Assembly: GCA_902790175.1 (NCBI GenBank)
Contig: CADAQZ010000013.1
Location: forward strand, 1 to 64,000
Direction of reading: 5' to 3'
DNA from: an uncultured Eubacteriales bacterium
Lineage (GTDB): Bacteria; Bacillota; Clostridia; Christensenellales; Aristaeellaceae
Length of the DNA stretch: 64,000 bases
The position numbers and the translations under genes were made by a program. The notes beneath the pieces are model-generated. The model was not told the DNA's origin, ran no database searches, and saw only the letters and a program-made list of their open reading frames with translations. Shown here one piece after another: positions 1-64,000 of the stretch. The first letter of the stretch is position 1. Every line of letters starts with the position of its first letter.

Positions 1-1
1 G

Positions 2-337
2 CCGGTGCAGGGCCGCATGATGCTCAAGCATCGCGACGGCATCAGCTTCATCGACATCCCGCAGATCGCCATGGTGATGCGCGAAAACCGCGCCACGATA
101 TTGTTGATGCAGGATGGCACGCGCTACGTGGTGTCCGACGGTATGGCCGAGCTGGACGAGCGCCTGCCGGACGAGCTGTTCTTCCGCACCCACAAGAGCT
201 ACATCGTGAACCTGAATTTGATCGAGTCCATCGCGCCCTACGGTCGCTGGACGTACGTGGTGAAGCTGAAGGGCCTGAAGGACGACGCGCTGATCACCCA
301 CGAGCGGTTCGAGGCATTGCAGAAGCGCTTTGCGTAG
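2..337 (+). CDS. LytTR-type DNA-binding response regulator, C-terminal part
   Basis: Only the C-terminal end is in the window; the frame is open to the left edge. About 110 residues form a LytTR DNA-binding domain: the segment FFRTHKSYIVNLNLIESI is the family's typical core, followed by the last strand and helix (ITHERFEALQKRF). LytTR regulators of the AgrA/LytR class usually carry an N-terminal receiver domain and act with a LytS/AgrC-type histidine kinase. The receiver part is outside the window, so whether it exists here cannot be seen. No gene follows in the same operon, because a promoter lies just downstream. Confidence 0.85.
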   Translation, partial: PVQGRMMLKHRDGISFIDIPQIAMVMRENRATILLMQDGTRYVVSDGMAELDERLPDELFFRTHKSYIVNLNLIESIAPYGRWTYVVKLKGLKDDALITHERFEALQKRFA

Positions 338-361
338 AGGCGATAGACGAGATACAGCCGA

Positions 362-390
362 TTGCGAGGAGCACTCGGCTGTGTTATAAT
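362..390 (+). promoter_or_regulatory. Sigma-A type promoter for the secreted protein at 420
   Basis: TTGCGA (362-367), a 17-bp spacer, then TATAAT (385-390). It lies about 30 bp before the next start codon. Confidence 0.6.
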
Positions 391-419
391 ATTGCAAAAC
401 AACACGGGAGGGCATCGTG

Positions 420-1604
420 ATGAAGAAGCTGCTGGCAATCCTGATGGTACTTGCGCTGCTCGCGCCCGCCGCGCTGGCGGAGATCCGGCACGAGAGCGAG
501 GGCTACGACAGCCCGGAGGCGGCGGTGGAGGCCTATGTGGAGGCGCTGAACCGCGGCGACGCGGACGGCATGATCTCGGCGTTTGCGCTTGAGACCTTTG
601 TGGATCACTGCGACGCGGAGGCGGCGATGCAGCGTTTGCAGAGCATCAGCCCCGTCACCTTCATCACCATGCCGGTAAACGGCGCGTATTCCCGAAGCCT
701 GCTCATCAACGCCCGCCGGGCGCAGATCACGAACAGCCTGATGCAGCAGTACATCCAGATCAGCGCGCACCTGGAGAACATGACCGTTCCGCTGCAGGAC
801 GCCGCCGCGCGGCAGGAGATGCTGGACCGGTTCGCAAATTCCCCCGCCAACGCATGGGAGGGGAACGTGAAGCTCGTGGGCTGGGTGAACCCGGCGCTGT
901 TGTCGGACAAGATCGCCTATCCCATGAACATGGTCTCTGCGATGCTCCAGTCGGCGTACTACGACCCGGACGACCTGGCCTGGGAGGTGGCGCGCCTCAA
1001 CGTAGCGGGCGAGGACGCCGTTTTGCTGCTGCAGTGCGCGAAATACGGGGATCGCTGGTACATCGCGGAGCTGAACGGCATCCCCGGCATGGCGCTGGGG
1101 GTTCCGGTGACCGCCGCGGGCATGATCTTTGCGAGCGATCCGGATATGGGAAGTGTGATCGACGTGCTGAGCAATCCGCTGGCGGCGCTGGGCGCTTTGA
1201 ACGCCACACGCCTTCTGGACGCCAACGCGGCCAGCGACCTGCCCGGGATGCGGTGGACGCTGACGGGGATCGGCGGCGTGGACGGCGCGACGGTTTGCGG
1301 CGAGCCGGACGAGCCGGCGCAGGCGAGCGGCCTGGCCGCGTGGGGCGAGCTGAAGTTCATGCGCGTCGGCGCGCTGGCGGCGCTGCGGGTGAGCCCCGCC
1401 GCGTCGCAGGCGCTGGGCGCGGACGAACAGCGCCTGTACCTGGGCCTGGCCTGGACGGACATGAACGGCAGCCTGGAGCTGCTGGAGATGCGGGGCACGG
1501 GCATCAGGCCGGAGCCCGAGGGGAACGGCATCGCCCTGGACGGCGACACGCTGACGCTGAACCTCTGGAACGGCGTGACGCTGACCTTTGAAAAAGCAAA
1601 TTGA
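420..1604 (+). CDS. Secreted protein of unknown function with NTF2-like N-terminal region
   Basis: About 394 residues. A signal peptide is plain at the N-terminus (KKLL, then a hydrophobic stretch ending in ALAE), so the product should be exported. Residues 25-60 (DSPEAAVEAYVEALNRGDAD) resemble the first helix of NTF2-like or DUF4878-type domains often found in small secreted Firmicutes proteins. The remainder is not recognised. ATG at 420 is preferred over GTG at 417 because GGGAGGG at 406-412 gives better spacing. The gene has its own promoter and sits 12 bp before tldD, so it may share the transcript. I assign no function. Confidence 0.7.
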   Translation: MKKLLAILMVLALLAPAALAEIRHESEGYDSPEAAVEAYVEALNRGDADGMISAFALETFVDHCDAEAAMQRLQSISPVTFITMPVNGAYSRSLLINARRAQITNSLMQQYIQISAHLENMTVPLQDAAARQEMLDRFANSPANAWEGNVKLVGWVNPALLSDKIAYPMNMVSAMLQSAYYDPDDLAWEVARLNVAGEDAVLLLQCAKYGDRWYIAELNGIPGMALGVPVTAAGMIFASDPDMGSVIDVLSNPLAALGALNATRLLDANAASDLPGMRWTLTGIGGVDGATVCGEPDEPAQASGLAAWGELKFMRVGALAALRVSPAASQALGADEQRLYLGLAWTDMNGSLELLEMRGTGIRPEPEGNGIALDGDTLTLNLWNGVTLTFEKAN

Positions 1605-1616
1605 GGAGATAGCGAT

Positions 1617-2999
1617 ATGATTCTGAAATCCGTTGCCGAACAGGCATTGAACGAGGCGCTGAAGACGGGCGGCGACTTCGCGGAGCTCTTCTGCGAGGAC
1701 CGGCGCAGCGGCGCGGTGGGGCTGGTGGACGGCCACGTGGAGAGCGCCTCCACCGTGCGCCGCCACGGCGCGGGCATCCGCGTGTACAGCGGCCTCTCCA
1801 GCGTGTACGTGCACACGAACGACACCAGCCTCTCCGGGCTCGTCGCCGCGGCGCGCAAGGCCGCGGACGCCGTGTCGGGCGCGGTGAACGTCGGGGACAT
1901 CCGCCTGACGCAGTCGATCGCGGCGAACCTGCACCCGATCCAGGCCATGCCGATGGACGTGGCCGGGGCGCGCAAGGCGAAGCTGCTTCGGGACATGGAC
2001 CTCGCGGCGCGCGCCGTGTCGCCCGAGATCCGCCAGGTGCGCGCGAACCTGATCTACTGGGACAGCGACGTGCTGATCGCCAACAGCGAGGGGCTGTACA
2101 CCGGGGATCGCCGCGTGTACACGCGCATGGCCTGCGTGGCGGTGGCCGAGGCGGGCGGCGAGAGCCAATCCGGCAGCGCGTCGCCCGGCGCGATGATGGG
2201 CTTTGAGCTGTTCGAGGGGCGCGTGGACGCCGCGGCGGAGGCCGTGAAGGCCGCCAACCAGGCCGTGACGATGCTGCACGCCGAGCCCTGCCCCGCGGGC
2301 GTGATGCCCGTGGTGATCGACGGCGGCTTCGGCGGTGTGATCTTCCACGAGGCCTGCGGGCACTCGCTCGAGGCGCAGGCCGTGGCCTTTGGCAACAGCG
2401 AGTTCGCGGGCAAGCTGGGACAGCGCATCGCCTCGCCGATCGTCACCGCCATCGACGACGGCACGATGCCCGGCGAGTGGGGCAGCCTGAACATCGACGA
2501 CGAGGGCACGCCGACCACGCGCCTGACGCTGATCAAGGACGGCGTGCTGGTGAACTACATGGTGGATCGGCTGAACGGGCGGCGCATGAACATGCCCGTG
2601 ACCGGCTCCAGCCGCCGCCAGGACTACACCTTCGCGCCCACCAGCCGCATGCGCAACACGTTCATCGCCCCCGGCAGCGACGACGAGGACGAGATCATCG
2701 CCACCTGCGGCGACGGCCTCTACGCCAAATCGATGGGCGGCGGCAGCGTGCACCCCGTGACGGGCGAGTTCAATTTCGCCGTGGCGGAGGGCTATCTGAT
2801 CAAGGACGGCAAGATCGATCGGCCCGTGCGCGGCGCGACGCTGATCGGCCGCGGCTCCGAGGTGCTTCGCAAGATCGACCGCGTGGGCGGCAACATGTGG
2901 ATGGCCCAGGGCATGTGCGGGGCCTCCAGCGGCTCGATCCCCACCAACGTGGGCCAGCCGATGATTCGCGTGACCGATATGACGGTGGGAGGCCGATGA
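1617..2999 (+). CDS. tldD: TldD-type metalloprotease subunit
   Basis: 460 residues, the normal length for TldD. The zinc-binding HExxxH motif is HEACGH at about residue 244, and the downstream GSLNIDDEGTPTTR and GATLIGRG blocks are standard. TldD and TldE (PmbA) form a cytosolic heterodimeric protease. In E. coli it matures microcin B17 and degrades unfolded peptides and the CcdA antitoxin; in many bacteria the substrate is unknown. GAGGAG precedes the ATG. The stop overlaps the start of the next gene (ATGA at 2996-2999), so the two are translationally coupled. No RiPP precursor was noticed nearby, so a housekeeping role is more likely than toxin maturation. Confidence 0.93.
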   Translation: MILKSVAEQALNEALKTGGDFAELFCEDRRSGAVGLVDGHVESASTVRRHGAGIRVYSGLSSVYVHTNDTSLSGLVAAARKAADAVSGAVNVGDIRLTQSIAANLHPIQAMPMDVAGARKAKLLRDMDLAARAVSPEIRQVRANLIYWDSDVLIANSEGLYTGDRRVYTRMACVAVAEAGGESQSGSASPGAMMGFELFEGRVDAAAEAVKAANQAVTMLHAEPCPAGVMPVVIDGGFGGVIFHEACGHSLEAQAVAFGNSEFAGKLGQRIASPIVTAIDDGTMPGEWGSLNIDDEGTPTTRLTLIKDGVLVNYMVDRLNGRRMNMPVTGSSRRQDYTFAPTSRMRNTFIAPGSDDEDEIIATCGDGLYAKSMGGGSVHPVTGEFNFAVAEGYLIKDGKIDRPVRGATLIGRGSEVLRKIDRVGGNMWMAQGMCGASSGSIPTNVGQPMIRVTDMTVGGR

Positions 3000-4378
3000 G
3001 CATGGACAGAAACGAATTTGTGAAGCGGCTCTTTGACCGCGTTTCCTCCCGGGAGGGCGAAGGCAGCGCCGTGAGCCTGAAGGGCAGCGAGGTCTGCTAC
3101 GAGGAAGGCAGCAGCTTTGAGGTGCAGGTGAAGGACGGCGAGATCATCGGCTACAACGTGTCCGATTCCATCGGCCTGGGCTTTCGCATGCTGACGAAGG
3201 CCGGCAGGATGGGCTACGCCTCCACGCAGATATTGGACGAGGCCGCCGTGGACCAGCTGGTGGACGGCGCGCTGGAGAACGCCGCGCTGGTGGAGAGCGA
3301 GGACCAGCAGTTCATCTGGAAGGGCGACGAGAAGTATCCCGAGCTGAAGCTGTTCAACCCCGCGCTGGAAGAAATTACCCCCGCGCAGAAGATCGAGATG
3401 GCGAAGGAGCTGGAGCGGCTGACGCTCGCGCAGGACGAACGCATCCAGCAGGTGGAGGACTGCGCCATTTTCTCCTCCAGCGACCTGCGCGCGCTGCAAA
3501 ATGGCAGCGGGCTGGACGTTTCGATGCGAGTGAACCTGCTGGGCGGCTACGTGGCCGCGGTGGCGCGCGACGGCGAGCAGGTGAACGCGGGCGTCAAGAT
3601 GTTCTTCACGACGAAGCCGGAGGAGGTCGACCTGGAGAAGGTGGCAAAGGCCGCGGCCCGCGAGGCGCTGGACGGCCTGAACGCCGAACAGGCGCCGTCC
3701 GGGCAGTACCGCGTGCTGCTGAGGAGCGACGTGGCGGCAACGCTGCTGGCGACCTTCTGGGGCGTGTTCAGCGCCGACAACGCCCAGCGCGGGATGTCCC
3801 GCCTGGCAGGCCGCGAGGGCGAGGCGATCGCCTCGGCTTGCGTGACGCTGATGGACGACCCGCACCGCGCGGGCAGCGCGGCCTCCGCACCGTTTGACGG
3901 CGAGGGCGTGGCGACGGTCAGGAAGGCCGTGATCGAGGGCGGCACGCTGACCACGCTGCTGCACAACTTCAAGACCGCGAAGAAGCAGGGCGTGAAGACC
4001 ACGGCGAACGCCAGCCGCCCCGGCTACGCCGCGCCCGTGGGCGTCGCGCCGACCAACTTCTACTTTAAGCCCGCGGAAGCGGACCTGGACGGCATGATCC
4101 GGGCGCTGGGCGACGGCCTGCTGATCACCAACCTGCAGGGCATGCACGCCGGCGCGAACCCCATCACTGGCGACTTCTCGCTGGCGGCCAAGGGCTTCAT
4201 GGTGCGCGGCGGCGCGCGGGCCGAGGCCGTGGCGCAGATCACGATCGCGGGCAACTTTTACGAGCTGCTCCAAGACGTGGAGGCCGTCGGCGGCGATCTG
4301 GAGTTCCTCGCGCCCGGGGCCAGCTGCTTCGGCAGCCCCAGCCTGCTGGTGAAAAAGCTGAGCGTGGCGGGGAAATAA
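2996..4378 (+). CDS. tldE: TldE/PmbA-type subunit, partner of TldD
   Basis: 460 residues. It is the paralogous, non-zinc partner of TldD: the N-terminal half has the shared PmbA fold and the C-terminal end has the family's NPITGDFS-like block (ANPITGDFSLAAKGFMV) and a closing Leu/Lys-rich strand. It lacks the HExxxH motif, as expected for TldE, which completes the heterodimer. The start ATG at 2996 overlaps the tldD stop; an in-frame ATG at 3002 is an alternative. A strong bidirectional terminator follows immediately, so the transcript ends here. Confidence 0.92.
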   Translation: MSMDRNEFVKRLFDRVSSREGEGSAVSLKGSEVCYEEGSSFEVQVKDGEIIGYNVSDSIGLGFRMLTKAGRMGYASTQILDEAAVDQLVDGALENAALVESEDQQFIWKGDEKYPELKLFNPALEEITPAQKIEMAKELERLTLAQDERIQQVEDCAIFSSSDLRALQNGSGLDVSMRVNLLGGYVAAVARDGEQVNAGVKMFFTTKPEEVDLEKVAKAAAREALDGLNAEQAPSGQYRVLLRSDVAATLLATFWGVFSADNAQRGMSRLAGREGEAIASACVTLMDDPHRAGSAASAPFDGEGVATVRKAVIEGGTLTTLLHNFKTAKKQGVKTTANASRPGYAAPVGVAPTNFYFKPAEADLDGMIRALGDGLLITNLQGMHAGANPITGDFSLAAKGFMVRGGARAEAVAQITIAGNFYELLQDVEAVGGDLEFLAPGASCFGSPSLLVKKLSVAGK

Positions 4379-4382
4379 GAAT

Positions 4383-4425
4383 AAAGGAAAGCCGTGATTT
4401 GCGAAGCAAATCACGGCTTTCCTTT
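4383..4425. terminator. Bidirectional terminator shared by tldE and the convergent GDPD gene
   Basis: Perfect 20-bp inverted repeat with a GAA loop, with A and T tracts on both sides. The stop codon of the convergent GDPD gene (4411-4413) is inside the right arm, so the last codons of that gene and its terminator share DNA. Confidence 0.85.
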
Positions 4426-5223
4426 GCCCTCAAATATGCTGATCTCGTGTCGCTTGGCGATCAGCGCGGCGGCGGCGGGATCGTGGACGGTCCAGGCCGC
4501 CATCGGCGTGCGGAACATGAAGCGCTGGAAGTGCGGCGAGAAGAAGCGCGGCGCGTTCACGTTGTAGGCCACGAAGTCGGGCCGGGACAGGCAGTTGGCC
4601 AGCAGCCCCGCCATGAAGAACCCCGCGACGCCGTTCACGACGGGCCGGTAGGAGGGCAGGCTGTCCACCAGCTGGCCGCGCGCGATCTGCGGCGCGTGGC
4701 GGCGGAACCAGAATACGATCAGCGGGTTGAACGACTCCACCAGGAATTCGCCCCGGTAGCCCTCCATGTGCTGGATCAGCACCTCGCACAGCCGGCGGTT
4801 GCGATTGCCGCTCTTCAGCTCGATCAGCAGCGGCACCTGCCCGTCCACCGCCTCCAGCACCTGCTCAAGCGTGGGGATGTGGGCGTCGCTTTGCCCCGCC
4901 AGCGGCAGCGCCTGCAATTCACTGAGCGGCACGTCCCGGACCTTGCGCGCGTCGCCCGCCATGCGCAGAAGGTCGTCGTCGTGGAACACCACCACCTGCA
5001 TGTCCCTGGAGAACTGGATGTCCAATTCCATGCCGAAGCCCGCGTCCCGCGCGGCTTCGAACGCGGGCAGCGTGTTTTCGACGATGCCCCTGTCCAGATC
5101 GTGCAGGCCGCGGTGGGCGAAGGGCGTCCCGCGCCAGCGGCGCATCTTCTGATACCGCAGGCTCGGGTGCGTCATGAAGGACAGGATCGCCAGGACGATG
5201 GCGAGCAGAACCCATATGGACAT
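4411..5223 (-). CDS. Glycerophosphodiester phosphodiesterase, membrane-anchored
   Basis: 270 residues. One N-terminal hydrophobic helix (residues 2-17) suggests a membrane anchor. The GDPD TIM-barrel signature follows: HRG near residue 37, ENT with the metal-binding acid near 49, ELDIQ near 66 and HDD near 80, then ELK near 136. The family hydrolyses glycerophosphodiesters from phospholipid turnover to sn-glycerol-3-phosphate and an alcohol; related membrane forms may act on lipoteichoic acid-type substrates. It is co-oriented with, and 2 bp downstream of, an MFS transporter gene, so the pair is probably an operon; the transporter's substrate is unknown. The final codons lie within the terminator hairpin. 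Confidence 0.9.
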   Translation of the reverse strand: MSIWVLLAIVLAILSFMTHPSLRYQKMRRWRGTPFAHRGLHDLDRGIVENTLPAFEAARDAGFGMELDIQFSRDMQVVVFHDDDLLRMAGDARKVRDVPLSELQALPLAGQSDAHIPTLEQVLEAVDGQVPLLIELKSGNRNRRLCEVLIQHMEGYRGEFLVESFNPLIVFWFRRHAPQIARGQLVDSLPSYRPVVNGVAGFFMAGLLANCLSRPDFVAYNVNAPRFFSPHFQRFMFRTPMAAWTVHDPAAAALIAKRHEISIFEGKGKP

Positions 5224-5225
5224 GC

Positions 5226-6491
5226 CTAGTCCTCCATGTCAAAGTGCTCGATGAGGCTCTTTTTCGCCTCGGGGCGGTTGTCGCCGTGCCGCACGAACAG
5301 CATCGTCAAAAACGCCAGCGCCACCGTCGTCGCGGCGTAGGGGAACAGCGTGTGGTAGCCGACGTGTTCCAAGAGCCATCCCGACAGGATCGGCGTCAAA
5401 ATCTGCGCCGCCATCGAGAAGGTGTAGTAGTAGCCGGTGTACTTGCCCACGTCGCCGCTGCGGCTGATCTCCACCACCATCGGGTAGGAGTTCACGTTGA
5501 TCGCCGCCCACGCGAAGCCGATCAGCACGAACAGCACGTACAATACAAACGAGAATTTCTGGATGAAGCCGGTGACGGCGAAGCACCCGGCCAGCAGCAC
5601 CACGCCCGCGAGGATCATCTTCTTGCGCCCGACGCGCGAGGAGAGGATGCCGACGGGGATGTAGGAGACCACGGCCGCGCCGGTGGCGATCATCAGGCAC
5701 GAGGCCGCGCCGGAGAGGTCGCCCCACATGCGGGTGAAGTACTTGGAGTAGGCGGTGGTGACGGCGTTGTAGCCCATGTACCAGAGCGCCACCGAGCACA
5801 GGATCAGCGCCAGGCTGCGCGCCTGGTCCGGCGGCAGCTTGCCGCCGGGACCCTGTTCCTCCTCCTCGGGGTCGGCGTTCTGGGCGGCGAGCGCGTTTTC
5901 CTTCACGCGCCAGACGAGCAGCGCCACCGACACCGCCATCAGCCCGGCCACGGCAACGAACACCGGCGTGTAATTCGCGCGGCCGTCGGCGTGGGTGGAC
6001 TTGATCAGCAGCTTCACGGCCCCGAGCGCGTAGATGCCGCCCAGCGCGCCCATCAGGTTGATGATGGCGTTGGCCTTCGAGCGCAGCGGCTTGGGCGTCA
6101 CGTCCGGCATCAGCGCCACGGCGGGGGAGCGATAGGTGCCCATCGCGATCAGCAGCAGCCCCAGCAGGATCAAAAACGCCGTGAAGCGCCCGGGCGCGTC
6201 CACGCCCGCCAATGCCAGCGTCAGCGCCACGGCGCAGGCCGTGCCGCAGACGATGTAGGGCATGCGCTTGCCCAGCGGCGTGCGCGTGCGGTCGGACAGC
6301 TTGCCGAACAGCGGCAGCAGCACCAGCGCCAGTATGTTGTCCGCCGCCATGATCACGCCGGACAGGCTGTCGCCGAGGTGGAACGTGTCGCGCAAGATCA
6401 GCGGGATGATCGTGTCGTACATCTGCCAGAATGCGCAGATGGAGAAGAACGCCAGCCCGATCAGCAGCGTTCGCCGGTTGTTCAGCTTCAT
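5226..6491 (-). CDS. MFS transporter (SLC45/GPH-like sugar permease type)
   Basis: 421 residues with about 12 hydrophobic segments. The loop between helices 2 and 3 reads GKLSDRTRTPLGKRMPYI, the pattern typical of MFS/GPH-like sugar transporters (RTPLGRRRP in SLC45-type proteins). A charged central loop (DPEEEEQGP) separates the two six-helix halves, as usual. It probably imports a disaccharide or glycoside by cation symport, but the substrate cannot be read from sequence. It is divergent from a GH3 glycosidase with back-to-back promoters, so joint use of a plant or host glycoside is a reasonable inference. Confidence 0.85.
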   Translation of the reverse strand: MKLNNRRTLLIGLAFFSICAFWQMYDTIIPLILRDTFHLGDSLSGVIMAADNILALVLLPLFGKLSDRTRTPLGKRMPYIVCGTACAVALTLALAGVDAPGRFTAFLILLGLLLIAMGTYRSPAVALMPDVTPKPLRSKANAIINLMGALGGIYALGAVKLLIKSTHADGRANYTPVFVAVAGLMAVSVALLVWRVKENALAAQNADPEEEEQGPGGKLPPDQARSLALILCSVALWYMGYNAVTTAYSKYFTRMWGDLSGAASCLMIATGAAVVSYIPVGILSSRVGRKKMILAGVVLLAGCFAVTGFIQKFSFVLYVLFVLIGFAWAAINVNSYPMVVEISRSGDVGKYTGYYYTFSMAAQILTPILSGWLLEHVGYHTLFPYAATTVALAFLTMLFVRHGDNRPEAKKSLIEHFDMED

Positions 6492-6526
6492 GGAGATCCG
6501 CCCCTCCCTGATGTGAGTATAGAACC

Positions 6527-6555
6527 ATTATAAACCGATGCCGCCCGATTGTAAA
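6527..6555 (-). promoter_or_regulatory. Promoter for the MFS-GDPD operon
   Basis: On the minus strand TTTACA (6550-6555), a 17-bp spacer, then TATAAT (6527-6532). The -35 hexamer overlaps that of the divergent GH3 promoter. Confidence 0.6.
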
Positions 6556-6577
6556 GGGACGGCTTTTTTGGTATGAT
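6549..6577 (+). promoter_or_regulatory. Promoter for the GH3 glycosidase
   Basis: TTGTAA (6549-6554), a 17-bp spacer, then TATGAT (6572-6577). It overlaps head-to-head with the divergent promoter, so only one polymerase can occupy the pair at a time. Confidence 0.6.
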
Positions 6578-6601
6578 AGTGAAAAAGAGGGGGTGAGCGC
6601 G

Positions 6602-9304
6602 ATGCCCGCGTGGATGCTGCCGCTGACGAGGCGGATCGACCCCGAGGCCGACGTGGCGCGGCTGTCGGTGTACACGAAGCTGCCTGGCTTCGTGGCCGTG
6701 GCGGCGCTCGCGCCCGTGCGCCCGGGCGTCGGGACCGCGACGGTGAACGGCGTCAAGCTGAGCCGCTGGGAGTGCGTGACGGTCAGGGGCGTGCGCCTGC
6801 TGTTTTTCCCCGTGGGCGAGGTGGCGTACGAGCACGGCCGCCGCTATCGCGTGGCGCTGGAGGGCTTTGAGACGCCCTCCGGGAAGCGCTTTCGCCGCTG
6901 CGCCTTCTGGGTGCGCACCGAGAAGCGCCGCGAGCGCAGCCCGGAGCATGCCGAGCGCGACGCCGCGGCGCTCGAGGCCGCGCGGGAGGGGCTGGTGCTT
7001 TTAAAGAACGCGGGCGGTGCGCTGCCGCTTGCGCCGGGCGAAACGCTGAACTGCCTGGGCTCCGCCCAGCACCGCTGGCGCATCTCCACGGCGGGATCGG
7101 CGGCCATCAACCCCCGCTGGCGGCCCGGGTTCCACCGGGCGGTGCTGGAGCACAGCGCGTTTCAGGTGAACGGCGAGCTTGCGGACTTCTATCAGCAGGG
7201 GCGCGGCGACGTGCCCGACGACGGGATGCTCGCGCGGGCGCGGGCGCTGTCGGACGCGGCGCTGGTGTTCATCGCGCGCGCCTCCGGCGAGATGATCGAC
7301 AATCGGCCCATGCCCGGGGAGTATTATCTGACAGATGGCGAACTTGCGATGCTGAAGACCGCGCGGGCGCATTTTGACCGCGTGATCGTCGTTCTGAACA
7401 CCGGCTATCCGATCGGCATGAACTGGTTGAGGGAGATCGACGTGGACGCGATCGTCTACGCCGGGTTCGGCGGGATGCTGTCGTCCTGGGCGCTCGTGGA
7501 GTTGCTCGACGGGCGGCTGAACCCGTCCGGGCACCTGCCGGACGCCTGGGCCTGGGACCTTTCGGACAACCCGGTCAGCCGGAACTACCCGGCGCTGGGC
7601 GCGGGCGACGCGCACGTGCACGAGGACGCCGTGGGCGTGCGGGTGTACTACGAGGAGGACGTGTACCTCGGCTACCGCTTCTTTGACACGTTCGGCGTGC
7701 CGGTCGCGTTCCCGTTCGGCCACGGGCTCAGCTACACGCGCTTCGAGCTCGCGCCGGTGGGCCTGACGAGGTCGGAGGCGGGCGTCGCCGTGCGCGTGTG
7801 GGTGAAAAACGCGGGCGGGGTGGCCGGGAAGTGCGTTTTGCAGCTGTACGCGGGCCTGCCCGCGGGGCGGCTGGAGAAGCCCGCGCGGGTGCTGGCGGAC
7901 TTTGAAAAGACGCGGCCGCTGGCCCCCGGCGAGGCCGAGGAAGTCATGCTGACGGCGCGGTTTGACGACATCGCCTCGTTCGACGAGGGCCGCGGCGCGT
8001 GGGTGCTGGAGGCGGGCGAATACGCGCTCAGCGTGGGCGAGAGCCTCGCCGCGCGCGTGCCCTGCGGCAGCTTTCACCTGGAGGAACGGGTGCTCAGGAC
8101 GGTCGGGCACGTCGCCGCGCCGGCGGAGCCTTTCGCGCGGCTGACCCGGGCGAATCCGCGCGTGGACGGCACGCGGTCGAAAGTCGTGCCGCTGGGCGAG
8201 CAGATCGCGGTGGGGGCTGAGAGGCGGGCGGAGGACGACCTCATCCGGCGCTTCGCGCCACCTTCCCCAAAAGCGCCGAGCGAAGCGAGTGCTGAGGGCC
8301 CTGCACACAGGCTGTGCGGGCCCGAAACCCGCGACCGGCAAAGTGTTGCCAGGGCGCGGGGCGATGAGGGGAAGGCCCCTCGAGGAAAGGCAAACGGAAG
8401 GCGCGTGAAGTGGGAGGAAGTGAAGGCTGATCCGGCGCGGCTGGGAGCGTTCGTGGCGGGGCTCTCGCTCTTTGAGCTGTGCCGCCTGAACGTGTGCGCC
8501 GGGATGCGCCTGCTGCCCTGGCAGGACGGCGCGGCGGGCTATACGCCGCGGCTGAGAAGGCGGGGCCTGCCGTCGTTCGCGGCCTCGGACGCCGGCGCGG
8601 GGCTGAACCTGCGAAAGCCCGGAACGGGCTTTCCCTCCGGCAGCGTGATCGCCGCCACGTTCAACCGCGAGATCGCGCGCTCGGTGGGGCGGGTGATCGC
8701 CGAGGAGTGCCGCGAGAGGGGCATCGACCTGCTGCTGGGGCCGGGCATGAACCTGCATCGAAGCCCGCTGTGCGGCCGCTGGCCGGAGTACTTCTCCGAG
8801 GACCCGCTGCTCTCGGGCGAGATGGCGGGCTGGCAGGCGCGCGGGCTGCACGAGGGCGGCGCGCGCTGCTGCTACAAGCACCTGTTCTGCAACAACGCCG
8901 AGCTCGGCCGCCTGGGCAGCCACAGCGTCGTGTCGGAGCAGGCGCTGCGGGAACTGTACTTCAAATCGTTTGAGATCGCGTTTCGCGCGCAGATGCCCGA
9001 CGCCGTGATGACGAGCTACAACGCATTGAACGGGCTCTATCCCGGCGAGAACGGCGCGCTTTTGAACGGTTTGCTCAGGGATGAGTGGGGCTTTGACGGC
9101 GCGGTGATGTCCGACTGGGGCAGCTGTCGCACCGTCAGCGCCGTGGAGATGGTGAAGGCCGGGACCGGCTGGATCACCCCCGGCGGGCCGCTGTGGGTCT
9201 ACAGGATATGGAAGGCCGCGCGACGGGGCGAGATCCCCCGCGCCGCGCTGGAGGCGAACGTCGCGCACCTGCTGAAGGGCTTTTCGGGCCTGGAAGGGGA
9301 TTGA
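6602..9304 (+). CDS. Glycoside hydrolase family 3 with permuted domain order
   Basis: About 900 residues, no signal peptide, so cytosolic. The domain order is reversed relative to most GH3 enzymes. The alpha/beta sandwich domain (EGLVLLKNAGGALPL, about residue 125) and the FN3-like segment (FPFGHGLSYTRFEL, about residue 375) come first. The TIM barrel comes last, with the nucleophile Asp in the MSDWG motif near residue 838. Permuted GH3 beta-glucosidases of this type are known from rumen Ruminococcus and Butyrivibrio, so the protein may well be active, probably as a beta-glucosidase. The linker between the halves (about residues 545-600) is encoded by an inserted dispersed repeat, is basic and of low complexity, and is read through in frame. 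ATG at 6602 is chosen for its purine-rich site at 6586-6592; GTG at 6593 is the alternative. Confidence 0.88.
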   Translation: MPAWMLPLTRRIDPEADVARLSVYTKLPGFVAVAALAPVRPGVGTATVNGVKLSRWECVTVRGVRLLFFPVGEVAYEHGRRYRVALEGFETPSGKRFRRCAFWVRTEKRRERSPEHAERDAAALEAAREGLVLLKNAGGALPLAPGETLNCLGSAQHRWRISTAGSAAINPRWRPGFHRAVLEHSAFQVNGELADFYQQGRGDVPDDGMLARARALSDAALVFIARASGEMIDNRPMPGEYYLTDGELAMLKTARAHFDRVIVVLNTGYPIGMNWLREIDVDAIVYAGFGGMLSSWALVELLDGRLNPSGHLPDAWAWDLSDNPVSRNYPALGAGDAHVHEDAVGVRVYYEEDVYLGYRFFDTFGVPVAFPFGHGLSYTRFELAPVGLTRSEAGVAVRVWVKNAGGVAGKCVLQLYAGLPAGRLEKPARVLADFEKTRPLAPGEAEEVMLTARFDDIASFDEGRGAWVLEAGEYALSVGESLAARVPCGSFHLEERVLRTVGHVAAPAEPFARLTRANPRVDGTRSKVVPLGEQIAVGAERRAEDDLIRRFAPPSPKAPSEASAEGPAHRLCGPETRDRQSVARARGDEGKAPRGKANGRRVKWEEVKADPARLGAFVAGLSLFELCRLNVCAGMRLLPWQDGAAGYTPRLRRRGLPSFAASDAGAGLNLRKPGTGFPSGSVIAATFNREIARSVGRVIAEECRERGIDLLLGPGMNLHRSPLCGRWPEYFSEDPLLSGEMAGWQARGLHEGGARCCYKHLFCNNAELGRLGSHSVVSEQALRELYFKSFEIAFRAQMPDAVMTSYNALNGLYPGENGALLNGLLRDEWGFDGAVMSDWGSCRTVSAVEMVKAGTGWITPGGPLWVYRIWKAARRGEIPRAALEANVAHLLKGFSGLEGD
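8237..8377 (+). repeat. Dispersed CCTTCCCC/GATGAGGTCG element inserted inside the GH3 gene
   Basis: The stretch GACCTCATCCGGCGC..CACCTTCCCC at 8237-8269 matches one arm of the element at 24788-24936. Its terminal hairpin (CCTTCCCC / GGGGAAGG) appears split by about 100 bp of further GC-rich palindromic DNA, which includes GGCCCTGCACA paired with TGTGCGGGCC. The reading frame stays open through it. Confidence 0.75.
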
Positions 9305-9324
9305 CGGACGCCCTGGCTTCCGGG

Positions 9325-9350
9325 CGCGGGCGGCGCATCGCCGCCCCTAC
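9325..9350. repeat. GGGCGGCG-CAT-CGCCGCCC palindrome (dispersed hairpin family)
   Basis: Arms GGGCGGCG (9328-9335) and CGCCGCCC (9339-9346), followed by CTAC. Related copies lie at 34226, 36385, 57490 and 62252. It sits between the convergent GH3 and hypothetical genes and could serve as a terminator stem, but it has no U tract. Confidence 0.7.
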
Positions 9351-9355
9351 AAACC

Positions 9356-10327
9356 TCATTCCAGCGACAGCGCCACGATCTGCCACGGACCCTGCTGCCC
9401 CCCGGAGGGCTCCGCGCGGTAGTACAGCGGGCGCGCCACGGCCAGGTGGGCGTTCTCGGCGCGCAGCAGCCCCATGCAGGCGCGCTCGCCGGGCATGCCG
9501 TACTTCATCGGGGCGCATCCCTCGCAGATCTGACCGATCGACGCCAGCGCCTTCCCGGTGGCCAGGGCGGGAGAGAGGTAGCCCTCGGCCTCGGCGGGCA
9601 GCCCCGCCAGCGCGGCCTCCACGGCGGCGATCATCGTGTCCTCGGCGGTGTCGGGCCAGCGCGGCGCGCCGGCGCTCCACGCGCTCTCGGAGGACACGCG
9701 GCGCAGCCCGTCGCCGTCCACGATCCACTGCTCCAGCTGCGCGTGGCCCACGCGATCTTTAAGCGACACCACGGCGCTGATCAGCCCGCCGTCCGCGGGC
9801 TCGATGGCGTCGGCCTCCAGCGTGCCCAGCAGGGCTGAAAGATCCGGCGCGAGGGCCGCCAGGTATTGCCCGCCGCCGTCCACGCCGCCCACCAGCAGCG
9901 CCGCGCCGTCCTGCCGCATCAGCCGCGGCGCCCGCGCCCCGTCCGGCAGCGGCACGCGCAGGCCGTTCAGCATGAGTTCCGTGCGCTCGCCGCGCCAGAT
10001 CTCGCCCGCCATGTTGTCGATGAACACCGGCTCCGCGAGGGTCGGCACCGCCGTGAACTCCGCCTCCAGCACCCCGCCGGGCCACGCCACGCAGCACAGG
10101 CCGTCCGCGTCCGCGAGGCTGTCCGCCAGCGGCGCGCCGCCGGAGAACACGCAGCGCCGCGCCAGCCCCGGCCCCGCGCCCGTCAGCGGGCGATACTCCA
10201 TGTATACCGGCCCGCACGGCGACACCGGCGCGTACAGCGGCCGCTCGCGGGAGGCCTCCCCGGCGAAGCGCCCGTTCAGGTAGATCATGCCCGGCGCGGA
10301 CGCGGTGAATATGATGGTCGGCTGCAT
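9356..10327 (-). CDS. Hypothetical protein, cytosolic
   Basis: 323 residues from ATG at 10327, which is chosen because GGAGGGGGG lies about 8 bp upstream. There is no signal peptide and no clear membrane segment. The N-terminal part (IIFTASAPGMIYLNGRFAGE) looks like a beta-sandwich or PEGA-like start. The C-terminal half is Ala-rich and helical, and contains CEGCAPMKYGMPGERACMG, a small cysteine cluster that could bind a metal. I do not recognise the family. It is followed by a GH3 gene on the other strand and preceded by the gerW cluster on the same strand. Confidence 0.6.
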   Translation of the reverse strand: MQPTIIFTASAPGMIYLNGRFAGEASRERPLYAPVSPCGPVYMEYRPLTGAGPGLARRCVFSGGAPLADSLADADGLCCVAWPGGVLEAEFTAVPTLAEPVFIDNMAGEIWRGERTELMLNGLRVPLPDGARAPRLMRQDGAALLVGGVDGGGQYLAALAPDLSALLGTLEADAIEPADGGLISAVVSLKDRVGHAQLEQWIVDGDGLRRVSSESAWSAGAPRWPDTAEDTMIAAVEAALAGLPAEAEGYLSPALATGKALASIGQICEGCAPMKYGMPGERACMGLLRAENAHLAVARPLYYRAEPSGGQQGPWQIVALSLE

Positions 10328-10376
10328 GCAAATCCCCCCTCCGCGCAAGACTATGCGGCGGGGCGGGGCAAGATGC

Positions 10377-10410
10377 GGACCGGCGGCTGCCGCATGGCAG
10401 CCGCCGGTCC
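10377..10410. repeat. Strong hairpin between gerW and the hypothetical gene
   Basis: Perfect 15-bp inverted repeat with a GCAT loop. The T tract (10415-10420) is on the plus-strand side, so it is not a textbook terminator for the minus-strand gerW transcript. It may slow read-through or be one more dispersed palindrome. Confidence 0.6.
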
Positions 10411-10418
10411 TGGCTTTT

Positions 10419-10793
10419 TTACTTCATCGCCCTCTTTACATCTGCGATCATCTGCGGGATCATCTCGATCAACCGGTCCAGCGGGGCGACGCACTGGGCG
10501 GGCAGCAGGCGGGTCTGGTCGGGCCCGGTCACCAAGAACCCCAGCGGCTGCACGGTGACGCCCGCGCCGGTGCCCCCGGCGAACGGGTGCTCGGCGTGTT
10601 CGGCGTCGGCCTGCTGCGCGGGGCCGTACTCGCCGCCCCCGGCCACGAAGCCGAAGCTGACGCGGGAGATGGGGATGATGGTCGCGCCGTCGCCCGCGGC
10701 GATGGGCTCGCCCACCACGGTGTTCACGTCGATCATGTCGCGGATGTTCTCCAGCGTCGTGGACATGATGTTCTCAATCGGGTGCTTTTCCAT
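10419..10793 (-). CDS. GerW-family sporulation protein (YtfJ)
   Basis: 124 residues. The whole protein matches the GerW/YtfJ pattern: start HPIENIMSTTLENIRDMIDV, then VVGEPI, TIIPISRVSFGFVAGGGEYG and GAGVTVQPLGFLV. In Bacillus, YtfJ is a sporulation protein needed for normal germination; many non-sporulating Clostridia also keep it. ATG at 10793 is preferred because GGGAGG is positioned correctly; an upstream extension would have no site. It overlaps the 3' end of the DUF2953 gene, and the same ytfI-ytfJ order is found in Bacillus, which supports both calls. Confidence 0.9.
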   Translation of the reverse strand: MEKHPIENIMSTTLENIRDMIDVNTVVGEPIAAGDGATIIPISRVSFGFVAGGGEYGPAQQADAEHAEHPFAGGTGAGVTVQPLGFLVTGPDQTRLLPAQCVAPLDRLIEMIPQMIADVKRAMK

Positions 10794-11280
10794 GGGCAAT
10801 CCTCCCGGTGATTTCGTTGAGGCCGCTCTGCGCGGCGGCAAGCATAATTTGCCCCGCGCGGGCGCAGATCATACCCCGAAGCTCGACGCGCGTTTCGCCC
10901 GAGAAGTCCGGCGACAGGCGCAGGTCGAGGCGCTTGGTCCTGCCGCGCAGCGCGGCCGCCAGCACCGTGAGCGCGCCGCTCACAAGCGCCGTGGCGGCGG
11001 CGTCGCCCAGCCCCAGCTGCCCGCGCAGGCTGACGCGCGTAAGCTTCAGCCGCCGGAGCAGCGCGAGCGCGCGCTTCACCTCGCCCCGCCGACGCTTGCG
11101 CTGGCGGGGCCCGTTTGCCATCGCCCGGCGCGCCCGCCGCAGCGCGCCCCGGGCGCGAAACGCGCCGACGCCCGCGCCCGCCTTCAGCCCGCCCTCGCCG
11201 CTGACGCAGAACACCGCGCACACCGGCACGGCGGCGAGGTAGGCGAGCGATTCGAGCACGGCGACGAGATAGACGAGCAT
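10774..11280 (-). CDS. DUF2953 membrane-associated protein (YtfI-like)
   Basis: 168 residues from ATG at 11280 (site GAGGGG upstream). An N-terminal hydrophobic helix (LVYLVAVLESLAYLAAVPV) is followed by a very basic stretch (RQRKRRRGEVKRALALLRRL) and a C-terminal beta-rich part (LDLRLSPDFSGETRVELRG). That layout and the position directly before GerW fit DUF2953 (B. subtilis YtfI). The function is unknown; a link with spore formation comes only from the neighbour. The 3' end overlaps gerW by about 20 bp. Confidence 0.75.
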   Translation of the reverse strand: MLVYLVAVLESLAYLAAVPVCAVFCVSGEGGLKAGAGVGAFRARGALRRARRAMANGPRQRKRRRGEVKRALALLRRLKLTRVSLRGQLGLGDAAATALVSGALTVLAAALRGRTKRLDLRLSPDFSGETRVELRGMICARAGQIMLAAAQSGLNEITGRIAHGKAPD

Positions 11281-11296
11281 GGATACACCCCTCACT

Positions 11297-11321
11297 GCAA
11301 TTCGGCCGAAGGCCGAATTGC
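11297..11321. terminator. Hairpin GCAATTCGGCC-GAA-GGCCGAATTGC
   Basis: Perfect 11-bp stem with a GAA loop, between the divergent DUF2953 and methyltransferase genes. It lies upstream of the DUF2953 start, so it may be a leader structure rather than a terminator. Confidence 0.45.
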
Positions 11322-11355
11322 TAACAGTCTTTCCCATAATGTCCACAATTATTCT

Positions 11356-11384
11356 TTATTCCACCGAAAAAAGTGTGTTATAAT
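11356..11384 (+). promoter_or_regulatory. Promoter for the methyltransferase
   Basis: TATAAT at 11379-11384 with a weak -35 (TTATTC at 11356). It lies inside the longest possible version of the downstream frame, which argues for the shorter start at 11430. Confidence 0.5.
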
Positions 11385-11429
11385 ATATGTGGATTCGTAT
11401 GGCCGGAAAAGGCCGGGGAGGCGTGGGCT

Positions 11430-12023
11430 TTGGCGGAGATCGTGGCGCAGTGCCTGGGTCAGAGGCTGGAGCTGGAGACCGACCCGCGCCTGTTCTCCCC
11501 GGGGCATGCCGACCGCGGCACGCTGGCCATGCTGTCCGCGACGCACTTTTCGCCGGGCATGAAGGTGCTGGACCTGGGCTGCGGATGCGGCCTGGTGGGC
11601 ATCCTGGCGGCCCGGATCTGCGGCGAAGAAAATGTGATCATGTCCGACATTGACCCGCTGGCGGTGCAGATCGCCGCGCGCAACGCCGCGCGCAACGGCG
11701 TCGGCGGGGTCAGGACCGTGGTGTCCGACGGGCTTTCTGAGGTGGACGAGGCGGGCTTTGACCTGATCCTGTCCAACCCGCCCTACCAGTCCGATTTTTC
11801 GGTGGCGCGGCGCTTCATCGAAAAGGGCTTTAACCGGCTGAAGATCGGCGGGCGGCTCGTGATGGTCACCAAGCGGCGCGAGTGGTATCGCAACAAGCTG
11901 GTGGCCGTGTTCGGCGGCGTGCATATCGTCGAGGCCGACGGCTATTTCGTGTTCGAGGCCGAGCGGCGGAGCGAGAACTACGCCGGCAGGCGACCGGCAA
12001 CGCGCGGGCGTCACAAAACATAA
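11430..12023 (+). CDS. Class I SAM methyltransferase with NPPY motif (TrmN6/RsmC-like)
   Basis: 197 residues from TTG at 11430. That start follows GGGGAGG (11415-11421) with good spacing and lies downstream of the TATAAT box, so the GTG start at 11373 is rejected. Motif I is DLGCGCGLVGI (about residues 45-55), motif II VIMSDIDPLA, and the catalytic motif IV is NPPY near residue 115. NPPY with this layout is typical of N6-adenine or guanine-N2 RNA methyltransferases (TrmN6, RsmC, PrmC relatives). A target on tRNA or rRNA is likely but cannot be fixed from the sequence. The C-terminus ends in a basic tail. Confidence 0.82.
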   Translation: MAEIVAQCLGQRLELETDPRLFSPGHADRGTLAMLSATHFSPGMKVLDLGCGCGLVGILAARICGEENVIMSDIDPLAVQIAARNAARNGVGGVRTVVSDGLSEVDEAGFDLILSNPPYQSDFSVARRFIEKGFNRLKIGGRLVMVTKRREWYRNKLVAVFGGVHIVEADGYFVFEAERRSENYAGRRPATRGRHKT

Positions 12024-12046
12024 AGTGTCGGTAATGAACTCTTTTC

Positions 12047-12075
12047 TTGACAGGACTGTTCAGTAGGTTTAAAAT
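12047..12075 (+). promoter_or_regulatory. Promoter for rny
   Basis: TTGACA (12047-12052), a 17-bp spacer, then TAAAAT (12070-12075): close to consensus. Confidence 0.7.
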
Positions 12076-12170
12076 ACTTACGTTAGTCATGTAAACTGCG
12101 ACAAGTGTGTTTATATGCGGATTTTGGAATTTGTAATCTGAGAACGCGAAGAGAAAGGAGAGGATAAGTT

Positions 12171-13630
12171 TTGAGTTGGCCAATCGTCGCATTGATTGCG
12201 CTGATTGCGTTGGCCATTGGCCTGGTTGCCGGCTATCTGTACCGCAAGAACGGCATGGAGAAGAAGATCGGCCAGACGGAGGAATTCGTCGCCAATATGC
12301 TGGAGGATGCCACCCACAAGGCTGAGGAGAAGAAGAAGGAAGCCGTACTGGAGGCCAAGGAAGAAATCATCCGCTTGAAGTCGGAGCTTGATAAAGAAGT
12401 TCGTGACCGCCGCAGCGAAGTTTCGCGGCTTGAGCGCAGGGTGAACCAGCGCGAGGAAGCATTCGATAAGAAACTGGATAACCTGGAGGCCCGCGAGGAG
12501 GCGCTGAACGAGAAGTATCGCGAAGCCGAGCGCCTGGAAGCGGAAGCCAACGAAATGCACGACCGACAGAAGCAGGAGCTGGAGCGCGTCGCCGGCATGA
12601 CCGCCGACGAGGCCAAGGAGATCCTGATCGAACGGATACAGAAGGACGCCTACCACGACGCCGCCGTGATGGTGCGCGAGGTGGAGGCCAAGGCGAAGGA
12701 GGAGGCCGACAAGCGCGCCCGCGACATCGTGTCCCTCGCCATCCAGAAGTGCGCCGCCGACCACGTGGCCGAGACCACGGTGTCCGTGGTGGCGCTGCCC
12801 AACGACGACATGAAGGGCCGCATCATCGGCCGCGAGCGTTTGACCCGGTGCGCCGCGAGGTGGCCCGCATCGCGCTGGAGAAGCTGATCATGGACGGCCG
12901 CATCCATCCCGGCCGCATCGAAGAGATGGTGGAGAAGGCCAAGCGCGAGGTGGACAACCAGATCCGCGAGGCCGGCGAGCAGGCCATCTTCGAGACGAAC
13001 CTGCACGGCATCCATCCGGAGCTGGTGAAGCTGCTGGGCCGCATGCGCTACCGCACCTCCTACGGCCAGAACGTGCTGAGGCACTCCATCGAGGTCAGCC
13101 ACCTGGCGGGCGTCATGGCCGCCGAGCTGGGCGCGGACGTGACCCTGGCCAAGCGCGCGGGCCTGCTGCATGACATCGGCAAGGCCATCGACCACGAGGT
13201 CGAGGGCACGCACGTCACCATCGGCGCGGACCTTGCCAAGAAGTTCCGCGAGAACGACTTGGTCGTGAACGCCATCGCCGCGCACCACGGCGACGTGGAG
13301 CCCAAGAGTGTCGAGGCCGTGCTGGTGCAGGCCGCTGACGCCATCTCCGCCGCTCGTCCCGGCGCGCGCCGCGAGAGCCTGGAGAACTACATCAAGCGCC
13401 TGGAGAAGCTGGAGAGCATCGCCTACTCCTTCGACGGCGTGGAGACCTGCTACGCCATCCAGTCGGGCCGCGAGGTGCGCATCATCGTCAAGCCCGAGGA
13501 CGTCAACGACGCCGGTACGCTCATCCTCGCCCGCGAGATCGTCAAGCGGATCGAGAAGGAGATGGAGTATCCCGGCCAGATCAAGGTCAACGTCATCCGC
13601 GAGACCCGCGCGGTGGAATTCGCCAAGTAG
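12171..13630 (+). pseudogene. rny: Ribonuclease Y, broken by an ~82-bp deletion and frameshift in the KH domain
   Basis: RNase Y is the membrane-bound endoribonuclease that starts mRNA decay in Firmicutes. The N-terminal part is normal: one membrane helix (residues 4-24), a long coiled coil (30-165) and the start of the KH domain, ending in [14 protein letters not shown] at 12836. The rest is also normal but in another frame from 12839: [16 protein letters not shown], the HD motif ([19 protein letters not shown]) and the usual end ([12 protein letters not shown]). Between GRE and FDP the family has about 28 residues, including the GRNIR loop; here only 2 nt remain. As written, the protein would stop at 12887 without a nuclease domain. 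This is either a pseudogene or an assembly error; everything else about the gene looks healthy. Confidence 0.9.
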
Positions 13631-13670
13631 CAGCCTGAGGCTGCGCGCAATTGCTGCCGCGCACATGAAC

Positions 13671-13709
13671 CCGGCCCTTGCCCCCATAGATTCAAGGGGC
13701 AAGGGCCGG
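13671..13709. repeat. Loop-conserved hairpin, copy 1
   Basis: Perfect 14-bp stem (CCGGCCCTTGCCCC / GGGGCAAGGGCCGG) around the 11-nt loop CATAGATTCAA. The flanks GCTGCCGCGCACAT and GTTTGTA are shared with copy 2. It could end the rny transcript, although the T tract is poor. Confidence 0.8.
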
Positions 13710-13750
13710 TGTTTGTATGGGATCGAACAACCGCTGCTGCGCACATAGAC

Positions 13751-13789
13751 CCGGTCCCCTGTGCCACTGATTCAAGCACAGGGGGCCGG
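13751..13789. repeat. Loop-conserved hairpin, copy 2
   Basis: 14-bp stem (CCGGTCCCCTGTGC / GCACAGGGGGCCGG, one G-U type pair) around the 11-nt loop CACTGATTCAA. The stem differs from copy 1 at many positions on both sides while pairing is kept. Confidence 0.8.
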
Positions 13790-13809
13790 CGTTTGTAGGG
13801 AAATCGTTA

Positions 13810-14079
13810 TTACTGGTATATCTCGCTCCGGTGGCCGACTTCGAGCATCAGGATCACGAGGCGGTCGTCGCGGATCTCCGCGATCAGGCGGTAGTTGCCC
13901 ACGCGATAGCGCCACAGCCCGCTGAGGTTGCCGGACAGGGCCTTGCCGTGGGCGCGGGGATCGGAGCAGTTCTCCAGGTTCTTGCGAAGCCATTTGACGA
14001 TCATGGCCCGGATGCTGGGATCGAGCTTGCGCAAATCCTTCTTCGCGCCCTTGGTCAATTCGACGTGATAGGAGATCAT
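13810..14079 (-). CDS. RelE/ParE-superfamily toxin
   Basis: 89 residues. The RelE pattern is clear: ISYHVELTKGAKKDLRKLD at the start, then a helical pair, and the C-terminal strands LSGLWRYRVGNYRLIAEIRDDRLVILMLEVGHRSEIY with the conserved Arg residues and a terminal Tyr. RelE toxins cleave mRNA on the ribosome; ParE toxins of the same fold poison gyrase, and the sequence alone does not exclude that. The start overlaps the stop of the antitoxin gene by 4 bp, the usual arrangement, with the antitoxin first. Confidence 0.9.
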   Translation of the reverse strand: MISYHVELTKGAKKDLRKLDPSIRAMIVKWLRKNLENCSDPRAHGKALSGNLSGLWRYRVGNYRLIAEIRDDRLVILMLEVGHRSEIYQ

Positions 14080-14297
14080 TGCAGGCCAAACTCCTTCTCG
14101 ATTTCATCCAGGCTGTACGTGACCGGATCGGCCAGGTATTCGGCGTAGGCCTTCTCCGCGGCGCGGATGTCGAGCTCGTCCTCGATCTTCTCCAGCGCGG
14201 CGCGGCGCATGAAATCGCTGACGGTGATGCCGTGCAGCCGGGCGTAGTCCTTGATCAGGCGGGTCTCCTCGTCGCCCATGCGAACGGTCATGGTCAT
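14076..14297 (-). CDS. RelB-like antitoxin (ribbon-helix-helix type)
   Basis: 73 residues from ATG at 14297. The N-terminus (MTMTVRMGDEETRLIKDYAR, HGITVSDFMRRAALEKIEDE) is a ribbon-helix-helix DNA-binding motif. The C-terminal acidic part (SLDEIEKEFGLQ) is the likely toxin-wrapping tail. The longer frame would start inside the palindrome upstream and is rejected. Overlap with relE and the palindrome directly upstream fit autoregulation of a type II toxin-antitoxin operon. It is a single gene pair between rny and a diguanylate cyclase gene, with no other mobile signs around. Confidence 0.88.
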   Translation of the reverse strand: MTMTVRMGDEETRLIKDYARLHGITVSDFMRRAALEKIEDELDIRAAEKAYAEYLADPVTYSLDEIEKEFGLQ

Positions 14298-14303
14298 GAT
14301 ATC

Positions 14304-14340
14304 GCCCCCTTCTGTAATACATTGTAATACAGAAGGGGGC
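14304..14340 (-). promoter_or_regulatory. Palindromic operator of the toxin-antitoxin operon
   Basis: Perfect 13-bp inverted repeat (GCCCCCTTCTGTA / TACAGAAGGGGGC) whose centre carries the direct repeat GTAATAC-ATT-GTAATAC. It lies 6 bp before the antitoxin start, where ribbon-helix-helix repressors normally bind. The G-rich arm overlaps the likely ribosome binding site. Confidence 0.65.
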
Positions 14341-14382
14341 GCGCTGTCAAGAGTCAAATGATTCCAGAACCTCATTTGGCTG

Positions 14383-16260
14383 TCAGGCCAATCCCTTGCG
14401 ACGCTTCTTGCACTCGTACATCGTGGCGTCGGCGGCCTGCACGCAGGCGTCCAGCGTGCGGGGGTCGCCGGTCTGGACGTCGATCACGCCGACGCTGAGG
14501 CCGAGGTGGTAGGACACGTCGAGGTTGACCTTTTCGGCGGCCTCCTGAATGGCGGCCTCGAGCCGCGTCTCCTTGCGGGAGGCCACGATCAGGAATTCGT
14601 CGCCGCCGTAGCGCATCAGGAAGTCGGCCGGGTCGCACACGCTGCGCAATATCCGGGCGGCGGTGCGGATGGCCTCGTCGCCGATCTCGTGGCCGAAGCG
14701 GTCGTTGATGCCCTTCATGTCGTCCATGTCCACGAACAGTATGCGCACGCCGCCGTCGCGCACCATGAAGGCCTCGAAGGTCTGCGGGGCGAAGCGCTCG
14801 TAGCCGAAGCGGTTGTACAGGCCGGTCAGCGCGTCGTGGACGTACAGGTTGTCCAGCACGTCGTTCAGCTGCCGCAGCAGGCACTTCTTGCGCACGTTTT
14901 CGATGGCGATCTCCAGGAAGCTGAAGATGCTCTTGTGCAGGTTCAGTTTGGCGGCCTCGCTGATGCCATTCATCACGATGTAGCCGATGGAGTAGGTGTT
15001 GTAGTGCAGCGGGTAGAACACCAGGAAGCGCTCACGGCCCATCAGCAACCTCGGCAGCAGGCTCTGTGTCGGGAAGCGCGCCAGGCGCAGGCTGTCGGCC
15101 AGGCCGGGCTTGCCGGAGCCGCACGCGGCCAGCACCATCTCCTGGCCGAAGACCTCGGAGTTCTGGTGCCACAGCTTCTTCTCGTAGTTGTCGTAGTAGT
15201 AGTCGTTGATGCACAGGTACACGCTGTCGCAGCCGAAGATCTCGTGGTTGTGCTCCACCGTGTCCATCAGCTCCTGCAGCGTCGAGGCCTCGAAGAGCTC
15301 CTCGGCCATGTCGTCCTGCAGGGTGTAAAAGTTCTTCAGGAAGCGGGTCTGCTGGAAGTACTTGTCGCGGATGGTGCCGGGGCGGGACACGTCCTTGCAG
15401 CCGCAGGATTCCGAGTGGATGATGCCGTAGCCGTAGGGCACCGCGTCGTCCACGTTCTCGCCGTCGATCTTCTTGAGCAGCACCTCCATCGCGTGATAGT
15501 CCAGCTTGGCGTAGTCGCGGTGGATGGTGGACAGCCGGGGGCTGGAGAGCTCGGCGCTGTTCACGTTGTCAAAGCCGGTCACCATTACGTCCCGGGGGAT
15601 GCGCACGCCGTGTTCCGTCAGCGTCTCGATCATGCCCAGGGCCATCTCGTCGTTGGCGCAGACGAAGGCGTCCGGCAGGGGCTTGTCGGAGTCCAGCCAG
15701 CGCTGGGCCACCCGGTTGCCGTCGGTGGTGCGCCAGGTGCAGGGAATGACCATCATGTTCGGCCCGGCCACGCCGTTGTCGCGGCAGGCCTGCTCAAAGC
15801 CCGCGCGGCGCTGCGGCGCCTCGGGACAGTCGTTGTCCAGCAGGCCCGTCAGGTATACCAGCCGCCTCGCGCCGTGTTCGCGGATCAGGTGGGCGGTGAT
15901 GTCGTACTGGGCGCGGGCGTTGTCCACGCTCACCAGTGTGCAGCCGGGGATGGGACAGTCCAGCGTCACGGCGGGCACCCCGGCCTCGGCCACCCTGCGG
16001 GTCAGCGCCTCGCGGGTCGCCCGGCGCACGATCTGGCTGCCCTGGATCAGTATGCCGTCGAACTGTTTGAGATCCGGCAGGTCATAGATGGCGTATTCGC
16101 TGCGGTCGGTGGGGCTGTCCGTCTCCTTGCCGAAGCAGTCGAACACGCACAGGCGCACGTTCTCGTGCTCGTCCACGAAGCGCCGGATGCCGCGCAGCGT
16201 GGCTTCCACCAGCTCGTAGTTCCAGTCCGCGGTGAAAAATGCAATACGATAGTTACGCAT
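14383..16260 (-). CDS. Diguanylate cyclase with N-terminal LacI-type ligand-binding domain
   Basis: 625 residues. Residues 1-290 match the periplasmic-binding-protein-like sensor of LacI-type regulators (IAFFTADWNYELVEATLRGI, DGILIQGSQIVRR, DAFVCANDEMALGMIETL, VMVTGFDNVNSAELSSPRLS), but no helix-turn-helix and no signal peptide is present. A middle region (about 300-460) follows, with the short CGCKD cysteine motif. A GGDEF domain comes last, with an intact YGGDEFL near residue 550 and DALTGLYNRFGYE before it. It should make cyclic di-GMP in the cytosol in response to a small ligand, probably a sugar. The start is ATG at 16260, after GGAG. It has its own promoter and no operon partner. Confidence 0.9.
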   Translation of the reverse strand: MRNYRIAFFTADWNYELVEATLRGIRRFVDEHENVRLCVFDCFGKETDSPTDRSEYAIYDLPDLKQFDGILIQGSQIVRRATREALTRRVAEAGVPAVTLDCPIPGCTLVSVDNARAQYDITAHLIREHGARRLVYLTGLLDNDCPEAPQRRAGFEQACRDNGVAGPNMMVIPCTWRTTDGNRVAQRWLDSDKPLPDAFVCANDEMALGMIETLTEHGVRIPRDVMVTGFDNVNSAELSSPRLSTIHRDYAKLDYHAMEVLLKKIDGENVDDAVPYGYGIIHSESCGCKDVSRPGTIRDKYFQQTRFLKNFYTLQDDMAEELFEASTLQELMDTVEHNHEIFGCDSVYLCINDYYYDNYEKKLWHQNSEVFGQEMVLAACGSGKPGLADSLRLARFPTQSLLPRLLMGRERFLVFYPLHYNTYSIGYIVMNGISEAAKLNLHKSIFSFLEIAIENVRKKCLLRQLNDVLDNLYVHDALTGLYNRFGYERFAPQTFEAFMVRDGGVRILFVDMDDMKGINDRFGHEIGDEAIRTAARILRSVCDPADFLMRYGGDEFLIVASRKETRLEAAIQEAAEKVNLDVSYHLGLSVGVIDVQTGDPRTLDACVQAADATMYECKKRRKGLA

Positions 16261-16314
16261 GATCTCGCTCTCCAACATCACGTCAGGATTCCATGCCACA
16301 TCTCTCCATATACT

Positions 16315-16343
16315 ATAATAATAGGTAATAGTGAAATAATCAA
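16315..16343 (-). promoter_or_regulatory. Promoter for the diguanylate cyclase
   Basis: On the minus strand TTGATT (16338-16343), a 17-bp spacer, then TATTAT (16315-16320). Confidence 0.55.
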
Positions 16344-16400
16344 GGGGTCGGCACAAATTACAGGGTGAAAATGTGGGGTATGGCGCGGGGGAGGCGAAAT

Positions 16401-16431
16401 GAGGGCGGGAACCCATTGGGTTCCCGCCCTC
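16401..16431 (-). terminator. Hairpin after tyrS
   Basis: 14-bp perfect stem (GAGGGCGGGAACCC) with an ATT loop, 20 bp beyond the tyrS stop. The U tract is weak. Confidence 0.55.
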
Positions 16432-16451
16432 AAGCGACGCGGCGTTCCGGT

Positions 16452-17674
16452 TTATCCCTTCTTCACCAGCCGGTGATAGCTCTTCTTGCCCTTTTTGATG
16501 AGCAGGCCGTCGCCGTCCAGCATGTCGGGAGTGATGCGATACTCGGTGTCGGTGATCTTCTCGTCGTTGACGGTCAGGCCGCCGGCGGCCATCGTCTGGC
16601 GGGCCTCCTTGTTGCTCTTGCACAGGCCGACGCGGGCGACCCACGCCAGCAGGCGGTTTTCGCCCTCCAGCTCCGCCGGGTCGACCTCGGTGGTGGGCAC
16701 GGAACCGGCAAGGCCGCCGCCGCCGAATAACGCTTCCGCGGCCTGCTGGGCCTTGCGGGCCTCCTCCTCGCCGTGTACGTTCTTGGTGACCTCGAAGGCC
16801 AGCACGCGCTTTGCCTCGTTGATGGCGCTGTCCTTCAGCGCGCCGAGGCGGCGCACCTCGTCCATCGGCAGGAATGTGAGCAGGCCCAGGCACTTCTCCA
16901 CGTCCTGGTCGTCCACGTTGCGCCAGTACTGGTAGAAGTCGTAGGGGCTGCACTTGTCGGGGTCGAGCCACAGCGCGCCCTTCTCGGTCTTGCCCATCTT
17001 GCGCCCGTCGTGGGTCAGCAGCAGCTGGAACGTGAGCGCGAAGGACTTGTGGCGGCCCATCTCCTCGCCGTTCTTCTCGTGGTAGTAGCGGCGGATCAGG
17101 TCCGCGCCGGCCAGCATGTTCGACCACTGGTCGTCGCCGCCGCACTGCAATTCCACGCCGAAGCGCTTGTTCAGCTCCAGGAAGTCGTAGCTCTGCATCA
17201 GCATGTAGTTGAACTCGAGGAACGTCAGCCCGCGCTCCAGGCGCTGCTTGTAGCACTCGGCCGTCAGCATGCGGTTGACGGAGAACATCGCGCCCACGTC
17301 GCGCAGGAAGTCGATGTAATTGAGACCCCGCAGCCAGTCGGCGTTGTTCACGATCTGCGCGCCGTTGGGCTTGGAGGGATCGAAGTCGAGGAAGCGCTCC
17401 ATCTGCTTCTTGATGTGCGCGACGTTGCTGTCGATGTCCTCCACGGTCAGCACCTTTCTCAGGTCGCTCTTGCCGGAGGGATCGCCGATCATGCCGGTGC
17501 CGCCGCCCATCAGCGCGAAGGGCTTGTGGCCCGCCTTCTGCAGGTGCGCCATGGCCATGATCCGAAGCCCACGTAGAAGGACACCATGCCCTTGTCAAAG
17601 GCCTCGTACAGCTCGTCCTCAAACGTGATCTGCTTGACAAACCCGCGCTCTTTTAACAGGTCCAGTGCATTCAT
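16452..17674 (-). pseudogene. tyrS: Tyrosyl-tRNA synthetase, HIGH motif lost by an ~40-bp deletion and frameshift
   Basis: TyrS charges tRNA-Tyr. The first part starts at ATG 17674 (AAAGGA upstream) and reads normally to YVGF (17564). In other TyrS proteins that motif is followed by about 14 residues, including the HIGH-type ATP-binding motif, before IMA. Here just 2 nt (17562-17563) separate YVGF from IMAMAHLQKAGHKP, which continues in a different frame to the end. The rest is complete: GGGTGMIGDPSGK, the tyrosine pocket, the KMSKS-type loop (GRKMGKTEKG) and a C-terminal S4 domain. As written, the gene cannot give an active enzyme. No second tyrS is in the window. An assembly error is a serious possibility because the gene is normally essential. 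Confidence 0.92.
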
Positions 17675-17710
17675 AGTATCGTTTCCTTTCTGTTGATAGG
17701 ATGGTTGTTT

Positions 17711-17932
17711 TCGAGAGTGGAGTGTGGAGTGTGGAGTTGTGGTGCAAATCCTTCGGATTTGTTTTGATTATCGGGAAACCGGATTTCCGCGTCGGGCTTG
17801 CACCCTCCAAAAGCTTCGCCAGACCTGCGTTAACGCAATGACGGAGGTTGGAGCGTGAGAGCATGGTATCAGAATCCGGTTCTCCGGTATTCTATAACTC
17901 CACTCTCCACTCTTCACACTCCACACTCAACG
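17711..17932. repeat. Intergenic element bracketed by inverted GAGTGTGGAG arms
   Basis: The left arm (17711-17742) is built of GAGAGTGGAG and GAGTGTGGAG units; the right arm (17897-17932) is its inverted counterpart (ACTCCACTCTCCACTC). The 150-bp middle has its own short palindromes (AAATCC-TTC-GGATTT at 17745-17760). It separates the aminotransferase and tyrS genes. A comparable bracketed unit lies at 27106-27266. Confidence 0.7.
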
Positions 17933-17939
17933 CGAAGCG

Positions 17940-19124
17940 TCACAGCTTCGCGATGACGCCTCCGAGCCTCTCCATGCCCTCGTTGATCGTGGGGATGTCG
18001 CACATGGAGAAGTTCAGGCGGAGGGTGTTTTTATGGCCGCCGTCGTGGTAGAAATGCGTTCCCGGCACGAAGGCCACGCCCGCCTCCACAGCGGCGTCAA
18101 ACGCCTTCAGGCCGTCCACGCCCTCGGGGAGCTCCGCCCACACGAACAGGCCGCCCTGGGGCACGGTGTGCGTCGTTCCGGCGGGGAAGCGCTCGAAGCC
18201 CGCGAGCATCGCCTCCAGCTGCTTCTTGTAGTCGCCGCAGATGCGCTCCAGGTGCGCCGGCATCAGCCCCGCGCGCAGGTAGGCGTCCACGATGGCCTGG
18301 TTCAGCAGCGGCGAGTGCACGTCGGCGGACTGCTTGCCGATCACCATCTTCCTGAGCAGCAGCGGGTTCGTGACCGCCGCCGCGCCCAGGCGCAGGCCGG
18401 GGGAGATGTACTTCGAGAAGCTGGACATGTACACCACCCAGCCCTCCTCGTCGAACGACTGGATCGGCGGCAGCGCCTCGCCCGTGTAGCGCAGGTCGCG
18501 GTAGGGGTCGTCCTCGGCGATCACCACGCCGTACTTCGACGCCAGCGCCGCCAGGGCCTTGCGGCGCTCCAGCGAGAGCGTGATGCCCGTCGGGTTCTGG
18601 AACGTGGGGATCACGTACATCAGCTTCGGATGGTGCGCCTTGATCAGTTCCTCCGCCGCCTCCACGATCACGCCGTGTTCGTCCGTGGGCATCGACACCA
18701 GCTTGGCGTTGTACTCGCGCATCGCCTGGATCGCGCCCAGGAACGTCGGGCTCTCGCATAGCACGACGTCGCCCGGGTCCACCAGCGCCTTCAGCAGCAG
18801 GTCGAACGCCTGCGAGCCGCCCTGCACGGGCAGCACCTGGCTCGCGTCGCACTTGACGCCCTCGGTGTTCAAAAACGCCGCGGCGCTCTCGCGGAACGGC
18901 ATAAAGCCGTCCGTCGCGCCGTATTGCAGCAGCGTCGTGCCGTACTGCTTGAGCGCCTTCTGCGCCAGCTCGGAGATCACGTCCGGCTCCAGCGCGGTGT
19001 TGGAGGGATTGCCGCCCGCGAAGGAGATCATGCCCGGCCGCGCCAGCAGCTTGAAGATCTCGCGGATGGCGCTGCCGTTGATCGGCCGCATGTGCCGCGC
19101 GAACATTTCCTCGGTGAATTGCAT
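17940..19124 (-). CDS. PLP-dependent aminotransferase, probably aromatic, T-box controlled
   Basis: 394 residues, fold-type I aminotransferase of the 2-aminoadipate/MocR-like group. PLP-anchoring features are intact: the catalytic Lys is Lys-238 in SSFSKYISPGLRLG, with NPTG (about 177-180), AEDDPY (203-208) and the C-terminal Arg in LRLNFS. The group covers aromatic, branched-chain and 2-aminoadipate transaminases, so the family alone does not decide the substrate. The leader upstream is a T-box whose specifier reads UAC (Tyr), and tyrS follows on the same strand. Both favour a role in tyrosine or other aromatic amino acid synthesis. The gene is full-length. Confidence 0.9.
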   Translation of the reverse strand: MQFTEEMFARHMRPINGSAIREIFKLLARPGMISFAGGNPSNTALEPDVISELAQKALKQYGTTLLQYGATDGFMPFRESAAAFLNTEGVKCDASQVLPVQGGSQAFDLLLKALVDPGDVVLCESPTFLGAIQAMREYNAKLVSMPTDEHGVIVEAAEELIKAHHPKLMYVIPTFQNPTGITLSLERRKALAALASKYGVVIAEDDPYRDLRYTGEALPPIQSFDEEGWVVYMSSFSKYISPGLRLGAAAVTNPLLLRKMVIGKQSADVHSPLLNQAIVDAYLRAGLMPAHLERICGDYKKQLEAMLAGFERFPAGTTHTVPQGGLFVWAELPEGVDGLKAFDAAVEAGVAFVPGTHFYHDGGHKNTLRLNFSMCDIPTINEGMERLGGVIAKL

Positions 19125-19141
19125 CGTATTAGCCTCCTGAC

Positions 19142-19397
19142 ATAAACAGTCGCCTTCCCCAGGGGGAAGGCGACTGTGAATCGCTGTACCACTTCCGTTC
19201 GCCGCAGGAAACCCCGCGGCCTCGCGTGCGCTTTTACGGGCGCGCCCGGACGGCCTACTGCGACCCCTGCCGCGCGTTCAGCCGCCAGCTCCGGGATGTA
19301 TTCGTCCGCGCGCCTTCGCCCCCTCTCACCGCCCGGGGGTTCTCTGCATCCGGCCTGCGCGGCCTACTTGTTCCCATCATCGCCGAATTTCGATTGT
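19142..19397 (-). promoter_or_regulatory. T-box riboswitch, probably tRNA-Tyr specific
   Basis: Read on the minus strand, the leader has these T-box parts in order: AACAAGTA at the base of Stem I, a distal GCAGAGA..GGTGAGAG pair, then GAATACA, where the specifier would be UAC (Tyr). The T-box bulge sequence GGAAGTGGTACAGCG follows (19182-19196), and then a strong terminator (CAGTCGCCTTCCCC stem, 19148-19175) with a short U run. Uncharged tRNA-Tyr should bind and prevent termination, switching on the aminotransferase. The T-box call is strong; the Tyr specificity rests on the GAANNNA rule, which I applied by eye. Confidence 0.85.
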
Positions 19398-19403
19398 AGT
19401 TGA

Positions 19404-19432
19404 ATGATAGCATGGGACGGGGAGGTTGTCAA
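19404..19432 (-). promoter_or_regulatory. Promoter of the T-box leader
   Basis: On the minus strand TTGACA (19427-19432), a 17-bp spacer, then TATCAT (19404-19409). Confidence 0.7.
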
Positions 19433-19479
19433 GATGGCGGGGTGTAAATTCTGATTTGCCGCCGGGCGCGATTCCGCAA

Positions 19480-19508
19480 TTGTTTTTTTGGAGAGAGTGT
19501 GCTATCAT
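19480..19508 (+). promoter_or_regulatory. Promoter of the dnaD operon
   Basis: TTGTTT (19480-19485), a 17-bp spacer, then TATCAT (19503-19508). Confidence 0.5.
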
Positions 19509-19560
19509 ATATCCTAGAGTTTTATGCACAACAACGGGGTAAGACCCAAGAGGTACGGCC

Positions 19561-21036
19561 ATGTCCACTTTCCGCTTTGCCGAGGGCGCTGCGATGTTTG
19601 ATTCCACGCCCATCGAAAACCTGTTCCTGCTGGAATACCTGCCCATCGCGCCGGAGGCCTACCTGCGCGTATACCTGTATGCGCGCATGCTGGCGCTGCA
19701 CCCGGAGCTCGGCGGCGACATGCGGGAGCTGGCCCGGGCGCTGCGCCTGGACGAGGATGCGGTGTACGCCGCGTTCGCCTACTGGGAGCAGCAGGGCCTG
19801 GCGCGACGCCTGACCGACCGTCCGCCCACCTACGAGCTGATCTCGCCCCGCGCGGACGGCGCGTTCGCTGCGAACCCGATGGAGCGCGACTACTACGCCT
19901 ACCGCGACTTCAACGCCTCGCTGCAGGCGCTGTTCGGCGCGAAGGTGATCGAGAGCCACGAGTACCGCGTCGCCAACGACTGGCTGAACGTGCTCGGCTA
20001 CGACCAGGCCGCGGCGCTGCGGCTGGCGGAGTACGGCATCGCCACCTCCCGGTCGAAGGAGCCTGGGCCCGTGGGCGTGTTCAAGCGCATGGACAAGCTT
20101 GCCGCTGCGTGGGCGGACCGGGGCTGCCGGACGCTGGAGGACGTGGAGCGTGCCATCGCCGAGCGCGACGGCGTCAACGCCGTGGCCCAGGCGGTGCTCA
20201 AGCGCTTCAACCTGCGCCGCGCGCCGTCGCTGGACGAGCTGGACTGCGTGAAGCGCTGGACGGGGGAGTGGGGCTACACCGAGCAGCAGGTCGTCGAGGC
20301 CTGCGAGGAGACTACCAAGGCCCGCACGCCCACCTTCGCCTATCTGGATTCGATCCTGAAAAACCGCCTGAACGGCGACGAGGTCTACTGGCAGGACGCG
20401 GCCGAGGCGCTGCGCGAGCTGGACGGCCCGCAGGCCCAGCCCACGCCGGATGTGCTCAAGCGCTACGCCGCGCTGCGCCGACAGGGCTTTGAGAAGGGCA
20501 CCGTCGCGCTGGCGGCGGTGCAGTGCCGCCGCAAGAAGAAGACGCGCTTCGAGGACGTGGAGTGGATGCTGGGCCAGTGGGCCGAGCGCGGGCTGTTTAC
20601 AGAGGACGCCGCCCGTCGCTACATCGACGATATGCAGGCGAAGGCCCGCCGCGTGCGCCAGGTCCTCGAAAAGTGCGGCCTGGAGCGCCGCGCGAACATG
20701 GACGACCTGGCGCTCTACGAGGGCTGGCGTCAGAAGCACGGCGAGGACGTGATCGACTTCGCCGCTGAGTGCGCCCGGGGAACGCGCGTGCCGATGAAGT
20801 ACGCGGACAAGCTGCTTTCCGAGTGGGCCGCCGCCGGGGTAAAGGGCGTGGACGACGCCCGGGCCCGCAACGAGGTCAGGCGCGCCGAGCGCCGGGCGGA
20901 GAGCGGCGCGCAGAAGGGCGCGCCCGCGAACCCCGCGCTGGACTACGCCCAGCGGGAGTACAGGGAAGAGGACTTCGGAGACGACTTTTTCTTTGACGTG
21001 GTGAAAGAATACAAGGATGGAGGCGAAGAGGCTTGA
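19561..21036 (+). CDS. DnaD-domain replication initiation protein
   Basis: 491 residues. The N-terminal 110 residues form a winged-helix-like part (ELARALRLDEDAVYAAFAYWEQQGL). Several DnaD-type modules follow, with the diagnostic pattern of a Trp/Tyr-rich helix pair (KRWTGEWGYTEQQVVEACEE, then PTFAYLDSILKNRLN). Similar but more diverged units recur after it. DnaD-like proteins help load the replicative helicase and restart forks in Firmicutes. The stop overlaps the start of a dnaI-type helicase loader (TTGA), which is the expected partner. The protein is longer than B. subtilis DnaD, closer to DnaB-type members. The C-terminus ends in an acidic tail (EEDFGDDFFFD). Confidence 0.85.
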   Translation: MSTFRFAEGAAMFDSTPIENLFLLEYLPIAPEAYLRVYLYARMLALHPELGGDMRELARALRLDEDAVYAAFAYWEQQGLARRLTDRPPTYELISPRADGAFAANPMERDYYAYRDFNASLQALFGAKVIESHEYRVANDWLNVLGYDQAAALRLAEYGIATSRSKEPGPVGVFKRMDKLAAAWADRGCRTLEDVERAIAERDGVNAVAQAVLKRFNLRRAPSLDELDCVKRWTGEWGYTEQQVVEACEETTKARTPTFAYLDSILKNRLNGDEVYWQDAAEALRELDGPQAQPTPDVLKRYAALRRQGFEKGTVALAAVQCRRKKKTRFEDVEWMLGQWAERGLFTEDAARRYIDDMQAKARRVRQVLEKCGLERRANMDDLALYEGWRQKHGEDVIDFAAECARGTRVPMKYADKLLSEWAAAGVKGVDDARARNEVRRAERRAESGAQKGAPANPALDYAQREYREEDFGDDFFFDVVKEYKDGGEEA

Positions 21037-22007
21037 AACGATCTGAACACATCCGAGCCTTGCAGGAGGAGTACGCTCGACAGAGAGCCGCCGATGAAGC
21101 CGACATGGAGCGGCGAATCGCCGAAGTCTATGAGAAGATCCCCAAGATTCAAAAGCTGCGGTCCGAGAGCGCGGAGCTCGCGCTGAGCGCGATGCGAAGC
21201 ATACTCACGCAGCAGAGCCTGGAGCAGCGCGAGAGCCTGGCAAAGAGCATGAAGCGCCAGGGCCAGGGCATCAACGCCGAGATTCGGGAACTGCTTGAAA
21301 AGGCCGGATTTCCGGAGGATCAGATGGAAATGCGGTATCGCTGCAGCAAGTGCCGGGACACGGGCTATGTCGGCGAAGCGCCGTCGCGCTTCTGCGAGTG
21401 CTTTGAGGCGCGCCTGAAGCGGCGCCAGTATGAGGACGGCTCCATGGCGGGCACCGACGAGCAGAATTTCCAAAAATTTGACGCGAGCAGGATTCCGGCG
21501 GAGAACGGCCAGCTGGAGCAGATGGTGTCCCTGCGAAAGATGTGCGAGGAATACGCGGACCGCTTTCCGAATACGGATTTTCGCAACCTGCTGTTGACGG
21601 GCAAGGGCGGCCTCGGCAAGACGTTCCTGCTGAACAGCATATTCGAGCGCGTCACCAGCCGCGGCTGTACCGCCGTGCGCATTACGGCGTTTCGGATGTT
21701 CGAGGCCATGCGCCAGCAGCACGTGGGCAACGACGAAGACTTTGACGGCTTCTCCTCGCTGATCGAAGCGCCGCTCTTGCTGATCGACGACTTGGGCAGC
21801 GAGCCGATGATGCGCAACATCACCGTGGAATACCTGTTCACGCTGCTCAACGAGCGCGGCGCGGCCAAGCGCCACACCGTGATCGCCACGAACCTGACCC
21901 CGGTGGAGCTGAAGGAGCGCTACGGCGAGCGCGTGGCCTCGCGGCTGCTGGATAAGACGACCTGCCGCACCGTGCAGCTCAAGGGAAAGGATCTGAGGAG
22001 CCTGTGA
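21033..22007 (+). CDS. DnaI/DnaC-type helicase loader ATPase
   Basis: 324 residues, starting with TTG at 21033, which overlaps the dnaD stop; GGAGG lies upstream. The N-terminal half is helical and carries a zinc-binding cluster, CSKCRDTGYVG..RFCEC (about residues 104-128), as in DnaI. The C-terminal AAA+ ATPase has Walker A GKGGLGKT (about 190), Walker B LLLIDDLG and a sensor at VIATNLT. It should load the replicative helicase with the DnaD protein. The pairing of dnaD and dnaI in one operon is common in Clostridia. Translation coupling continues into the next gene (GTGA overlap). Confidence 0.9.
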   Translation: MKRSEHIRALQEEYARQRAADEADMERRIAEVYEKIPKIQKLRSESAELALSAMRSILTQQSLEQRESLAKSMKRQGQGINAEIRELLEKAGFPEDQMEMRYRCSKCRDTGYVGEAPSRFCECFEARLKRRQYEDGSMAGTDEQNFQKFDASRIPAENGQLEQMVSLRKMCEEYADRFPNTDFRNLLLTGKGGLGKTFLLNSIFERVTSRGCTAVRITAFRMFEAMRQQHVGNDEDFDGFSSLIEAPLLLIDDLGSEPMMRNITVEYLFTLLNERGAAKRHTVIATNLTPVELKERYGERVASRLLDKTTCRTVQLKGKDLRSL

Positions 22008-22495
22008 GCGTCGCGGGCGAGGTGTTCGCCTTCCTGGACGGGCTGGGCGTGGCGTATCGCGCCGTGGAGCACGCCCCGGCCTTCACGATGGCCGACTGCG
22101 TCGCGATCGACGCGGCGCTCGGCGCGCTGACGGTGAAGAATATCTTTCTGACCACGAAGAATAAAAAGAACTGCTATCTGTGCATCGCCCGGCCCGACGC
22201 GCGCTTTCACACCGCCGACGTGTCCAAGCAGGTCGGCTCCTCCCGGCTCAGCTTCGCGCCGGAGGAGATGCTGTTTGAAAGGCTGCGCTGCCACGGCGGC
22301 TCCGCCAGCCCCATGGGCCTGATCTTTCCCGAGGCGCGGGGCGTGGGCCTGATCGTCGATTCGGCGCTCAGGGAGGTCGAGACCCTTGCCTTCCACCCCT
22401 GCGACAACACGCGCACCCTCGCCATGGCGGGGGAGGACTTCTTCGGGGTGTTCTTGCCGGCGGCGGGGGTCGAGGCGATGGACGTGGAGTTTTGA
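22004..22495 (+). CDS. YbaK/ProX-type prolyl-tRNA editing (deacylase) protein
   Basis: 163 residues. It has the YbaK/aaRS-associated fold: start FLDGLGVAYRAVEHAPAFT, then VKNIFLTTKNKKNCYLCIA (the KN-Lys region of the deacylase pocket), LSFAPEEML and a GLIFPEARGVGLIVDSALRE end. Free-standing ProX/PrdX proteins hydrolyse Ala-tRNA-Pro, correcting mistakes made by ProRS; YbaK proper acts on Cys-tRNA-Pro, and the closeness to ProX is judged by eye. The GTG start overlaps the dnaI stop. It seems to be a passenger in the replication operon; no functional link is evident. Confidence 0.85.
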   Translation: MSVAGEVFAFLDGLGVAYRAVEHAPAFTMADCVAIDAALGALTVKNIFLTTKNKKNCYLCIARPDARFHTADVSKQVGSSRLSFAPEEMLFERLRCHGGSASPMGLIFPEARGVGLIVDSALREVETLAFHPCDNTRTLAMAGEDFFGVFLPAAGVEAMDVEF

Positions 22496-22518
22496 TATCC
22501 TGTTACACATGGCGAAAG

Positions 22519-22659
22519 GTACAGATTCTTCGCTTCGCGGGCCTACGGCGCGACTTCGTGCCGCCTTCGGCCACACTCCGCTCAGAATGACATCATATCG
22601 CATTGTGTCATCCTGAGCGAAGCCTTGCGGAGAGCAAGGCGCAGTCGAAGGATCTGTAC
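22519..22659. repeat. Long inverted-repeat element (GTACAGATTCTTCG..)
   Basis: The outer arms are GTACAGATTCTTCGCTTCG and CGAAGGATCTGTAC. The inner arms CCGCTCAGAATGACA and TGTCATCCTGAGCG surround a short loop. The core motif CTCAGAATGACA recurs in the element at 54373. In this 299-bp space there is no gene; the element may end the upstream operon. Confidence 0.7.
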
Positions 22660-22794
22660 GATCTGCCTTTGAATCACATGGCGCTTAACCGGAATTGACA
22701 TCGTTACGTCTTGCTTTCTTTACCTCGCGGGGCTATACTCGTTCGATGCGCCGCCGATCGCGGCGCAGAATCCTGACGACGGGAGTGTGATACC

Positions 22795-24762
22795 ATGATG
22801 GGTGAAGAGGCCTATGCGCGGGCGCGCAAGATCGGCTTGAAGGAATACCACGGGCGCATCCAGCGCCATGAGAGCCCGTTCCTCCCGGTGCTGGAGGAGA
22901 TCGAGGAGCGCCTGTACGCGCTCAGCCACGTGCCGGTGGGACTGGTGCAGATCCCGCTGAAGAAGGTGGTGGGCACGGCCTCGAAGGGCCGCACCAACGC
23001 CTTTGCCGCCAACTTCATGCCCATACTGGACCCTGGCAGCGAATTCTCCACGAAGTGGAGCGTGCTGTACGAGGGCATCGTGGCGCAGGGCCTGAACCAG
23101 CCGGTGAAGGTGCTGGAGTACCTGAACCAGTACTACCTGATGGAGGGCAACAAGCGCGTCAGCGTGATGAAGTACCTGGACTCGATCTTCATCGAGGCCG
23201 AGGTCGTGCGCGTGCTGCCGCCGCGCACCGAGGACCTCCAGAACGTGCTGTACTACGAATACCTGCCCTTCTACAACGACGCGCAGATCAACGACCTGTG
23301 GTTCTCCAAGCCCGGCAGCGTCGCGCGGCTTTATGAGCTGACGGGCAAGACGCCGGGCGTGAAGTGGACCAGCGAGGAGCGCAGCGACTTCAACGCCGCC
23401 TACATGCGCTTTCGCGCGGAGTACAAGGCCCGCGAGGCCGTCAGCGACGCGAAAAAGCTGCCCGCCACCACCGGCGACGCCTTCCTGATCTACCTGGAGG
23501 CTTGCGGCTACGCCGACGCGCCGAAGAAGTTTGAGCCGCAGCTGAAGGGCGAGGTCAAGGCGCTGTGGGGCGAGTTCGAGAAGGACAAGGAGGCCGGCAA
23601 CGTCGAGCTGATCATGAAGCCGGTCGAGACCAAGCCCGCGCCCGCCTCCGGCATCCTGAACACGCTGTTCGGCCCCTCCAGCGTGAAGGTGGCCTTCCTC
23701 TACGCCCGCGAGCCCAGCGGCAACGGCTGGACCTACTGGCACGACCTGGGCCGCATCAACATGGAGAACAACATGGGCGAGCGCGTGAAGACCACGGTCT
23801 GCGTATGCGAGGCCCCCGAGAACTACGAGGCGGAGATCGAGCGGCTGATCGACGAGGGCAACAACCTGATCTTCACCACGTCGCCGCAGATGCTGTCGGC
23901 CTCGATGAAGGCCTCGGTGAAGCATCCGGACGTCAAGCTCCTGAACTGCTCGCTGCTGGCGTCGTGGCAGCGCGTGCGCTCCTACTACGTGCGCCTGTAC
24001 GAGGTGAAGTTCCTGATCGGCATGATCGCCGGGGCACTGTCGGAAAACGGCAAGGTGGGCTACATCGGCGACTATCCCATCGCGGGCGTGGCGGCGAACA
24101 TCAACGCCTTTGCGCTCGGCGCGCGGATGGTCAACCCCCGGGCGAAGGTGATCCTGGAGTGGTCCAGCCGCAGGGATTTCGACCCCGACGATCCCTTCGG
24201 CGATCCGTCCGTGGAGATCATCTCCAGCCGCGACGTGGGCGCGCCGAGCCACCACGCCGTGGAGTACGGCCTCTACGCCCAGCGCGACGGCCGAAAGGAG
24301 TCGATCGCCATCCCCGTGCTGGACTGGAGCCGCATCTACGAGACGCTGGCGCGCAGCGTTCTGAACGGCAGCTGGAAGGAGGTCGGCACGAGCCAGCCCA
24401 AGGCCGTGAACTACTGGTGGGGCCTGTCCTCCGGCGCGGTGGACATCGTGATGTCCCAGCGCATGGACATCGGCCTCAAGCGCCTGGTGGAACTGGTGAA
24501 GGAGCACATCCGCGAGGGCGTGTTCTGGCCGTTTGAGTCCATCATCCGCGACCAGGCCGGCGAGATCCGCTGCCCGGTGGACAGCCGCCTGACGCCCGCG
24601 GACGTCATCGCGATGGACTGGCTGGTGGACAACGTGGTGGGCGGCTTCCCGACCATCGACGAGGTGAAGGACGAGAGCCGCGCGCTGGTGGAGCTGCAGG
24701 GCATCAAGGAGATCGCCCTCCCCGCGCCGTCTGCGTTTAGCTGGAAGGCGGAGGAGAATTGA
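22795..24762 (+). CDS. Cytosolic BMP-domain ligand-binding protein with ParB-like N-terminal part
   Basis: About 655 residues. The C-terminal part (about 300-590) is a BMP/Med-type substrate-binding domain: VKVAFLYAREPSGNGWTYWH, EAEIERLIDEGNNLIFTTS, KVGYIGDYPIAGVAANINAF. BMP proteins are normally lipoproteins that bring purine nucleosides to an ABC importer, but this one has no signal peptide or lipobox. The N-terminal part contains YYLMEGNKRVSVMKYL (about residues 120-135), which resembles the ParB/Srx-fold nucleotide-binding motif. No ABC genes are adjacent. It is best viewed as an intracellular nucleoside sensor or enzyme of unknown output. The start is one of two adjacent ATGs (22795/22798) after GGGAG. 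Confidence 0.75.
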   Translation: MMGEEAYARARKIGLKEYHGRIQRHESPFLPVLEEIEERLYALSHVPVGLVQIPLKKVVGTASKGRTNAFAANFMPILDPGSEFSTKWSVLYEGIVAQGLNQPVKVLEYLNQYYLMEGNKRVSVMKYLDSIFIEAEVVRVLPPRTEDLQNVLYYEYLPFYNDAQINDLWFSKPGSVARLYELTGKTPGVKWTSEERSDFNAAYMRFRAEYKAREAVSDAKKLPATTGDAFLIYLEACGYADAPKKFEPQLKGEVKALWGEFEKDKEAGNVELIMKPVETKPAPASGILNTLFGPSSVKVAFLYAREPSGNGWTYWHDLGRINMENNMGERVKTTVCVCEAPENYEAEIERLIDEGNNLIFTTSPQMLSASMKASVKHPDVKLLNCSLLASWQRVRSYYVRLYEVKFLIGMIAGALSENGKVGYIGDYPIAGVAANINAFALGARMVNPRAKVILEWSSRRDFDPDDPFGDPSVEIISSRDVGAPSHHAVEYGLYAQRDGRKESIAIPVLDWSRIYETLARSVLNGSWKEVGTSQPKAVNYWWGLSSGAVDIVMSQRMDIGLKRLVELVKEHIREGVFWPFESIIRDQAGEIRCPVDSRLTPADVIAMDWLVDNVVGGFPTIDEVKDESRALVELQGIKEIALPAPSAFSWKAEEN

Positions 24763-24787
24763 TGTGGCGGGGGCGTCGTAACCCAAG

Positions 24788-24936
24788 AGCCTTCCCCTTT
24801 GGGGAAGGTGTCGCGGCGAAGCCGTGACGGATGAGGTCGATATGGTGAGACGATGCGATCGGACGCTGTTCGACCTCATCCGACCTCGCGACGGCGCTAA
24901 AGCGCCTGCTCGGCCACCTTCCCCACAGGGGAAGGC
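24788..24936. repeat. Dispersed CCTTCCCC/GATGAGGTCG element, two arms in opposite orientation
   Basis: The left end is AGCCTTCCCCTTTGGGGAAGG and the right end is CCACCTTCCCC..GGGGAAGGC. The subterminal motif GACGGATGAGGTCG appears inverted near the right arm as GACCTCATCC. This is the most complete copy in the window and occupies most of the 215-bp space between the BMP and phosphoesterase genes. No coding capacity. Confidence 0.8.
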
Positions 24937-24977
24937 AAAATTGTGGCGATCCAATCACTACAAAAGGGGCGTTGCTC

Positions 24978-25574
24978 ATGCGGATCATGGTGCTGGCCGA
25001 CGTGGCGGACAAGGCGCTGTGGGACTACCTGGACAGGCGGCTGCTGGAGGGCGTGGACCTGATCCTCTCCTGCGGCGATCTGCCCGCGGAGTACCTGTCC
25101 TTCCTGACCTGCTTCACCGACGCGCCGATCCTCTACGTGCACGGCAACCACGACCGGCACTACGACAAAAAGCCCCCGGAGGGCTGCGTCTGCGTGGACG
25201 ACGACATCGTGGAGGTGAACGGCGTGCGCGTGCTGGGCCTGGGCGGCAGCATGCGCTATCGCCCGGACGAGCCCTACATGTTCACCGAGCGCGAGATGGC
25301 CCGCCGCGTGCGCAAGCTCCGCTGGAAGCTGCGCCGCCGCAAGGGCTTTGACATCCTGCTGACTCACGCCCCGGCCCGCGGGCAGGGCGACATGGACGAC
25401 ATGCCCCACCGCGGGTTTGAGACGTTCGTTGCGCTGATGGACCGCTGGCACCCGCGCTACCTGGTCTACGGCCACGTCCACCAGGAGTACGGCGCAATGA
25501 CCTTCGCCCGCGAGCGCCAGTACGGCGACACGACGCTGGTGAACGCCTATAAGCGGTACATCATCGAGATATAG
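24978..25574 (+). CDS. Metallophosphoesterase (calcineurin-like)
   Basis: 198 residues. The metal-binding motifs are present in order: a reduced first motif (LADVAD in place of D-x-H), SCGDLP (GD, about residue 34), YVHGNHD (GNHD, about 57), THAP and GHVHQE (about 165). The N-terminal LADVAD lacks the usual His, so the first metal site may be altered. It belongs to the small YfcE/UDP-sugar phosphodiesterase-like group; the substrate is unknown. The ATG at 24978 follows AAGGGG with good spacing. It probably starts a short operon with YigZ and the pseudouridine synthase (20 bp, then a 4-bp overlap). Confidence 0.85.
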   Translation: MRIMVLADVADKALWDYLDRRLLEGVDLILSCGDLPAEYLSFLTCFTDAPILYVHGNHDRHYDKKPPEGCVCVDDDIVEVNGVRVLGLGGSMRYRPDEPYMFTEREMARRVRKLRWKLRRRKGFDILLTHAPARGQGDMDDMPHRGFETFVALMDRWHPRYLVYGHVHQEYGAMTFARERQYGDTTLVNAYKRYIIEI

Positions 25575-25594
25575 TTTGAACAAAGGAGATGCCC

Positions 25595-26242
25595 ATGCCC
25601 TTAAAGCCCTACAAGACCCTGCTGTGCGCGGCGAGCGACGAGTTCATCGTGAACAAGTCGCGCTTCATCGGCCACGGCTGCCCCTGCGAGACGGAGGAGG
25701 ACGCGCTGACGTTCCTTTCGCGGATGCGCGCGAAGTACAAGGACGCCACGCACAACTGCTACGCCTACATCATCGGCGCGAACATGGGCGTGATGCGCTA
25801 CAGCGACGACGGCGAGCCCGGCGGCACCGCCGGCATGCCCATCATCGAGGTGATGAAGGCGCGCGGCGTCACCAACGCCGCCGTCGTGGTCACGCGCTAC
25901 TTCGGCGGCATCCTGCTGGGTGCGGGCGGGCTGGTGCGCGCCTACACGCAGGGCGCGGTGTGCGCGCTGAACGCCTGTGGCGTCGGCGTGATGCACCCCA
26001 CGGCGCGGTATCTGATGCAGATCGGCTATCCGATGCTGAACCGCATGGACTTCTTCCTGAAGGATGAGCCGGTGCGGGTGGAGGACAAGGCTTTCACCGA
26101 CGTGATCACCTACACGTTCGTCGTGCGCTGCGCCGACGAGGCGGCGTTCCTCGCGCGGCTGACGAACATGAGTGAGGGCACGGCGCAGCCGCTGCGCTGC
26201 GAGGAGCTCTACCTGGCCTGGCCGGAGGAGGCTGCCGAATGA
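25595..26242 (+). CDS. YigZ/IMPACT-family protein
   Basis: 215 residues. The UPF0029/IMPACT domain is clear: SRFIGHGCPCETEEDALTFL, the HNCYAYIIG motif, the DDGEPGGTAGMP signature (about residues 70-81), and VTRYFGGILLGAGGLVRAY. A C-terminal DUF1949 ferredoxin-like domain follows. The eukaryotic relative, IMPACT, regulates Gcn2; the bacterial protein is widely conserved but of uncertain role, with ribosome or nucleic-acid binding suggested. The start at 25595 fits AAAGGAG at 25582-25588; the ATG at 25589 is too close to it. The 3' end overlaps the next start. Confidence 0.9.
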   Translation: MPLKPYKTLLCAASDEFIVNKSRFIGHGCPCETEEDALTFLSRMRAKYKDATHNCYAYIIGANMGVMRYSDDGEPGGTAGMPIIEVMKARGVTNAAVVVTRYFGGILLGAGGLVRAYTQGAVCALNACGVGVMHPTARYLMQIGYPMLNRMDFFLKDEPVRVEDKAFTDVITYTFVVRCADEAAFLARLTNMSEGTAQPLRCEELYLAWPEEAAE

Positions 26243-27102
26243 CCGCGCACCGCGTGCCGGCGGGCGTGCCGGAGATGGGGCTGGAGAAGTACCTGCGCCG
26301 CGCGTGGCCGCTCGTGCCCGGGCGCGTGCTTCGCGACGCCCTGAAGCGGCGGGACGTGCGCGTGAACGGCGCGCGCAGCGGCGCGGACGCGCGCGTTTGC
26401 GGCGGAGACGAACTCGCGCTGTACATCGACGCGAAGTGGATGGAGCCGGAGCCGGACGTGCTGTGGACGGACGACAAACTGATCGTGGCGGTGAAGCCGC
26501 AGGGCCTGCCCGTGGATGCGGACCGGGACGGCGTCGGCGCAGACACGCTGCTGACCCGGCTTCAGAGGCGCTTTCCGGGCGCGCGGCTGTGCCACCGGCT
26601 GGACGCGCAGACGGGCGGCATCGTGCTGGCCGCGGCGGACGACGCCGTGTGGGAGCAGGCCTTCGCGGCCTTTAAGGACCACGGCGTGCAAAAGACCTAT
26701 CGCGCGCTGGCGCTGGGCCGCTTCGACAAAGAGCAGGGCACGCTGCATGCGTGGCTCGTCAAGGACGCCCGGCGCGCCGAGGTGCGCGTTTTGCACCGCG
26801 ACGCCCCCGGGGCGCGGCCCATCACCACGAACTACCGCGTGATCGGCGAGGCCGCGCCGGGGCTGACCCGCGTCGAGCTGGAACCCGTCACCGGCCGCAC
26901 ACACCAGTTGCGCGCTCACATGGCCGACTTCGGCCACCCGCTGCTGGGCGACGACCGCTACGGCGACCGCGCCGCCAACCGCCGCTTCCCCGGCGCAAAG
27001 CTCTGCCTCTGGCACGCGCGCCTGACCATCCCCGCCGACAGCCCGCTGGTCGACTACCGCGGAAAAACCTTCGAGGCGGACACCCCGGAATGGATCAAAT
27101 GA
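26239..27102 (+). CDS. RluA-family pseudouridine synthase
   Basis: 287 residues. An N-terminal S4-like segment (LEKYLRRAWPLVPGRVLRDALKRRDVRVNG) precedes the catalytic domain. The catalytic Asp is in CHRLDAQTGG (about residue 117). The usual GRTHQLRAHMADFGHPLLGD block is nearby. Enzymes of this family make pseudouridine in 23S rRNA or tRNA; the exact position cannot be predicted. It is translationally coupled to yigZ (ATGA). The stop is followed immediately by a repeat unit. Confidence 0.9.
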   Translation: MTAHRVPAGVPEMGLEKYLRRAWPLVPGRVLRDALKRRDVRVNGARSGADARVCGGDELALYIDAKWMEPEPDVLWTDDKLIVAVKPQGLPVDADRDGVGADTLLTRLQRRFPGARLCHRLDAQTGGIVLAAADDAVWEQAFAAFKDHGVQKTYRALALGRFDKEQGTLHAWLVKDARRAEVRVLHRDAPGARPITTNYRVIGEAAPGLTRVELEPVTGRTHQLRAHMADFGHPLLGDDRYGDRAANRRFPGAKLCLWHARLTIPADSPLVDYRGKTFEADTPEWIK

Positions 27103-27105
27103 GTT

Positions 27106-27266
27106 TGGAGTGTGGAGAGTGGAGTGTGGAGTGTGGAGTGAACAAAGCCTTCCCCTTTAGGGGAAGGTGGCACGGCGTGGCCGAAGGCCTAGCGAAGCGT
27201 CAAGCCGTGACGGATGAGGTCGTTCTGCATTGACTTCAACTCCACTCTCCACACTCCACTCTTTTA
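27106..27266. repeat. Composite element: inverted GAGTGTGGAG arms around a CCTTCCCC/GATGAGGTCG core
   Basis: The left arm, made of GAGTGTGGAG/GAGAGTGGAG units (27106-27137), and the right arm, its inverse (27238-27266), enclose the core 27144-27222 (AAGCCTTCCCCTTTAGGGG..GACGGATGAGGTCG). The right arm ends directly before the Shine-Dalgarno sequence of trmL. Confidence 0.8.
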
Positions 27267-27277
27267 AGGAGGTTCCC

Positions 27278-27796
27278 ATGCTCCACATCGTCCTCGTCAA
27301 TCCCGAGATCCCGCAGAACACCGGCAACATCGCCCGCACGTGCGCGGCGACGGGCGCGAAGCTGCACCTGATCGAGCCGCTGGGCTTCGAGCTGAGCGAC
27401 AAGTACCTGAAGCGCGCGGGGCTGGACTACTGGCACCTGATGACCTACGAGACGCACCCCAGCTGGGAGGCGTTTCGCGCCGCCTATCCCGACGCCGCGC
27501 TGCACTTCGCCACCACCAAGGCCCCGCGCGACTACTGCGCCGCCGCCTACGGCCCCGACGACTTTCTCGTTTTTGGCCGCGAGACCAAGGGCCTGGACGA
27601 AGCCCTGCTCGCCGCGAACTACGACCGCTGCGTGCGCATCCCGATGCGGCCCGACGCCCGCTCGCTGAACCTGTCCAACTCCGTGGCGATCCTGCTCTAC
27701 GAGGCCCTGCGCCAGCAGGGCTTCCCCGGCCTCTCCGGCGAAGGCCATCTGCACCACACAGCGCCCGATGGCGGGGAGTGGAAGGACTATGTGTGA
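27278..27796 (+). CDS. trmL: tRNA (cytidine/uridine-34-2'-O)-methyltransferase TrmL
   Basis: 172 residues, the usual length. The SPOUT trefoil-knot motifs are present: NPEIPQNTGNIARTC near the start, LVFGRETKGLDE (motif 2, about 99-110) and IPMRPDARSLNLSNSVAILLYE (motif 3). TrmL methylates the wobble ribose of tRNA-Leu isoacceptors. The start follows a strong AAGGAGG at 27266-27272. The last codons run into a GAGTGAGGAGTTAG-type repeat. The gene stands alone after a composite repeat. Confidence 0.93.
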   Translation: MLHIVLVNPEIPQNTGNIARTCAATGAKLHLIEPLGFELSDKYLKRAGLDYWHLMTYETHPSWEAFRAAYPDAALHFATTKAPRDYCAAAYGPDDFLVFGRETKGLDEALLAANYDRCVRIPMRPDARSLNLSNSVAILLYEALRQQGFPGLSGEGHLHHTAPDGGEWKDYV

Positions 27797-28028
27797 GTGT
27801 GGAGTGAGGAGTTAGGAGTTAGGAGTTAGGAGTTGATGGCCGCTGCCGCGCGATAACCAAAAGCCCTCCCCTTTAGGGGAGGGTGGATTGCCGCGAAGCG
27901 GCAAGACGGATGAGGTCGTGCCCCATTCCTCGTAGGGGTGGCGATGCGGCATTGTGTCGCCCGCCCCGCACCCAAAAGCCCTCCCCTTTAGGGGAGGGTG
28001 CCGAACGAAGTGAGGCGGGAGAGGTCGT
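27797..28028. repeat. Repeat cluster after trmL
   Basis: No gene. It holds GAGTTAG tandem units (27796-27830), a CCCTCCCC-type element (27859-27918, ending GACGGATGAGGTCG), a diverged GTAGGGGTGGCG palindrome (27930-27965) and a second CCCTCCCC element (27974-28028, ending GAGAGGTCG). The run GTTGATGGCCGCTGCCGCGCG before the first element also precedes the copy at 57019. Confidence 0.75.
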
Positions 28029-28049
28029 CTCCTCTCCACCCCCGCATCT

Positions 28050-28691
28050 TCACCCCGCCCGGTGGCGCGCGGACATCCCTCCGCGGCGCTGCCGGGCGTT
28101 GATCGGCGCGTCCTTGCCCGCCAGCGCCCGCAGCCGCGGGTCGCGCTTCAAATTGTTCGACGCGCGGAAGAACAGCTGGTAGGCCTGGCCCACGCTGACG
28201 CCCAGCCGCTGCGCCGCCTGCCGGTAGCTGAACCCCTCCAGCTTGCACATCTGCACCACCTGCCGCTGTCCCTCGCTCTTGAGCCGCCCCACCGCCGCGC
28301 GCACGTCCCGCGCGAGCTCCTCGCGCAGCAGCGCCTCGTCCGCGGCCGGCAGGCTCTCGTCCGCCAGCAGGTCGCCCTCCGTCATGCCGTCGCTCTCGCT
28401 GCGCGAGATCGGCTTGTCCAGCGCCGCTGCCCCGGTGTGCGGGCGCGTGAAGCGGCCGTTCCGCAGTCCCAGCACGCTGTTGAACTCCATTTGGATGTGC
28501 CAGCAGGCCCAGCCCGACCAGCTCTTGCCCGCGCCCGGGTCGAAGCTGTCCGCCGCCTTTATCAACCCCAGCGCCCCCGCCTGCATCAGATCCTCCATCG
28601 AAACCGCCCGGTCCAGCGCGCAGATGCGCTCGTACCGCCGCGCCATCATCACCAGCAGCCCCCTGTTCTGCTCGTAAACCTCCTCGTACAT
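28050..28691 (-). CDS. RNA polymerase sigma-70 family factor
   Basis: 213 residues. Region 2 is at residues 10-75 (LVMMARRYERICALDRAVSMEDLMQAGALGLIKAADSFDP, with the Trp-rich WSGWACWHI part). Region 4 is at about 130-185 (KSEGQRQVVQMCKLEGFSYRQAAQRLGVSVGQAY). Region 3 is reduced. It is a small group 3/4-type factor; its target genes cannot be told. ATG at 28691 is chosen because GGGGGTG lies upstream; GTG at 28700 is possible. No anti-sigma gene is adjacent. The gene lies alone between a repeat cluster and tRNA-Pro. Confidence 0.82.
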   Translation of the reverse strand: MYEEVYEQNRGLLVMMARRYERICALDRAVSMEDLMQAGALGLIKAADSFDPGAGKSWSGWACWHIQMEFNSVLGLRNGRFTRPHTGAAALDKPISRSESDGMTEGDLLADESLPAADEALLREELARDVRAAVGRLKSEGQRQVVQMCKLEGFSYRQAAQRLGVSVGQAYQLFFRASNNLKRDPRLRALAGKDAPINARQRRGGMSARHRAG

Positions 28692-28824
28692 CCCCTTCAC
28701 CCCCGTTGATGCTTTTTTTGTGCTTCAGAATAGAACAACTGTTCGATTTATCTGCATTATACCACACGCCCCGCCAAAATACAAGGGGTAAATCGAATAA
28801 ATGTTCGATAATTATATAAACAAG

Positions 28825-28852
28825 AAGTCCGAAGCCATACGGCTTCGGACTT
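28825..28852 (-). terminator. Terminator of tRNA-Pro
   Basis: Perfect 12-bp stem (AAGTCCGAAGCC) with a 4-nt loop, directly after the tRNA 3' end on the minus strand, followed by a T-rich stretch. Confidence 0.8.
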
Positions 28853-28854
28853 GT

Positions 28855-28931
28855 TGGTCTGGGTGAGAGGATTCGAACCTCCGGCCTCTTGAACCCCATT
28901 CAAGCACGCTACCAAACTGCGCTACACCCAG
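28855..28931 (-). tRNA. tRNA-Pro (anticodon GGG)
   Basis: Cloverleaf: acceptor CTGGGTG paired with CACCCAG, a normal D arm, anticodon stem CTTGA/TCAAG with loop ATGGGGT (anticodon GGG), and T arm GGTTCGAATCC. CCA is encoded at 28857-28855. A terminator follows. Confidence 0.93.
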
Positions 28932-29157
28932 ATATGAAGTTGATCGCTGGGATCGGCGCGGGGCGCTTCCCTCGGCAACACAAGATATTATACTATGGTC
29001 GGATGGGTTTGTCAAGGCAAAAATGCGGGGAAGGGGGAGGCAGAGCTGTAAAGTTTTGCGCAAGCGGGGCGCCGGGAATCGCGCGCCCAAATCGCCGGGA
29101 AGCCTGTGCGAAGATCGCCGGAAAGCCCCCCCTATGCGGATCGCCGCGGCGCGCCTC

Positions 29158-29186
29158 TTGATTCTCCGCCCCAAATGCCCTATAAT
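29158..29186 (+). promoter_or_regulatory. Promoter of recF
   Basis: TTGATT (29158-29163), a 17-bp spacer, then TATAAT (29181-29186). The rest of the 287-bp space after tRNA-Pro shows nothing else. Confidence 0.65.
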
Positions 29187-29218
29187 GCTTACAGAAAGCA
29201 TGGAAAGGCGGGCAGCCT

Positions 29219-30310
29219 GTGATCATTACGCGCGCGCAACTGACGAACTTCCGCAGCTACGAGGCCTGCGAGATCGCGCCCTGCGAGGGCGTGAACGTGC
29301 TGCTGGGCGACAATGGGCAGGGCAAGACGAACGTGCTGGAGGCGCTGTATTTGTGCTGCACCGGGCGCTCGCACCGCACGCGGCAGGACCGCGAGCTGAT
29401 CCGCTGGGGGGCGGACTTTGCCGCCGTGAAGGCCGAGGCCGCGCGGCGCGACGGCTCGCACGAGGTGGAGCTGGTGCTGCCCGCGCTGGGGCGGCGTAAG
29501 ATACGGATCGCGGGGCAGGAGGCGTCGCGATCAGGCGAACTGATGGGCCACGTCACCGGCGTGCTGTTCAGCCCGGAGGATTTGCGCACCGTGAAGGACG
29601 GCCCCGCCGAGCGCCGCCGGTTCGTGGACATGGCGCTTTCGCAGATCCGCCCGGCCTACTACTATGCGCTTCAACGCTACAACCGCGCGCTGAAGCAGCG
29701 GAACGAGACGCTGAAGGCGATCGCCGCGCAGCCGGCCTTCATGGCCACGCTGGACAGCTGGGACGAGCAGCTGGCGAGCGCCGGGGCTGAATTGGCGCGC
29801 CACCGCCGCGCGTACATCGAGAAGCTGAGCGCCGTGGCGGGCGAGACGCACCGTGACATCGCCGACGACAAAGAGCGGCTCGAACTGCGCTACCTGCCGT
29901 GCGTGGCGGGCGGCGACGACGTGCAGGCGAACATCGAGGCGCTCTTCGCCGCGCGGGAGACGGACCTGCGGCGGCTGACGACCTCAGTCGGCGCGCACCG
30001 CGACGACGTGCAGATCCTGGTGGAGGGCCGGGACGTGCGCGCGTTCGGCTCGCAGGGCCAGCAGCGCACGGCGGCGCTGTCGATGCGGCTTTCGGAGCTG
30101 GACGTGATGAAGGACGAGCTGGGGGAATGGCCCATGCTGATGCTGGACGACGTGATGAGCGAACTGGACCCCGGACGCCGCCGCCAGCTGGTCAGCCACC
30201 TCGCGGGCATCCAGACCTTCATCACCTGCACCGACGCCGAGGACCTCGCCGGGGCCGAGGTCGGCAGGGCGTGGCGGGTGGAGAACGGAGAGTTGAGAGT
30301 TGAGAGTTGA
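29219..30310 (+). CDS. recF: DNA replication/repair protein RecF
   Basis: About 363 residues. RecF is an SMC-like ATPase that helps load RecA at gaps. Walker A is GDNGQGKTNVLEAL (about residue 30), followed by the RecF-typical LLFSPEDLRTVKDGPAERRRFVD-type region. The signature is at SQGQQRTAALSMRLSEL and Walker B at LMLDDVMSELD. The start is GTG at 29219. In most bacteria recF sits in the dnaA-dnaN-recF-gyrB origin cluster; here none of those neighbours is present, so recF is displaced. The last residues (ENGELRVES) are encoded by a GAGAGTTGAGAG repeat that has run into the gene end. Confidence 0.93.
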   Translation: MIITRAQLTNFRSYEACEIAPCEGVNVLLGDNGQGKTNVLEALYLCCTGRSHRTRQDRELIRWGADFAAVKAEAARRDGSHEVELVLPALGRRKIRIAGQEASRSGELMGHVTGVLFSPEDLRTVKDGPAERRRFVDMALSQIRPAYYYALQRYNRALKQRNETLKAIAAQPAFMATLDSWDEQLASAGAELARHRRAYIEKLSAVAGETHRDIADDKERLELRYLPCVAGGDDVQANIEALFAARETDLRRLTTSVGAHRDDVQILVEGRDVRAFGSQGQQRTAALSMRLSELDVMKDELGEWPMLMLDDVMSELDPGRRRQLVSHLAGIQTFITCTDAEDLAGAEVGRAWRVENGELRVES

Positions 30311-30422
30311 GAGTGGAATTCAAAAGACTTTCCTTTGGGGGTGTCGCATTTCTAGCATCCCCGTGATACAAGGTAACTAATACATAGTAATAACAATATG
30401 CGGTAGTCGGAGGGTAATATTG

Positions 30423-31154
30423 ATGAAGAGAATATGGTCAACACCCGCAGGTTCTTATTCCAAATTATATTATGATATGTTACAACAGTCACATTTACTT
30501 ATAGCGGGTGCTCCAGGTAGCGGAAAAAGCACAATTTTACACGGTCTGGTATATACGGCGTTGTTCGATTCGCCAGCTAGTACACGATTCGTGTTTATTG
30601 ATCCTAAACGCATGGAATTGTGTGAGTATAAGAAACTGCCTCATACCTTAGTTTATGCGAGTGAACCTGATGAAATAGTTAGAATACTTAATTCTGTTCT
30701 GCAATTAATTGACAGTAGATACAAAGAAATGCAAAAACGAAAAGAAAAACTATATAATGGTTCAAATGTCTATGTAGTTATCGATGAATTAGCAGATTTA
30801 ACAACGACGGCACAAAAAAAGATCTATATCCCATTGATACAACGTTTATGCCAGATTGGACGTCCTGCGCGTATTCATGTTATAGCTGTGACAAAGTGCC
30901 CGAAAAGTGATGTAATACCGACTCCCATAAAGGTCAATTTTGACAGCAGAGTTGGGCTCCGGACATTTTCTGCACAAGATAGCCGAAATATCCTTGGAGT
31001 GTCTGGGTGTGAATCATTGCCTCGCTTTGGAGAAGGTTATTACATGAAACCAGAAGGGATAGAACGATATATTATTCCGATCGTTTCAGATGAAGAGAAA
31101 AAAACGATGATAGATTTTTGGGTGAAACAAAGGCCAAAAATACGTTTCTTTTGA
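30423..31154 (+). CDS. Minimal FtsK/SpoIIIE-type ATPase in an AT-rich island
   Basis: 243 residues consisting of just the motor domain. Walker A is GAPGSGKST (about residue 29), FVFIDPKRMEL follows, Walker B is VYVVIDELADL (about 118), and RPARIHVIAVTKCPKSDVI and NFDSRVGLRTFSAQDSRNIL match the C-terminal motor core of FtsK. There is no membrane anchor and no gamma (KOPS-reading) domain. The DNA is visibly AT-rich compared with the rest of the window, so the gene was probably acquired. Such short FtsK-like pumps occur in conjugative and integrative elements as coupling proteins. No relaxase or transfer genes are near, so this may be a remnant. ATG at 30423 follows GGAGGG. Confidence 0.82.
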   Translation: MKRIWSTPAGSYSKLYYDMLQQSHLLIAGAPGSGKSTILHGLVYTALFDSPASTRFVFIDPKRMELCEYKKLPHTLVYASEPDEIVRILNSVLQLIDSRYKEMQKRKEKLYNGSNVYVVIDELADLTTTAQKKIYIPLIQRLCQIGRPARIHVIAVTKCPKSDVIPTPIKVNFDSRVGLRTFSAQDSRNILGVSGCESLPRFGEGYYMKPEGIERYIIPIVSDEEKKTMIDFWVKQRPKIRFF

Positions 31155-31262
31155 AGGACGGGAAACAAATATACATTATCTACTTTAATTCGTCATGTAC
31201 AAGAGAATCATCTCCTTGTCATAGGTACACAGTTTTATTAAGTCTCATTGTTGTTTCTCCTA

Positions 31263-31302
31263 ACAAGACGAACCTCCCGAGTATTCGGGAAGTCCATCTT
31301 GT
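31263..31302 (+). terminator. Terminator after the FtsK-like gene
   Basis: 18-bp stem with a few G-T type pairs (ACAAGACG..TCCCGA / TCGGGA..CATCTTGT), loop GTAT, followed by GTTTTT (31303-31308). The rest of the 234-bp space is AT-rich with no gene. Confidence 0.7.
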
Positions 31303-31388
31303 GTTTTTCGATTTCAGCGTCTCCGCTTGTTTTGGGAATTCTATCTTTGAAATATTCTATCCTTGTGTTTATAGTCTACTGAGATATA

Positions 31389-32405
31389 TTAACGGGATGA
31401 TATTGTTTCGTTTATGGCTTGTAGAGTAGCATTATCTGCTTTTTTTGTCACCTGAAGCCCTTTATCAATCTGAAATTGCCTTATTGCATCTTCAGTCATT
31501 GCTCCAAATACTCCGTCAGCAACCCCTTCCAAATAGCCTAAATCAATCAAAGCTTGCTGTAATTTTCTCACGTCCTCGCCTTTATCACCTTTTTGCATCG
31601 GTACCTCGGGTAAAGATAATGAAGTTGCTGAATCTATAAATCTATTATCGTCTGGCATAACGGTTGCTGCATCAAAGTATAATAGCGAAATCATGTTAAA
31701 AGCATCATCTATAGAAATATAAGTACCACCTTTTATCCACCCTGCGTAAAAAAAGTCTCCTTTGGGATAATACAATTCATCCACTCTTGTCTCATAGATC
31801 TTATTAAATATCTTTTCAGACAATTGATAGCTTTCACCAGACGGATCTCCGTATTCCTCACTTAATGATTCTGCAAGAACGGCTGCACTTTTTTTCTTCT
31901 GATTCATCTGAAAAAGAACCATAACCAGTGAGTCATCAAGAAATGTATATGTAAGATCACCTTTCATGTTTCCAATGTTAACATCCCAACAGTAAAGATG
32001 TGAAACTCCAACAGAAGTGCCTTGCGCCCCCCCAACAGAATAGTATTCTTTCCTATTGACTTCATCTCTGGACATTCCCCACTTCACGCCATCACGGATT
32101 TCAAAAACGTACTTTTTCTTGTACTTTGCATTTTTTCCGAATAGTACGTTAAGAGTTTCTTCATCCGCTATCCCGGTGGGGTCAAGTTCGTTATCCTTTT
32201 GAAAGGATTTTATGGCTTCAACTTCATCATCACCATATATGCCTGTTATAGTGCTGGAATGCAGATAGTGCAATTTTATCAGGCGCTTTTGTAGTTTTTT
32301 AACTTCATTCCCATTGTCTCCTTTTTCCAAGGCATATGCACTAAGCTCTAAAACAGACAAAGCTATCGCAATCACAAGTAAAAGAGCCAATGATTTCTTC
32401 ATCAT
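31389..32405 (-). CDS. Secreted protein with two peptidoglycan-binding domains
   Basis: 338 residues from ATG at 32405. A signal peptide (KKSLALLLVIAIALSVLELSAYA) is followed by a PG_binding_1 domain (about residues 28-85, EKGDNGNEVKKLQKRLIKLHYL.. then DEVEAIKSFQKDNELDPTG). A second one lies at the C-terminus (KGDKGEDVRKLQQALIDLGYLEG.. DAIRQFQ). The roughly 150-residue middle is not recognised; it may be a small alpha/beta domain (FEIRDGVKWGMSRDEV). No catalytic domain is seen, so it probably binds the cell wall as an adaptor or sensor. Like its neighbour, it is AT-rich and likely acquired. Confidence 0.8.
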   Translation of the reverse strand: MMKKSLALLLVIAIALSVLELSAYALEKGDNGNEVKKLQKRLIKLHYLHSSTITGIYGDDEVEAIKSFQKDNELDPTGIADEETLNVLFGKNAKYKKKYVFEIRDGVKWGMSRDEVNRKEYYSVGGAQGTSVGVSHLYCWDVNIGNMKGDLTYTFLDDSLVMVLFQMNQKKKSAAVLAESLSEEYGDPSGESYQLSEKIFNKIYETRVDELYYPKGDFFYAGWIKGGTYISIDDAFNMISLLYFDAATVMPDDNRFIDSATSLSLPEVPMQKGDKGEDVRKLQQALIDLGYLEGVADGVFGAMTEDAIRQFQIDKGLQVTKKADNATLQAINETISSR

Positions 32406-32661
32406 AAGAGCACCCTCATTCATAGTGATGTGACAGTATTATAGCATATGCAATATTGTAAAACAAGGGATATATTTAATTCTGTGTGTCGCGAGACGGT
32501 TCTTTTGACACACATTCACAGGAACCACAAACCGGCATTTCCTATTGTAAAAAGGTTGAGACGCTACGATACAATCGCACCAAAAGACGGATCGCTTACG
32601 TTCGGCTAATGATATGTTGGTTGTGTGAACGACATCACAGGTTCAAGCCTGCTGCAACGAC
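32406..32661. other. Gene-free AT-rich space with tRNA-like scrap
   Basis: Nothing coding is supported. The stretch near 32640 (CACAGGTTCAAGCCTG) resembles a tRNA T arm, but no acceptor or anticodon arm can be built, so it is at most a decayed tRNA or attachment-site scar at the island edge. Confidence 0.4.
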
Positions 32662-32697
32662 AACAGCAGAACCACCCGAAGGGGAGGTTCTGCTGTT
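32662..32697. terminator. Terminator between the island and the ABC operon
   Basis: 12-bp stem AACAGCAGAACC / GGTTCTGCTGTT with extra inner pairs; it lies 19 bp beyond the stop of the minus-strand ABC ATPase gene. Confidence 0.6.
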
Positions 32698-32715
32698 TAC
32701 TTGACTTTCTCCACC

Positions 32716-33492
32716 CTAATTGAACCGGCTCAGGAACTGGATCGTCCGGTCCTGGGTGGGGTTGTTGATGATGGCGTTCGGGTCGCCCTGCTCCACGATC
32801 ACGCCGCCGTCCATGAAGATCACGTGGTCGGACACGTCGCGGGCGAAGGCCATCTCGTGGGTGACGATGATCATCGTGCGGTCCGAGGATTTGAGGCTGC
32901 GGATCACGCGCAGCACCTCGCCGGTCAGCTCCGGGTCGAGGGCGCTGGTGGGCTCGTCAAAGCAGAGGATCTCCGGCTTCAGCGCCAGCGCGCGGGCGAT
33001 AGCGACGCGCTGCTGCTGGCCGCCGGACAGCTGCCAGGGATAGTTCTCCATCCGGTTGGACAGGCCCACCTGGTCCAGAAGCGCCTTCGCTTCGCGCTCG
33101 ATCTCATCGGGCGTTCGGCGGTTGCGCGCGTCGGCGGTCTTGTCCTTGGCCAGCAATTCCATCGCCAGCATCACGTTTTTCAGCGCCGTGTACTGCGGGA
33201 ACAGGTTGAAATTCTGGAACACCAGCCCGAACCGCAGCCGCTTGCGGCGCAGCTCGCGCTCCTTCTGCGTGGCGGGGTCGGCGGCGTCGAACAGCGTCTC
33301 CCCGCCCACGATGATCTGCCCGGCGTCGGGCAGCTCCAGGAAGTTCAGGCAGCGCAGCAGCGTGGTCTTGCCGCTGCCGCTGGAGCCGATGATGGACGCG
33401 ACCTGCCCCTTTTCCATCGTGAAGGAGATGTCCTTCAAAACCTCGGTCGCGCCGAAGCTCTTTCGCAGGTTTTTGACTTCCAGTATCGCCAT
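32716..33492 (-). CDS. Polar amino acid ABC transporter, ATPase subunit (GlnQ-type)
   Basis: 258 residues. Walker A is GSSGSGKTT (about 36), the Q-loop is at LVFQNFNLFPQ, the signature at LSGGQQQRVAIARALAL (about 152), Walker B at LCFDEPTSALDP and the H-loop at VTHEM. The Asn-Leu-Phe-Pro sequence after the Q-loop and the close match over the full length are typical of GlnQ/HisP-type ATPases for amino acid uptake. The gene is last in a three-gene operon (binding protein, permease, ATPase), 4 bp after the permease. Confidence 0.93.
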   Translation of the reverse strand: MAILEVKNLRKSFGATEVLKDISFTMEKGQVASIIGSSGSGKTTLLRCLNFLELPDAGQIIVGGETLFDAADPATQKERELRRKRLRFGLVFQNFNLFPQYTALKNVMLAMELLAKDKTADARNRRTPDEIEREAKALLDQVGLSNRMENYPWQLSGGQQQRVAIARALALKPEILCFDEPTSALDPELTGEVLRVIRSLKSSDRTMIIVTHEMAFARDVSDHVIFMDGGVIVEQGDPNAIINNPTQDRTIQFLSRFN

Positions 33493-33496
33493 AGAC

Positions 33497-34186
33497 TCAC
33501 ACCTTGTAATAGCTCAGTTTGCGCTCGATCCAGCCGAACAGCAGCGTCAGAAGGCCGTTGCAGGCCAGGTAGTAGACGCCGGTGAAGAATAGCGGCCAGA
33601 TGGCGCCGGAGATGCCCATGCTGCTCTTCATGAACGCCTGGCCCGCCCAGATGATCTCCTGCAGCGCGATGATGCGCGCCAGCGACGTATCCTTTACCAG
33701 CGTGATGATCTCGTTGGACATCGGCGGCACGATGCGCTTGATCACCTGCGAGAGCTTCACGTGGAAGAAGATCTGCGGCTTGGTCATGCCCAGCACCAGC
33801 CCGGCCTCCTCCTGGCCCACCGGCACGGACTGTATGCCGCCGCGGTAGATCTCGGAGAAGTAGCAGGCGTAGTTGATGATGAACGCCGCCGAGGCCGCCG
33901 CGAAGCGCCCGCCCTCGCCGCCGCCCCAGATGGGCTTGCCCAGCACGATGCCCGGGAAATAGAATATGATCAGCAGCTGGATCATCAGCGGCGAGCCGCG
34001 GATGATCCACACCACGACGCGGGAGAGGATGCTGAGGGGCTTCACGCGGGACATGGAGCCCAGCGCGATGACCAGCCCCAGCGGGATCGCGCCGATCAGC
34101 GTCACGAAGAACAGCTTGAGCGTCTGCAAAAAGCCGACGTTCAGCGATCGCACGACGATGGGAAATTGCTCGAAGAACAGCTGCAT
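33497..34186 (-). CDS. Polar amino acid ABC transporter, permease subunit
   Basis: 229 residues with about five membrane helices. The His/Glu/Gln/Arg/opine permease start (FLQTLKLFFVTLIGAIPLGLVIAL) and the EAA loop (EEAGLVLGMTKPQIFFHVKLSQVIKRIVPP, about 125-155) are clear. It forms the membrane channel with the adjacent ATPase. The insert GKPIWGGGEGGRF between helices 2 and 3 is longer than usual. It is separated from the upstream binding-protein gene by a strong palindrome that could lower expression of the two downstream genes. Confidence 0.92.
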   Translation of the reverse strand: MQLFFEQFPIVVRSLNVGFLQTLKLFFVTLIGAIPLGLVIALGSMSRVKPLSILSRVVVWIIRGSPLMIQLLIIFYFPGIVLGKPIWGGGEGGRFAAASAAFIINYACYFSEIYRGGIQSVPVGQEEAGLVLGMTKPQIFFHVKLSQVIKRIVPPMSNEIITLVKDTSLARIIALQEIIWAGQAFMKSSMGISGAIWPLFFTGVYYLACNGLLTLLFGWIERKLSYYKV

Positions 34187-34225
34187 GCTTTCACGTCTTT
34201 CGGTTGGAGGATGGATGAATGCGTT

Positions 34226-34266
34226 ACACCCTGTAGGGGCGGCGTTGCGCCGCCCCTACAGGGTGT
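34226..34266. repeat. GTAGGGGCGGCG palindrome inside the ABC operon
   Basis: 19-bp perfect stem (ACACCCTGTAGGGGCGGCG) with a TTG loop, between the binding-protein and permease genes. It may act as an intercistronic stabiliser or partial terminator, giving more binding protein than membrane parts. Confidence 0.75.
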
Positions 34267-34288
34267 TGTGCGATGAACCGGTGCGCGC

Positions 34289-35068
34289 TTACGGCTTGAT
34301 GATCGCGGCCTGCACGCCGTAGGCCTCGGCGATCTCGTCGGTCAGGCCGTCCTCGGCGGCGGCGGCGAAGAACTCGTCGAGCGCGGCGGCCAGGTCGGAG
34401 CCCTTGCGGAAGCCCACGCCGTACTCCTCGCTGTTCAGCGCCACGGTGTAGGTCAGGTCCGCGTAGCCGGTGCCCTCGCCGACCATCGCGGCGGCCATCA
34501 GGCTGTCGATCACGGCGGCGTCAGAGGTGCCCGCGGCGACTTCCATCAGCGCGTCAGCCTGCGTGGCGACCTCGGTCTTGTTGGCGAAGCCCAGCGCGTC
34601 GATCACTTCCTCGCCCGCGGAGCCGTTCTCCACCGCGAAGGTCAGGCCGGCGACGCTGTCCACGTCCTGATACTGGTCGGCCACGTCGGCCTTCACGATC
34701 ACAACCTGCGCGTTGTTGGCGTAGGCGGCGGAGCACTCCATCGCGGCCTGCACGTCATCGGTCAGGGTCATGCCGTTCCACACGCAGTCGATGGACTTGT
34801 TGTCCAGCTCCATGATCTTGTTGTCCCAGTCGATCTCGACGAACTCGATGTCCACGCCCAGCGCGGCGGCAAAGGCCACGGCCATGTCGGCGTCAAAGCC
34901 GATCCACTCGCCGTTCTCGTCCTTGTAGTCCATGGGCTCGAAGTCCGTGATGCCCACCACGAGCACGCCCTTGTCCATCACGTAGGCCAGGTCGCTGTCG
35001 GCCTCGGCGAAGGCGGCGGTCACGAGCATCATGGCGATAACCAGCAGGATTGCGAAAATACGCTTCAT
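34289..35068 (-). CDS. Polar amino acid ABC transporter, substrate-binding protein
   Basis: 259 residues. The signal peptide is KRIFAILLVIAMMLVTAAFA, followed by the type 3 solute-binding start (LVVGITDFEPMDYKDENGEWIGFDADMAVAFAAALG). SIDCVWNGMTLTDD and LTFAVENGSAGEEV follow. Acidic residues are abundant. The mature end has no lipobox Cys (TAAFAEAD), so the protein would be released or held differently from usual Gram-positive lipoproteins. The ligand is likely a polar or charged amino acid. It is the first gene of the operon. Confidence 0.92.
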   Translation of the reverse strand: MKRIFAILLVIAMMLVTAAFAEADSDLAYVMDKGVLVVGITDFEPMDYKDENGEWIGFDADMAVAFAAALGVDIEFVEIDWDNKIMELDNKSIDCVWNGMTLTDDVQAAMECSAAYANNAQVVIVKADVADQYQDVDSVAGLTFAVENGSAGEEVIDALGFANKTEVATQADALMEVAAGTSDAAVIDSLMAAAMVGEGTGYADLTYTVALNSEEYGVGFRKGSDLAAALDEFFAAAAEDGLTDEIAEAYGVQAAIIKP

Positions 35069-35173
35069 AGTAAAAATCCCTCCATGTCATATGGTCTGTT
35101 CATTCAGTTTACCACGTTATCGCGCTAAAGTACAGGGACAAAGCGTTACGTTTTGTTGAAATCATTGTAACGT

Positions 35174-35205
35174 GAAAACCGGCCGACGTTCGTCGGCCGG
35201 TTTTC
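35174..35205 (-). terminator. Terminator of the VanW gene
   Basis: 15-bp stem (GAAAACCGGCCGACG) at 11 bp beyond the stop on the minus strand, ending in GGTTTTC. Confidence 0.75.
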
Positions 35206-35215
35206 GGGCGCTGTT

Positions 35216-36250
35216 TCAGTTCCGGTATATGTCGCAGTACAACCGCCCGTCGCTCACGCTGGTGTAGATCGTCACGCTGCCCGCGCCGATGTAGCGGAAC
35301 GAGAAGTCCCGCCCGGATTCGTAGTCGGTCAGGATCGCGTCGGCGGACGAGGACACGTAATTCTGGTTGTACTTCTTGCCGTAGGTGGACTTTTCGACGA
35401 TGGCGAAGTCGGGGCTGTCCTTGATGGCGAGCCACAGCGTGCTGGCCACCTGCGCCACGCCGCCGCCCATCACGCGCGCGCCGCGCCCGTTCACGGCCTT
35501 GCGGTAGCCGTAGCGCTTCTCGCGCGGGCCCACCACGTCGTTGAACGAGAAGGTGTCGCCGGTGTTCAGCGCGGTGTCACTGACGCTGTCGGCCGCGAGC
35601 TGCACGTTGCCCAGCACGTCGGCGTCGCCGCCGCAGTCCAGGCTGGCGGAAGCGACCAGCTGCCGCGCGGGGGCGATGGTGCCCACCGGGGCGAAGGGCG
35701 TCTCGGAAAACCACCCGGAGGCGCTGCCGTTGCTGTTCTCCGCGCCCGTGGACAGCGCGCAGTACACGTAGTCCTCGTCCATCCACATGGAGACGGTCAT
35801 CGTGTCGGACCGGTTGGTGAAGGCGAGGTCGATGCCGGCGTCGTAGTCGGTGACGACGGCCATGTCGGGGTCGGATACGTAATGGTCGGTGAAGCGGCTG
35901 CCGTAGGTCTTGACCGGGTCGACGACCACGCCGTCCCCGGCGCTGAGCAGCGCGAGGTAGAGCGTGGAGGCCGCCTGCGCCACGCCGCCGCCGGTGACGG
36001 GCGCGCCGCGTCCGTTAGGCGCGGTCTCGTAGCCCCGGCCGACGGTGCGCGGCCCGACGGTCTCATTGAACGAAAAGCGGCCACCGTAGGGGATGGAGGC
36101 GCCGTTGATGGCCTCCGCCGCCAGGGCGATGTTGTGCAGCTTGGCGCTTCCCGCGCCCGACAGCGGCGTCTGGGCGGTGTAGCGCTCCGCCGCCGCGCCC
36201 GCGGCCAGCAGCGCCAGCGCCGCGATCAGCGCAATGATCCGTTTCCTCAT
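35216..36250 (-). CDS. Secreted VanW-type protein with duplicated VanW domain
   Basis: 344 residues. The signal peptide is RKRIIALIAALALLAAGAAA. Two VanW-like units follow in tandem. The first reads KLHNIALAAEAINGASI..GRFSFNETVGPRTVGRGYETAPNGRGAPVTGGGVAQAASTLYLA. The second repeats it as NVQLAADSVSDTAL..GDTFSFNDVVGPREKRYGYRKAVNGRGARVMGGGVAQVASTLWLA. VanW proteins are linked to the cell wall and to vancomycin-resistance clusters, but their role is unknown. The duplication is internal to the gene. No van resistance genes are near, so it is probably a wall-associated housekeeping protein. The start follows AAGGAGG. Confidence 0.9.
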   Translation of the reverse strand: MRKRIIALIAALALLAAGAAAERYTAQTPLSGAGSAKLHNIALAAEAINGASIPYGGRFSFNETVGPRTVGRGYETAPNGRGAPVTGGGVAQAASTLYLALLSAGDGVVVDPVKTYGSRFTDHYVSDPDMAVVTDYDAGIDLAFTNRSDTMTVSMWMDEDYVYCALSTGAENSNGSASGWFSETPFAPVGTIAPARQLVASASLDCGGDADVLGNVQLAADSVSDTALNTGDTFSFNDVVGPREKRYGYRKAVNGRGARVMGGGVAQVASTLWLAIKDSPDFAIVEKSTYGKKYNQNYVSSSADAILTDYESGRDFSFRYIGAGSVTIYTSVSDGRLYCDIYRN

Positions 36251-36316
36251 GGCTTTGAACCTCCTTCACGCTTGCTGGTACTTGGACGAAGAAGGTGGCG
36301 GAAAGGTTCCATGATT

Positions 36317-36405
36317 AGGGAATAGGGAGTAGGGAGTAGGGAGTAGGGAGTAGGGAGTAGGGAGTAGGGAGTAGGAATAGTGCAGGGGCGGCGATGCGCC
36401 GCCCG
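36317..36405. repeat. Heptamer array (AGGGAGT)7 followed by a GGGCGGCG palindrome
   Basis: Seven exact AGGGAGT units (36324-36372), flanked by AGGGAAT and AGGAATA variants, then GGGCGGCG-ATG-CGCCGCCC (36385-36402). Copy number is likely to vary by slippage. Confidence 0.85.
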
Positions 36406-36416
36406 CCCCTCATATT

Positions 36417-37133
36417 CTACGCCGTCAGCATGATCTCCTCGTAGGCCGCGGTCTGCTGCACGTGCAGGCGGTTGAGCTTGATCAGCTCCAGCAGCGCCAG
36501 GAACATCGTGACGACCTCCTGGCGGGTGAAGTCCTCGCCGAACAGCTCAGAGAAGCGACAGCCGCCGCGGCGCACGCTGCGGCTGATGCGGGCCATGCAG
36601 CCCGCGACGGTGAAGCTGTCGCGCCGGATCTCGCGGCTGGCCATGCGGTCGTCGGCCTCGGCGCGCTCCGCCCGCTCCAGTACCTTCCGGTAGGCGCGGA
36701 TCAGCTTTTCCAGCGTCAGGCCGGTGATCTCGATGTTTGGCGGCGGCAGCGGATACTCCTCGGGCAACTTCGTCAGCAGCGCGCGCGCCTCCTCCTCCAG
36801 CTGCTTCATGCGGCTGGAGACCTCCTTGAACTGGCGGTATTCCTCCAGCTGTTTGATCAGCGCTTCCTCGGGCGAGAGCTCCTCCGGGTCCTCGGGCTTG
36901 GGCGGCTTGGGCAGCATGGCGCGGCTCTTGATCTCCAGCAGCGTCGCCGCCATCTGCAAGAACTCGCTGGCGCTGTCCATGTCCAGCTCGTCCACCAGGC
37001 TCATGGTCTCCAGGTACTGCTCGGTGATCTGGCTAACGAAGATATCGTGGATGTCGATCTTCGCGTTGGAGATCAGCGTCAGCAGAAGGTCGAGGGGACC
37101 GTCAAATTCCTTGAGGGATACGATGTAGGCCAT
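36417..37133 (-). CDS. scpA: Segregation and condensation protein A
   Basis: 238 residues, full length. The N-terminal EFDGPLDLLLTLISNAKIDIHDI and EFLQMAATLLEIKSRAMLP blocks are diagnostic; the C-terminal winged helix (TRQEVVTMFLALLELIKLNRLHV) binds the SMC head. ScpA is the kleisin of the SMC complex that compacts and segregates chromosomes. The partner gene scpB normally follows directly but is absent here; VanW comes next after a repeat. The gene is 12 bp downstream of the M50 protease, an order common in Clostridia. Confidence 0.93.
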   Translation of the reverse strand: MAYIVSLKEFDGPLDLLLTLISNAKIDIHDIFVSQITEQYLETMSLVDELDMDSASEFLQMAATLLEIKSRAMLPKPPKPEDPEELSPEEALIKQLEEYRQFKEVSSRMKQLEEEARALLTKLPEEYPLPPPNIEITGLTLEKLIRAYRKVLERAERAEADDRMASREIRRDSFTVAGCMARISRSVRRGGCRFSELFGEDFTRQEVVTMFLALLELIKLNRLHVQQTAAYEEIMLTA

Positions 37134-37145
37134 AATACCTCCACG

Positions 37146-37928
37146 CTATACGATCAGCTTCATCGCCCGCAGGGCGGCGAGGGCGAGGTTGCCCGCGCCG
37201 GTGAGGATGCGGGCGTCCACCCAGCCCAGCACGCGACCCACGACGCCCGTGAGCACCAGCACGAACAGCGCGGTGCTGGCGAAGCGGGCCGTCTGCGGGT
37301 TGGCGAACAGCTGGCGGCGGCGCAGCACCAGGTCGTTGAGCACGTGGTAGCCGTCCAGCGGCGGGATGGGCAGCAGGTTGAACACGCACAGCACCAGGTT
37401 GGTGACGGTGAAGTAGTACAGCATCTGGAACAGATACCCAGCGATCTCGCCGAAGCTCTCCTGCACCTGCCAGATGGCCACGTTGTAGTAGTCGTAGCGC
37501 TCGAACAGCAGCGTCAGGTACTGGCTGGACGTCGGGTCGGCGGCCTTCTTGATCGCCGCCGCCAGGAACGCCAGCATCAGCAAATTCCCCACGCAGAACA
37601 GGATCAGGTTCATCGTCACGCCCGCGACGGACACCTTCAGGTCGTCCCTACGGTAGTTGCGGTAGTTGCGCGGGTTCACCGGCACCGGCTTGGCCCAGCC
37701 GAAGCCCACCACCAGCATCAGCACCGTGCCCAGCAGGTCCAGGTGCTTCAGCGGGTTCACGGTCAATCGGCCCAGCATCTTCGCCGTGTCGTCGCCGCAG
37801 CGGTGCGCCGTCCAGGCGTGGGCGAACTCGTGCAGCGAAAGCGCCAGTATGCGCCCCGGGAACGCCAGCAGGAAGAATATCAGCATGCCCTTCGGGTCGC
37901 GGAAGAATTGCTCGATGTAGCTGATCAA
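37146..37928 (-). CDS. Site-2-type intramembrane metalloprotease (M50, YwhC-like)
   Basis: 260 residues with about six hydrophobic segments. The zinc site is HEFAH (about residue 33, in LSLHEFAHAWTAHRCGDD), and the third ligand is in NLLPIPPLDGYHV (about 188). These are the hallmarks of the small M50B proteases found next to scpA in many Firmicutes. The substrates of this group are unknown. The start ATG at 37928 follows GGGAGG. The 225-bp space before the divergent phosphatase gene holds the likely promoters for both. Confidence 0.88.
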   Translation of the reverse strand: MISYIEQFFRDPKGMLIFFLLAFPGRILALSLHEFAHAWTAHRCGDDTAKMLGRLTVNPLKHLDLLGTVLMLVVGFGWAKPVPVNPRNYRNYRRDDLKVSVAGVTMNLILFCVGNLLMLAFLAAAIKKAADPTSSQYLTLLFERYDYYNVAIWQVQESFGEIAGYLFQMLYYFTVTNLVLCVFNLLPIPPLDGYHVLNDLVLRRRQLFANPQTARFASTALFVLVLTGVVGRVLGWVDARILTGAGNLALAALRAMKLIV

Positions 37929-38153
37929 GGGATTCCCTCCCGTTTTGTTTGTCTCCGGCGAAGGATCGCCGGTCCGTTCACCTATAGATTATACCGGTTT
38001 TCGGCGCGGGGCGCAAGGGGGTCTTGCGGCGGGGGTTGAAATCCGATAATTCTCGTCAGACTCTTGTTTTTTTGGAGCGCTTTTGATAATATAAGGAAGA
38101 AAAAGGCGGGGCCGTCCTGACGGACGCCGGACCGAGAAACTGGGAGTGTGCGC

Positions 38154-40574
38154 ATGCTGACGATGATACTGAAAATGACGGGGGTCACGTCCCTGTACGT
38201 GCTGGTGACGGCGCTGGTATGGACGCGGGTGCGCCGCAATCGGCTGGGCTGGGGAGCCAGGCTGCTGATCGGCGTGATCTACGGCGCCTGCGCGGTGCTG
38301 TCCACCCACTTCGGCGTGGACTACAGCCACATGATGCTGAACGTGCGCGACATGGGGCCGCTGTCGGCGGGCCTGTTCTTCGACCCCGTCTCCGGCATCA
38401 TTGCGGGCCTGATCGGCGGCGTCGAGCGCTACATCGCGGGCACGTACTGGGGCGTGGGCAGCTACACCAAGGTCGCGTGCAGCGTGTCCACGTGCCTGGC
38501 GGGCTTTGTGGCCGCGGCGATGCACCTGTTCATATTCAAGCGCAAGAAGCCCTCCGCCGTCTACGCCTTCTTCATGGGCGCGGTGATGGAGGTCTTCCAC
38601 ATGTACGTGGTGTTCATCACCCACCGCGACGACATGAGCATGGCCTTCTACGTGGTGCGCAACTGCGCGCCCGCGATGATCGTGTTCACGGGGCTGGGCA
38701 TGGCGGCGTCCTCCACGGTGCTGCGCATCTGCGCGGGCGAGTGGAAAAACCCATTTAGGAAGGTCGTCGCAGAGGAAGTGCCGGTTTCGCAGCGCTTCCA
38801 GACCTGGCTGTTCGCCGTGACGTTCTCGATCCTGACGTTGAATTTGTTGTTCTCCTTCGCCGTGCAGACCCAGACGGCCATCCAGAGCGCGCGCAGCACG
38901 CTGGAGGCGGTTTCCGGGGATATTCGCCAGACCTACGCGCGGCTCCGGCAGACCGAGGAGAACACCGACTCGCTGGCCGGGGAGACGGCGCGCATGCAGG
39001 CGCTGTCCATCGCGGAGGCGGTGGAGCGCTCGGGCGGCATCGAAGCCGCCGACGACGCCTTCCTCGAGCGCATGCGCTCGATCGGCGGGCTGGTGGCCGT
39101 GACTGCGGTGAACGCAGGCGGCGAGGCCGTCGCCTCCGCGGGCGAATCGCCCGTCTACGCGGGGCTGCTCGCGGACGTGCTGGACGACACAGCGGAGTCC
39201 CAAACGGCGAGCCCATCCGATTCGCGCGTGGTGGCGGGCGCGCGCTGCCAGGGCGGCATGATCCAGGTGGTCATCGATAAAAAGAGCCTCGCCGAGGCGC
39301 TGAACCTGGACGGGCTGAACGAGGCGCTCTCCTACTTCCACGTGGGCAGCGAGGGCTCGTTCGACATCGTGCGGGGCAGCGGCCTCGTCGCGGCGGGCGA
39401 CCACAAGGGCAAGTCGATGGCCTCGGACGACATGAAGCGCATGCAGGAGCAGCCGCAGGAGACCTGCTTCACGGCGCGGATGTTCGGCGTCGAATCGCTG
39501 TGCCGCACCGAGGCGCTGGACGACGGCCTGACGCTGCTTGCGCGGCTGCCGATGGCGGAGGTCTACGCCAGCCGCGACGCGCAGACCTACGAATCGTCCT
39601 TCGCCGCCATCATGCTGTTCGCGGTGATCTACGTGCTGATATCGATGCTGGTGCAGGCCATCGTCGTCAACAACCTGAACCTGGTGAACGCCTCGCTGGA
39701 CCGCATCACCCACGGCAACCTCGACGAGGTGGTGTCCGTGCGCAACTCCTCGGAGTTCGCGTCGCTGTCCAACGACATCAACCAGACGGTGAGCGTGCTG
39801 AAGGGCTACATCGAAGCCGCCGAGAAGCGCATCGAGCAGGAGCTGGAGTTCGCCCGCACGATCCAGGATTCCGCGCTGCCGAAGAACTTTGTGTTCCCGC
39901 GCGACGACTTTGAGATCTACGCCTCGATGGACCCCGCCAAGGAGGTGGGCGGCGACTTCTACGACTTCTTCTTCGTGGACCAGAACAAGCTGGCGCTGGT
40001 GATCGCGGACGTGTCCGGCAAGGGCATCCCGGCGGCGCTGTTCATGATGCGCGCCAAGACGGCCATCCGCGGGCTGGCGGAGTCGGGCAGCGCGCCCGCC
40101 GAGATCCTCTACCGCGCCAACAACGCGCTGTGCGAGGGCAACGACGCCGAGATGTTCGTCACGGTCTGGCTGGGCATCGTGGACCTGACCACGGGCTTGA
40201 TGAAGTGCGCCAACGCGGGCCACGAGTATCCGGCGCTGATGCGCGCGGGCGGCGACTTCGAGCTGATCCGCGACAAGCACGGCCTGGCGCTGGCCGCCAT
40301 GCCGGGCGTGCGCTTCAAGGAGTACGAGCTGCAGCTGGACCCGGGCGATCGGCTTTTCGTGTACACCGACGGCGTCCCCGAGGCCATCGACGAGCAGGTG
40401 GAGCAGTACGGCACGCGGCGCCTGGTGGACGTGCTGAACGCCGCCAAGGGCGAGCCGCTGGAGATCATCCTGCCCGCCGTCCGCCGCGACATCGCCGCCT
40501 TCGCGGGCAATGCCGAGCAGTTCGACGACATCACGATGCTGGGCCTGACCTACCGCGGGCAGGGGGAGGAATAG
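38154..40574 (+). CDS. Membrane PP2C-type (SpoIIE) serine phosphatase sensor
   Basis: About 806 residues. The N-terminal 200 residues carry five to six membrane helices of the 5TMR-LYT type (SGIIAGLIGGVERYIAG). A further helix at about 218-237 starts an extracellular region (about 240-480). A membrane helix and a HAMP-like linker (about 515-560) lead to the PP2C SpoIIE domain (about 590-800), with FARTIQDSALP, DPAKEVGGDFYDFFF, LVIADVSGKGIPAALFM and QFDDITML. The metal-binding Asp residues are intact. Such proteins dephosphorylate anti-anti-sigma factors in partner-switching pathways; no such partner gene is adjacent. The start ATG at 38154 follows GGGAG. Confidence 0.88.
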   Translation: MLTMILKMTGVTSLYVLVTALVWTRVRRNRLGWGARLLIGVIYGACAVLSTHFGVDYSHMMLNVRDMGPLSAGLFFDPVSGIIAGLIGGVERYIAGTYWGVGSYTKVACSVSTCLAGFVAAAMHLFIFKRKKPSAVYAFFMGAVMEVFHMYVVFITHRDDMSMAFYVVRNCAPAMIVFTGLGMAASSTVLRICAGEWKNPFRKVVAEEVPVSQRFQTWLFAVTFSILTLNLLFSFAVQTQTAIQSARSTLEAVSGDIRQTYARLRQTEENTDSLAGETARMQALSIAEAVERSGGIEAADDAFLERMRSIGGLVAVTAVNAGGEAVASAGESPVYAGLLADVLDDTAESQTASPSDSRVVAGARCQGGMIQVVIDKKSLAEALNLDGLNEALSYFHVGSEGSFDIVRGSGLVAAGDHKGKSMASDDMKRMQEQPQETCFTARMFGVESLCRTEALDDGLTLLARLPMAEVYASRDAQTYESSFAAIMLFAVIYVLISMLVQAIVVNNLNLVNASLDRITHGNLDEVVSVRNSSEFASLSNDINQTVSVLKGYIEAAEKRIEQELEFARTIQDSALPKNFVFPRDDFEIYASMDPAKEVGGDFYDFFFVDQNKLALVIADVSGKGIPAALFMMRAKTAIRGLAESGSAPAEILYRANNALCEGNDAEMFVTVWLGIVDLTTGLMKCANAGHEYPALMRAGGDFELIRDKHGLALAAMPGVRFKEYELQLDPGDRLFVYTDGVPEAIDEQVEQYGTRRLVDVLNAAKGEPLEIILPAVRRDIAAFAGNAEQFDDITMLGLTYRGQGEE

Positions 40575-40676
40575 AAGCCAACCCCCGCGCGCCGCGGCGG
40601 ATTCCCGGGATGCGCTGTGCGCGCCGGTCGGCTGCCGAAGCTATATTTTGCATGAACAGCCTAAAAGGAGGAAAAG

Positions 40677-41744
40677 ATGATGAAAAGGTGCATGGCTCTG
40701 GTTCTGTGTCTCATGATCGCACTCGCGCTCGTCCCCGCTCTGGCGGAAACCGCCGAGGAAACCGCCATTCATGACGACGGGGGAAAAATCGTCGTCCTCG
40801 CCACGGGTGGAACGATTGCCGGCGTGGGGGAAGCGGGAAAGACAGCCGGATACAAGCCGGGCGCGCTGACGGCCGAGGAATTGCTGCTGGCCGTGCCCGA
40901 GCTGGCGGAGGTCGCGCCGATCGAAGCCATCCAGATCTGCAACGTCAACTCCGACGACATCACGGCGGAGGTCTGGCTCACGCTGGCCAACAAGATCAAC
41001 GAGCTCGCCGACGATCCCGCCGTCAGGGGCTTTGTCATCACCCACGGAACGGACACCATGGAGGAGACGGCGTATTTCCTGAACCTGACGGTAAAGACGG
41101 ACAAGCCCGTCGTGCTGACCGGGTCCATGCGCCCCGCCACCTCCATTTCGGCGGACGGGCCGATGAATCTGTACGAGGCCGTCTGCGTCGCCGCGTCGGA
41201 TGAAGCGGTCGGAAAGGGCGTGCTCATCGTGTTCTCCGATCGGATCTATGCCGCGCGCTCCGTGACAAAGACCAGCACCTACAATGTCATGGCCATTTCA
41301 GCGGGTGAGATGGGGGCCATCGGCGTTGTGCGCGACGGAACGGTTTTTCTGTACGAGAACCCGACAAAGGTACATACGACCGAAACGGAGTTTGACATCG
41401 CGGGTCTGTCGGCGCTTCCCAGGGTTTCGATCCTCTATTTCTCCGTCGACGCGGACCCGGAGCTTCTGCGCTTCGCCGCCGAACGCTCGGACGGACTGGT
41501 CATTGCCGGCGCGGGCGCGGGAGAGTTCAGCGAAGCGTGGATCGACATCATCAACGGGCTGTCCATTCCCGTCGTCATCAGCTCCCGAATCGACGACGGC
41601 GTGATCACCAAAGACAACCTGCTCTGCGACAACACCGTGGCCGCGAACAACCTCTCTCCGCAGAAGGCGGCCATCCTCCTGCGCCTGGCCCTGACCGGGG
41701 ACGCCAGCCAGGAGACCCTGGAGAATCTGTTTCTGCAGTACTGA
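40677..41744 (+). CDS. Secreted type II L-asparaginase
   Basis: 355 residues. The signal peptide is KRCMALVLCLMIALALVPALA. The two catalytic threonine motifs are intact: LATGGTIAG (first Thr, about 43) and VITHGTDTMEETA (about 121). SMRPATSISADGPMNL is the family block after them. The enzyme should hydrolyse asparagine (and perhaps glutamine) outside the membrane to aspartate and ammonia. AAAGGAGG precedes two adjacent ATGs (40677, 40680). It is monocistronic, ending in a repeat and terminator. Confidence 0.93.
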   Translation: MMKRCMALVLCLMIALALVPALAETAEETAIHDDGGKIVVLATGGTIAGVGEAGKTAGYKPGALTAEELLLAVPELAEVAPIEAIQICNVNSDDITAEVWLTLANKINELADDPAVRGFVITHGTDTMEETAYFLNLTVKTDKPVVLTGSMRPATSISADGPMNLYEAVCVAASDEAVGKGVLIVFSDRIYAARSVTKTSTYNVMAISAGEMGAIGVVRDGTVFLYENPTKVHTTETEFDIAGLSALPRVSILYFSVDADPELLRFAAERSDGLVIAGAGAGEFSEAWIDIINGLSIPVVISSRIDDGVITKDNLLCDNTVAANNLSPQKAAILLRLALTGDASQETLENLFLQY

Positions 41745-41760
41745 TGCGGGTTTTATTTGC

Positions 41761-41853
41761 GGAGGCGGTGGGATGGCGTCGCGCAAGCGCGCCGCGCGGC
41801 TTTGCCGCCAGCCATTTGCTTCGCAAAGAGGGTTCGCATGTCCCACCGGCTCC
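41761..41853. repeat. Long imperfect stem-loop element after the asparaginase gene
   Basis: The ends GGAGGCGGTGGGA and TCCCACCGGCTCC pair over a 93-nt unit. Inside are further pairs (GCGCGCCGCGCGGC; GCTTCGCAAAG). It sits directly before the terminator and has no coding need. It may be a structured RNA or a MITE-like scar. Confidence 0.6.
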
Positions 41854-41900
41854 GACAATTCAAAGAAAGCCACCCATAAAGGGTGGCTTTTTGAATTGTC
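41854..41900 (+). terminator. Terminator of the asparaginase transcript
   Basis: Stem AAAGCCACCC / GGGTGGCTTT with an ATAAA loop, extended outward by GACAATTCAA / TTGAATTGTC. A TTTTT stretch follows the inner stem. Confidence 0.85.
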
Positions 41901-42021
41901 TAATCCGACATTAGTGGTACATGCACCCAAATGCACCCAGATATCTGCTTATAAAAACTGCCTTGGAAGATCGTCTGGAAGTATCTTTTTTTGTTGTAAT
42001 CCACAATCAAGTTGTGCTTGA

Positions 42022-42315
42022 ATGTTACCCTTGCCGGATTACTGCCACAGCGTATTGCCGTCCACGGGAGAGTTGATTCTCATTGGACGGGGAACAGACG
42101 GCTATATGCCGTCCAAAGAAGCAATGCCTGGCGAGACAGGCCGCGAAGCCGCCGACAGGCTCAACCGGAAAGTCGGCATCACCAAAGCCCAAGAGGCCGC
42201 CATGCTCGCCGGTTCCATGTTCGGCTGGCACACCCCCGCCGCCGACCCGAAGAACTATGATGAACAAGGGAACCTGGTCAAGCCCCAACAGAAAATCCGT
42301 AATGAAGCAAGATGA
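42022..42315 (+). pseudogene. Fragment of a conjugative-element protein
   Basis: A 97-codon frame reading LPDYCHSVLPSTGELILIGRG, then EAADRLNRKVGITKAQEAAMLAGSMFGWHTPAADPKNY. The order of these motifs resembles the C-terminal tail of large proteins carried by Clostridia integrative conjugative elements; I recognise the style but cannot name the family. The 5' part is missing and no other element gene is nearby, so it is most likely a leftover. The 277 bp before it hold the asparaginase stem-loop and terminator and otherwise nothing clear; the 150 bp after it show nothing clear. Confidence 0.55.
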
Positions 42316-42471
42316 TTATATTAGCTGTCGTAGGTAAACGTGCCTACGACAGCATTTTTCCAATATTGATTTGATGCTATAGCTTAGTCAATCATATAAT
42401 CATTATTCACGATGGGCGATGTCCTTCAGAACACGCTCATTTTTGCGGTTCCTGTTCTCAGAGATTCTTCT

Positions 42472-43680
42472 TCATTTTCCCTCATCCTGTGGTATAAATA
42501 TTGTTACCCTTGTTCCACCCGCTTCGCGCTCTTCGATTTCCAGCGTCCCGCCGCACATCGCTTTCAGCCGCTCGCGGATGTTTTTGAGCGCGTAGTTCGG
42601 CTCGTCCACATCCGAAGGCGCGTAGCCGGGGCCGGTGTCCTCCACGGTGATCTTCACGCCCAGGTCAGTGTTTTCCGTGGCGATGGAGATGTACAGCGGC
42701 TCCAGGTCCGGGTCCATGCCGTGCTTGACGGCGTTTTCCACGATGGGCTGGAGCGTCAGGGGCGGTATGCGGAAGAAGGTGTCCGGCGTGTCAAACTCCA
42801 CGAACAGGCGGCCTTCAAAGCACGCCTGCTCCACCGCGAGATACGCCCGGGTGTGCTCCAGCTCCTTCTCAAAGGAAATCGTGTCCTCTTGGGCGATGGC
42901 TGTGAAGTTGTTTTGCAGGTAGCGGGTGAAGTCGCGTATGACGCCCTGGGCCCTGGGCGGGTCCTGCGCGCACAGGTAATAGGTGTTCATCAGCGTGTTG
43001 TAGATGAAATGCGGCCGCATTTGCGCCACGGCGGCGCGCGTCCGCTGCTGCGCCGCTTCATCCCGCTGCGCCAGGTAGCGCTTGACCAGCCCCGCCATCA
43101 GGTACAGCTCCACGAGGATGATCTGTATGGCGTCCACGGCGAAAAAACAAACCAGAAACATGACGAACTGCGCACCCGTTACCCGCTTGCGTCTGAGAAA
43201 CAGCGCGATCAAACCGTTGACCGTGAGCGATGCGATGATGGCGACATACACATAAGACCAGCGCCCAGAGTGCGTCGCATAGTTCGGCGTGATGCTGACC
43301 GCGCCGGTCAGCTGTGCCAGCCACTGCGCCGCGACCAGCGCCGCCGTCAGCGCGCACTGGATGCGCATGGCCGCGCTTTTGAGATCGTTTTCGCCGCAGC
43401 AATATAGGAAATAGGCGAACACCAGCAGCGACGGAAGCGGGGTGATCAGCGCCTTGGCACAGAGCAGCGCCCGAAACAGGGCATGCGAAACCTGGCCCTG
43501 CGCGGCGGCGCGCTCCGACAGGGCGAGCGCCGCGCTGAGAAGGGCCGAGGACAGTATGGCGACGCACAGGCGCGCGGGCCATCGGTCGACGTCGCGGGCA
43601 AGAAAGGCCAGGATCAACCCGAACAGGCCAAACAGAACCGCCGACGCATCCGCCGCCGCCCAAAAATCAAACCCCGACAT
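42472..43680 (-). CDS. LytS-like sensor histidine kinase
   Basis: 402 residues. Six to seven membrane helices fill residues 1-200. A His-kinase domain follows with the phosphoacceptor region QMRPHFIYNTLMNTYYL (His about 232). The ATPase part has LQPIVENAVKHG (N box) and VEDTGPGY (G box). The order HF-x-YN is typical of the LytS/YesM class, which usually pairs with LytTR or AraC-type regulators. Here the partner, immediately upstream and overlapping, is an XRE-REC protein. The ligand is unknown. The start ATG at 43680 overlaps the regulator's stop. Confidence 0.88.
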   Translation of the reverse strand: MSGFDFWAAADASAVLFGLFGLILAFLARDVDRWPARLCVAILSSALLSAALALSERAAAQGQVSHALFRALLCAKALITPLPSLLVFAYFLYCCGENDLKSAAMRIQCALTAALVAAQWLAQLTGAVSITPNYATHSGRWSYVYVAIIASLTVNGLIALFLRRKRVTGAQFVMFLVCFFAVDAIQIILVELYLMAGLVKRYLAQRDEAAQQRTRAAVAQMRPHFIYNTLMNTYYLCAQDPPRAQGVIRDFTRYLQNNFTAIAQEDTISFEKELEHTRAYLAVEQACFEGRLFVEFDTPDTFFRIPPLTLQPIVENAVKHGMDPDLEPLYISIATENTDLGVKITVEDTGPGYAPSDVDEPNYALKNIRERLKAMCGGTLEIEEREAGGTRVTIFIPQDEGK

Positions 43681-44270
43681 CACATCAGCCCCTTCACGGG
43701 ATATCGCAGCTTTGGAATTTGCCGAAGGATCTCCTCCGCGTCCAGCGGCTTGAGCAGAAAGCCGCAGGCGCCGGTGTCCCATGCGTCGAAGGCGTATTCC
43801 CGATAGCCGGTCAGATAGATCACGTTGGTGCGCGGACGGATGCGCAGCAGCTCCCGGCACAGGTCAAGGCCGCTGCTCCTGCCCAGCTCAATGTCCAGGA
43901 ACGCCAGCGCCACCGGGTTCTGCTTAAAATATTCCACGGCCTCCTGCCGCTTTGTAAAGCCTACGACATTCGCGCCTGGCAGTGCCTGGCGCAATATGGG
44001 GAGCCCTCCTTTAAGAACGATGGGGCTGTCGTCCACCAGCAGTACGTTGGGCGCTTCGTCAGACTCCTCCGCGGCGGCCAGCAGCGCCGCGGTATCCATG
44101 CCCAGGGTCTCCGCGATCAGGGCAATCGTAGCTACATCGGGCATGCGGCGGCCCACCTCCCAGTTTGCCACACTGGGGCGGCCTACGTGCAGACGATCCG
44201 CCAGCTGCTGCTGGGAAAGCCCGCTTTCAATGCGCAGACGGCGCACCGTCTCCCCGAAGGATTTCGCCAT
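43680..44270 (-). CDS. XRE-type HTH fused to a receiver domain (response regulator)
   Basis: 196 residues. Residues 1-65 are a Cro/CI-type helix-turn-helix (ETVRRLRIESGLSQQQLADRLHVGRPSVANWEVGRRMPD). Residues 75-190 are a receiver domain: VLLVDDSP (acidic pair), LAFLDIELG (phospho-Asp, about 120), VIYLTGYREYAFDAW (Thr/Ser switch) and LLKPLD (Lys). The usual order in response regulators is receiver first, then the DNA-binding domain, so this arrangement is reversed and uses an uncommon HTH class. It overlaps the cognate LytS-like kinase gene by 1 nt. Confidence 0.85.
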   Translation of the reverse strand: MAKSFGETVRRLRIESGLSQQQLADRLHVGRPSVANWEVGRRMPDVATIALIAETLGMDTAALLAAAEESDEAPNVLLVDDSPIVLKGGLPILRQALPGANVVGFTKRQEAVEYFKQNPVALAFLDIELGRSSGLDLCRELLRIRPRTNVIYLTGYREYAFDAWDTGACGFLLKPLDAEEILRQIPKLRYPVKGLM

Positions 44271-44466
44271 GACGATTCTGCCCCCTTCTCCTGTCAATAG
44301 CATACAGAATATGGATTGAAAATACAAGTGCAAGCGCCATAATCGTTGTGTCTTTCTGAAACGTCCCTTTTCTGATGCCACTTATTTGAATATAATGGAA
44401 ACGGATGCACACAATGACAAAGGCCTGTTGTGAAAAACACATCCATACAAAGGAGGAACAAACAAA

Positions 44467-44916
44467 ATGAGCCTTGACAACGCAAAGAAGTCAATCATCA
44501 TCCTCGGCGTGCTGAACATCATTCTCGGCCTCTTCGGAATTGTCCTGGGCGTCGCTCTCTTTTCGGGCGGCAATATGCTTGGCAAGAACGTCATTGAAAC
44601 GGCCACGCCGGGCGCGGAGGGCGCGGCGGAGGCGCTCACCGTGTCGGGAATCATGCTCGTCTTAGGCGTCTTCGTGCTGGTCGCCGCCGTCGTCTACCTG
44701 CTGCTGGGCATCTTTTCGATCATCGGCGGGAAGAACCCGGTCAAGATCATGCCCGCCTATGTGCTCTCGATCATCGCGATCATACTGTCGGTCGTTACCA
44801 TGATCCTCAATTTCGCGAACGGCGTGAATGCCACCAGCATACTCGACGGCATCGTGGGCATCGTCTTCAGCGCGACTTCGTTCGCCTGCGCGAAGACCAT
44901 CCGCAACAGCCTTTGA
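44467..44916 (+). CDS. Small integral membrane protein
   Basis: 149 residues with four predicted membrane helices (about 8-30, 60-85, 95-115, 120-140). The sequence has no recognised motif beyond alternating Gly/Ala/Ile helices and a short soluble loop (ETATPGAEGAAEALTV). A strong AAAGGAGG (44450-44457) precedes the ATG, and a TATAAT-like box is at 44391-44396. It is divergent from the two-component genes and could be a target or accessory of that system, but this is only a positional guess. A terminator follows at 44971. Confidence 0.7.
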   Translation: MSLDNAKKSIIILGVLNIILGLFGIVLGVALFSGGNMLGKNVIETATPGAEGAAEALTVSGIMLVLGVFVLVAAVVYLLLGIFSIIGGKNPVKIMPAYVLSIIAIILSVVTMILNFANGVNATSILDGIVGIVFSATSFACAKTIRNSL

Positions 44917-44970
44917 GCCTGGAGACGGATGCATATGCAGGACAGCCACTCGACATAATGTCTGTATATC

Positions 44971-45014
44971 GACAACCACACCCGGCATCAAGACGGGTTG
45001 TGGTTGTCTTTCTT
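44971..45014 (+). terminator. Terminator after the small membrane protein
   Basis: Stem GACAACCACACCC / GGGTTGTGGTTGTC with one bulged base, followed by TTTCTT. Confidence 0.7.
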
Positions 45015-45122
45015 GAAGCACCCACTTTTCGGGAGATGTACGATGCGAAAGCCGCGTATTGTCGAAAAGACGGCAACGACCGAAGAAGGACGCAGAACCG
45101 ATAAACGACGGGAGGTATCACC

Positions 45123-46127
45123 ATGAAAAAGAGATTGACAACACTGATTTTCGCGCTGCTCATGATCGTAGGCGCATGGGGTGTCTGCGCGACGGCCGAG
45201 GTCGTTCCCTTCCCCGAAACGCCCGTGATCGGCATCGCCTGGCGGGCGGATACCGATTCCGAGTTCTTCACCAACATCTGCCGGGCCGTGGAGGAGGCGG
45301 GCGGTACTTGGGTGCTGCTGGATCAGGTCACATCCGCCGATCTGGCCTATGACGACGCGTGCAAACTGACCGAGGGCGTGACGGCGCTGGGCTCTTTGGA
45401 CGCGGACGCGGCGAAATACGTGCGCTTGAATACATGGCATGGTTCCAACGCCGCCGAGGCCGTGGGCGACGTGAGCATCGTGCTGTTCACCGGCGGCGAG
45501 GACATCAGTTCCACGCTGTTCTTCGACCCCGAGCCCTGGCACGGCATCGTGGCGGAGATCGACTACAACGCCGAGCGGGACGTCTCCGACTACCTGACGA
45601 TGAGCTACTGCCTGGACAACGACATTCCCGTGATGGGCTTTTGCCGCGGGATGCAGATGCTGGGCGTGATCTCCGGCGCCGAGATGATCCAGGACATACC
45701 GGCCTGGTTTGCCGAGCTCGGCGTGGAATACGATTACACGCACCGCAACCAGAAGACCGCGCCCGAAGCCTATCGGGATTACGCGGCGCATGACGTGGAG
45801 GTGGCGGAGGGCTCGCGGCTTCATGACATCGTGGGCGGGACGACGCTCACCGGTTGCCCCTCCTGGCACCACCAGGCGATCGGGAACGTGGACAATACCC
45901 GGCTGGCCGTCACCGGCACGACCGACACCAACGGCATCCGGATGATCGAGGCCGTGGAGCGCACGGACAAGACCTTCGCCGTGGGGCTGCAATTCCACCC
46001 GGAAGCCGCGCTGGTGAAGCACCTGGACGGGGCGGAGAATCAGGCGGAGTACATGGATTACGACACCGCGCTGGCGTTCTTCAGGGCCATCGTCGAAGCG
46101 CTGCCCGCGCTGTCGGAAGCCGCCTGA
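45123..46127 (+). CDS. Secreted peptidase C26-type glutamine amidotransferase-like hydrolase
   Basis: 334 residues. The signal peptide is KKRLTTLIFALLMIVGAWGVCATA. The class I amidotransferase fold is intact: VLFTGGEDI (about 122), nucleophile Cys in GFCRGMQ (about 176), THRNQKTAP, and the His-Glu pair in LQFHPEAAL. The closest functional relatives are PuuD-type gamma-glutamyl-GABA hydrolases and gamma-glutamyl hydrolases (C26), which are normally cytosolic. An exported version suggests a role on external gamma-glutamyl peptides or the wall. The start ATG follows GGGAGG. A truncated secreted GH3 gene follows. Confidence 0.88.
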   Translation: MKKRLTTLIFALLMIVGAWGVCATAEVVPFPETPVIGIAWRADTDSEFFTNICRAVEEAGGTWVLLDQVTSADLAYDDACKLTEGVTALGSLDADAAKYVRLNTWHGSNAAEAVGDVSIVLFTGGEDISSTLFFDPEPWHGIVAEIDYNAERDVSDYLTMSYCLDNDIPVMGFCRGMQMLGVISGAEMIQDIPAWFAELGVEYDYTHRNQKTAPEAYRDYAAHDVEVAEGSRLHDIVGGTTLTGCPSWHHQAIGNVDNTRLAVTGTTDTNGIRMIEAVERTDKTFAVGLQFHPEAALVKHLDGAENQAEYMDYDTALAFFRAIVEALPALSEAA

Positions 46128-46185
46128 GAGGCGCTGTGAACCGGCGAAAAAGGCTGTAAACAATAGCAAAACCGGAAGGGTGACG

Positions 46186-46551
46186 ATGATGAAGAAGATT
46201 CTGTGCCTGATACTGGCTCTGGCGATGGCTTTCGGGGCCGCGGCGTTCGCCCAGAGCGCGCAGGGCGATCCCCTGGAGGCAATACTCTCCGAAATGAGCC
46301 TGCAAAACAAGGTCGCGCAGATGATGATCGCGTCCTTCCGCGTGTGGCAGGAGGTCCCGCCGGAGGGCGAGGACTTGCCGGAGGAGGAGCCGCCCAGGGA
46401 GAACATCACCCAGCTGAACGACGAAATACGCGACATGGTTTCCCGGAACCACTTCGGCGGGATAGCTTGCTTTTCCCCAGCTTTGCATACTCCGGCTTAT
46501 CGCCGTATACCCTGTAGCAGCTTGCGAAGTGTTCCCCGTATCTGCTGCTGA
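46186..46551 (+). pseudogene. Truncated secreted GH3-type glycosidase
   Basis: Signal peptide KKILCLILALAMAFGAAAFA, then the first strand and helices of a GH3 (NagZ/BglX-like) barrel: LSEMSLQNKVAQMMIASFRVW and DEIRDMVSRNHFGGI. The homology stops at about 46463. The following codons come from inserted DNA, including part of a reversed DUF3102-type gene. The catalytic parts are missing, so the product cannot be active. It probably formed one unit with the C26 hydrolase before the insertion. Confidence 0.8.
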
Positions 46552-46735
46552 TCCCGACCTTCTCCTCAACCCATGCCAGGAATTCCCCGTGGGGGAGCAT
46601 TTCCTTCGCCTGCGACAGTACGCGGCCAAGAGCCATCATGTTCGCATAGGCGTTCTCGGCATAGGTCCGGGCCTCTACGGCCAGAGCGTCCAATAGGGCA
46701 ATCTGGCCTTGTTTCAATGTTGCCAACTCATTCAT
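46406..46735 (-). pseudogene. 3'-truncated DUF3102-type element gene
   Basis: From ATG 46735 (GGGAGG upstream) the protein reads LKQGQIALLDALAVEARTYA, then NMMALGRVLSQAKEMLPHGEFLAWVEEK and YGEHFASCYRVYGD. This is the DUF3102 pattern found in phage and conjugative elements. The end is lost at the junction with the GH3 fragment near 46463, after which the frame runs into foreign sequence. Confidence 0.7.
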
Positions 46736-46851
46736 ACACATACCTCCCGAAATATTGCTTGACTTTTCCCCTGGGTATGGTAAATGATAGTGAGATTTGA
46801 CGCATAGCCTGCAACAATCTCCTGACCGTGCGCTGTTGTCACCAGCCACGG

Positions 46852-47010
46852 TCACTTTTTGTCTGTAACCCCATGCCGATCTCTATAGCACTTCGGCGGC
46901 GGAGGTAACGGCATCCAATGCGTGTACATTGTGCTTGCATCAAATTGGTGCCAGCCCGTCACCATTGCGCCGTTGTACCTGTGATAAGCCAGTACACAGT
47001 GGTACGCATC
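46852..47010 (-). pseudogene. Fragment of a DUF551-type protein
   Basis: The minus-strand frame ends VTGWHQFDASTMYTHWMPLPPPPK, the THWMPLPxPP ending typical of DUF551 proteins on mobile elements. The N-terminal part is missing. Confidence 0.55.
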
Positions 47011-47040
47011 ACAGTCGACTATCGAAGGTTGTGCGGCAGA

Positions 47041-47358
47041 TCGTATGACAATCGCTACCTGGATTACATTTGCGTGGATGAGATGGGGACTTTGACCTCG
47101 CCGCATTATCTATCAATGGCATTCCAGAATCTTCTGAAGAAGAATGGATTGAGGCACGTTCGATTCCACTATTTGCGGCACAGCTGCGCGAGTATGCTGC
47201 TTGCCAATGGGGTGTCGATGAAGCAGATCCAGGAGTGGATGGGACACAGCGACTTCTCAACCACGGCGAATATCTACGCGCATCTGGACATCAATTCCAA
47301 GCTCTCGTCGGCCCAAGCCATGATGAATGGTTTGGGAATGAAGCCAGTAACGACGTAA
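47041..47358 (+). pseudogene. C-terminal fragment of a tyrosine recombinase (integrase)
   Basis: About 105 codons: SYDNRYLDYICVDEMG, then the catalytic region RFHYLRHSCASMLLANG (H-x-x-R), WMGHSDFSTT (H/W) and the nucleophile Tyr in NIYAHLD. The N-terminal arm-binding and core-binding parts are gone; the frame upstream of 47041 is unrelated. It ends 30 bp before tRNA-Ser, the usual position for an integrase of a tRNA-targeting element. Confidence 0.82.
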
Positions 47359-47387
47359 AAACCCCGCCTGATCGCGCAGACGGGGCG

Positions 47388-47481
47388 TGGCGGAAGCGGT
47401 GGGATTCGAACCCACGGACCGGCTTCTAACCGATCAAACGATTTCGAGTCGTTCTCGTTATGACCACTTCGATACGCTTCC
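47388..47481 (-). tRNA. tRNA-Ser (anticodon CGA)
   Basis: Acceptor GGAAGCG / CGCTTCC, anticodon loop CTCGAAA (CGA), a long variable arm as expected for serine, and T arm GGGTTCGAATCCC. CCA is encoded at 47390-47388. The integrase remnant lies on its 3' side. Confidence 0.93.
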
Positions 47482-47619
47482 ACAGTGTTTTCCTCAAAAG
47501 AGCCTCCAGGAAATTGGAGAGAACTTTTGGAGAGAACTCAATCGGTTTTCTTCGATTCAATCCCACAAACCCCTTGAAACACAGGGGGTTTGAAAGACCA
47601 AGGTTCCAAATAGTTGCCG

Positions 47620-47661
47620 CGATTTCGAGTCAGGGCCGTTATGACCACTTCGATACACCTC
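47620..47661 (-). pseudogene. 5' half of a second tRNA-Ser
   Basis: GGAGGTGTATCGAAGTGGTC through the anticodon loop (CTCGAAATC) matches the 5' half of the tRNA at 47481, then homology ends. The shared block GATTTCGAGTC (47440-47450 and 47620-47630) looks like an attachment-site core. The roughly 138 bp between the two hold no gene. Confidence 0.7.
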
Positions 47662-47763
47662 CACGGCGGATACCATTATACCCCACGGGGGGCGGGGATG
47701 TCAAGGCGCGGGGCGGGGAAGGGCGTCAAGTTTCGGAAAAATAACAGCGCGAGAGCGCGCCCG

Positions 47764-48306
47764 TCAGGGATTGAAGTAGCCCTCCGCCACCTCGATGGCG
47801 CGGCCCACGGTGCTCAGGTCGAGGGGCTTGAAGTCCCAGACGATGTTGGCGTCGCCGCGGCGGCGCTGGGTCTTCAGGAGCGGGTTCTTGGCGAGGTTGA
47901 CCTCCAGCCAGCCGTTGCGGCCCGCCACGAAGGGCATGCACACCTCGCTGCCATCCGGACGGCGGACGCGGTATTCCACGCCCGTCTCGGGCTTCTTGCC
48001 GAAGCCGAAGATGCCGCCCATGCCCTCGGCCTTCACGTGGACCTCCTGCCGGGTGTAGTCCAGCGCGTCGAGGCGCTCTACGGCGAAGTCGGCGTCGGAG
48101 CCGAAGTCGGGCGAGACGATCAGCCAGGCCTGGTTCTGGAAGCGGGCCAGCGCCACGAAGCCGCCCATCTGCGTCTGGCAGAACAGCATCCGCTCGGGGG
48201 CGAAGCCCTCCCGGGCCAGCCGCTGGGCCAGGGCCACGCGCTTGTCCTCCAGCTTCTTCAGGTTTGCCTTGCGCTCGATATCCTCGGGGCTGTTGAAGAT
48301 TCCCAT
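47764..48306 (-). CDS. Conserved hypothetical cytosolic protein
   Basis: 180 residues, starting MGIFNSPEDIERKANLKKLEDKR. A predicted coiled N-terminus is followed by a beta-rich domain (GGFVALARFQNQAWLIVSPDFG, then PDGSEVCMPFVAGRNGWLEVNLAK). There are no membrane segments and no catalytic signature that I recognise. ATG at 48306 fits GGAGG upstream. The gene stands alone; the 268 bp on its 5' side show a possible promoter region but no other gene. Confidence 0.65.
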   Translation of the reverse strand: MGIFNSPEDIERKANLKKLEDKRVALAQRLAREGFAPERMLFCQTQMGGFVALARFQNQAWLIVSPDFGSDADFAVERLDALDYTRQEVHVKAEGMGGIFGFGKKPETGVEYRVRRPDGSEVCMPFVAGRNGWLEVNLAKNPLLKTQRRRGDANIVWDFKPLDLSTVGRAIEVAEGYFNP

Positions 48307-48574
48307 GGGCACGCCTCCATATGATCGTTTTCTGTGCTGGAACCACTATAGCACAGCCCCCGCCCCGTGTCAATTCAGGGTGGGTCGATATTTCATATTT
48401 GTTGCGAACATATTACAGACATAATTCAGACCTATTTTTTTTGAATTTCATTTTGGCAGGAGAAGGGCAGGAGGCGTCGAATTTTATACCGACGGGCGAT
48501 AGCTATGCCCATCTGAAATCGATTGAAATACGCGGCCGGAAACACGGTCCGGGACCCTGAGGAGTAGTACAGCG

Positions 48575-50710
48575 ATGAACGCAAACACAAGAGCGATGAA
48601 GAGACTGACCGCCGCGCTTCTGGCGCTGCTTCTGCTGCTGCCATGCGCCGCGCCGGCGCTGGCCGAGACATTCTACGCCGTGGTCACCGCCGATTCGATG
48701 TCGGTGTACCAGGAGGCGTCGCTGTCGAACGCCGTGGGCAGCCTGCCGAAGAATTCCGTGGTGCAGATCACCGGCTTTTCCACCTCCGTCGCGAAGATCT
48801 CCTACAACGGAAGCGCCGCCTACGCGAAGGTTTCCGACATGAAGCGCGTGGACGAATCCGCCGTGAAGGCCGTGCTGAACGAGGCCGCGCCCGTGTACAA
48901 GGAGCCGCAGGAGGGCGGAAAGAGCGTCCTGGCTCCGAAGGGCACGAAGGTCAACCTGCTGGCCCGCTCCGGCGAGTGGGCGATGGTCGAGAAGAACGGC
49001 TACATCGGCTACGTGAAGGGCGCGTTCGTCACCGAGGCGGACGACGCTTCGGACGCCGCCGCCGTCTCGGCCGCCGCGAGCACCACGAGCAACGGCATCA
49101 CCGTGCGCACCTTTGACGCGGTGACGCTGGAGAACACGAAGGTCTACAAGACGGCCAGCGACAAGGGCAAGAAGCTGGGCACGCTGAAGGCCGGGACGCA
49201 GGTGACCGTGAAGGCCACCAGCAGCGACGGCTGGGCGTGCATCGAATACAAGGGCAAGTACGGCTTCTGCAAGCTGATCAGCCTGCGCGAGGGCACCGCT
49301 CCCGCCGCGACGCTGCCCGCGGCCACGCAGGTCGCGCCGGCCGGCAAGAGCGCCGTGGTCTCCAGCAAGACCCTGGCCGTGTACAAGGAGGCCAGCAAGA
49401 AGTCCAAGAAGCTGGGCACCCTGAAGAAGGGCCAGATCGTGACCGTGCTGAACACCCAGGACGGCTGGGCCTACATAGAGTTGAGCGGACAGTACGGCTA
49501 CTGCGCCGCCAAGGGCGTGACCGTCGATGAGAGCGGCGTGCCCTCCGGCTTCAAGCAGACGGACGTGGCCGCCACCGTCGTCAGCGCCGAGGCGCGCGTC
49601 TATGCCTCTCCCAGCGCCGACGCCGAGAGCGCCGCGATCAAGCTGGGCACGGAGGTGCAGGTGAAGGCCTACAGCGACAGCTGGGCGTGGATCACGCAGT
49701 CGGGCCGCTACGGCTTCATTCCGGTCAAGCTGTTGAGCAAGGCGACCTACGCCGCCATCGACGGCGACGGCACCGCCCTGCAGACGCTTCTGAAGGCGCT
49801 GCTCGTGGGCGGTTACTACGACGCCGTGCCCTCCACCAGCTACAACGCCGCCGCCATCGCCGCCATCAAGCGCTTCCAGAGCGCCTGCGGCATGGAGGAG
49901 ACCGGCGTGGCCGACCAGTCGCTGCAGCGCGTGCTCTACAGCGGAAGCGCTCCGGTGAGCGATTTGCTGTACAAGGCCCTCTCCAGCGGCGACAAGAGCG
50001 ACAGCGTCAGCCGCGTGCAGGCGCGTCTCTACGCGCTGGGCTACCTGACCAAGACCACCAGCCTGGACGGCGAGTACGGCGCGACGACCGTCAGCGCGAT
50101 CAAGCTGTTCCAGACCGCCAATGGCATCAGCGCCACCGGCACGGCGGACACCGCCACGCTGAAGGCGCTCTACTCCATCGACGCCAAGAGCCTGCCCTCC
50201 GGCACGAAGGCCGCCGACGCGGGCAGCGGCTCGTCCTCCTCCGGCTCGTCCAGCACCTACTTGGACAGCGTGCCCAGCGGGCTGGCCTCCACCACCAGCA
50301 CCCTGCCCACGAACGCCTCCGCCGCGGAGAAGCTGGAGTACGCCATCTACCTGGCCCAGAGCAAGCTGGGCAAGCCCTACGTCTACGGCGCGGCCGGCCC
50401 GGACAAGTTCGACTGCTCCGGCCTGACCACCTGGATCTTCAAGGCGGTGAACGTGGCGCTGAAGCGCAGCGCCTACGCCCAGGGCTACGACGATACCTAC
50501 ACCAAGATCGAGGGTGTGGAGAACCTCAAGCGCGGCGACCTGGTGTTCTTCAACACCGTGTCCGACAGCGACCTGTCCGACCACGCCGGCATCTACATCG
50601 GCAGCGGCTACTTCATCCACGCCTCCTCCGGCGGCCATCGCGTGGTGGTCAGCAACATCACCACCGGCTACTACAACCGCGTGTTCAGCTGGGGCAGAAG
50701 GGTGTTTTAG
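48575..50710 (+). CDS. Secreted SH3/PG-binding NlpC/P60 endopeptidase
   Basis: 711 residues. The signal peptide (about residues 8-31) ends at ALAE. Four to five SH3b-type repeats (about 32-390) follow; each has a KVYK/AVYKEA start and a W-A-x-I-E end, for example SDGWACIEYKGKYGFC and QDGWAYIELSGQYGYC. Two peptidoglycan-binding modules (about 395-535) and a Ser/Gly linker (GSGSSSSGSSS) lead to a C-terminal NlpC/P60 domain. Its Cys is in DKFDCSGLTTW (about 610), His in DHAGIYIGSGYF and a second His in IHASSGGHRVVV. It should cleave peptide stems of peptidoglycan. A terminator follows directly. Confidence 0.93.
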   Translation: MNANTRAMKRLTAALLALLLLLPCAAPALAETFYAVVTADSMSVYQEASLSNAVGSLPKNSVVQITGFSTSVAKISYNGSAAYAKVSDMKRVDESAVKAVLNEAAPVYKEPQEGGKSVLAPKGTKVNLLARSGEWAMVEKNGYIGYVKGAFVTEADDASDAAAVSAAASTTSNGITVRTFDAVTLENTKVYKTASDKGKKLGTLKAGTQVTVKATSSDGWACIEYKGKYGFCKLISLREGTAPAATLPAATQVAPAGKSAVVSSKTLAVYKEASKKSKKLGTLKKGQIVTVLNTQDGWAYIELSGQYGYCAAKGVTVDESGVPSGFKQTDVAATVVSAEARVYASPSADAESAAIKLGTEVQVKAYSDSWAWITQSGRYGFIPVKLLSKATYAAIDGDGTALQTLLKALLVGGYYDAVPSTSYNAAAIAAIKRFQSACGMEETGVADQSLQRVLYSGSAPVSDLLYKALSSGDKSDSVSRVQARLYALGYLTKTTSLDGEYGATTVSAIKLFQTANGISATGTADTATLKALYSIDAKSLPSGTKAADAGSGSSSSGSSSTYLDSVPSGLASTTSTLPTNASAAEKLEYAIYLAQSKLGKPYVYGAAGPDKFDCSGLTTWIFKAVNVALKRSAYAQGYDDTYTKIEGVENLKRGDLVFFNTVSDSDLSDHAGIYIGSGYFIHASSGGHRVVVSNITTGYYNRVFSWGRRVF

Positions 50711-50725
50711 GAGTGTGGAGCGAGG

Positions 50726-50764
50726 AAAAGCGTCCGGCGCGCATGATGCGCGCCGGACGCTTTT
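50726..50764 (+). terminator. Terminator of the NlpC/P60 gene
   Basis: 18-bp perfect stem (AAAAGCGTCCGGCGCGCA) with a TGA loop, ending in TTTT. Confidence 0.85.
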
Positions 50765-50791
50765 ATGATCCCCTCGCAACGCCAAAATAAC

Positions 50792-50820
50792 TTGCATTTT
50801 GACCGGTGATATGCTATACT
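50792..50820 (+). promoter_or_regulatory. Promoter of the SRP RNA
   Basis: TTGCAT (50792-50797), a 17-bp spacer, then TATACT (50815-50820). Confidence 0.7.
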
Positions 50821-50826
50821 CTGTCC

Positions 50827-50956
50827 GTCTGTGGGTGATGATGGCTGGGTCCCGTGCGGCGTCATGCTGTGAATCTTGTCAGGGCCGGAAGGCAGCAGCA
50901 ATAAGCGGATGTTGGCGCGCGCCGCGGGAGAGCCTGGCTTGAACCCGCAGGCTTTT
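50827..50956 (+). ncRNA. ffs: Signal recognition particle RNA (small bacterial type)
   Basis: The apical SRP domain is plain: TTGTCAGGGCCGGAAGGCAGC matches the GUCAGG-UCCGGAAGG-AGCAGC core that binds Ffh. The flanks pair (CTGTGGGT with AACCCGCAG; GTGCGGCG with CGCCGC). No Alu-domain extension is seen, so it is the short form. A terminator-like AGCCTG..CAGGCT with TTTT closes it. The exact ends are estimates. Confidence 0.9.
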
Positions 50957-50988
50957 TGGTTAAATAGATAAAAAGGAGAGCGATCGGC

Positions 50989-51780
50989 ATGAGAGTCGTC
51001 ATTCAGGAGAACTACGAGAAGATGTGCAAGTGGGCGGCGGACTACATCGCCGCGAAGATCAACGCGCACAAGGAGGACCGTCCCTTCGTGCTGGGCCTGC
51101 CCACGGGCTCCTCGCCGATCGGCGTTTACAAGGAACTGGTGCGCAAGAACCAGGCCGGCGAGCTCTCGTTCAAGAACGTGGTGACGTTCAACATGGACGA
51201 ATACCTGGGTCTGCCGCGCGAGCACGACCAGAGCTACTGGTACTTCATGCACGACAACCTGTTTGACCACCTGACGGACATGAAGCCGGAGAACATCAAC
51301 ATCCTCAACGGCATGACCGACGACCCGGAGGCGGAGTGCGCGGCCTACGAGGCGAAGATCGCCTCCTACGGCGGCATCGACCTGTTCATGGGCGGCATCG
51401 GTGTGGACGGCCACCTGGCCTTCAACGAGCCCTTCACCTCGCTGTCCAGCCGCACCGGCGTGCGCGCGCTGACCACCGACACCCGCATCGTGAACAGCCG
51501 CTTCTTCGGGAACGACCCCGAGAAGGTGCCGGCCTACGCGCTGTCCGTCGGCATCGGGACGGTCACCGACTCCAAGGAGGTCCTGGTGCTGATCAACGGC
51601 CACAACAAGGCCCGCGCGCTGGCGGCCACCGTCGAGGGTGGCGTCAGCCAAAAGTGGACCTGCTCGGCCCTGCAGCTGCACCCGGCGGCCATCATCGCCT
51701 GCGACGAGGCGGCCTGCGGCGAGCTGACCGTGGACGCCTACAAGTACTTCCTGGACATCGAAAAGGAGGAGCGGCTGTAA
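50989..51780 (+). CDS. nagB: Glucosamine-6-phosphate deaminase
   Basis: 263 residues. It matches NagB along its whole length: FVLGLPTGSSPIGVYKELV (about 32), FNMDEYLGLP (catalytic Asp and Glu), LFMGGIGVDGHLAFNEP (about 133; His in GHLAFNEP) and the SKEVLVLINGHNKA end. It converts glucosamine-6-phosphate to fructose-6-phosphate and ammonia. AAAGGAG is upstream. The next gene, glmM, starts 1 bp after the stop, so the pair is one operon that can direct amino sugar either to glycolysis or to peptidoglycan. Confidence 0.95.
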   Translation: MRVVIQENYEKMCKWAADYIAAKINAHKEDRPFVLGLPTGSSPIGVYKELVRKNQAGELSFKNVVTFNMDEYLGLPREHDQSYWYFMHDNLFDHLTDMKPENINILNGMTDDPEAECAAYEAKIASYGGIDLFMGGIGVDGHLAFNEPFTSLSSRTGVRALTTDTRIVNSRFFGNDPEKVPAYALSVGIGTVTDSKEVLVLINGHNKARALAATVEGGVSQKWTCSALQLHPAAIIACDEAACGELTVDAYKYFLDIEKEERL

Positions 51781-51781
51781 T

Positions 51782-53128
51782 ATGGGAAAATATTTCGGCA
51801 CGGATGGCTTCCGCGGCGAAGCCAACAAGACGCTGACGTTTGAGCACGCGATCAAGATCGGCCGCTTCCTGGGCTGGTACTACGGCGCGCGCCAGGGCAA
51901 GAAGTGCAAGGTGGTCATCGGCAAGGACACCCGCCGGTCCTCCTACATGTTCGAGTACGCGCTGTGCACGGGCCTGATGGCCTCCGGCGCGGACGCCTAC
52001 ATCATGCACGTCACCACCACGCCCTCTGTGGCCTACATCACCCGCGTGGACGACTTTGACTGCGGCATCATGATCTCCGCCAGCCACAACCCGTTCTACG
52101 ACAACGGCATCAAGCTCCTCAACGGAAACGGCGAGAAGATGGACGAGGAGACGATCCTGAAGGTCGAGGAGTACATCGACGACCGGCTGGAGATCCCGGT
52201 CTCCGACGGCAAGGACATCGGCCGGACCGTGGACTACGTCGCGGGCCGCAACCGCTACGTCGGCCACCTGATCTCGATGAGCCGCTACAGCTTCCGCGAC
52301 GTGCGCGTGGGCCTGGACTGCGCCAACGGCGCTTCCTGGCAGGTCGCCAAGGGCATCTTCGACGCGCTGGGCGCGAAGACCTACGTGATCAACGCCGAGC
52401 CCGACGGCTACAACATCAACATGGACTGCGGCTCGACCCACATCGAGCATCTGCAGCAGCTGGTGCGCGACAAGAAGCTGGACGTGGGCTTCGCCTTCGA
52501 CGGCGACGCGGACCGCTGCCTGGCGGTGGACGAGAAGGGCAACGTGATCACCGGCGACCACATCCTCTACATCTATGGCCTGTACATGAAGGAGCGCGGA
52601 AAGCTGCTGAACAACACGATCGTGACGACCGTGATGAGCAACTTCGGCCTCTACAAGGCGCTGGACAAGGCGGGCATCAACTACGAGAAGACCAAGGTGG
52701 GCGACAAGTACGTCTACGAGAACATGGTCCAGAACGGCCACCGCATCGGCGGCGAGCAGAGCGGCCACATCATCTTCTCGAAGTACGAGACCACCGGCGA
52801 CGGCATTTTGACGAGCCTGAAGATGATGGAGGTCATGCTGGCGAAGCAGAAGCCGATGAGCGAGCTGGCGGCCCCGGTGCAGTTCTACCCGCAGGTTCTG
52901 AAGAACGTGCGCGTGAAGAGCAAGCCGGACGCGCAGAACGACCCGGACGTGCAGGCCGCCGTGAAGAAGGTGGCCGAGGCGCTGGGCGACGACGGCCGCA
53001 TCCTGGTGCGCGAGAGCGGCACCGAGCCGGTCATCCGCGTGATGGTCGAGGCCACCAGCGACGAGATCTGCGAGAAGTACGTGGACGAGGTCGTCTGGCA
53101 GATCGAGAAGAAGGGGCATTTGGCATAG
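51782..53128 (+). CDS. glmM: Phosphoglucosamine mutase
   Basis: 448 residues. The start MGKYFGTDGFRGEAN is typical. The phosphoserine loop is MISASHNPFYDNGIK (Ser about 101), the metal loop FDGDADR (about 240), the sugar loop GGEQSGH (about 325) and the phosphate loop RESGTEPVIRVM. It interconverts glucosamine-6-phosphate and glucosamine-1-phosphate, feeding UDP-GlcNAc and the cell wall. The four motifs are intact. Phosphomannomutases of the same family are the alternative, but the GTDGFRG..SASHNPFYDNGIK pattern favours GlmM. A 21-bp terminator follows. Confidence 0.92.
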   Translation: MGKYFGTDGFRGEANKTLTFEHAIKIGRFLGWYYGARQGKKCKVVIGKDTRRSSYMFEYALCTGLMASGADAYIMHVTTTPSVAYITRVDDFDCGIMISASHNPFYDNGIKLLNGNGEKMDEETILKVEEYIDDRLEIPVSDGKDIGRTVDYVAGRNRYVGHLISMSRYSFRDVRVGLDCANGASWQVAKGIFDALGAKTYVINAEPDGYNINMDCGSTHIEHLQQLVRDKKLDVGFAFDGDADRCLAVDEKGNVITGDHILYIYGLYMKERGKLLNNTIVTTVMSNFGLYKALDKAGINYEKTKVGDKYVYENMVQNGHRIGGEQSGHIIFSKYETTGDGILTSLKMMEVMLAKQKPMSELAAPVQFYPQVLKNVRVKSKPDAQNDPDVQAAVKKVAEALGDDGRILVRESGTEPVIRVMVEATSDEICEKYVDEVVWQIEKKGHLA

Positions 53129-53137
53129 GATATAGGT

Positions 53138-53186
53138 GAAAGATTCTTGACGCTTCGCAAGCGAAGCGTCAAGAATCTTTCTTTTT
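53138..53186 (+). terminator. Terminator of nagB-glmM
   Basis: Perfect 21-bp stem (GAAAGATTCTTGACGCTTCG..) with a very small loop, followed by TTTTT. Confidence 0.9.
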
Positions 53187-53278
53187 CCACATTCCCGCCC
53201 CGGGATGCTTACAGGGATGTCAACATTATATGATACAATGACCCTGTATGAATATGCGATCATCCCGGGAGGAACGAT

Positions 53279-54364
53279 ATGCGAACGAAGCGGATCATCT
53301 GCCTTGTGCTGCTGGCGGCGCTGATGCTGGCGCTGCCCGCGGGCGCGCTGGCGGCGAAGAAGGCGAGCATCAAGTTTCCGGCGAAGCTGGGCCTGATGCT
53401 GGAGGGGAGCGACGCGACGCTGACGCCGAAGCTCAAGCGCATCGCGGCCGGCGATCTGACCTGGCAGAGCAGCGACGAGAGCGTGGTACAGGTCTGGGCC
53501 GGCAAGCTGACGGCACTCCAGCCCGGCAAGGCCGTGGTGACGGCGTCCGGCGGGCGCGCGAAGGCGAAGTGCGGCGTGGTGGTGCTGCCCAAGCAGGTCA
53601 CCGTCGCCGTGGGCGAGAAGTTCAACCTGCCGCGGGGCGGCAAGGAAAAGTACGCCGTGCAGGACAAGAAGGTGGCGAAGGTCTCGAAGAAGGGCGTCGT
53701 CACCGGCGTCGCCGCCGGGCAGACGCAGCTGATGGTGAAGTACGGCAAGCAGAAGGTGGTGCTGACCGTGACGGTGGGGAACGTGGAAAACAATCTCAAT
53801 CCGTTTGAGGGCGTCGGCGACGCGACGCAGGTCGTGCTGGTGGAGCATTCCAGCGGCAGCAACGCCGTGCTCTCGCTGCACGAGAAGAAGGACGGCGCGT
53901 GGCAGAAGCTGTACGAGTGCGCCGCCTACGTGGGCAAGAACGGCGTCGGCAAGGAGAAGGAGGGCGACAAGAAGACCCCCCTGGGCGTGTACAACCTGAC
54001 CACGCCGTTCGGCATCAAGGACGACCCCGGCGCGGCCATGCCCTACACGAAGGTGACCGAGTATCACTACTGGTGCGGCGACTCCTCCAGTCCGTATTAC
54101 AACCAGCTGATGGACGAGCGCACCTGCGACCGCAAACACACCTCCGCCGACGAATACCTGATCGACTACGTGGGCGAGTACAACTACGCCATGTTCATTG
54201 ACTACAACGCCGCCGGGGTGCCCCACAAGGGCAGCTGCATCTTCCTGCACTGCACCGGCAAGAACAAGTACACCGCCGGATGCGTGGCCATCCCCGAGGC
54301 GGCCATGAAGCAGGTGCTGCAGTGGGCCAAGGCCGGGGTGAAGATCGTGATCCGGGGGAAGTAG
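53279..54364 (+). CDS. Secreted L,D-transpeptidase-like protein with Ig-like repeats
   Basis: 361 residues. The signal peptide is RTKRIICLVLLAALMLALPAGALA. Two Big_2-type bacterial Ig-like units follow (about 28-100 and 105-165; e.g. SSDESVVQVWAGKLTALQPGK and DKKVAKVSKKGVVTGVAAGQT). A YkuD-type catalytic domain comes last (about 180-360): KKTPLGVYNLTTPFGI, then KGSCIFLHCTGKNKYTAGCV, where His and Cys form the active site. It should make or edit 3-3 cross-links in peptidoglycan, or attach proteins to it. It is preceded by its own start signals and followed by a repeat. Confidence 0.88.
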   Translation: MRTKRIICLVLLAALMLALPAGALAAKKASIKFPAKLGLMLEGSDATLTPKLKRIAAGDLTWQSSDESVVQVWAGKLTALQPGKAVVTASGGRAKAKCGVVVLPKQVTVAVGEKFNLPRGGKEKYAVQDKKVAKVSKKGVVTGVAAGQTQLMVKYGKQKVVLTVTVGNVENNLNPFEGVGDATQVVLVEHSSGSNAVLSLHEKKDGAWQKLYECAAYVGKNGVGKEKEGDKKTPLGVYNLTTPFGIKDDPGAAMPYTKVTEYHYWCGDSSSPYYNQLMDERTCDRKHTSADEYLIDYVGEYNYAMFIDYNAAGVPHKGSCIFLHCTGKNKYTAGCVAIPEAAMKQVLQWAKAGVKIVIRGK

Positions 54365-54372
54365 GAAACAAG

Positions 54373-54470
54373 GAAGATCCTTCGACTTCGCGAACGCTCC
54401 GCTCAGGAGGACAGGGCTTGTAAACCTGTCATTCTGAGCGGAGGCGCAGCCGAAGTCGAAGAATCTTTTT
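54373..54470. repeat. Inverted-repeat element (AAGATCCTTCGACTTCG..)
   Basis: The outer arms AAGATCCTTCGACTTCG and CGAAGTCGAAGAATCTT and the inner CCGCTCAG..CTGAGCGG and ACAGG..CCTGT pairs form one long hairpin with a T tract on the right. It shares ATTCTGAGCG and the GATTCTTCG-type arm with the element at 22519. It may double as the transpeptidase terminator. Confidence 0.75.
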
Positions 54471-54481
54471 TGTTTGCGTGA

Positions 54482-54501
54482 AAGTTAACCATAATTAACT
54501 T
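54482..54501 (+). promoter_or_regulatory. Candidate metal-repressor operator of feoAB
   Basis: Palindrome AAGTTAA-CCATAA-TTAACTT, overlapping the -35 box of the feoAB promoter. Position and AT-rich dyad fit a DtxR/MntR or Fur-type site; no close match to a known consensus is claimed. Confidence 0.45.
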
Positions 54502-54529
54502 GACATGTAATAGTTAGTTATGATAAACT
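54500..54529 (+). promoter_or_regulatory. Promoter of feoAB
   Basis: TTGACA (54500-54505), an 18-bp spacer, then TAAACT (54524-54529). Confidence 0.6.
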
Positions 54530-54613
54530 ATACGCAGGATACAGGGGATTGAACCCGCACCGGCGCGCATATAGAACGCTGTGCGACGGGCGCAGGAATG
54601 GAGAGAGGCAACA

Positions 54614-56935
54614 ATGACGCTGAGGGACTTGAAGGTGGGCCAGTGCGCCCGCATCGACGCGGTGGGCGGCGAAGGCGCGCTGCGGCAGCATTTTCTGGAC
54701 ATGGGCGTGATCCCCGGCACCGAGGCGATGCTGGTGAAGCTGGCCCCGATGGGCGACCCCATGCAGCTGCGCGTGCGCGGCTACGAGCTGACGCTGCGGC
54801 TGGCGGACGCCGAGAAGATCGGGATCACCCCCATCGACCATCTGACCGAGATCGCCGACGAGGCGGACCGGGGCCGCGAGGCGCCCCACCTGGGCCTGGG
54901 CGAGGACGGCAAGTTCCACCCCAAGGGCAGCGGCGACCCGCTCGGCAAGGGCGAAAAGCTGACGTTTGCGCTGGTGGGCAACCAGAACAGCGGCAAGACC
55001 ACGCTGTTCAACCAGCTGACCGGCGCGAACCAGCACGTGGGCAACTTCCCGGGCGTGACGGTGGACCGCAAGGACGGCGCGATCCGCGGCCACCTGCCGG
55101 GCATCTACTCGATGTCGCCCTACTCCAGCGAGGAGCTCGTGTCGCGCGACTTCGTGCTGAAGTCGAAGCCCAAGGCCATCATCAACATCGTGGACGCCAC
55201 CAACATCGAGCGCAACCTGTACCTGACGATGCAGATATTGGAGATGGGCATCCCCACGGTGGTGGCGCTGAACATGATGGACGAAGTGACGGGCAACGGC
55301 GGCGCGATCGACATCAACGGCATGGAGGCGGCGCTGGGCGTGCCCGTAGTGCCGATCTCGGCGGCGAAGAACGAGGGCGTGGACGAGCTGGTGAAGCACG
55401 CGATGCACATCGCGTACTACCAGGAAAAACCTTTAAGATATGACTTTTGTGACAGCGACGACCACGGCGGCGCGGTGCATCGGTGCATCCACGCGGTGGT
55501 GCACCTGATCGAAGACCACGCGAACGCCGCCGGGCTGCCCGTGCGCTTCGCCGCGGCGAAGATCATCGAGGGCGACCAGCTGATCCTGGACCAGCTGGCG
55601 CTGGACGAGAACGAGCGCGAGACGCTGGAGCACATCGTATTGCAGATGGAGAAGGAGCGCGGCCTGGACCGAAGCGCCGCCATCGCTGACATGCGCTTCG
55701 CGTTCATCCACCGCGTGTGCGTGCGCTGCGTGACCCGCCCGCGCGAGAGCCGCGAGCACCTGCGCAGTCAGCGCATCGACAGGATCCTCACCGGGCGCTA
55801 CACGGCGCTGCCGGTGTTCATCGGCATCATGGCGCTGGTGTTCTACCTGACGTTCAACGTGGTGGGCGCGTTCTTGCAGGACCTGCTGGCCATGGGCGTG
55901 GAGGCGCTGAAGGGCGCGGTGGACGCGGCGCTGACCGCCGGGAACGTGAACCCCGCCATCCACGGGCTGATCATCGACGGCATCTTCGAGGGCGTGGGCA
56001 GCGTGCTGAGCTTTTTGCCCATCATCGTCACGCTGTTCTTCTTCCTGTCGCTATTGGAGGACAGCGGCTACATCGCCCGCGTGGCCTTCTTCATGGACAA
56101 GCTGCTGCGCAAGATCGGCCTGTCCGGGCGCAGCATCGTACCGATGCTGATCGGCTTCGGCTGCACGGTTCCGGCGGTGATGGCCACGCGCACGCTGCCC
56201 AGCGAGCGCGACCGCAAGATGACGATACTGCTCACGCCGTTCATGAGCTGCACGGCGAAGCTGCCCATCTACGCCTTCTTCGTGCAAGCCTTCTTCCCCA
56301 AGCGGGGCGGCCTGGTGATGACGGAATTGTACCTGCTGGGCATCTGCATGGGCATCCTGGCGGCGCTGCTGTTCAAGGGCACGCTGTTCAAGGGCGAGGC
56401 CGTGCCGTTCGTGATGGAGCTGCCGAACTACCGCCTGCCCAGCCCCCGCAGCGTGTTCCAGCTGCTGTGGGAGAAGGCGAAGGACTTTTTGCAGCGCGCG
56501 TTCTCGGTGATCCTGATCGCCACGATCGTGGTCTGGTTCCTCAAGAGCTTTGACCTGCGCTTCAACCTGCTGTCGGAGGAGGAGTCCGCGCGGAGCATCC
56601 TGGCGGCCATTTCCGGCGTGCTGGTGCCGATCCTGAGGCCCATTGGGCTGGGCGACTGGCGCGTGGCCACGGCGCTGATCTCCGGCTTCATGGCCAAGGA
56701 GAGCGTGGTGTCGGTGCTGGAGGTGCTGTTCGCGGACGGCGTCGCCGCCTCGATGACGGCGCTGACCGCTTCCTCGCTGCTGGCGTTCAGCCTGCTCTAC
56801 ACGCCCTGTGTGGCCGCCGTCGCCGCCATCCGGCGCGAGTTGGGCCGCAAGTGGGCGCTGGGCGTCGCGCTGTGGCAGTGCGCCGTGGCGTGGCTCGTCG
56901 CGCTCGTCGTGCGGCTTATTGGCAGTGTGATTTAG
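54614..56935 (+). CDS. feoB: FeoA-FeoB fusion, ferrous iron transporter, with damaged G3 motif
   Basis: About 773 residues. Residues 1-75 are a FeoA (SH3-like) domain. An 'EADRGREAPHLGLGEDG' linker leads to the FeoB G domain: G1 GNQNSGKTT (about 118), G2 FPGVTVDRK and G4 LNMMD. The membrane part has the usual gating blocks (PMLIGFGCTVPAVMATR; LTPFMSCTAKLPIYAFF; GFMAKESVVSVLEVLF). G3, normally D-L-P-G after about seven residues, is shortened to RGHLPGIYS: the Asp and the strand before it are missing in frame (55093/55094). As written, GTP hydrolysis should be impaired. The start at 54614 follows GGAGAGAGG. The function is Fe(II) uptake. Confidence 0.9.
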   Translation: MTLRDLKVGQCARIDAVGGEGALRQHFLDMGVIPGTEAMLVKLAPMGDPMQLRVRGYELTLRLADAEKIGITPIDHLTEIADEADRGREAPHLGLGEDGKFHPKGSGDPLGKGEKLTFALVGNQNSGKTTLFNQLTGANQHVGNFPGVTVDRKDGAIRGHLPGIYSMSPYSSEELVSRDFVLKSKPKAIINIVDATNIERNLYLTMQILEMGIPTVVALNMMDEVTGNGGAIDINGMEAALGVPVVPISAAKNEGVDELVKHAMHIAYYQEKPLRYDFCDSDDHGGAVHRCIHAVVHLIEDHANAAGLPVRFAAAKIIEGDQLILDQLALDENERETLEHIVLQMEKERGLDRSAAIADMRFAFIHRVCVRCVTRPRESREHLRSQRIDRILTGRYTALPVFIGIMALVFYLTFNVVGAFLQDLLAMGVEALKGAVDAALTAGNVNPAIHGLIIDGIFEGVGSVLSFLPIIVTLFFFLSLLEDSGYIARVAFFMDKLLRKIGLSGRSIVPMLIGFGCTVPAVMATRTLPSERDRKMTILLTPFMSCTAKLPIYAFFVQAFFPKRGGLVMTELYLLGICMGILAALLFKGTLFKGEAVPFVMELPNYRLPSPRSVFQLLWEKAKDFLQRAFSVILIATIVVWFLKSFDLRFNLLSEEESARSILAAISGVLVPILRPIGLGDWRVATALISGFMAKESVVSVLEVLFADGVAASMTALTASSLLAFSLLYTPCVAAVAAIRRELGRKWALGVALWQCAVAWLVALVVRLIGSVI

Positions 56936-57190
56936 GAGAGTGAAGAGTGGAGAGTGGAGAGTTGAGAGTGAGGAGTTAGGAGTGAGGAGTTAGGAGTTGA
57001 TGGCGGCTGCCGCGCGCCAAAAGCCTCCCCTGTGTAAGGGGAGGTGGCCCGTAGGGCCGGAGGGGTTGTAGGGGCGGCGTTGCGGCGGAAGGTCCGCCCC
57101 CGCGCCCGCCCAAAGCCTTCCCCTTTAGGGGGCCGAAGGCCTAGCGTCAGCGTCAGGTGGCGCGTAGCGCCGGATGAGGTCGTCTCCCTT
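56936..57190. repeat. Repeat cluster between feoB and its small partner
   Basis: A 317-bp space without other genes. It contains GAGAGTGGAG/GAGGAGTTAG tandem units (56936-57000), a CCTCCCC-type hairpin (57019-57068), a broken GTAGGGGCGGCG palindrome and a CCTTCCCC/GATGAGGTCG element (57112-57182). Confidence 0.75.
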
Positions 57191-57252
57191 TTCTGTCGGA
57201 GCGCCCTCCTCACTATTCGCCCAAACCGATTCGATCATAAAGGAGATCAACC

Positions 57253-57402
57253 ATGAACCCATTGGATGCTTTGATCCTCGCCCTCGTGGCCGTCGCCGTC
57301 GCGCTGGCGGTTTGGAAGCTCGTCCGCGACAAAAAGCGCGGCAAGGGCACGTGCGGCTGCGGTTGCGCGAACTGCACGATGAAATGCGATAAAAGGGAAT
57401 AG
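57253..57402 (+). CDS. FeoB-associated Cys-rich membrane protein
   Basis: Just 49 codons: one membrane helix (LDALILALVAVAVALAVWKLV), a basic patch (RDKKRGKG) and a cysteine cluster (TCGCGCANCTMKCDK). This is the pattern of the small Cys-rich proteins that follow feoB in many Firmicutes. They are thought to assist Fe(II) transport or sense iron, with no proven mechanism. AAAGGAG precedes the ATG by about 9 bp. It lies on the same strand as feoB but behind a 317-bp repeat cluster, so read-through or a separate promoter is needed. Confidence 0.88.
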   Translation: MNPLDALILALVAVAVALAVWKLVRDKKRGKGTCGCGCANCTMKCDKRE

Positions 57403-57425
57403 GCAATAGGGAGACCGAGCACCCG

Positions 57426-57450
57426 AAAAACAGTCCGGTGGACTGTTTTT
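57426..57450 (+). terminator. Terminator after the feo genes
   Basis: 11-bp stem AAAAACAGTCC / GGACTGTTTTT with a GGT loop. A GGGCGGCG-TTG-CGCCGCCC palindrome follows at about 57494-57513. Confidence 0.75.
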
Positions 57451-57557
57451 AGCGAGGTCGGGCCGGCAGGCCCTCGGCAATAGGAATGGCGCAGGGGCGG
57501 CGTTGCGCCGCCCACCTTGCACTGTGTCCAACATTCGCGGTCGCGATACTTGCGCCG

Positions 57558-58496
57558 CTACCCATTTCCCGCCAGCCAGTGCGCCAGGGCGGCGTAGTCG
57601 CCCCGGACGGGGGAGAGCCCCGGCAGGGCGGACGCGCCCGACGATGGGACGATCTCGCCGCCCGACTGTCCGAAGACCCGCGCAAGCGGGTCTTTCATAT
57701 TGCCCCGGATGCGCGCCCAGGCGTCCGGGTCGTCCCGCGCCAGGAGCCCCGCGGCGTAGCGCAGCGCCCACAGCTGCGCCGAGTCGGCGAAAACCCCGCC
57801 CGCATCCGCGCACCGCTGCCACGCGGCGATGTTGGCCGCGCCCTCGTCGGCGATGCCGTTGAGGTGCATCAGCTCGTGCACGGCCGTGAAGGGGAGAAGC
57901 GCCGCGGGCGCGCTGGCGTCCACGACGGCCTCGCCGGTCGGCGGTGCAAACAGCCCCGACACGCCCCCGGCGCGCATCCACTCCGGGTAACGCGCGGCCT
58001 TCACCATGCAGTCCGGCAGGCCCGCGACCCCAGGCGCGAGGCGCAGGGCCTCGGCACTCTCCGGAAATTCGAGCGGCGCGGCGTTCAGCCGGTCGACGAG
58101 CGCGTCGCACAGCCACGCGAGCTGATTGGCGTCGGGCTCGGGCGGGAGGTCCGCCGGCGCGAGCATTGCTGGGAGCCACGCGAGCGCCAGCAGCGTCGCA
58201 AGCGCCAGCGCCGCCGCGGCGACGCCGCGCAGCCAGCGCAGGAGGGGCTCCATGCGTCGGCGAAGGAGCGCGCGGAGAACCGCGGAAACCAGCGCCAGCA
58301 GCGCCGCGACGCCGACGGCAAAGGTTAATGGCTCCGAGACGGGGAAGGGGACGCGCGCCGTCAGCCGGTGCAGCGCCATCGTCAGGGGATGGGAGAGGCG
58401 CTCGCGGAGAAAGGCGGGAAACGCCCGGCAGAGCAGGCAAAACAGGGCAAGGGACGATGCCCAGAGGATCCAGAGGCGCTTTCCCTTCCTCGCCAT
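57558..58496 (-). CDS. DUF3810 membrane protein with HExxH motif
   Basis: 312 residues from ATG 58496 (AAGGAGG upstream). Three hydrophobic segments (about 8-25, 60-80, 95-115) precede a C-terminal domain with VHELMHLNGIADEGAAN (about 205), a zinc-protease-like HExxH followed by an acidic residue as in gluzincin-type sites. This is the DUF3810 layout. Substrate and role are unknown. It is convergent with the feo transcript and divergent from the ABC exporter pair. Confidence 0.82.
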   Translation of the reverse strand: MARKGKRLWILWASSLALFCLLCRAFPAFLRERLSHPLTMALHRLTARVPFPVSEPLTFAVGVAALLALVSAVLRALLRRRMEPLLRWLRGVAAAALALATLLALAWLPAMLAPADLPPEPDANQLAWLCDALVDRLNAAPLEFPESAEALRLAPGVAGLPDCMVKAARYPEWMRAGGVSGLFAPPTGEAVVDASAPAALLPFTAVHELMHLNGIADEGAANIAAWQRCADAGGVFADSAQLWALRYAAGLLARDDPDAWARIRGNMKDPLARVFGQSGGEIVPSSGASALPGLSPVRGDYAALAHWLAGNG

Positions 58497-58587
58497 GGTG
58501 AAACCTCCTTGGTAAACCCATATGTATCGCACACATTATCCCATATATCGCTTTCCAAAATCAAAGGTAATATCTGCCAATCGGCGA

Positions 58588-58616
58588 TTGCAAGCGCCCG
58601 CGCAATCCGATATAAT
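58588..58616 (+). promoter_or_regulatory. Promoter of the ABC exporter operon
   Basis: TTGCAA (58588-58593), a 17-bp spacer, then TATAAT (58611-58616). Confidence 0.7.
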
Positions 58617-58648
58617 AAAGTCACACCAAAATCGCGAGGAACTCATAC

Positions 58649-60445
58649 ATGCTGAAATACCTGAAAAAGTACCGCGTCCAGTGCGTGTGCGCGCCGCTGT
58701 TCAAGATGTTTGAGGCGCTGCTGGACCTGTTTGTGCCGCTGGTGGTGGCCTCGATCATCGACAAGGGCATCGCCGCGGGAAGCGCGGGCCCCGTGTGGCG
58801 CATGAGCGGCCTGCTGGTGGCGCTGGGGCTGGCGGGGCTGGCGGCGGCGGTCACGGCGCAATACTTCGCGGCGAAGGCGGCCACCGGCTTGTTTGAAAAG
58901 CTGACGTCGCTGGCGTTTTCGGACGTGGACCGGCTGGGCACGTCCGCGATGATCACGCGCATGACCAGCGACGTGAACCAGGCCCAGACCGGCGTGAACA
59001 TGGCGCTGCGGCTGCTATTGCGCTCGCCGTTCGTGGTGCTGGGGGCGATGATCATGGCTTTTACGATCGACGTGCGCTGCGCGCTGATCTTCGCGCTGGT
59101 GATCGCGGCGCTGTCGGCGGTGGTGGCCGCCATCATGGCGGCGAACATTCCGATGATGCAGGGCGTGCAGCGGCAGCTGGAGGCCGTGCTGGGCGCGACG
59201 CGCGAGAGCCTCGCCGGGGCGCGGGTGATCCGCGCGTTCCGCCGCGAGGATGCGGAGTACCAGGCCTTCCGCGCGAAGAACCGCGAGCTGGCCGCCCGCC
59301 AGCTGCGGGCCGGGCGCGTGTCGGCGCTCCTCAATCCCGTGACCTACGTGCTGATCAACCTGGCGGTGATCCTGCTGGTGCGCCAGGGCGCGATCCGCGT
59401 CGATTCCGGCGCGCTGAGCACCGGCCAGGTGGTGGCGCTGTACAACTACATGAGCCAGATTCTGGTGGAGCTTTTGAAGTTCGCCGCGCTGATCATCACG
59501 ATCAACAAGGGCTGGGCCAGCTGGAAGCGCGTGGAGGACGTGCTGGCGCTGACGCCCTCGATGGCCGTGCCCGGCGAGATGGGCGGCGCGCCGTCCGAGA
59601 GCGCCCCGGCGGTGGCGTTCGAGCACGTGACGCTGACCTATCCCGGCGCGGGCAGCCCCGCGCTGGAGGACATCGACTTCGCCGTGTCGCGCGGGCAGAC
59701 CGTGGGCATCATCGGCGGCACCGGCTCCGGCAAGAGCTCGCTGGCGCGGCTGATCCCGCGCTTTTACGACGTGACCTCCGGCGCGGTGCGCGTGAACGGC
59801 GTGGACGTGCGCGACTGGTCGAAGGACGCGCTGCGCGCGAAGATCGGCGCAGTGCCCCAGAAGGCGTCGCTGTTCAAGGGCACGATCCGCGACAACCTGC
59901 GCTGGGGCGATCCCGACGCCACAGACGAAGATTTGATCGAGGCCGCGGCCATCGCGCAGGCCTCGGACGTGCTGGCGGCGAAGGGCGGGCTGGACGGCGA
60001 GATCGCCCAGAACGGCGGCAACCTGTCCGGCGGCCAGCGGCAGCGCCTGACCATCGCGCGGGCGCTGGCGCGGCGGCCCGAGATCCTGATCCTGGACGAC
60101 AGCGCCTCCGCGCTGGACATGGCCACCGACGCGCGGCTGCGCGGGGCCATTGCGGGGCTGTCGTACCGGCCCACCGTGTTCATCATCTCCCAGCGGGCGG
60201 CCTCGATCATGCGCGCGGACCTGATCCTGGTGCTGGACGACGGCAGGATCGTCGGCAAGGGCACGCACGCCGAATTGCTCGAAACCTGTCCGATCTATAA
60301 GGAAATCTACGACTCTCAATTCGGCGGGGAGGCCCCGCTGCCGGATGCTGCCGCGACGGGAAGCCATCCGGTTCGCGCCATAGATTCAAGCGCGAACCGT
60401 CTGTGTGGCGATCCTGAAAAGGATAATGGGGAGGTGAGCGCGTGA
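58649..60445 (+). CDS. ABC exporter half-transporter, subunit 1
   Basis: 598 residues. Six membrane helices (about 1-290) are followed by an ATPase: Walker A GGTGSGKSS (about 360), signature NLSGGQRQRLTIARAL (about 460), Walker B ILILDDSASALD. The acid after Walker B is Asp followed by Ser (DDSAS) instead of the catalytic Glu, which marks a degenerate site as in heterodimeric exporters. Near residue 80 the segment AAKAATGLFEKL looks shorter than in relatives, which have about eight more residues with an Arg-Leu pair there. The C-terminal tail includes an inserted loop-conserved hairpin (60369-60399) encoding HPVRAIDSSANR. The substrate is unknown; multidrug or peptide export is typical. Confidence 0.88.
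   Translation: MLKYLKKYRVQCVCAPLFKMFEALLDLFVPLVVASIIDKGIAAGSAGPVWRMSGLLVALGLAGLAAAVTAQYFAAKAATGLFEKLTSLAFSDVDRLGTSAMITRMTSDVNQAQTGVNMALRLLLRSPFVVLGAMIMAFTIDVRCALIFALVIAALSAVVAAIMAANIPMMQGVQRQLEAVLGATRESLAGARVIRAFRREDAEYQAFRAKNRELAARQLRAGRVSALLNPVTYVLINLAVILLVRQGAIRVDSGALSTGQVVALYNYMSQILVELLKFAALIITINKGWASWKRVEDVLALTPSMAVPGEMGGAPSESAPAVAFEHVTLTYPGAGSPALEDIDFAVSRGQTVGIIGGTGSGKSSLARLIPRFYDVTSGAVRVNGVDVRDWSKDALRAKIGAVPQKASLFKGTIRDNLRWGDPDATDEDLIEAAAIAQASDVLAAKGGLDGEIAQNGGNLSGGQRQRLTIARALARRPEILILDDSASALDMATDARLRGAIAGLSYRPTVFIISQRAASIMRADLILVLDDGRIVGKGTHAELLETCPIYKEIYDSQFGGEAPLPDAAATGSHPVRAIDSSANRLCGDPEKDNGEVSA
60369..60399. repeat. Loop-conserved hairpin, copy 3, inside a coding region
   Basis: 10-bp stem CGGTTCGCGC / GCGCGAACCG around the 11-nt loop CATAGATTCAA, identical to the loop of copy 1 at 13685-13695. 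GCTGCCGCG lies just upstream, as in copy 1. Confidence 0.78.
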
Positions 60446-62202
60446 TGCGAACCTCCACGGGCCAGATCGGGACGATCAAGAAGGTTTTAAGGCACATCGG
60501 CCGCTACAGGTGGCTGGTGCTGGCGTCGCTGATCCTGTCGGCGGCGACGGTGCTGCTGACGCTGGCGGTGCCGATCCTGGTAGGCCGCGCCATCGACGGC
60601 ATCATCGGCGCGGGACAGGTGCGCTTCGACATCGTGTGGCCGCTGCTGTGGCGCATCGGCGTCTGCGTGGCGCTGACGGCGCTGGGCACGTGGGTGATGA
60701 ACGTCGTGAACAACCGCGTGACGTTCGACGTGGTGCGCGATCTGCGCGAGGAGGCGCTCTCGCGCATCCACCGGCTGCCGCTTTCCTATATCGACGCGCA
60801 TCCCCACGGCGAGACCGTCAGCCGCGTGATCGCCGACGCGGACCAGTTCGCGGACGGCCTGCTGATGGGCTTTACGCAGCTGTTCTCCGGCGCGCTGACG
60901 ATCGTGTTCACGCTGGCGTTCATGCTGACGCAGAGCGCGCTGATCACGCTGGTGGTCGTGTGCGTGACGCCGCTTTCGCTGTTCGTGGCGCGGTTCATCG
61001 CCACGCGCACCTACGCCATGTTCCGCGCCCAGTCCGAGACCCGCGGCGAGCAAACGGCCTTCATCAACGAGATGATCGGCAATCTGAAGGTGGTGCAGGC
61101 CTACGGGCGCGAGGCCGCCGAGACCGCGCGCTTCGACGGCATCAACGAGCGCCTGCGGGACTGCTCGCTGCGCGCCACGTTCTTCTCCTCGCTGACGAAC
61201 CCCTGCACGCGCTTCGTCAACGCCGTGGTGTACGCGCTGGTGGCCCTCGCCGGGGCGCTGGCGGCGCTGGCCCCCGGCAGCGCGATGACCGTGGGCATGC
61301 TGACGGCCTTTCTGAGCTACGCCAACCAGTACACCAAGCCCTTCAACGAGATCTCCGGCGTGGTGACGGAGCTGCAGAACGCCGTCGCCTGTGCTGCGCG
61401 GCTGTTCGAGCTGATCGAGGCCCCGGTGGAGACGCCGGACGCGCCGGACGCCGCGCCGCTTTCGGACGTGCGGGGCGCGGTGGCGTTCGACCACGTCTAT
61501 TTCTCCTATGTCAAGGACCGCAGGCTGATCGAGGACTTCAACCTGTCGGTGGAGCCGGGCTGCCGCGTGGCCATCGTGGGGCCCACGGGCTGCGGCAAGA
61601 CGACGCTGATCAATCTGCTGATGCGATTCTACGACGCCGACGCCGGGGCGATCTCGGTGGAGGGACGCGACGTGCGCGACATCCCGCGGCGCAGCCTGCG
61701 CGAGGCCTACGGCATGGTGCTGCAGGAGACGTGGCTGAAGAACGCCACGATCCGCGAGAACATCGCCATGGGCCGCCCCGACGCCCCCGAGGACGAGATC
61801 GTCGCCGCGGCGAAGGCCTCGCACGCGCATGGGTTCATCCGCCGCCTGCCCAACGGCTACGACACCGTGGTGGGCGAGGACGGCGGGCAGCTCTCGCAGG
61901 GACAGAAGCAGCTGCTGTGCATCGCGCGTGTGATGCTGTGCCTGCCGCCGATACTGATCCTGGACGAGGCGACGAGCTCCATCGACACGCGCACGGAATT
62001 GAAGATCCAGTCCGCGTTCGCCAAGCTGATGGCGGGCCGCACGTCGTTCATCGTGGCGCACCGCCTCTCCACGATCCGCGAGGCCGACGTGATCCTCGTG
62101 ATGCGCGAGGGCAAGATCGTCGAGCAGGGCGACCACGATTCGCTGCTCAAGAAGGGCGGGTTTTATGCGGAGTTGTACAACAGTCAGTGGAGCGTGGAGT
62201 GA
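60445..62202 (+). CDS. ABC exporter half-transporter, subunit 2
   Basis: 585 residues from ATG 60445, which overlaps the stop of subunit 1. Six membrane helices (about 15-310) are followed by a complete ATPase: Walker A GPTGCGKTT (about 385), signature QLSQGQKQLLCIARVML, Walker B LILDEATSSID with catalytic Glu, and H-loop VAHRLSTI. It provides the active ATP site of the heterodimer, subunit 1 the degenerate one. GGGGAGG precedes the start. The pair resembles BmrCD/YheHI-type exporters. The gene ends in a GAGAGTGGAG repeat. Confidence 0.92.
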   Translation: MRTSTGQIGTIKKVLRHIGRYRWLVLASLILSAATVLLTLAVPILVGRAIDGIIGAGQVRFDIVWPLLWRIGVCVALTALGTWVMNVVNNRVTFDVVRDLREEALSRIHRLPLSYIDAHPHGETVSRVIADADQFADGLLMGFTQLFSGALTIVFTLAFMLTQSALITLVVVCVTPLSLFVARFIATRTYAMFRAQSETRGEQTAFINEMIGNLKVVQAYGREAAETARFDGINERLRDCSLRATFFSSLTNPCTRFVNAVVYALVALAGALAALAPGSAMTVGMLTAFLSYANQYTKPFNEISGVVTELQNAVACAARLFELIEAPVETPDAPDAAPLSDVRGAVAFDHVYFSYVKDRRLIEDFNLSVEPGCRVAIVGPTGCGKTTLINLLMRFYDADAGAISVEGRDVRDIPRRSLREAYGMVLQETWLKNATIRENIAMGRPDAPEDEIVAAAKASHAHGFIRRLPNGYDTVVGEDGGQLSQGQKQLLCIARVMLCLPPILILDEATSSIDTRTELKIQSAFAKLMAGRTSFIVAHRLSTIREADVILVMREGKIVEQGDHDSLLKKGGFYAELYNSQWSVE

Positions 62203-62278
62203 AGAGTGGAGAGTGGAGAGTGGAGAGTGAAGAATGAGGAATTAGGAATATGTAGGGGCGGCGCAACGCCGCCCCTAC
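62203..62278. repeat. GAGAGTGGAG tandem units plus GTAGGGGCGGCG palindrome
   Basis: Tandem decamer-like units (62196-62250) followed by GTAGGGGCGGCG-CAA-CGCCGCCCCTAC (62252-62278). The same order of array then palindrome occurs at 36317 and 56936. Confidence 0.8.
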
Positions 62279-62313
62279 TTGTTTGTCGCCATTATCTCAA
62301 CTCTAAACTCTCA

Positions 62314-63561
62314 TCAAAGTCTCCACGCCCAGTTATGCCAGAAGCGTTTGATTCCGTTGCCTTTTGCCTCGACGGTTTCGGCGGCGGCGACGGGGATTTG
62401 GGCGACGGGGCGGCCGTCCACTTCGACCGTGACGTGTCCGACCGCGTCGCCTTCGCGCACCGGCGCGGTGAGGGACTCGGGCAGGTCGGGCGAGAGCGCC
62501 ACGCGCTGCTCGTCGCCCTTGTTCACCAGCAGCGTCAAATCCCCGTCCAGCACCAGGCCGACGCCGTCGGCCTCGCCGCCGGTGACGGGCAGCCGCCCCT
62601 TCACCTTCGTGCCGCGCTTGGCCACGGGATAGCGCCGGTAGTTGGCGAAGCCGAAGTCGAACATCCGCTTGGCGATGTCGAAGCGCTCCTTGCCGGAGGC
62701 CGCGCCCAGCACCACGGCGATCAGGCGCATGTCGCCGCGATTGGCGGTGGCGCTGACGCAGTAGCCCGCCTCCTTCGTGGAGCCGGTCTTGCCGCCGTCG
62801 CAGCCGTCGTAGAGCCTGAGCAGCTTGTTGGTGTTCACCAGCTGGGTCACGCGCCCGTCGCCGTGGTCGATGTCCTCCATCCAGACGGCGGAGTGGTCGA
62901 AGTAGTGCGGGTGGGCGAACATCTGGCGAGACATGACGGCCACGTCGCGGGCGGTGGTGTGCTGACCCTCGGCGGGCAGGCCGGTGCAGTTGACAAAGTG
63001 CGTGTCCGACATGCCCAGTTCTTCGGCGCGGCGGTTCATGGCCTCGGCGCAGAGTTCCTCGCTGCCATAGAGCGTCTCGGCCAGGGCCACGGCGGCGTCG
63101 TTGGCGCTGCCGACGATCATGCACTTCAAGAGCGCGTCCACGTCCTGCGTCTCGCCCACGTCCAGCAGCACCTGCGAGCCGCCCATGCCCGCCGCGCTTT
63201 GCGAGATCGTGACCGGCTGATTCGGCGAGACGCGCCCGGCGTCCATCTGCTCCAGCGTGAGCAGGATCGTCATCACCTTCGTGACCGACGCCACCGGGCG
63301 GGGACTGTCGGCGTTCATCTCGAAGATGACCTGCCCGCTCTCCGCCTCCATCAGCAGCGCCGCGGCACAGTCCAGCCGCATCGGCGGGGCCTGGAGAAGC
63401 GGCGCCTCGGAGATGGGCGGCAGGCGGAGCGAGCCGGCGTCCGGGGCGTCCGGCACGGCGGGCGACGGGGTGGGGGACAGGTCGATTTCTTCGCCCGTGC
63501 CCCACGGGAGCAGGCAGGCGAGCACCAGGCACACGAGCAGCGCGAGCATCCGTTTTCGCAT
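62314..63561 (-). CDS. Serine-type D-Ala-D-Ala carboxypeptidase (DacF-like)
   Basis: 415 residues from ATG 63561 (GGAGG upstream). The signal peptide is RKRMLALLVCLVLACLLPWGTG. The penicillin-binding motifs are intact: SVTK (Ser about 92), SAN (about 150, in IVGSANDAAVALAE) and KTGST (about 250). A C-terminal beta domain (PBP5_C-like, VTGGEADGVGLVLDGDLTLLV) follows. It trims the last D-Ala from peptidoglycan stems; DacF-type members act during sporulation in Bacillus, others in vegetative growth. Upstream, the 340-bp space to the next gene holds promoters for both sides. Confidence 0.93.
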   Translation of the reverse strand: MRKRMLALLVCLVLACLLPWGTGEEIDLSPTPSPAVPDAPDAGSLRLPPISEAPLLQAPPMRLDCAAALLMEAESGQVIFEMNADSPRPVASVTKVMTILLTLEQMDAGRVSPNQPVTISQSAAGMGGSQVLLDVGETQDVDALLKCMIVGSANDAAVALAETLYGSEELCAEAMNRRAEELGMSDTHFVNCTGLPAEGQHTTARDVAVMSRQMFAHPHYFDHSAVWMEDIDHGDGRVTQLVNTNKLLRLYDGCDGGKTGSTKEAGYCVSATANRGDMRLIAVVLGAASGKERFDIAKRMFDFGFANYRRYPVAKRGTKVKGRLPVTGGEADGVGLVLDGDLTLLVNKGDEQRVALSPDLPESLTAPVREGDAVGHVTVEVDGRPVAQIPVAAAETVEAKGNGIKRFWHNWAWRL

Positions 63562-63771
63562 CAGAAAATACCTCCGGATCGAATGATTCCCGTTCATCAT
63601 GTGCGCCCGGAGGCGGAAAAATGCCTGTGGGGATGAGGCCGGGCGAAATCGATTTCGCACTTTCTGTTATCTTTTGCGCAAAAATTGGGGAAAGTTGCAC
63701 AAAAACAGCCATAATTAGTCAGTATTATCGAAAATTGTTGGATTAAATACTGCATTTTGTATAAATTGCCC

Positions 63772-63800
63772 TTGCAATCAGGACAAACTTGTGCTACAAT
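63772..63800 (+). promoter_or_regulatory. Promoter of the permease gene at the right edge
   Basis: TTGCAA (63772-63777), a 17-bp spacer, then TACAAT (63795-63800). The rest of the space 63562-63901 is AT-rich near 63660-63770 and shows no gene. Confidence 0.65.
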
Positions 63801-63901
63801 TCATGTGGATTTTATTTGAGGGGGTTATAGGGCGGCCTGCCGCCCCGTGCCGGACCCCTTCGCCAGGAATACACGGAGTACAGAAAGGTGGTCATCCCGG
63901 C

Positions 63902-64000
63902 ATGAGTTTCGGAAAGAAGAAGGGAACGGCTCAGAGGTCGCTGGCGGATTCCGGCAAGCGACAGGCGGCGTACCTGGCAATGGTGCTGCCCGGCACGCTG
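63902..64000 (+). CDS. Start of a probable sugar ABC transporter permease
   Basis: Only the first 33 codons are inside the window: SFGKKKGTAQRSLADSGKRQ, then AAYLAMVLPGTL. A basic N-terminus leading into a hydrophobic Y-L-A-M-V-L-P-G-T-L segment is typical of LplB/UgpA-type permeases for oligosaccharides. AAAGGTGG precedes the ATG. The call depends on this short stretch. Confidence 0.5.
   Translation, partial: MSFGKKKGTAQRSLADSGKRQAAYLAMVLPGTL

Follow-up and report, generated by a model that had tools for sequence, protein, structure and literature searches.

Stop-adjacent hairpins with a near-constant loop and variable stems in an uncultured bacterial lineage

Three hairpins in the 64-kb window (the whole stretch of 64,000 nucleotides analysed here) belong to a large family of elements, in which the loop is nearly constant and the stems are variable. 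The elements share one anatomy, are placed behind genes, exclude terminator-like hairpins at two genes, are patchy in distribution and gain or lose modules composed of one small hairpin plus one box. They may well be short, modular, REP-like mobile cassettes that are adjacent to stop codons and carry a constant loop on a free stem, with the hairpin acting as a terminator and the loop being read in trans; both termination and mobility are predicted from sequence. If this is right, housekeeping genes of this uncultured lineage would now have their transcription ended by a family of mobile palindromes.

The repeat search located the three hairpins where the initial annotation had placed them; copies 1 and 2 are in tandem, and copy 3 lies at 60369-60399. 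The arms of copy 1 (13671-13684 and 13696-13709) are 14 bp in length and 100% paired, those of copy 2 (13751-13764 and 13776-13789) are 14 bp and 93% paired, with one G-T, and those of copy 3 (60369-60378 and 60390-60399) are 10 bp and 100% paired. In all three, 11 nt separate the arms. The loop is CATAGATTCAA in copy 1 (13685-13695) and copy 3 (60379-60389), and CACTGATTCAA in copy 2 (13765-13775); the word on the 5' side of the hairpin is GCTGCCGCG at copies 1 and 3 and GCTGCTGCG at copy 2, both as had been noted. On the plus strand, each hairpin (13671-13709, 13751-13789 and 60369-60399) is supported by folding, by the repeat search and by the covariance model described below, and the RNA fold z-scores are -4.3, -4.5 and -2.9, respectively. 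Within the window alone, the excess of the loop word is mild: there are 5 matches with at most one mismatch versus 1.7 expected, and 4 of 100 shuffles reach 5. No known Rfam RNA family matched positions 13500-13900 at gathering score; over the whole window, Rfam identified the SRP RNA and two tRNAs, nothing else.

The hairpin is a portion of a larger modular element, the unit being longer than the initial annotation had it. Copies 1 and 2 are placed between the 3' end of one gene, which we take from its sequence to be rny (RNase Y), and a convergent small gene pair. The 3' part of rny (12848-13630, plus strand; stop codon at 13628-13630) was defined by its open reading frame and by the matches of relatives, which are full-length and of 94-99% identity in 21 other genomes of the genus. 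One small 6-bp hairpin, GCAGCC[TGA]GGCTGC, was found by folding at 13630-13644 of the plus strand; its first base is the last base of the TAG stop. It is followed on the same strand by the box GCTGCCGC (13653-13660), which is nearly invariant in the 50-copy alignment, by hairpin copy 1 and by the short T-containing tail TGTTTGTATG (13710-13719), recognized from the tail profile of 145 copies. Copy 2 is preceded by the box variant GCTGCTGC (13733-13740, plus strand), as read from the sequence. The rny frame (12171-13630) is split into two overlapping frames in this assembly and is one single open frame of ∼520 codons in many relatives; the split may be an assembly error or a real lesion. The two-gene operon that faces the hairpins on the minus strand (13810-14375) presumably resembles RelE/ParE-type toxin-antitoxin pairs.

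Copy 3 is not intergenic, which corrects the initial annotation: the last part of an ABC-transporter gene (58649-60445, plus strand; Pfam ABC_membrane and ABC_tran) contains it in frame. Its small hairpin, GCGGGG[AGG]CCCCGC, is at 60324-60338 and its box GCTGCCGC at 60347-60354, both on the plus strand. The best 22 ABC-transporter loci gave 20 readable 3' ends, which were compared by eye. Own genome (G000) and G011 have the element in frame, and G002 has the small hairpin and box, with the loop hairpin absent. Thirteen of the 20 ends, including G018, have no insert and code for a shorter C-terminus; G014 and G026 have other extra codons, and for G016 and G023 possibly another gene was caught. 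For the small hairpin of copy 3, five of the six bases of its 5' arm exist in the insert-free G018, and the 3' arm is absent there. The insert is bracketed by direct repeats, which are GGGGAGG in own genome (60326-60332 on the left and 60428-60434 on the right, plus strand) and AGCGGGGAGG in G002. These repeats are suggestive for this one gene. As a rule, however, target-site duplication, the criterion for MITEs and transposons, was not supported, since flanking repeats at 112 sites did not exceed those of re-paired controls. Entry into coding sequences is also known for small repeats such as the Rickettsia palindromic elements. Like the Rickettsia elements, copy 3 alters the protein C-terminus in frame; different from them, most other copies here are located behind genes.

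The initial annotation had proposed a covariance-model search of the genome and its relatives. The model, built from 50 copies aligned with MAFFT, gave 403 matches in 26 of the 28 genomes of the genus, with 0 to 45 matches per genome and 16 in own genome (E ≤ 0.001); scoring was limited to 150 first-look candidates in each genome, and the counts are possibly low. A lack of further paired copies, or stems that are one sequence copied, had been named as arguing against the proposal, and neither was found. For inspection, 113 placed copies were used together with 145 distinct box-bearing copies gathered by pattern; G007 contributes one place of its 40 matches. In own genome (2.43 Mb), GATTCAAG occurs at 26 places, compared to 2 for the reversed control, and the arms are paired at 9 of them. 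Even at the 17 of these 26 places (loci L034-L059) that have unpaired arms, the word exceeds the reversed control.

Beyond the genus, 14 of 150 genomes drawn from the family hold a match, as scored under stricter filters with 28 candidates each (E ≤ 1e-4). Six of them are of this genus and three are of one second genus (25, 24 and 8 matches). The other five, spread over four further genera, hold between 1 and 5 matches apiece, most of them weak. The printed copy from the further genera (L409) has the box, the loop and the paired stem. In two of the three second-genus genomes (loci L406, L417 and L407), the box, loop and small hairpin are the same as those of the genus; in the third (L408), the loop hairpin is present and the box is degenerate. 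A loose loop pattern gave at least 120 matches in named genomes; among the matches listed, 12 have at least 9 of 12 positions paired. Nine of these 12 were judged true by their loop, and among the matches listed all nine are 'uncultured Clostridiales' RUG assemblies, which we take to be rumen genomes. These named carriers are metagenome assemblies, and the remaining genomes are in many contigs. The same loose pattern gave at least 120 matches in viral contigs, and among the matches listed two have at least 9 of 12 positions paired, both with other loops. Among the matches listed, carriage by phage was not supported; the tight pattern hit one viral contig (L431), in which the flanks are not complementary. 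Among the literature matches listed, neither the loop family nor stop-codon-matched hairpins are described.

In its full form, the element follows the gene in a fixed order: stop codon, small hairpin, ∼8 nt, box GCTGCCGC, ∼23 nt, loop CAYWGATTCNA on a ∼14-bp stem, and GTTT tail. The arms of the small hairpin are mostly 5-7 bp and its loop is mostly 3 nt; the unit of small hairpin plus box is sometimes tandemly repeated. In the tally of 145 copies, in which 5 of the 11 loop positions were fixed by the collecting pattern, the loop is CACTGATTCAA in 49, CACTGATTCCA in 24, CATAGATTCAA in 23 and CATTGATTCAA in 17, and 19 rarer forms make up the rest. The GTTT tail is at a fixed distance and has three T-rich positions, of 61-70% T each in the 145 copies. 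The mean pairwise identity in the 50-copy alignment is 0.92 for the box, 0.90 for the loop, 0.49 for the 10-bp stem and 0.30 for the flank; the conservation of the box and loop is partly built in, as copies were gathered by loop and box patterns. A loop-blind hairpin list lessens this bias, not fully, since its loci were fetched for having elements. The TTCNA of the loop may resemble a tRNA-like T-loop. Pairing between loop and box was considered by eye and dropped.

The elements have a preferred placement. The 113 placed copies comprise 120 matches minus the 8 weakest, plus the window region 13645-13735 added by hand; genes were called with one home-made caller seeded with window genes, and 12 copies were too near an end to classify. 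Among the 101 classifiable copies, 54 are between convergent genes, for which orientation is uninformative, 37 are behind a tandem gene of the same direction, 8 are in the opposite direction, 1 is between divergent genes and 1 is inside a gene. At rny, 23 of 25 loci were readable by eye: 12 have the element, 10 have one unrelated GC hairpin (7 with at least four T in a row) and 1 is a hybrid. In the hybrid, of G001, the small hairpin is present, the box is altered and the terminator looks ordinary. Among 25 groL ends, also read by eye, 6 have this loop, 1 has a sister loop and 18 have other hairpins. Since the element and other hairpins occur at the same place behind rny, the element hairpin most likely serves as the transcription terminator of the gene. 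Like intrinsic terminators, it is a stable, GC-rich hairpin of ∼14 bp close behind the stop, and it occupies the terminator slot of rny and groL orthologues; in genomes without the element, other terminator-like hairpins occupy that place. Different from intrinsic terminators, the element has a near-constant loop, a box, a stop-codon hairpin, a short GTTT tail and fewer G-U pairs. If the element has indeed replaced other terminator-like hairpins, genes with either kind would form natural pairs in which its influence on expression could be measured.

A REP-like mobile hairpin is suggested by the patchy copy number, by stems that are specific to a genome and by modules in tandem. On the rny tree, in which 12 of 20 inner branches are unresolved, the presence of the element needs about five gains or losses, at least three of them forced by well-supported branches. 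The element label is clustered on this tree, as only 23 of 500 shuffles are as low; this clustering and the lack of general direct repeats count against the mobile cassette. At several orthologous genes, the stems are conserved between species, which points to vertical inheritance and not to fresh transposition. The tail, with about three T, is weak for an intrinsic terminator, and this also counts against the cassette explanation.

The small hairpin is associated with the stop codon. At 95 of 112 element-bearing ends, the stop is surrounded by a Watson-Crick hairpin whose stem is 5 bp or longer and whose loop is 3-4 nt, compared to 7 of 250 control ends of the same loci; an earlier, narrower count gave 59 of 65 and 19 of 308, respectively, and in all these counts the sites are not independent, being partly related by descent. 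At 27 sites the 5' arm takes in all of the stop codon, and at 10 the stop lies in the loop; at 17 sites no such hairpin was found. Of the 112 sites, 45 have a hairpin that extends back across the entire stop; when 3' flanks were exchanged between genes in 20 rounds, the mean was 12.5 and the maximum 18. At groL, TGAT lies across the stop in 24 of 25 gene ends (TAAG in G014), and the NNN-ATCA continuation occurs only at the 7 element-bearing ends. In these seven, the 3' arm follows the Tyr codon: TAC goes with ATCAG in four and TAT with ATCAA in three. Under the mobile-cassette reading, the small hairpin would on placement be composed of the gene's own last bases and stop plus one new complementary arm. 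A more far-reaching and tentative explanation, rather improbable in our judgement, is that a mobile system placed behind a gene writes the complement of the gene's last bases and stop as the second arm of the small hairpin, and brings its own constant-loop terminator. If true, the stems would be free and self-templated, and only the loop and box would be read by the enzyme. The same pattern would arise if hairpins at the stop codon were favoured by selection. The stop-matched small hairpins would be a checkable trace of the insertion mode, or of such selection.

The pairing of the main stem is not a product of chance. When selected for loop and box alone, 117 of 120 genus copies have at least 10 of 12 flanking positions paired, and in the 14 pairs of the 50-copy alignment 95.6% of cells are paired, versus 59.8% in shuffles and at most 46.6% with the partner slid; plain chance was ruled out by these data. 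The stems do differ in sequence, as first described, with 13 of 14 stem positions changing on both sides. For the family, this variation also rejects the copying of one sequence, though stem families recur within genomes. The initial annotation took stem change with kept pairing for selection on structure. More copies, varied stems and kept pairing bear this out in part, yet a large share of the stem variation seems to come from the exchange of whole palindromes and not from stepwise compensation. At ftsK, the close relatives G000 and G011 have the inner stem swapped on both arms, and also differ by one small-hairpin-plus-box module between two boxes. At the PNPase gene and in the L256/L287 pair, the main stem is conserved and the small hairpins differ more. 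Because of the ftsK swap and these two comparisons, the covariation across the family is not simply stepwise compensation; an RNA accounts for it no better than a hairpin in DNA or the conversion of cassettes would.

These elements could instead be host regulatory RNA of 3' untranslated regions, possible though clearly less probable than the mobile cassette. The loop and box in the mRNA would be bound by a protein or small RNA, which would determine where the transcripts of a regulon end, how stable they are or how their translation terminates. The much higher conservation of box and loop than of stems, the position behind stops and the small hairpin, whose arm or loop holds the stop codon, all agree with this, and carriers include PNPase, Cpn60, a protein with the RNA polymerase Rpb1 domain and a gene presumed from its sequence to be rny. 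In E. coli, REPs less than 16 nt from the stop are reported to lower translation (PMC12306157). Pfam scanning of 19 upstream-gene proteins identified, in own genome, RNA polymerase Rpb1 domain, glutamate-family dehydrogenase, FtsK, Cpn60, phospholipase D, Ldh_2, ROK, arginyl-tRNA synthetase and ABC transporter; in G018, it identified ABC, Ldh_2, HisI/HisE, FtsK, PNPase, solute-binding protein, glutamate-family dehydrogenase, ZIP and PrmA, and one protein had no match. No common pathway is evident among the 19 proteins. The carriers are diverse housekeeping genes that differ between genomes, and copy number varies from none to 45 within one genus, both of which argue against a host regulatory RNA.

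Base-pair composition also bears on regulatory RNA. In uninterrupted stems of 135 element copies, G-U accounts for 20 of 1592 pairs (1.3%), compared to 45 of 683 pairs (6.6%) in 60 ordinary terminators of the same loci; the 60 are the stricter control set, and a looser one gave 229 G-U in 1576 paired cells. Unfiltered for pairing, 12 positions have 19 G-U and 17 A-C cells, about equal, where selection on RNA would be expected to give a clear surplus of G-U; this argument against RNA is weak, as in the pairing-filtered set the nearest 10 positions still have more G-U (16) than A-C (6). The counts weakly favour a DNA-level hairpin or cassette swapping over RNA-level selection. Since G-U is rare and whole stems are swapped, compensation at the RNA level is not proven.

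It is unlikely that the hairpins are ordinary intrinsic terminators, with the loop and box common by descent and by gene conversion among paralogous 3' ends and the loop unread. Their terminator position at rny and groL would be accounted for, as would the genome-specific stem families and the swap of whole stems; at rny of G001, the loop and box have apparently decayed, and a hairpin with TTTT remains. However, neutral descent would decay loop, box, stems and flanks together, whereas the loop and box are ∼90% identical, the stems ∼50% and the flanks ∼30%. Nor is the stop-matched small hairpin, so frequent at element-bearing ends (95/112 versus 7/250), expected of ordinary terminators.

Under the mobile-cassette reading, the hairpin would now be the transcription terminator of the gene, and a trans factor, most likely an HUH-like single-strand nuclease or transposase, would recognize the loop, the stem needing only to pair. 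Stems would thereby be free to drift or to be swapped as whole palindromes, with the loop and box being kept. The free stem and fixed loop would make loop-only recognition directly testable. A protein or RNA may read the loop, as the initial annotation also suggested. A trans factor that reads the loop was not found in our search. Rolling-circle and CRESS-virus origin hairpins have a constant nonanucleotide loop on a free stem and are read by HUH endonucleases. They are alike in form to the element, with a fixed loop and variable, well-paired stem, and the loop of the element differs from theirs.

Single-strand transposases are present in the same genomes. Among 30 fetched Y1 loci, 15 have inverted hairpins on both sides, with constant GGGACGGTT and gene-specific stems; these are L383 of own genome (G000:C44:412-3750), L380, L382, L385, L387-L389, L392, L393, L395, L397 and L399-L402. 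The GGGACGGTT family at Y1 genes is a REP/RAYT-like set with a constant loop, and the constant-loop design is therefore used by single-strand transposases in these genomes. It is highly improbable that our elements are REPs spread by the resident Y1 (RAYT-type) transposases: despite this shared architecture of constant loop and variable stem, the Y1 genes are bracketed by the GGGACGGTT family instead, Y1_Tnp counts are uncorrelated with the number of elements (Spearman -0.09, p 0.66), Y1_Tnp hits are absent from six genomes that hold 8 or more matches, and no GTAG or CGTC tag is found at the hairpin foot. The pattern CAYNGATTCNA has two matches only in the 30 Y1 loci (L383 and L392), neither flanked by complementary arms. 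Y2_Tnp (IS91-type) gave 0 hits in the 28 genomes and also 0 in control genomes, which makes the zero uninformative.

According to three reports (PMC8266576, PMC3733652, PMC12306157), REP/BIME sequences associated with TnpAREP/RAYT are short palindromic extragenic repeats, some near stops, clustered and strain-variable, and their loop and perfect stem can be recognized features. The present element is likewise a short, multi-copy, extragenic palindrome (403 matches; 1 of 101 copies inside a called gene). Different from REPs, it has a constant loop of 11 nt and a box of 8 nt that precedes this loop by ∼23 nt, an orientation preference behind genes and a terminator place, and its matches do not follow Y1 transposases. 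In the 50-copy alignment, neither REP tetranucleotide is conserved at the stem foot, and the tail is GTTT. As described in PMC8266576, certain loop positions of the Sm and Mb REPtrons tolerate no change and stem mismatches cut activity, and swapping the stem sequence of the Mb REPtron has a moderate effect; in contrast, the loop sequence is without importance in the E. coli system. With the GGGACGGTT hairpins at Y1 genes and these REPtron results, an HUH-like enzyme that reads the loop would be the likeliest candidate reader.

Some related arrangements were also observed. At locus L241 (contig C35 of own genome, behind groL), the 5' part of the element is present in three repeats. Their junction is a short stretch of identity shared by the stop region and the loop, as slippage during replication might produce. 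At 27842-27883 and 57006-57043 of the window, the box GCTGCCGC is followed by a different repeated hairpin, of CCTCCCC/GGGGAGG type, behind genes; these hairpins have GGAGTTAGGAGTT-like short tandem repeats upstream. A sister hairpin family has the 9-nt loop GNNGATCAT on different stems; 13 were seen (L579, L262, L263, L269, L276, L407 and others), some of them behind the same GCTGCCGC box.
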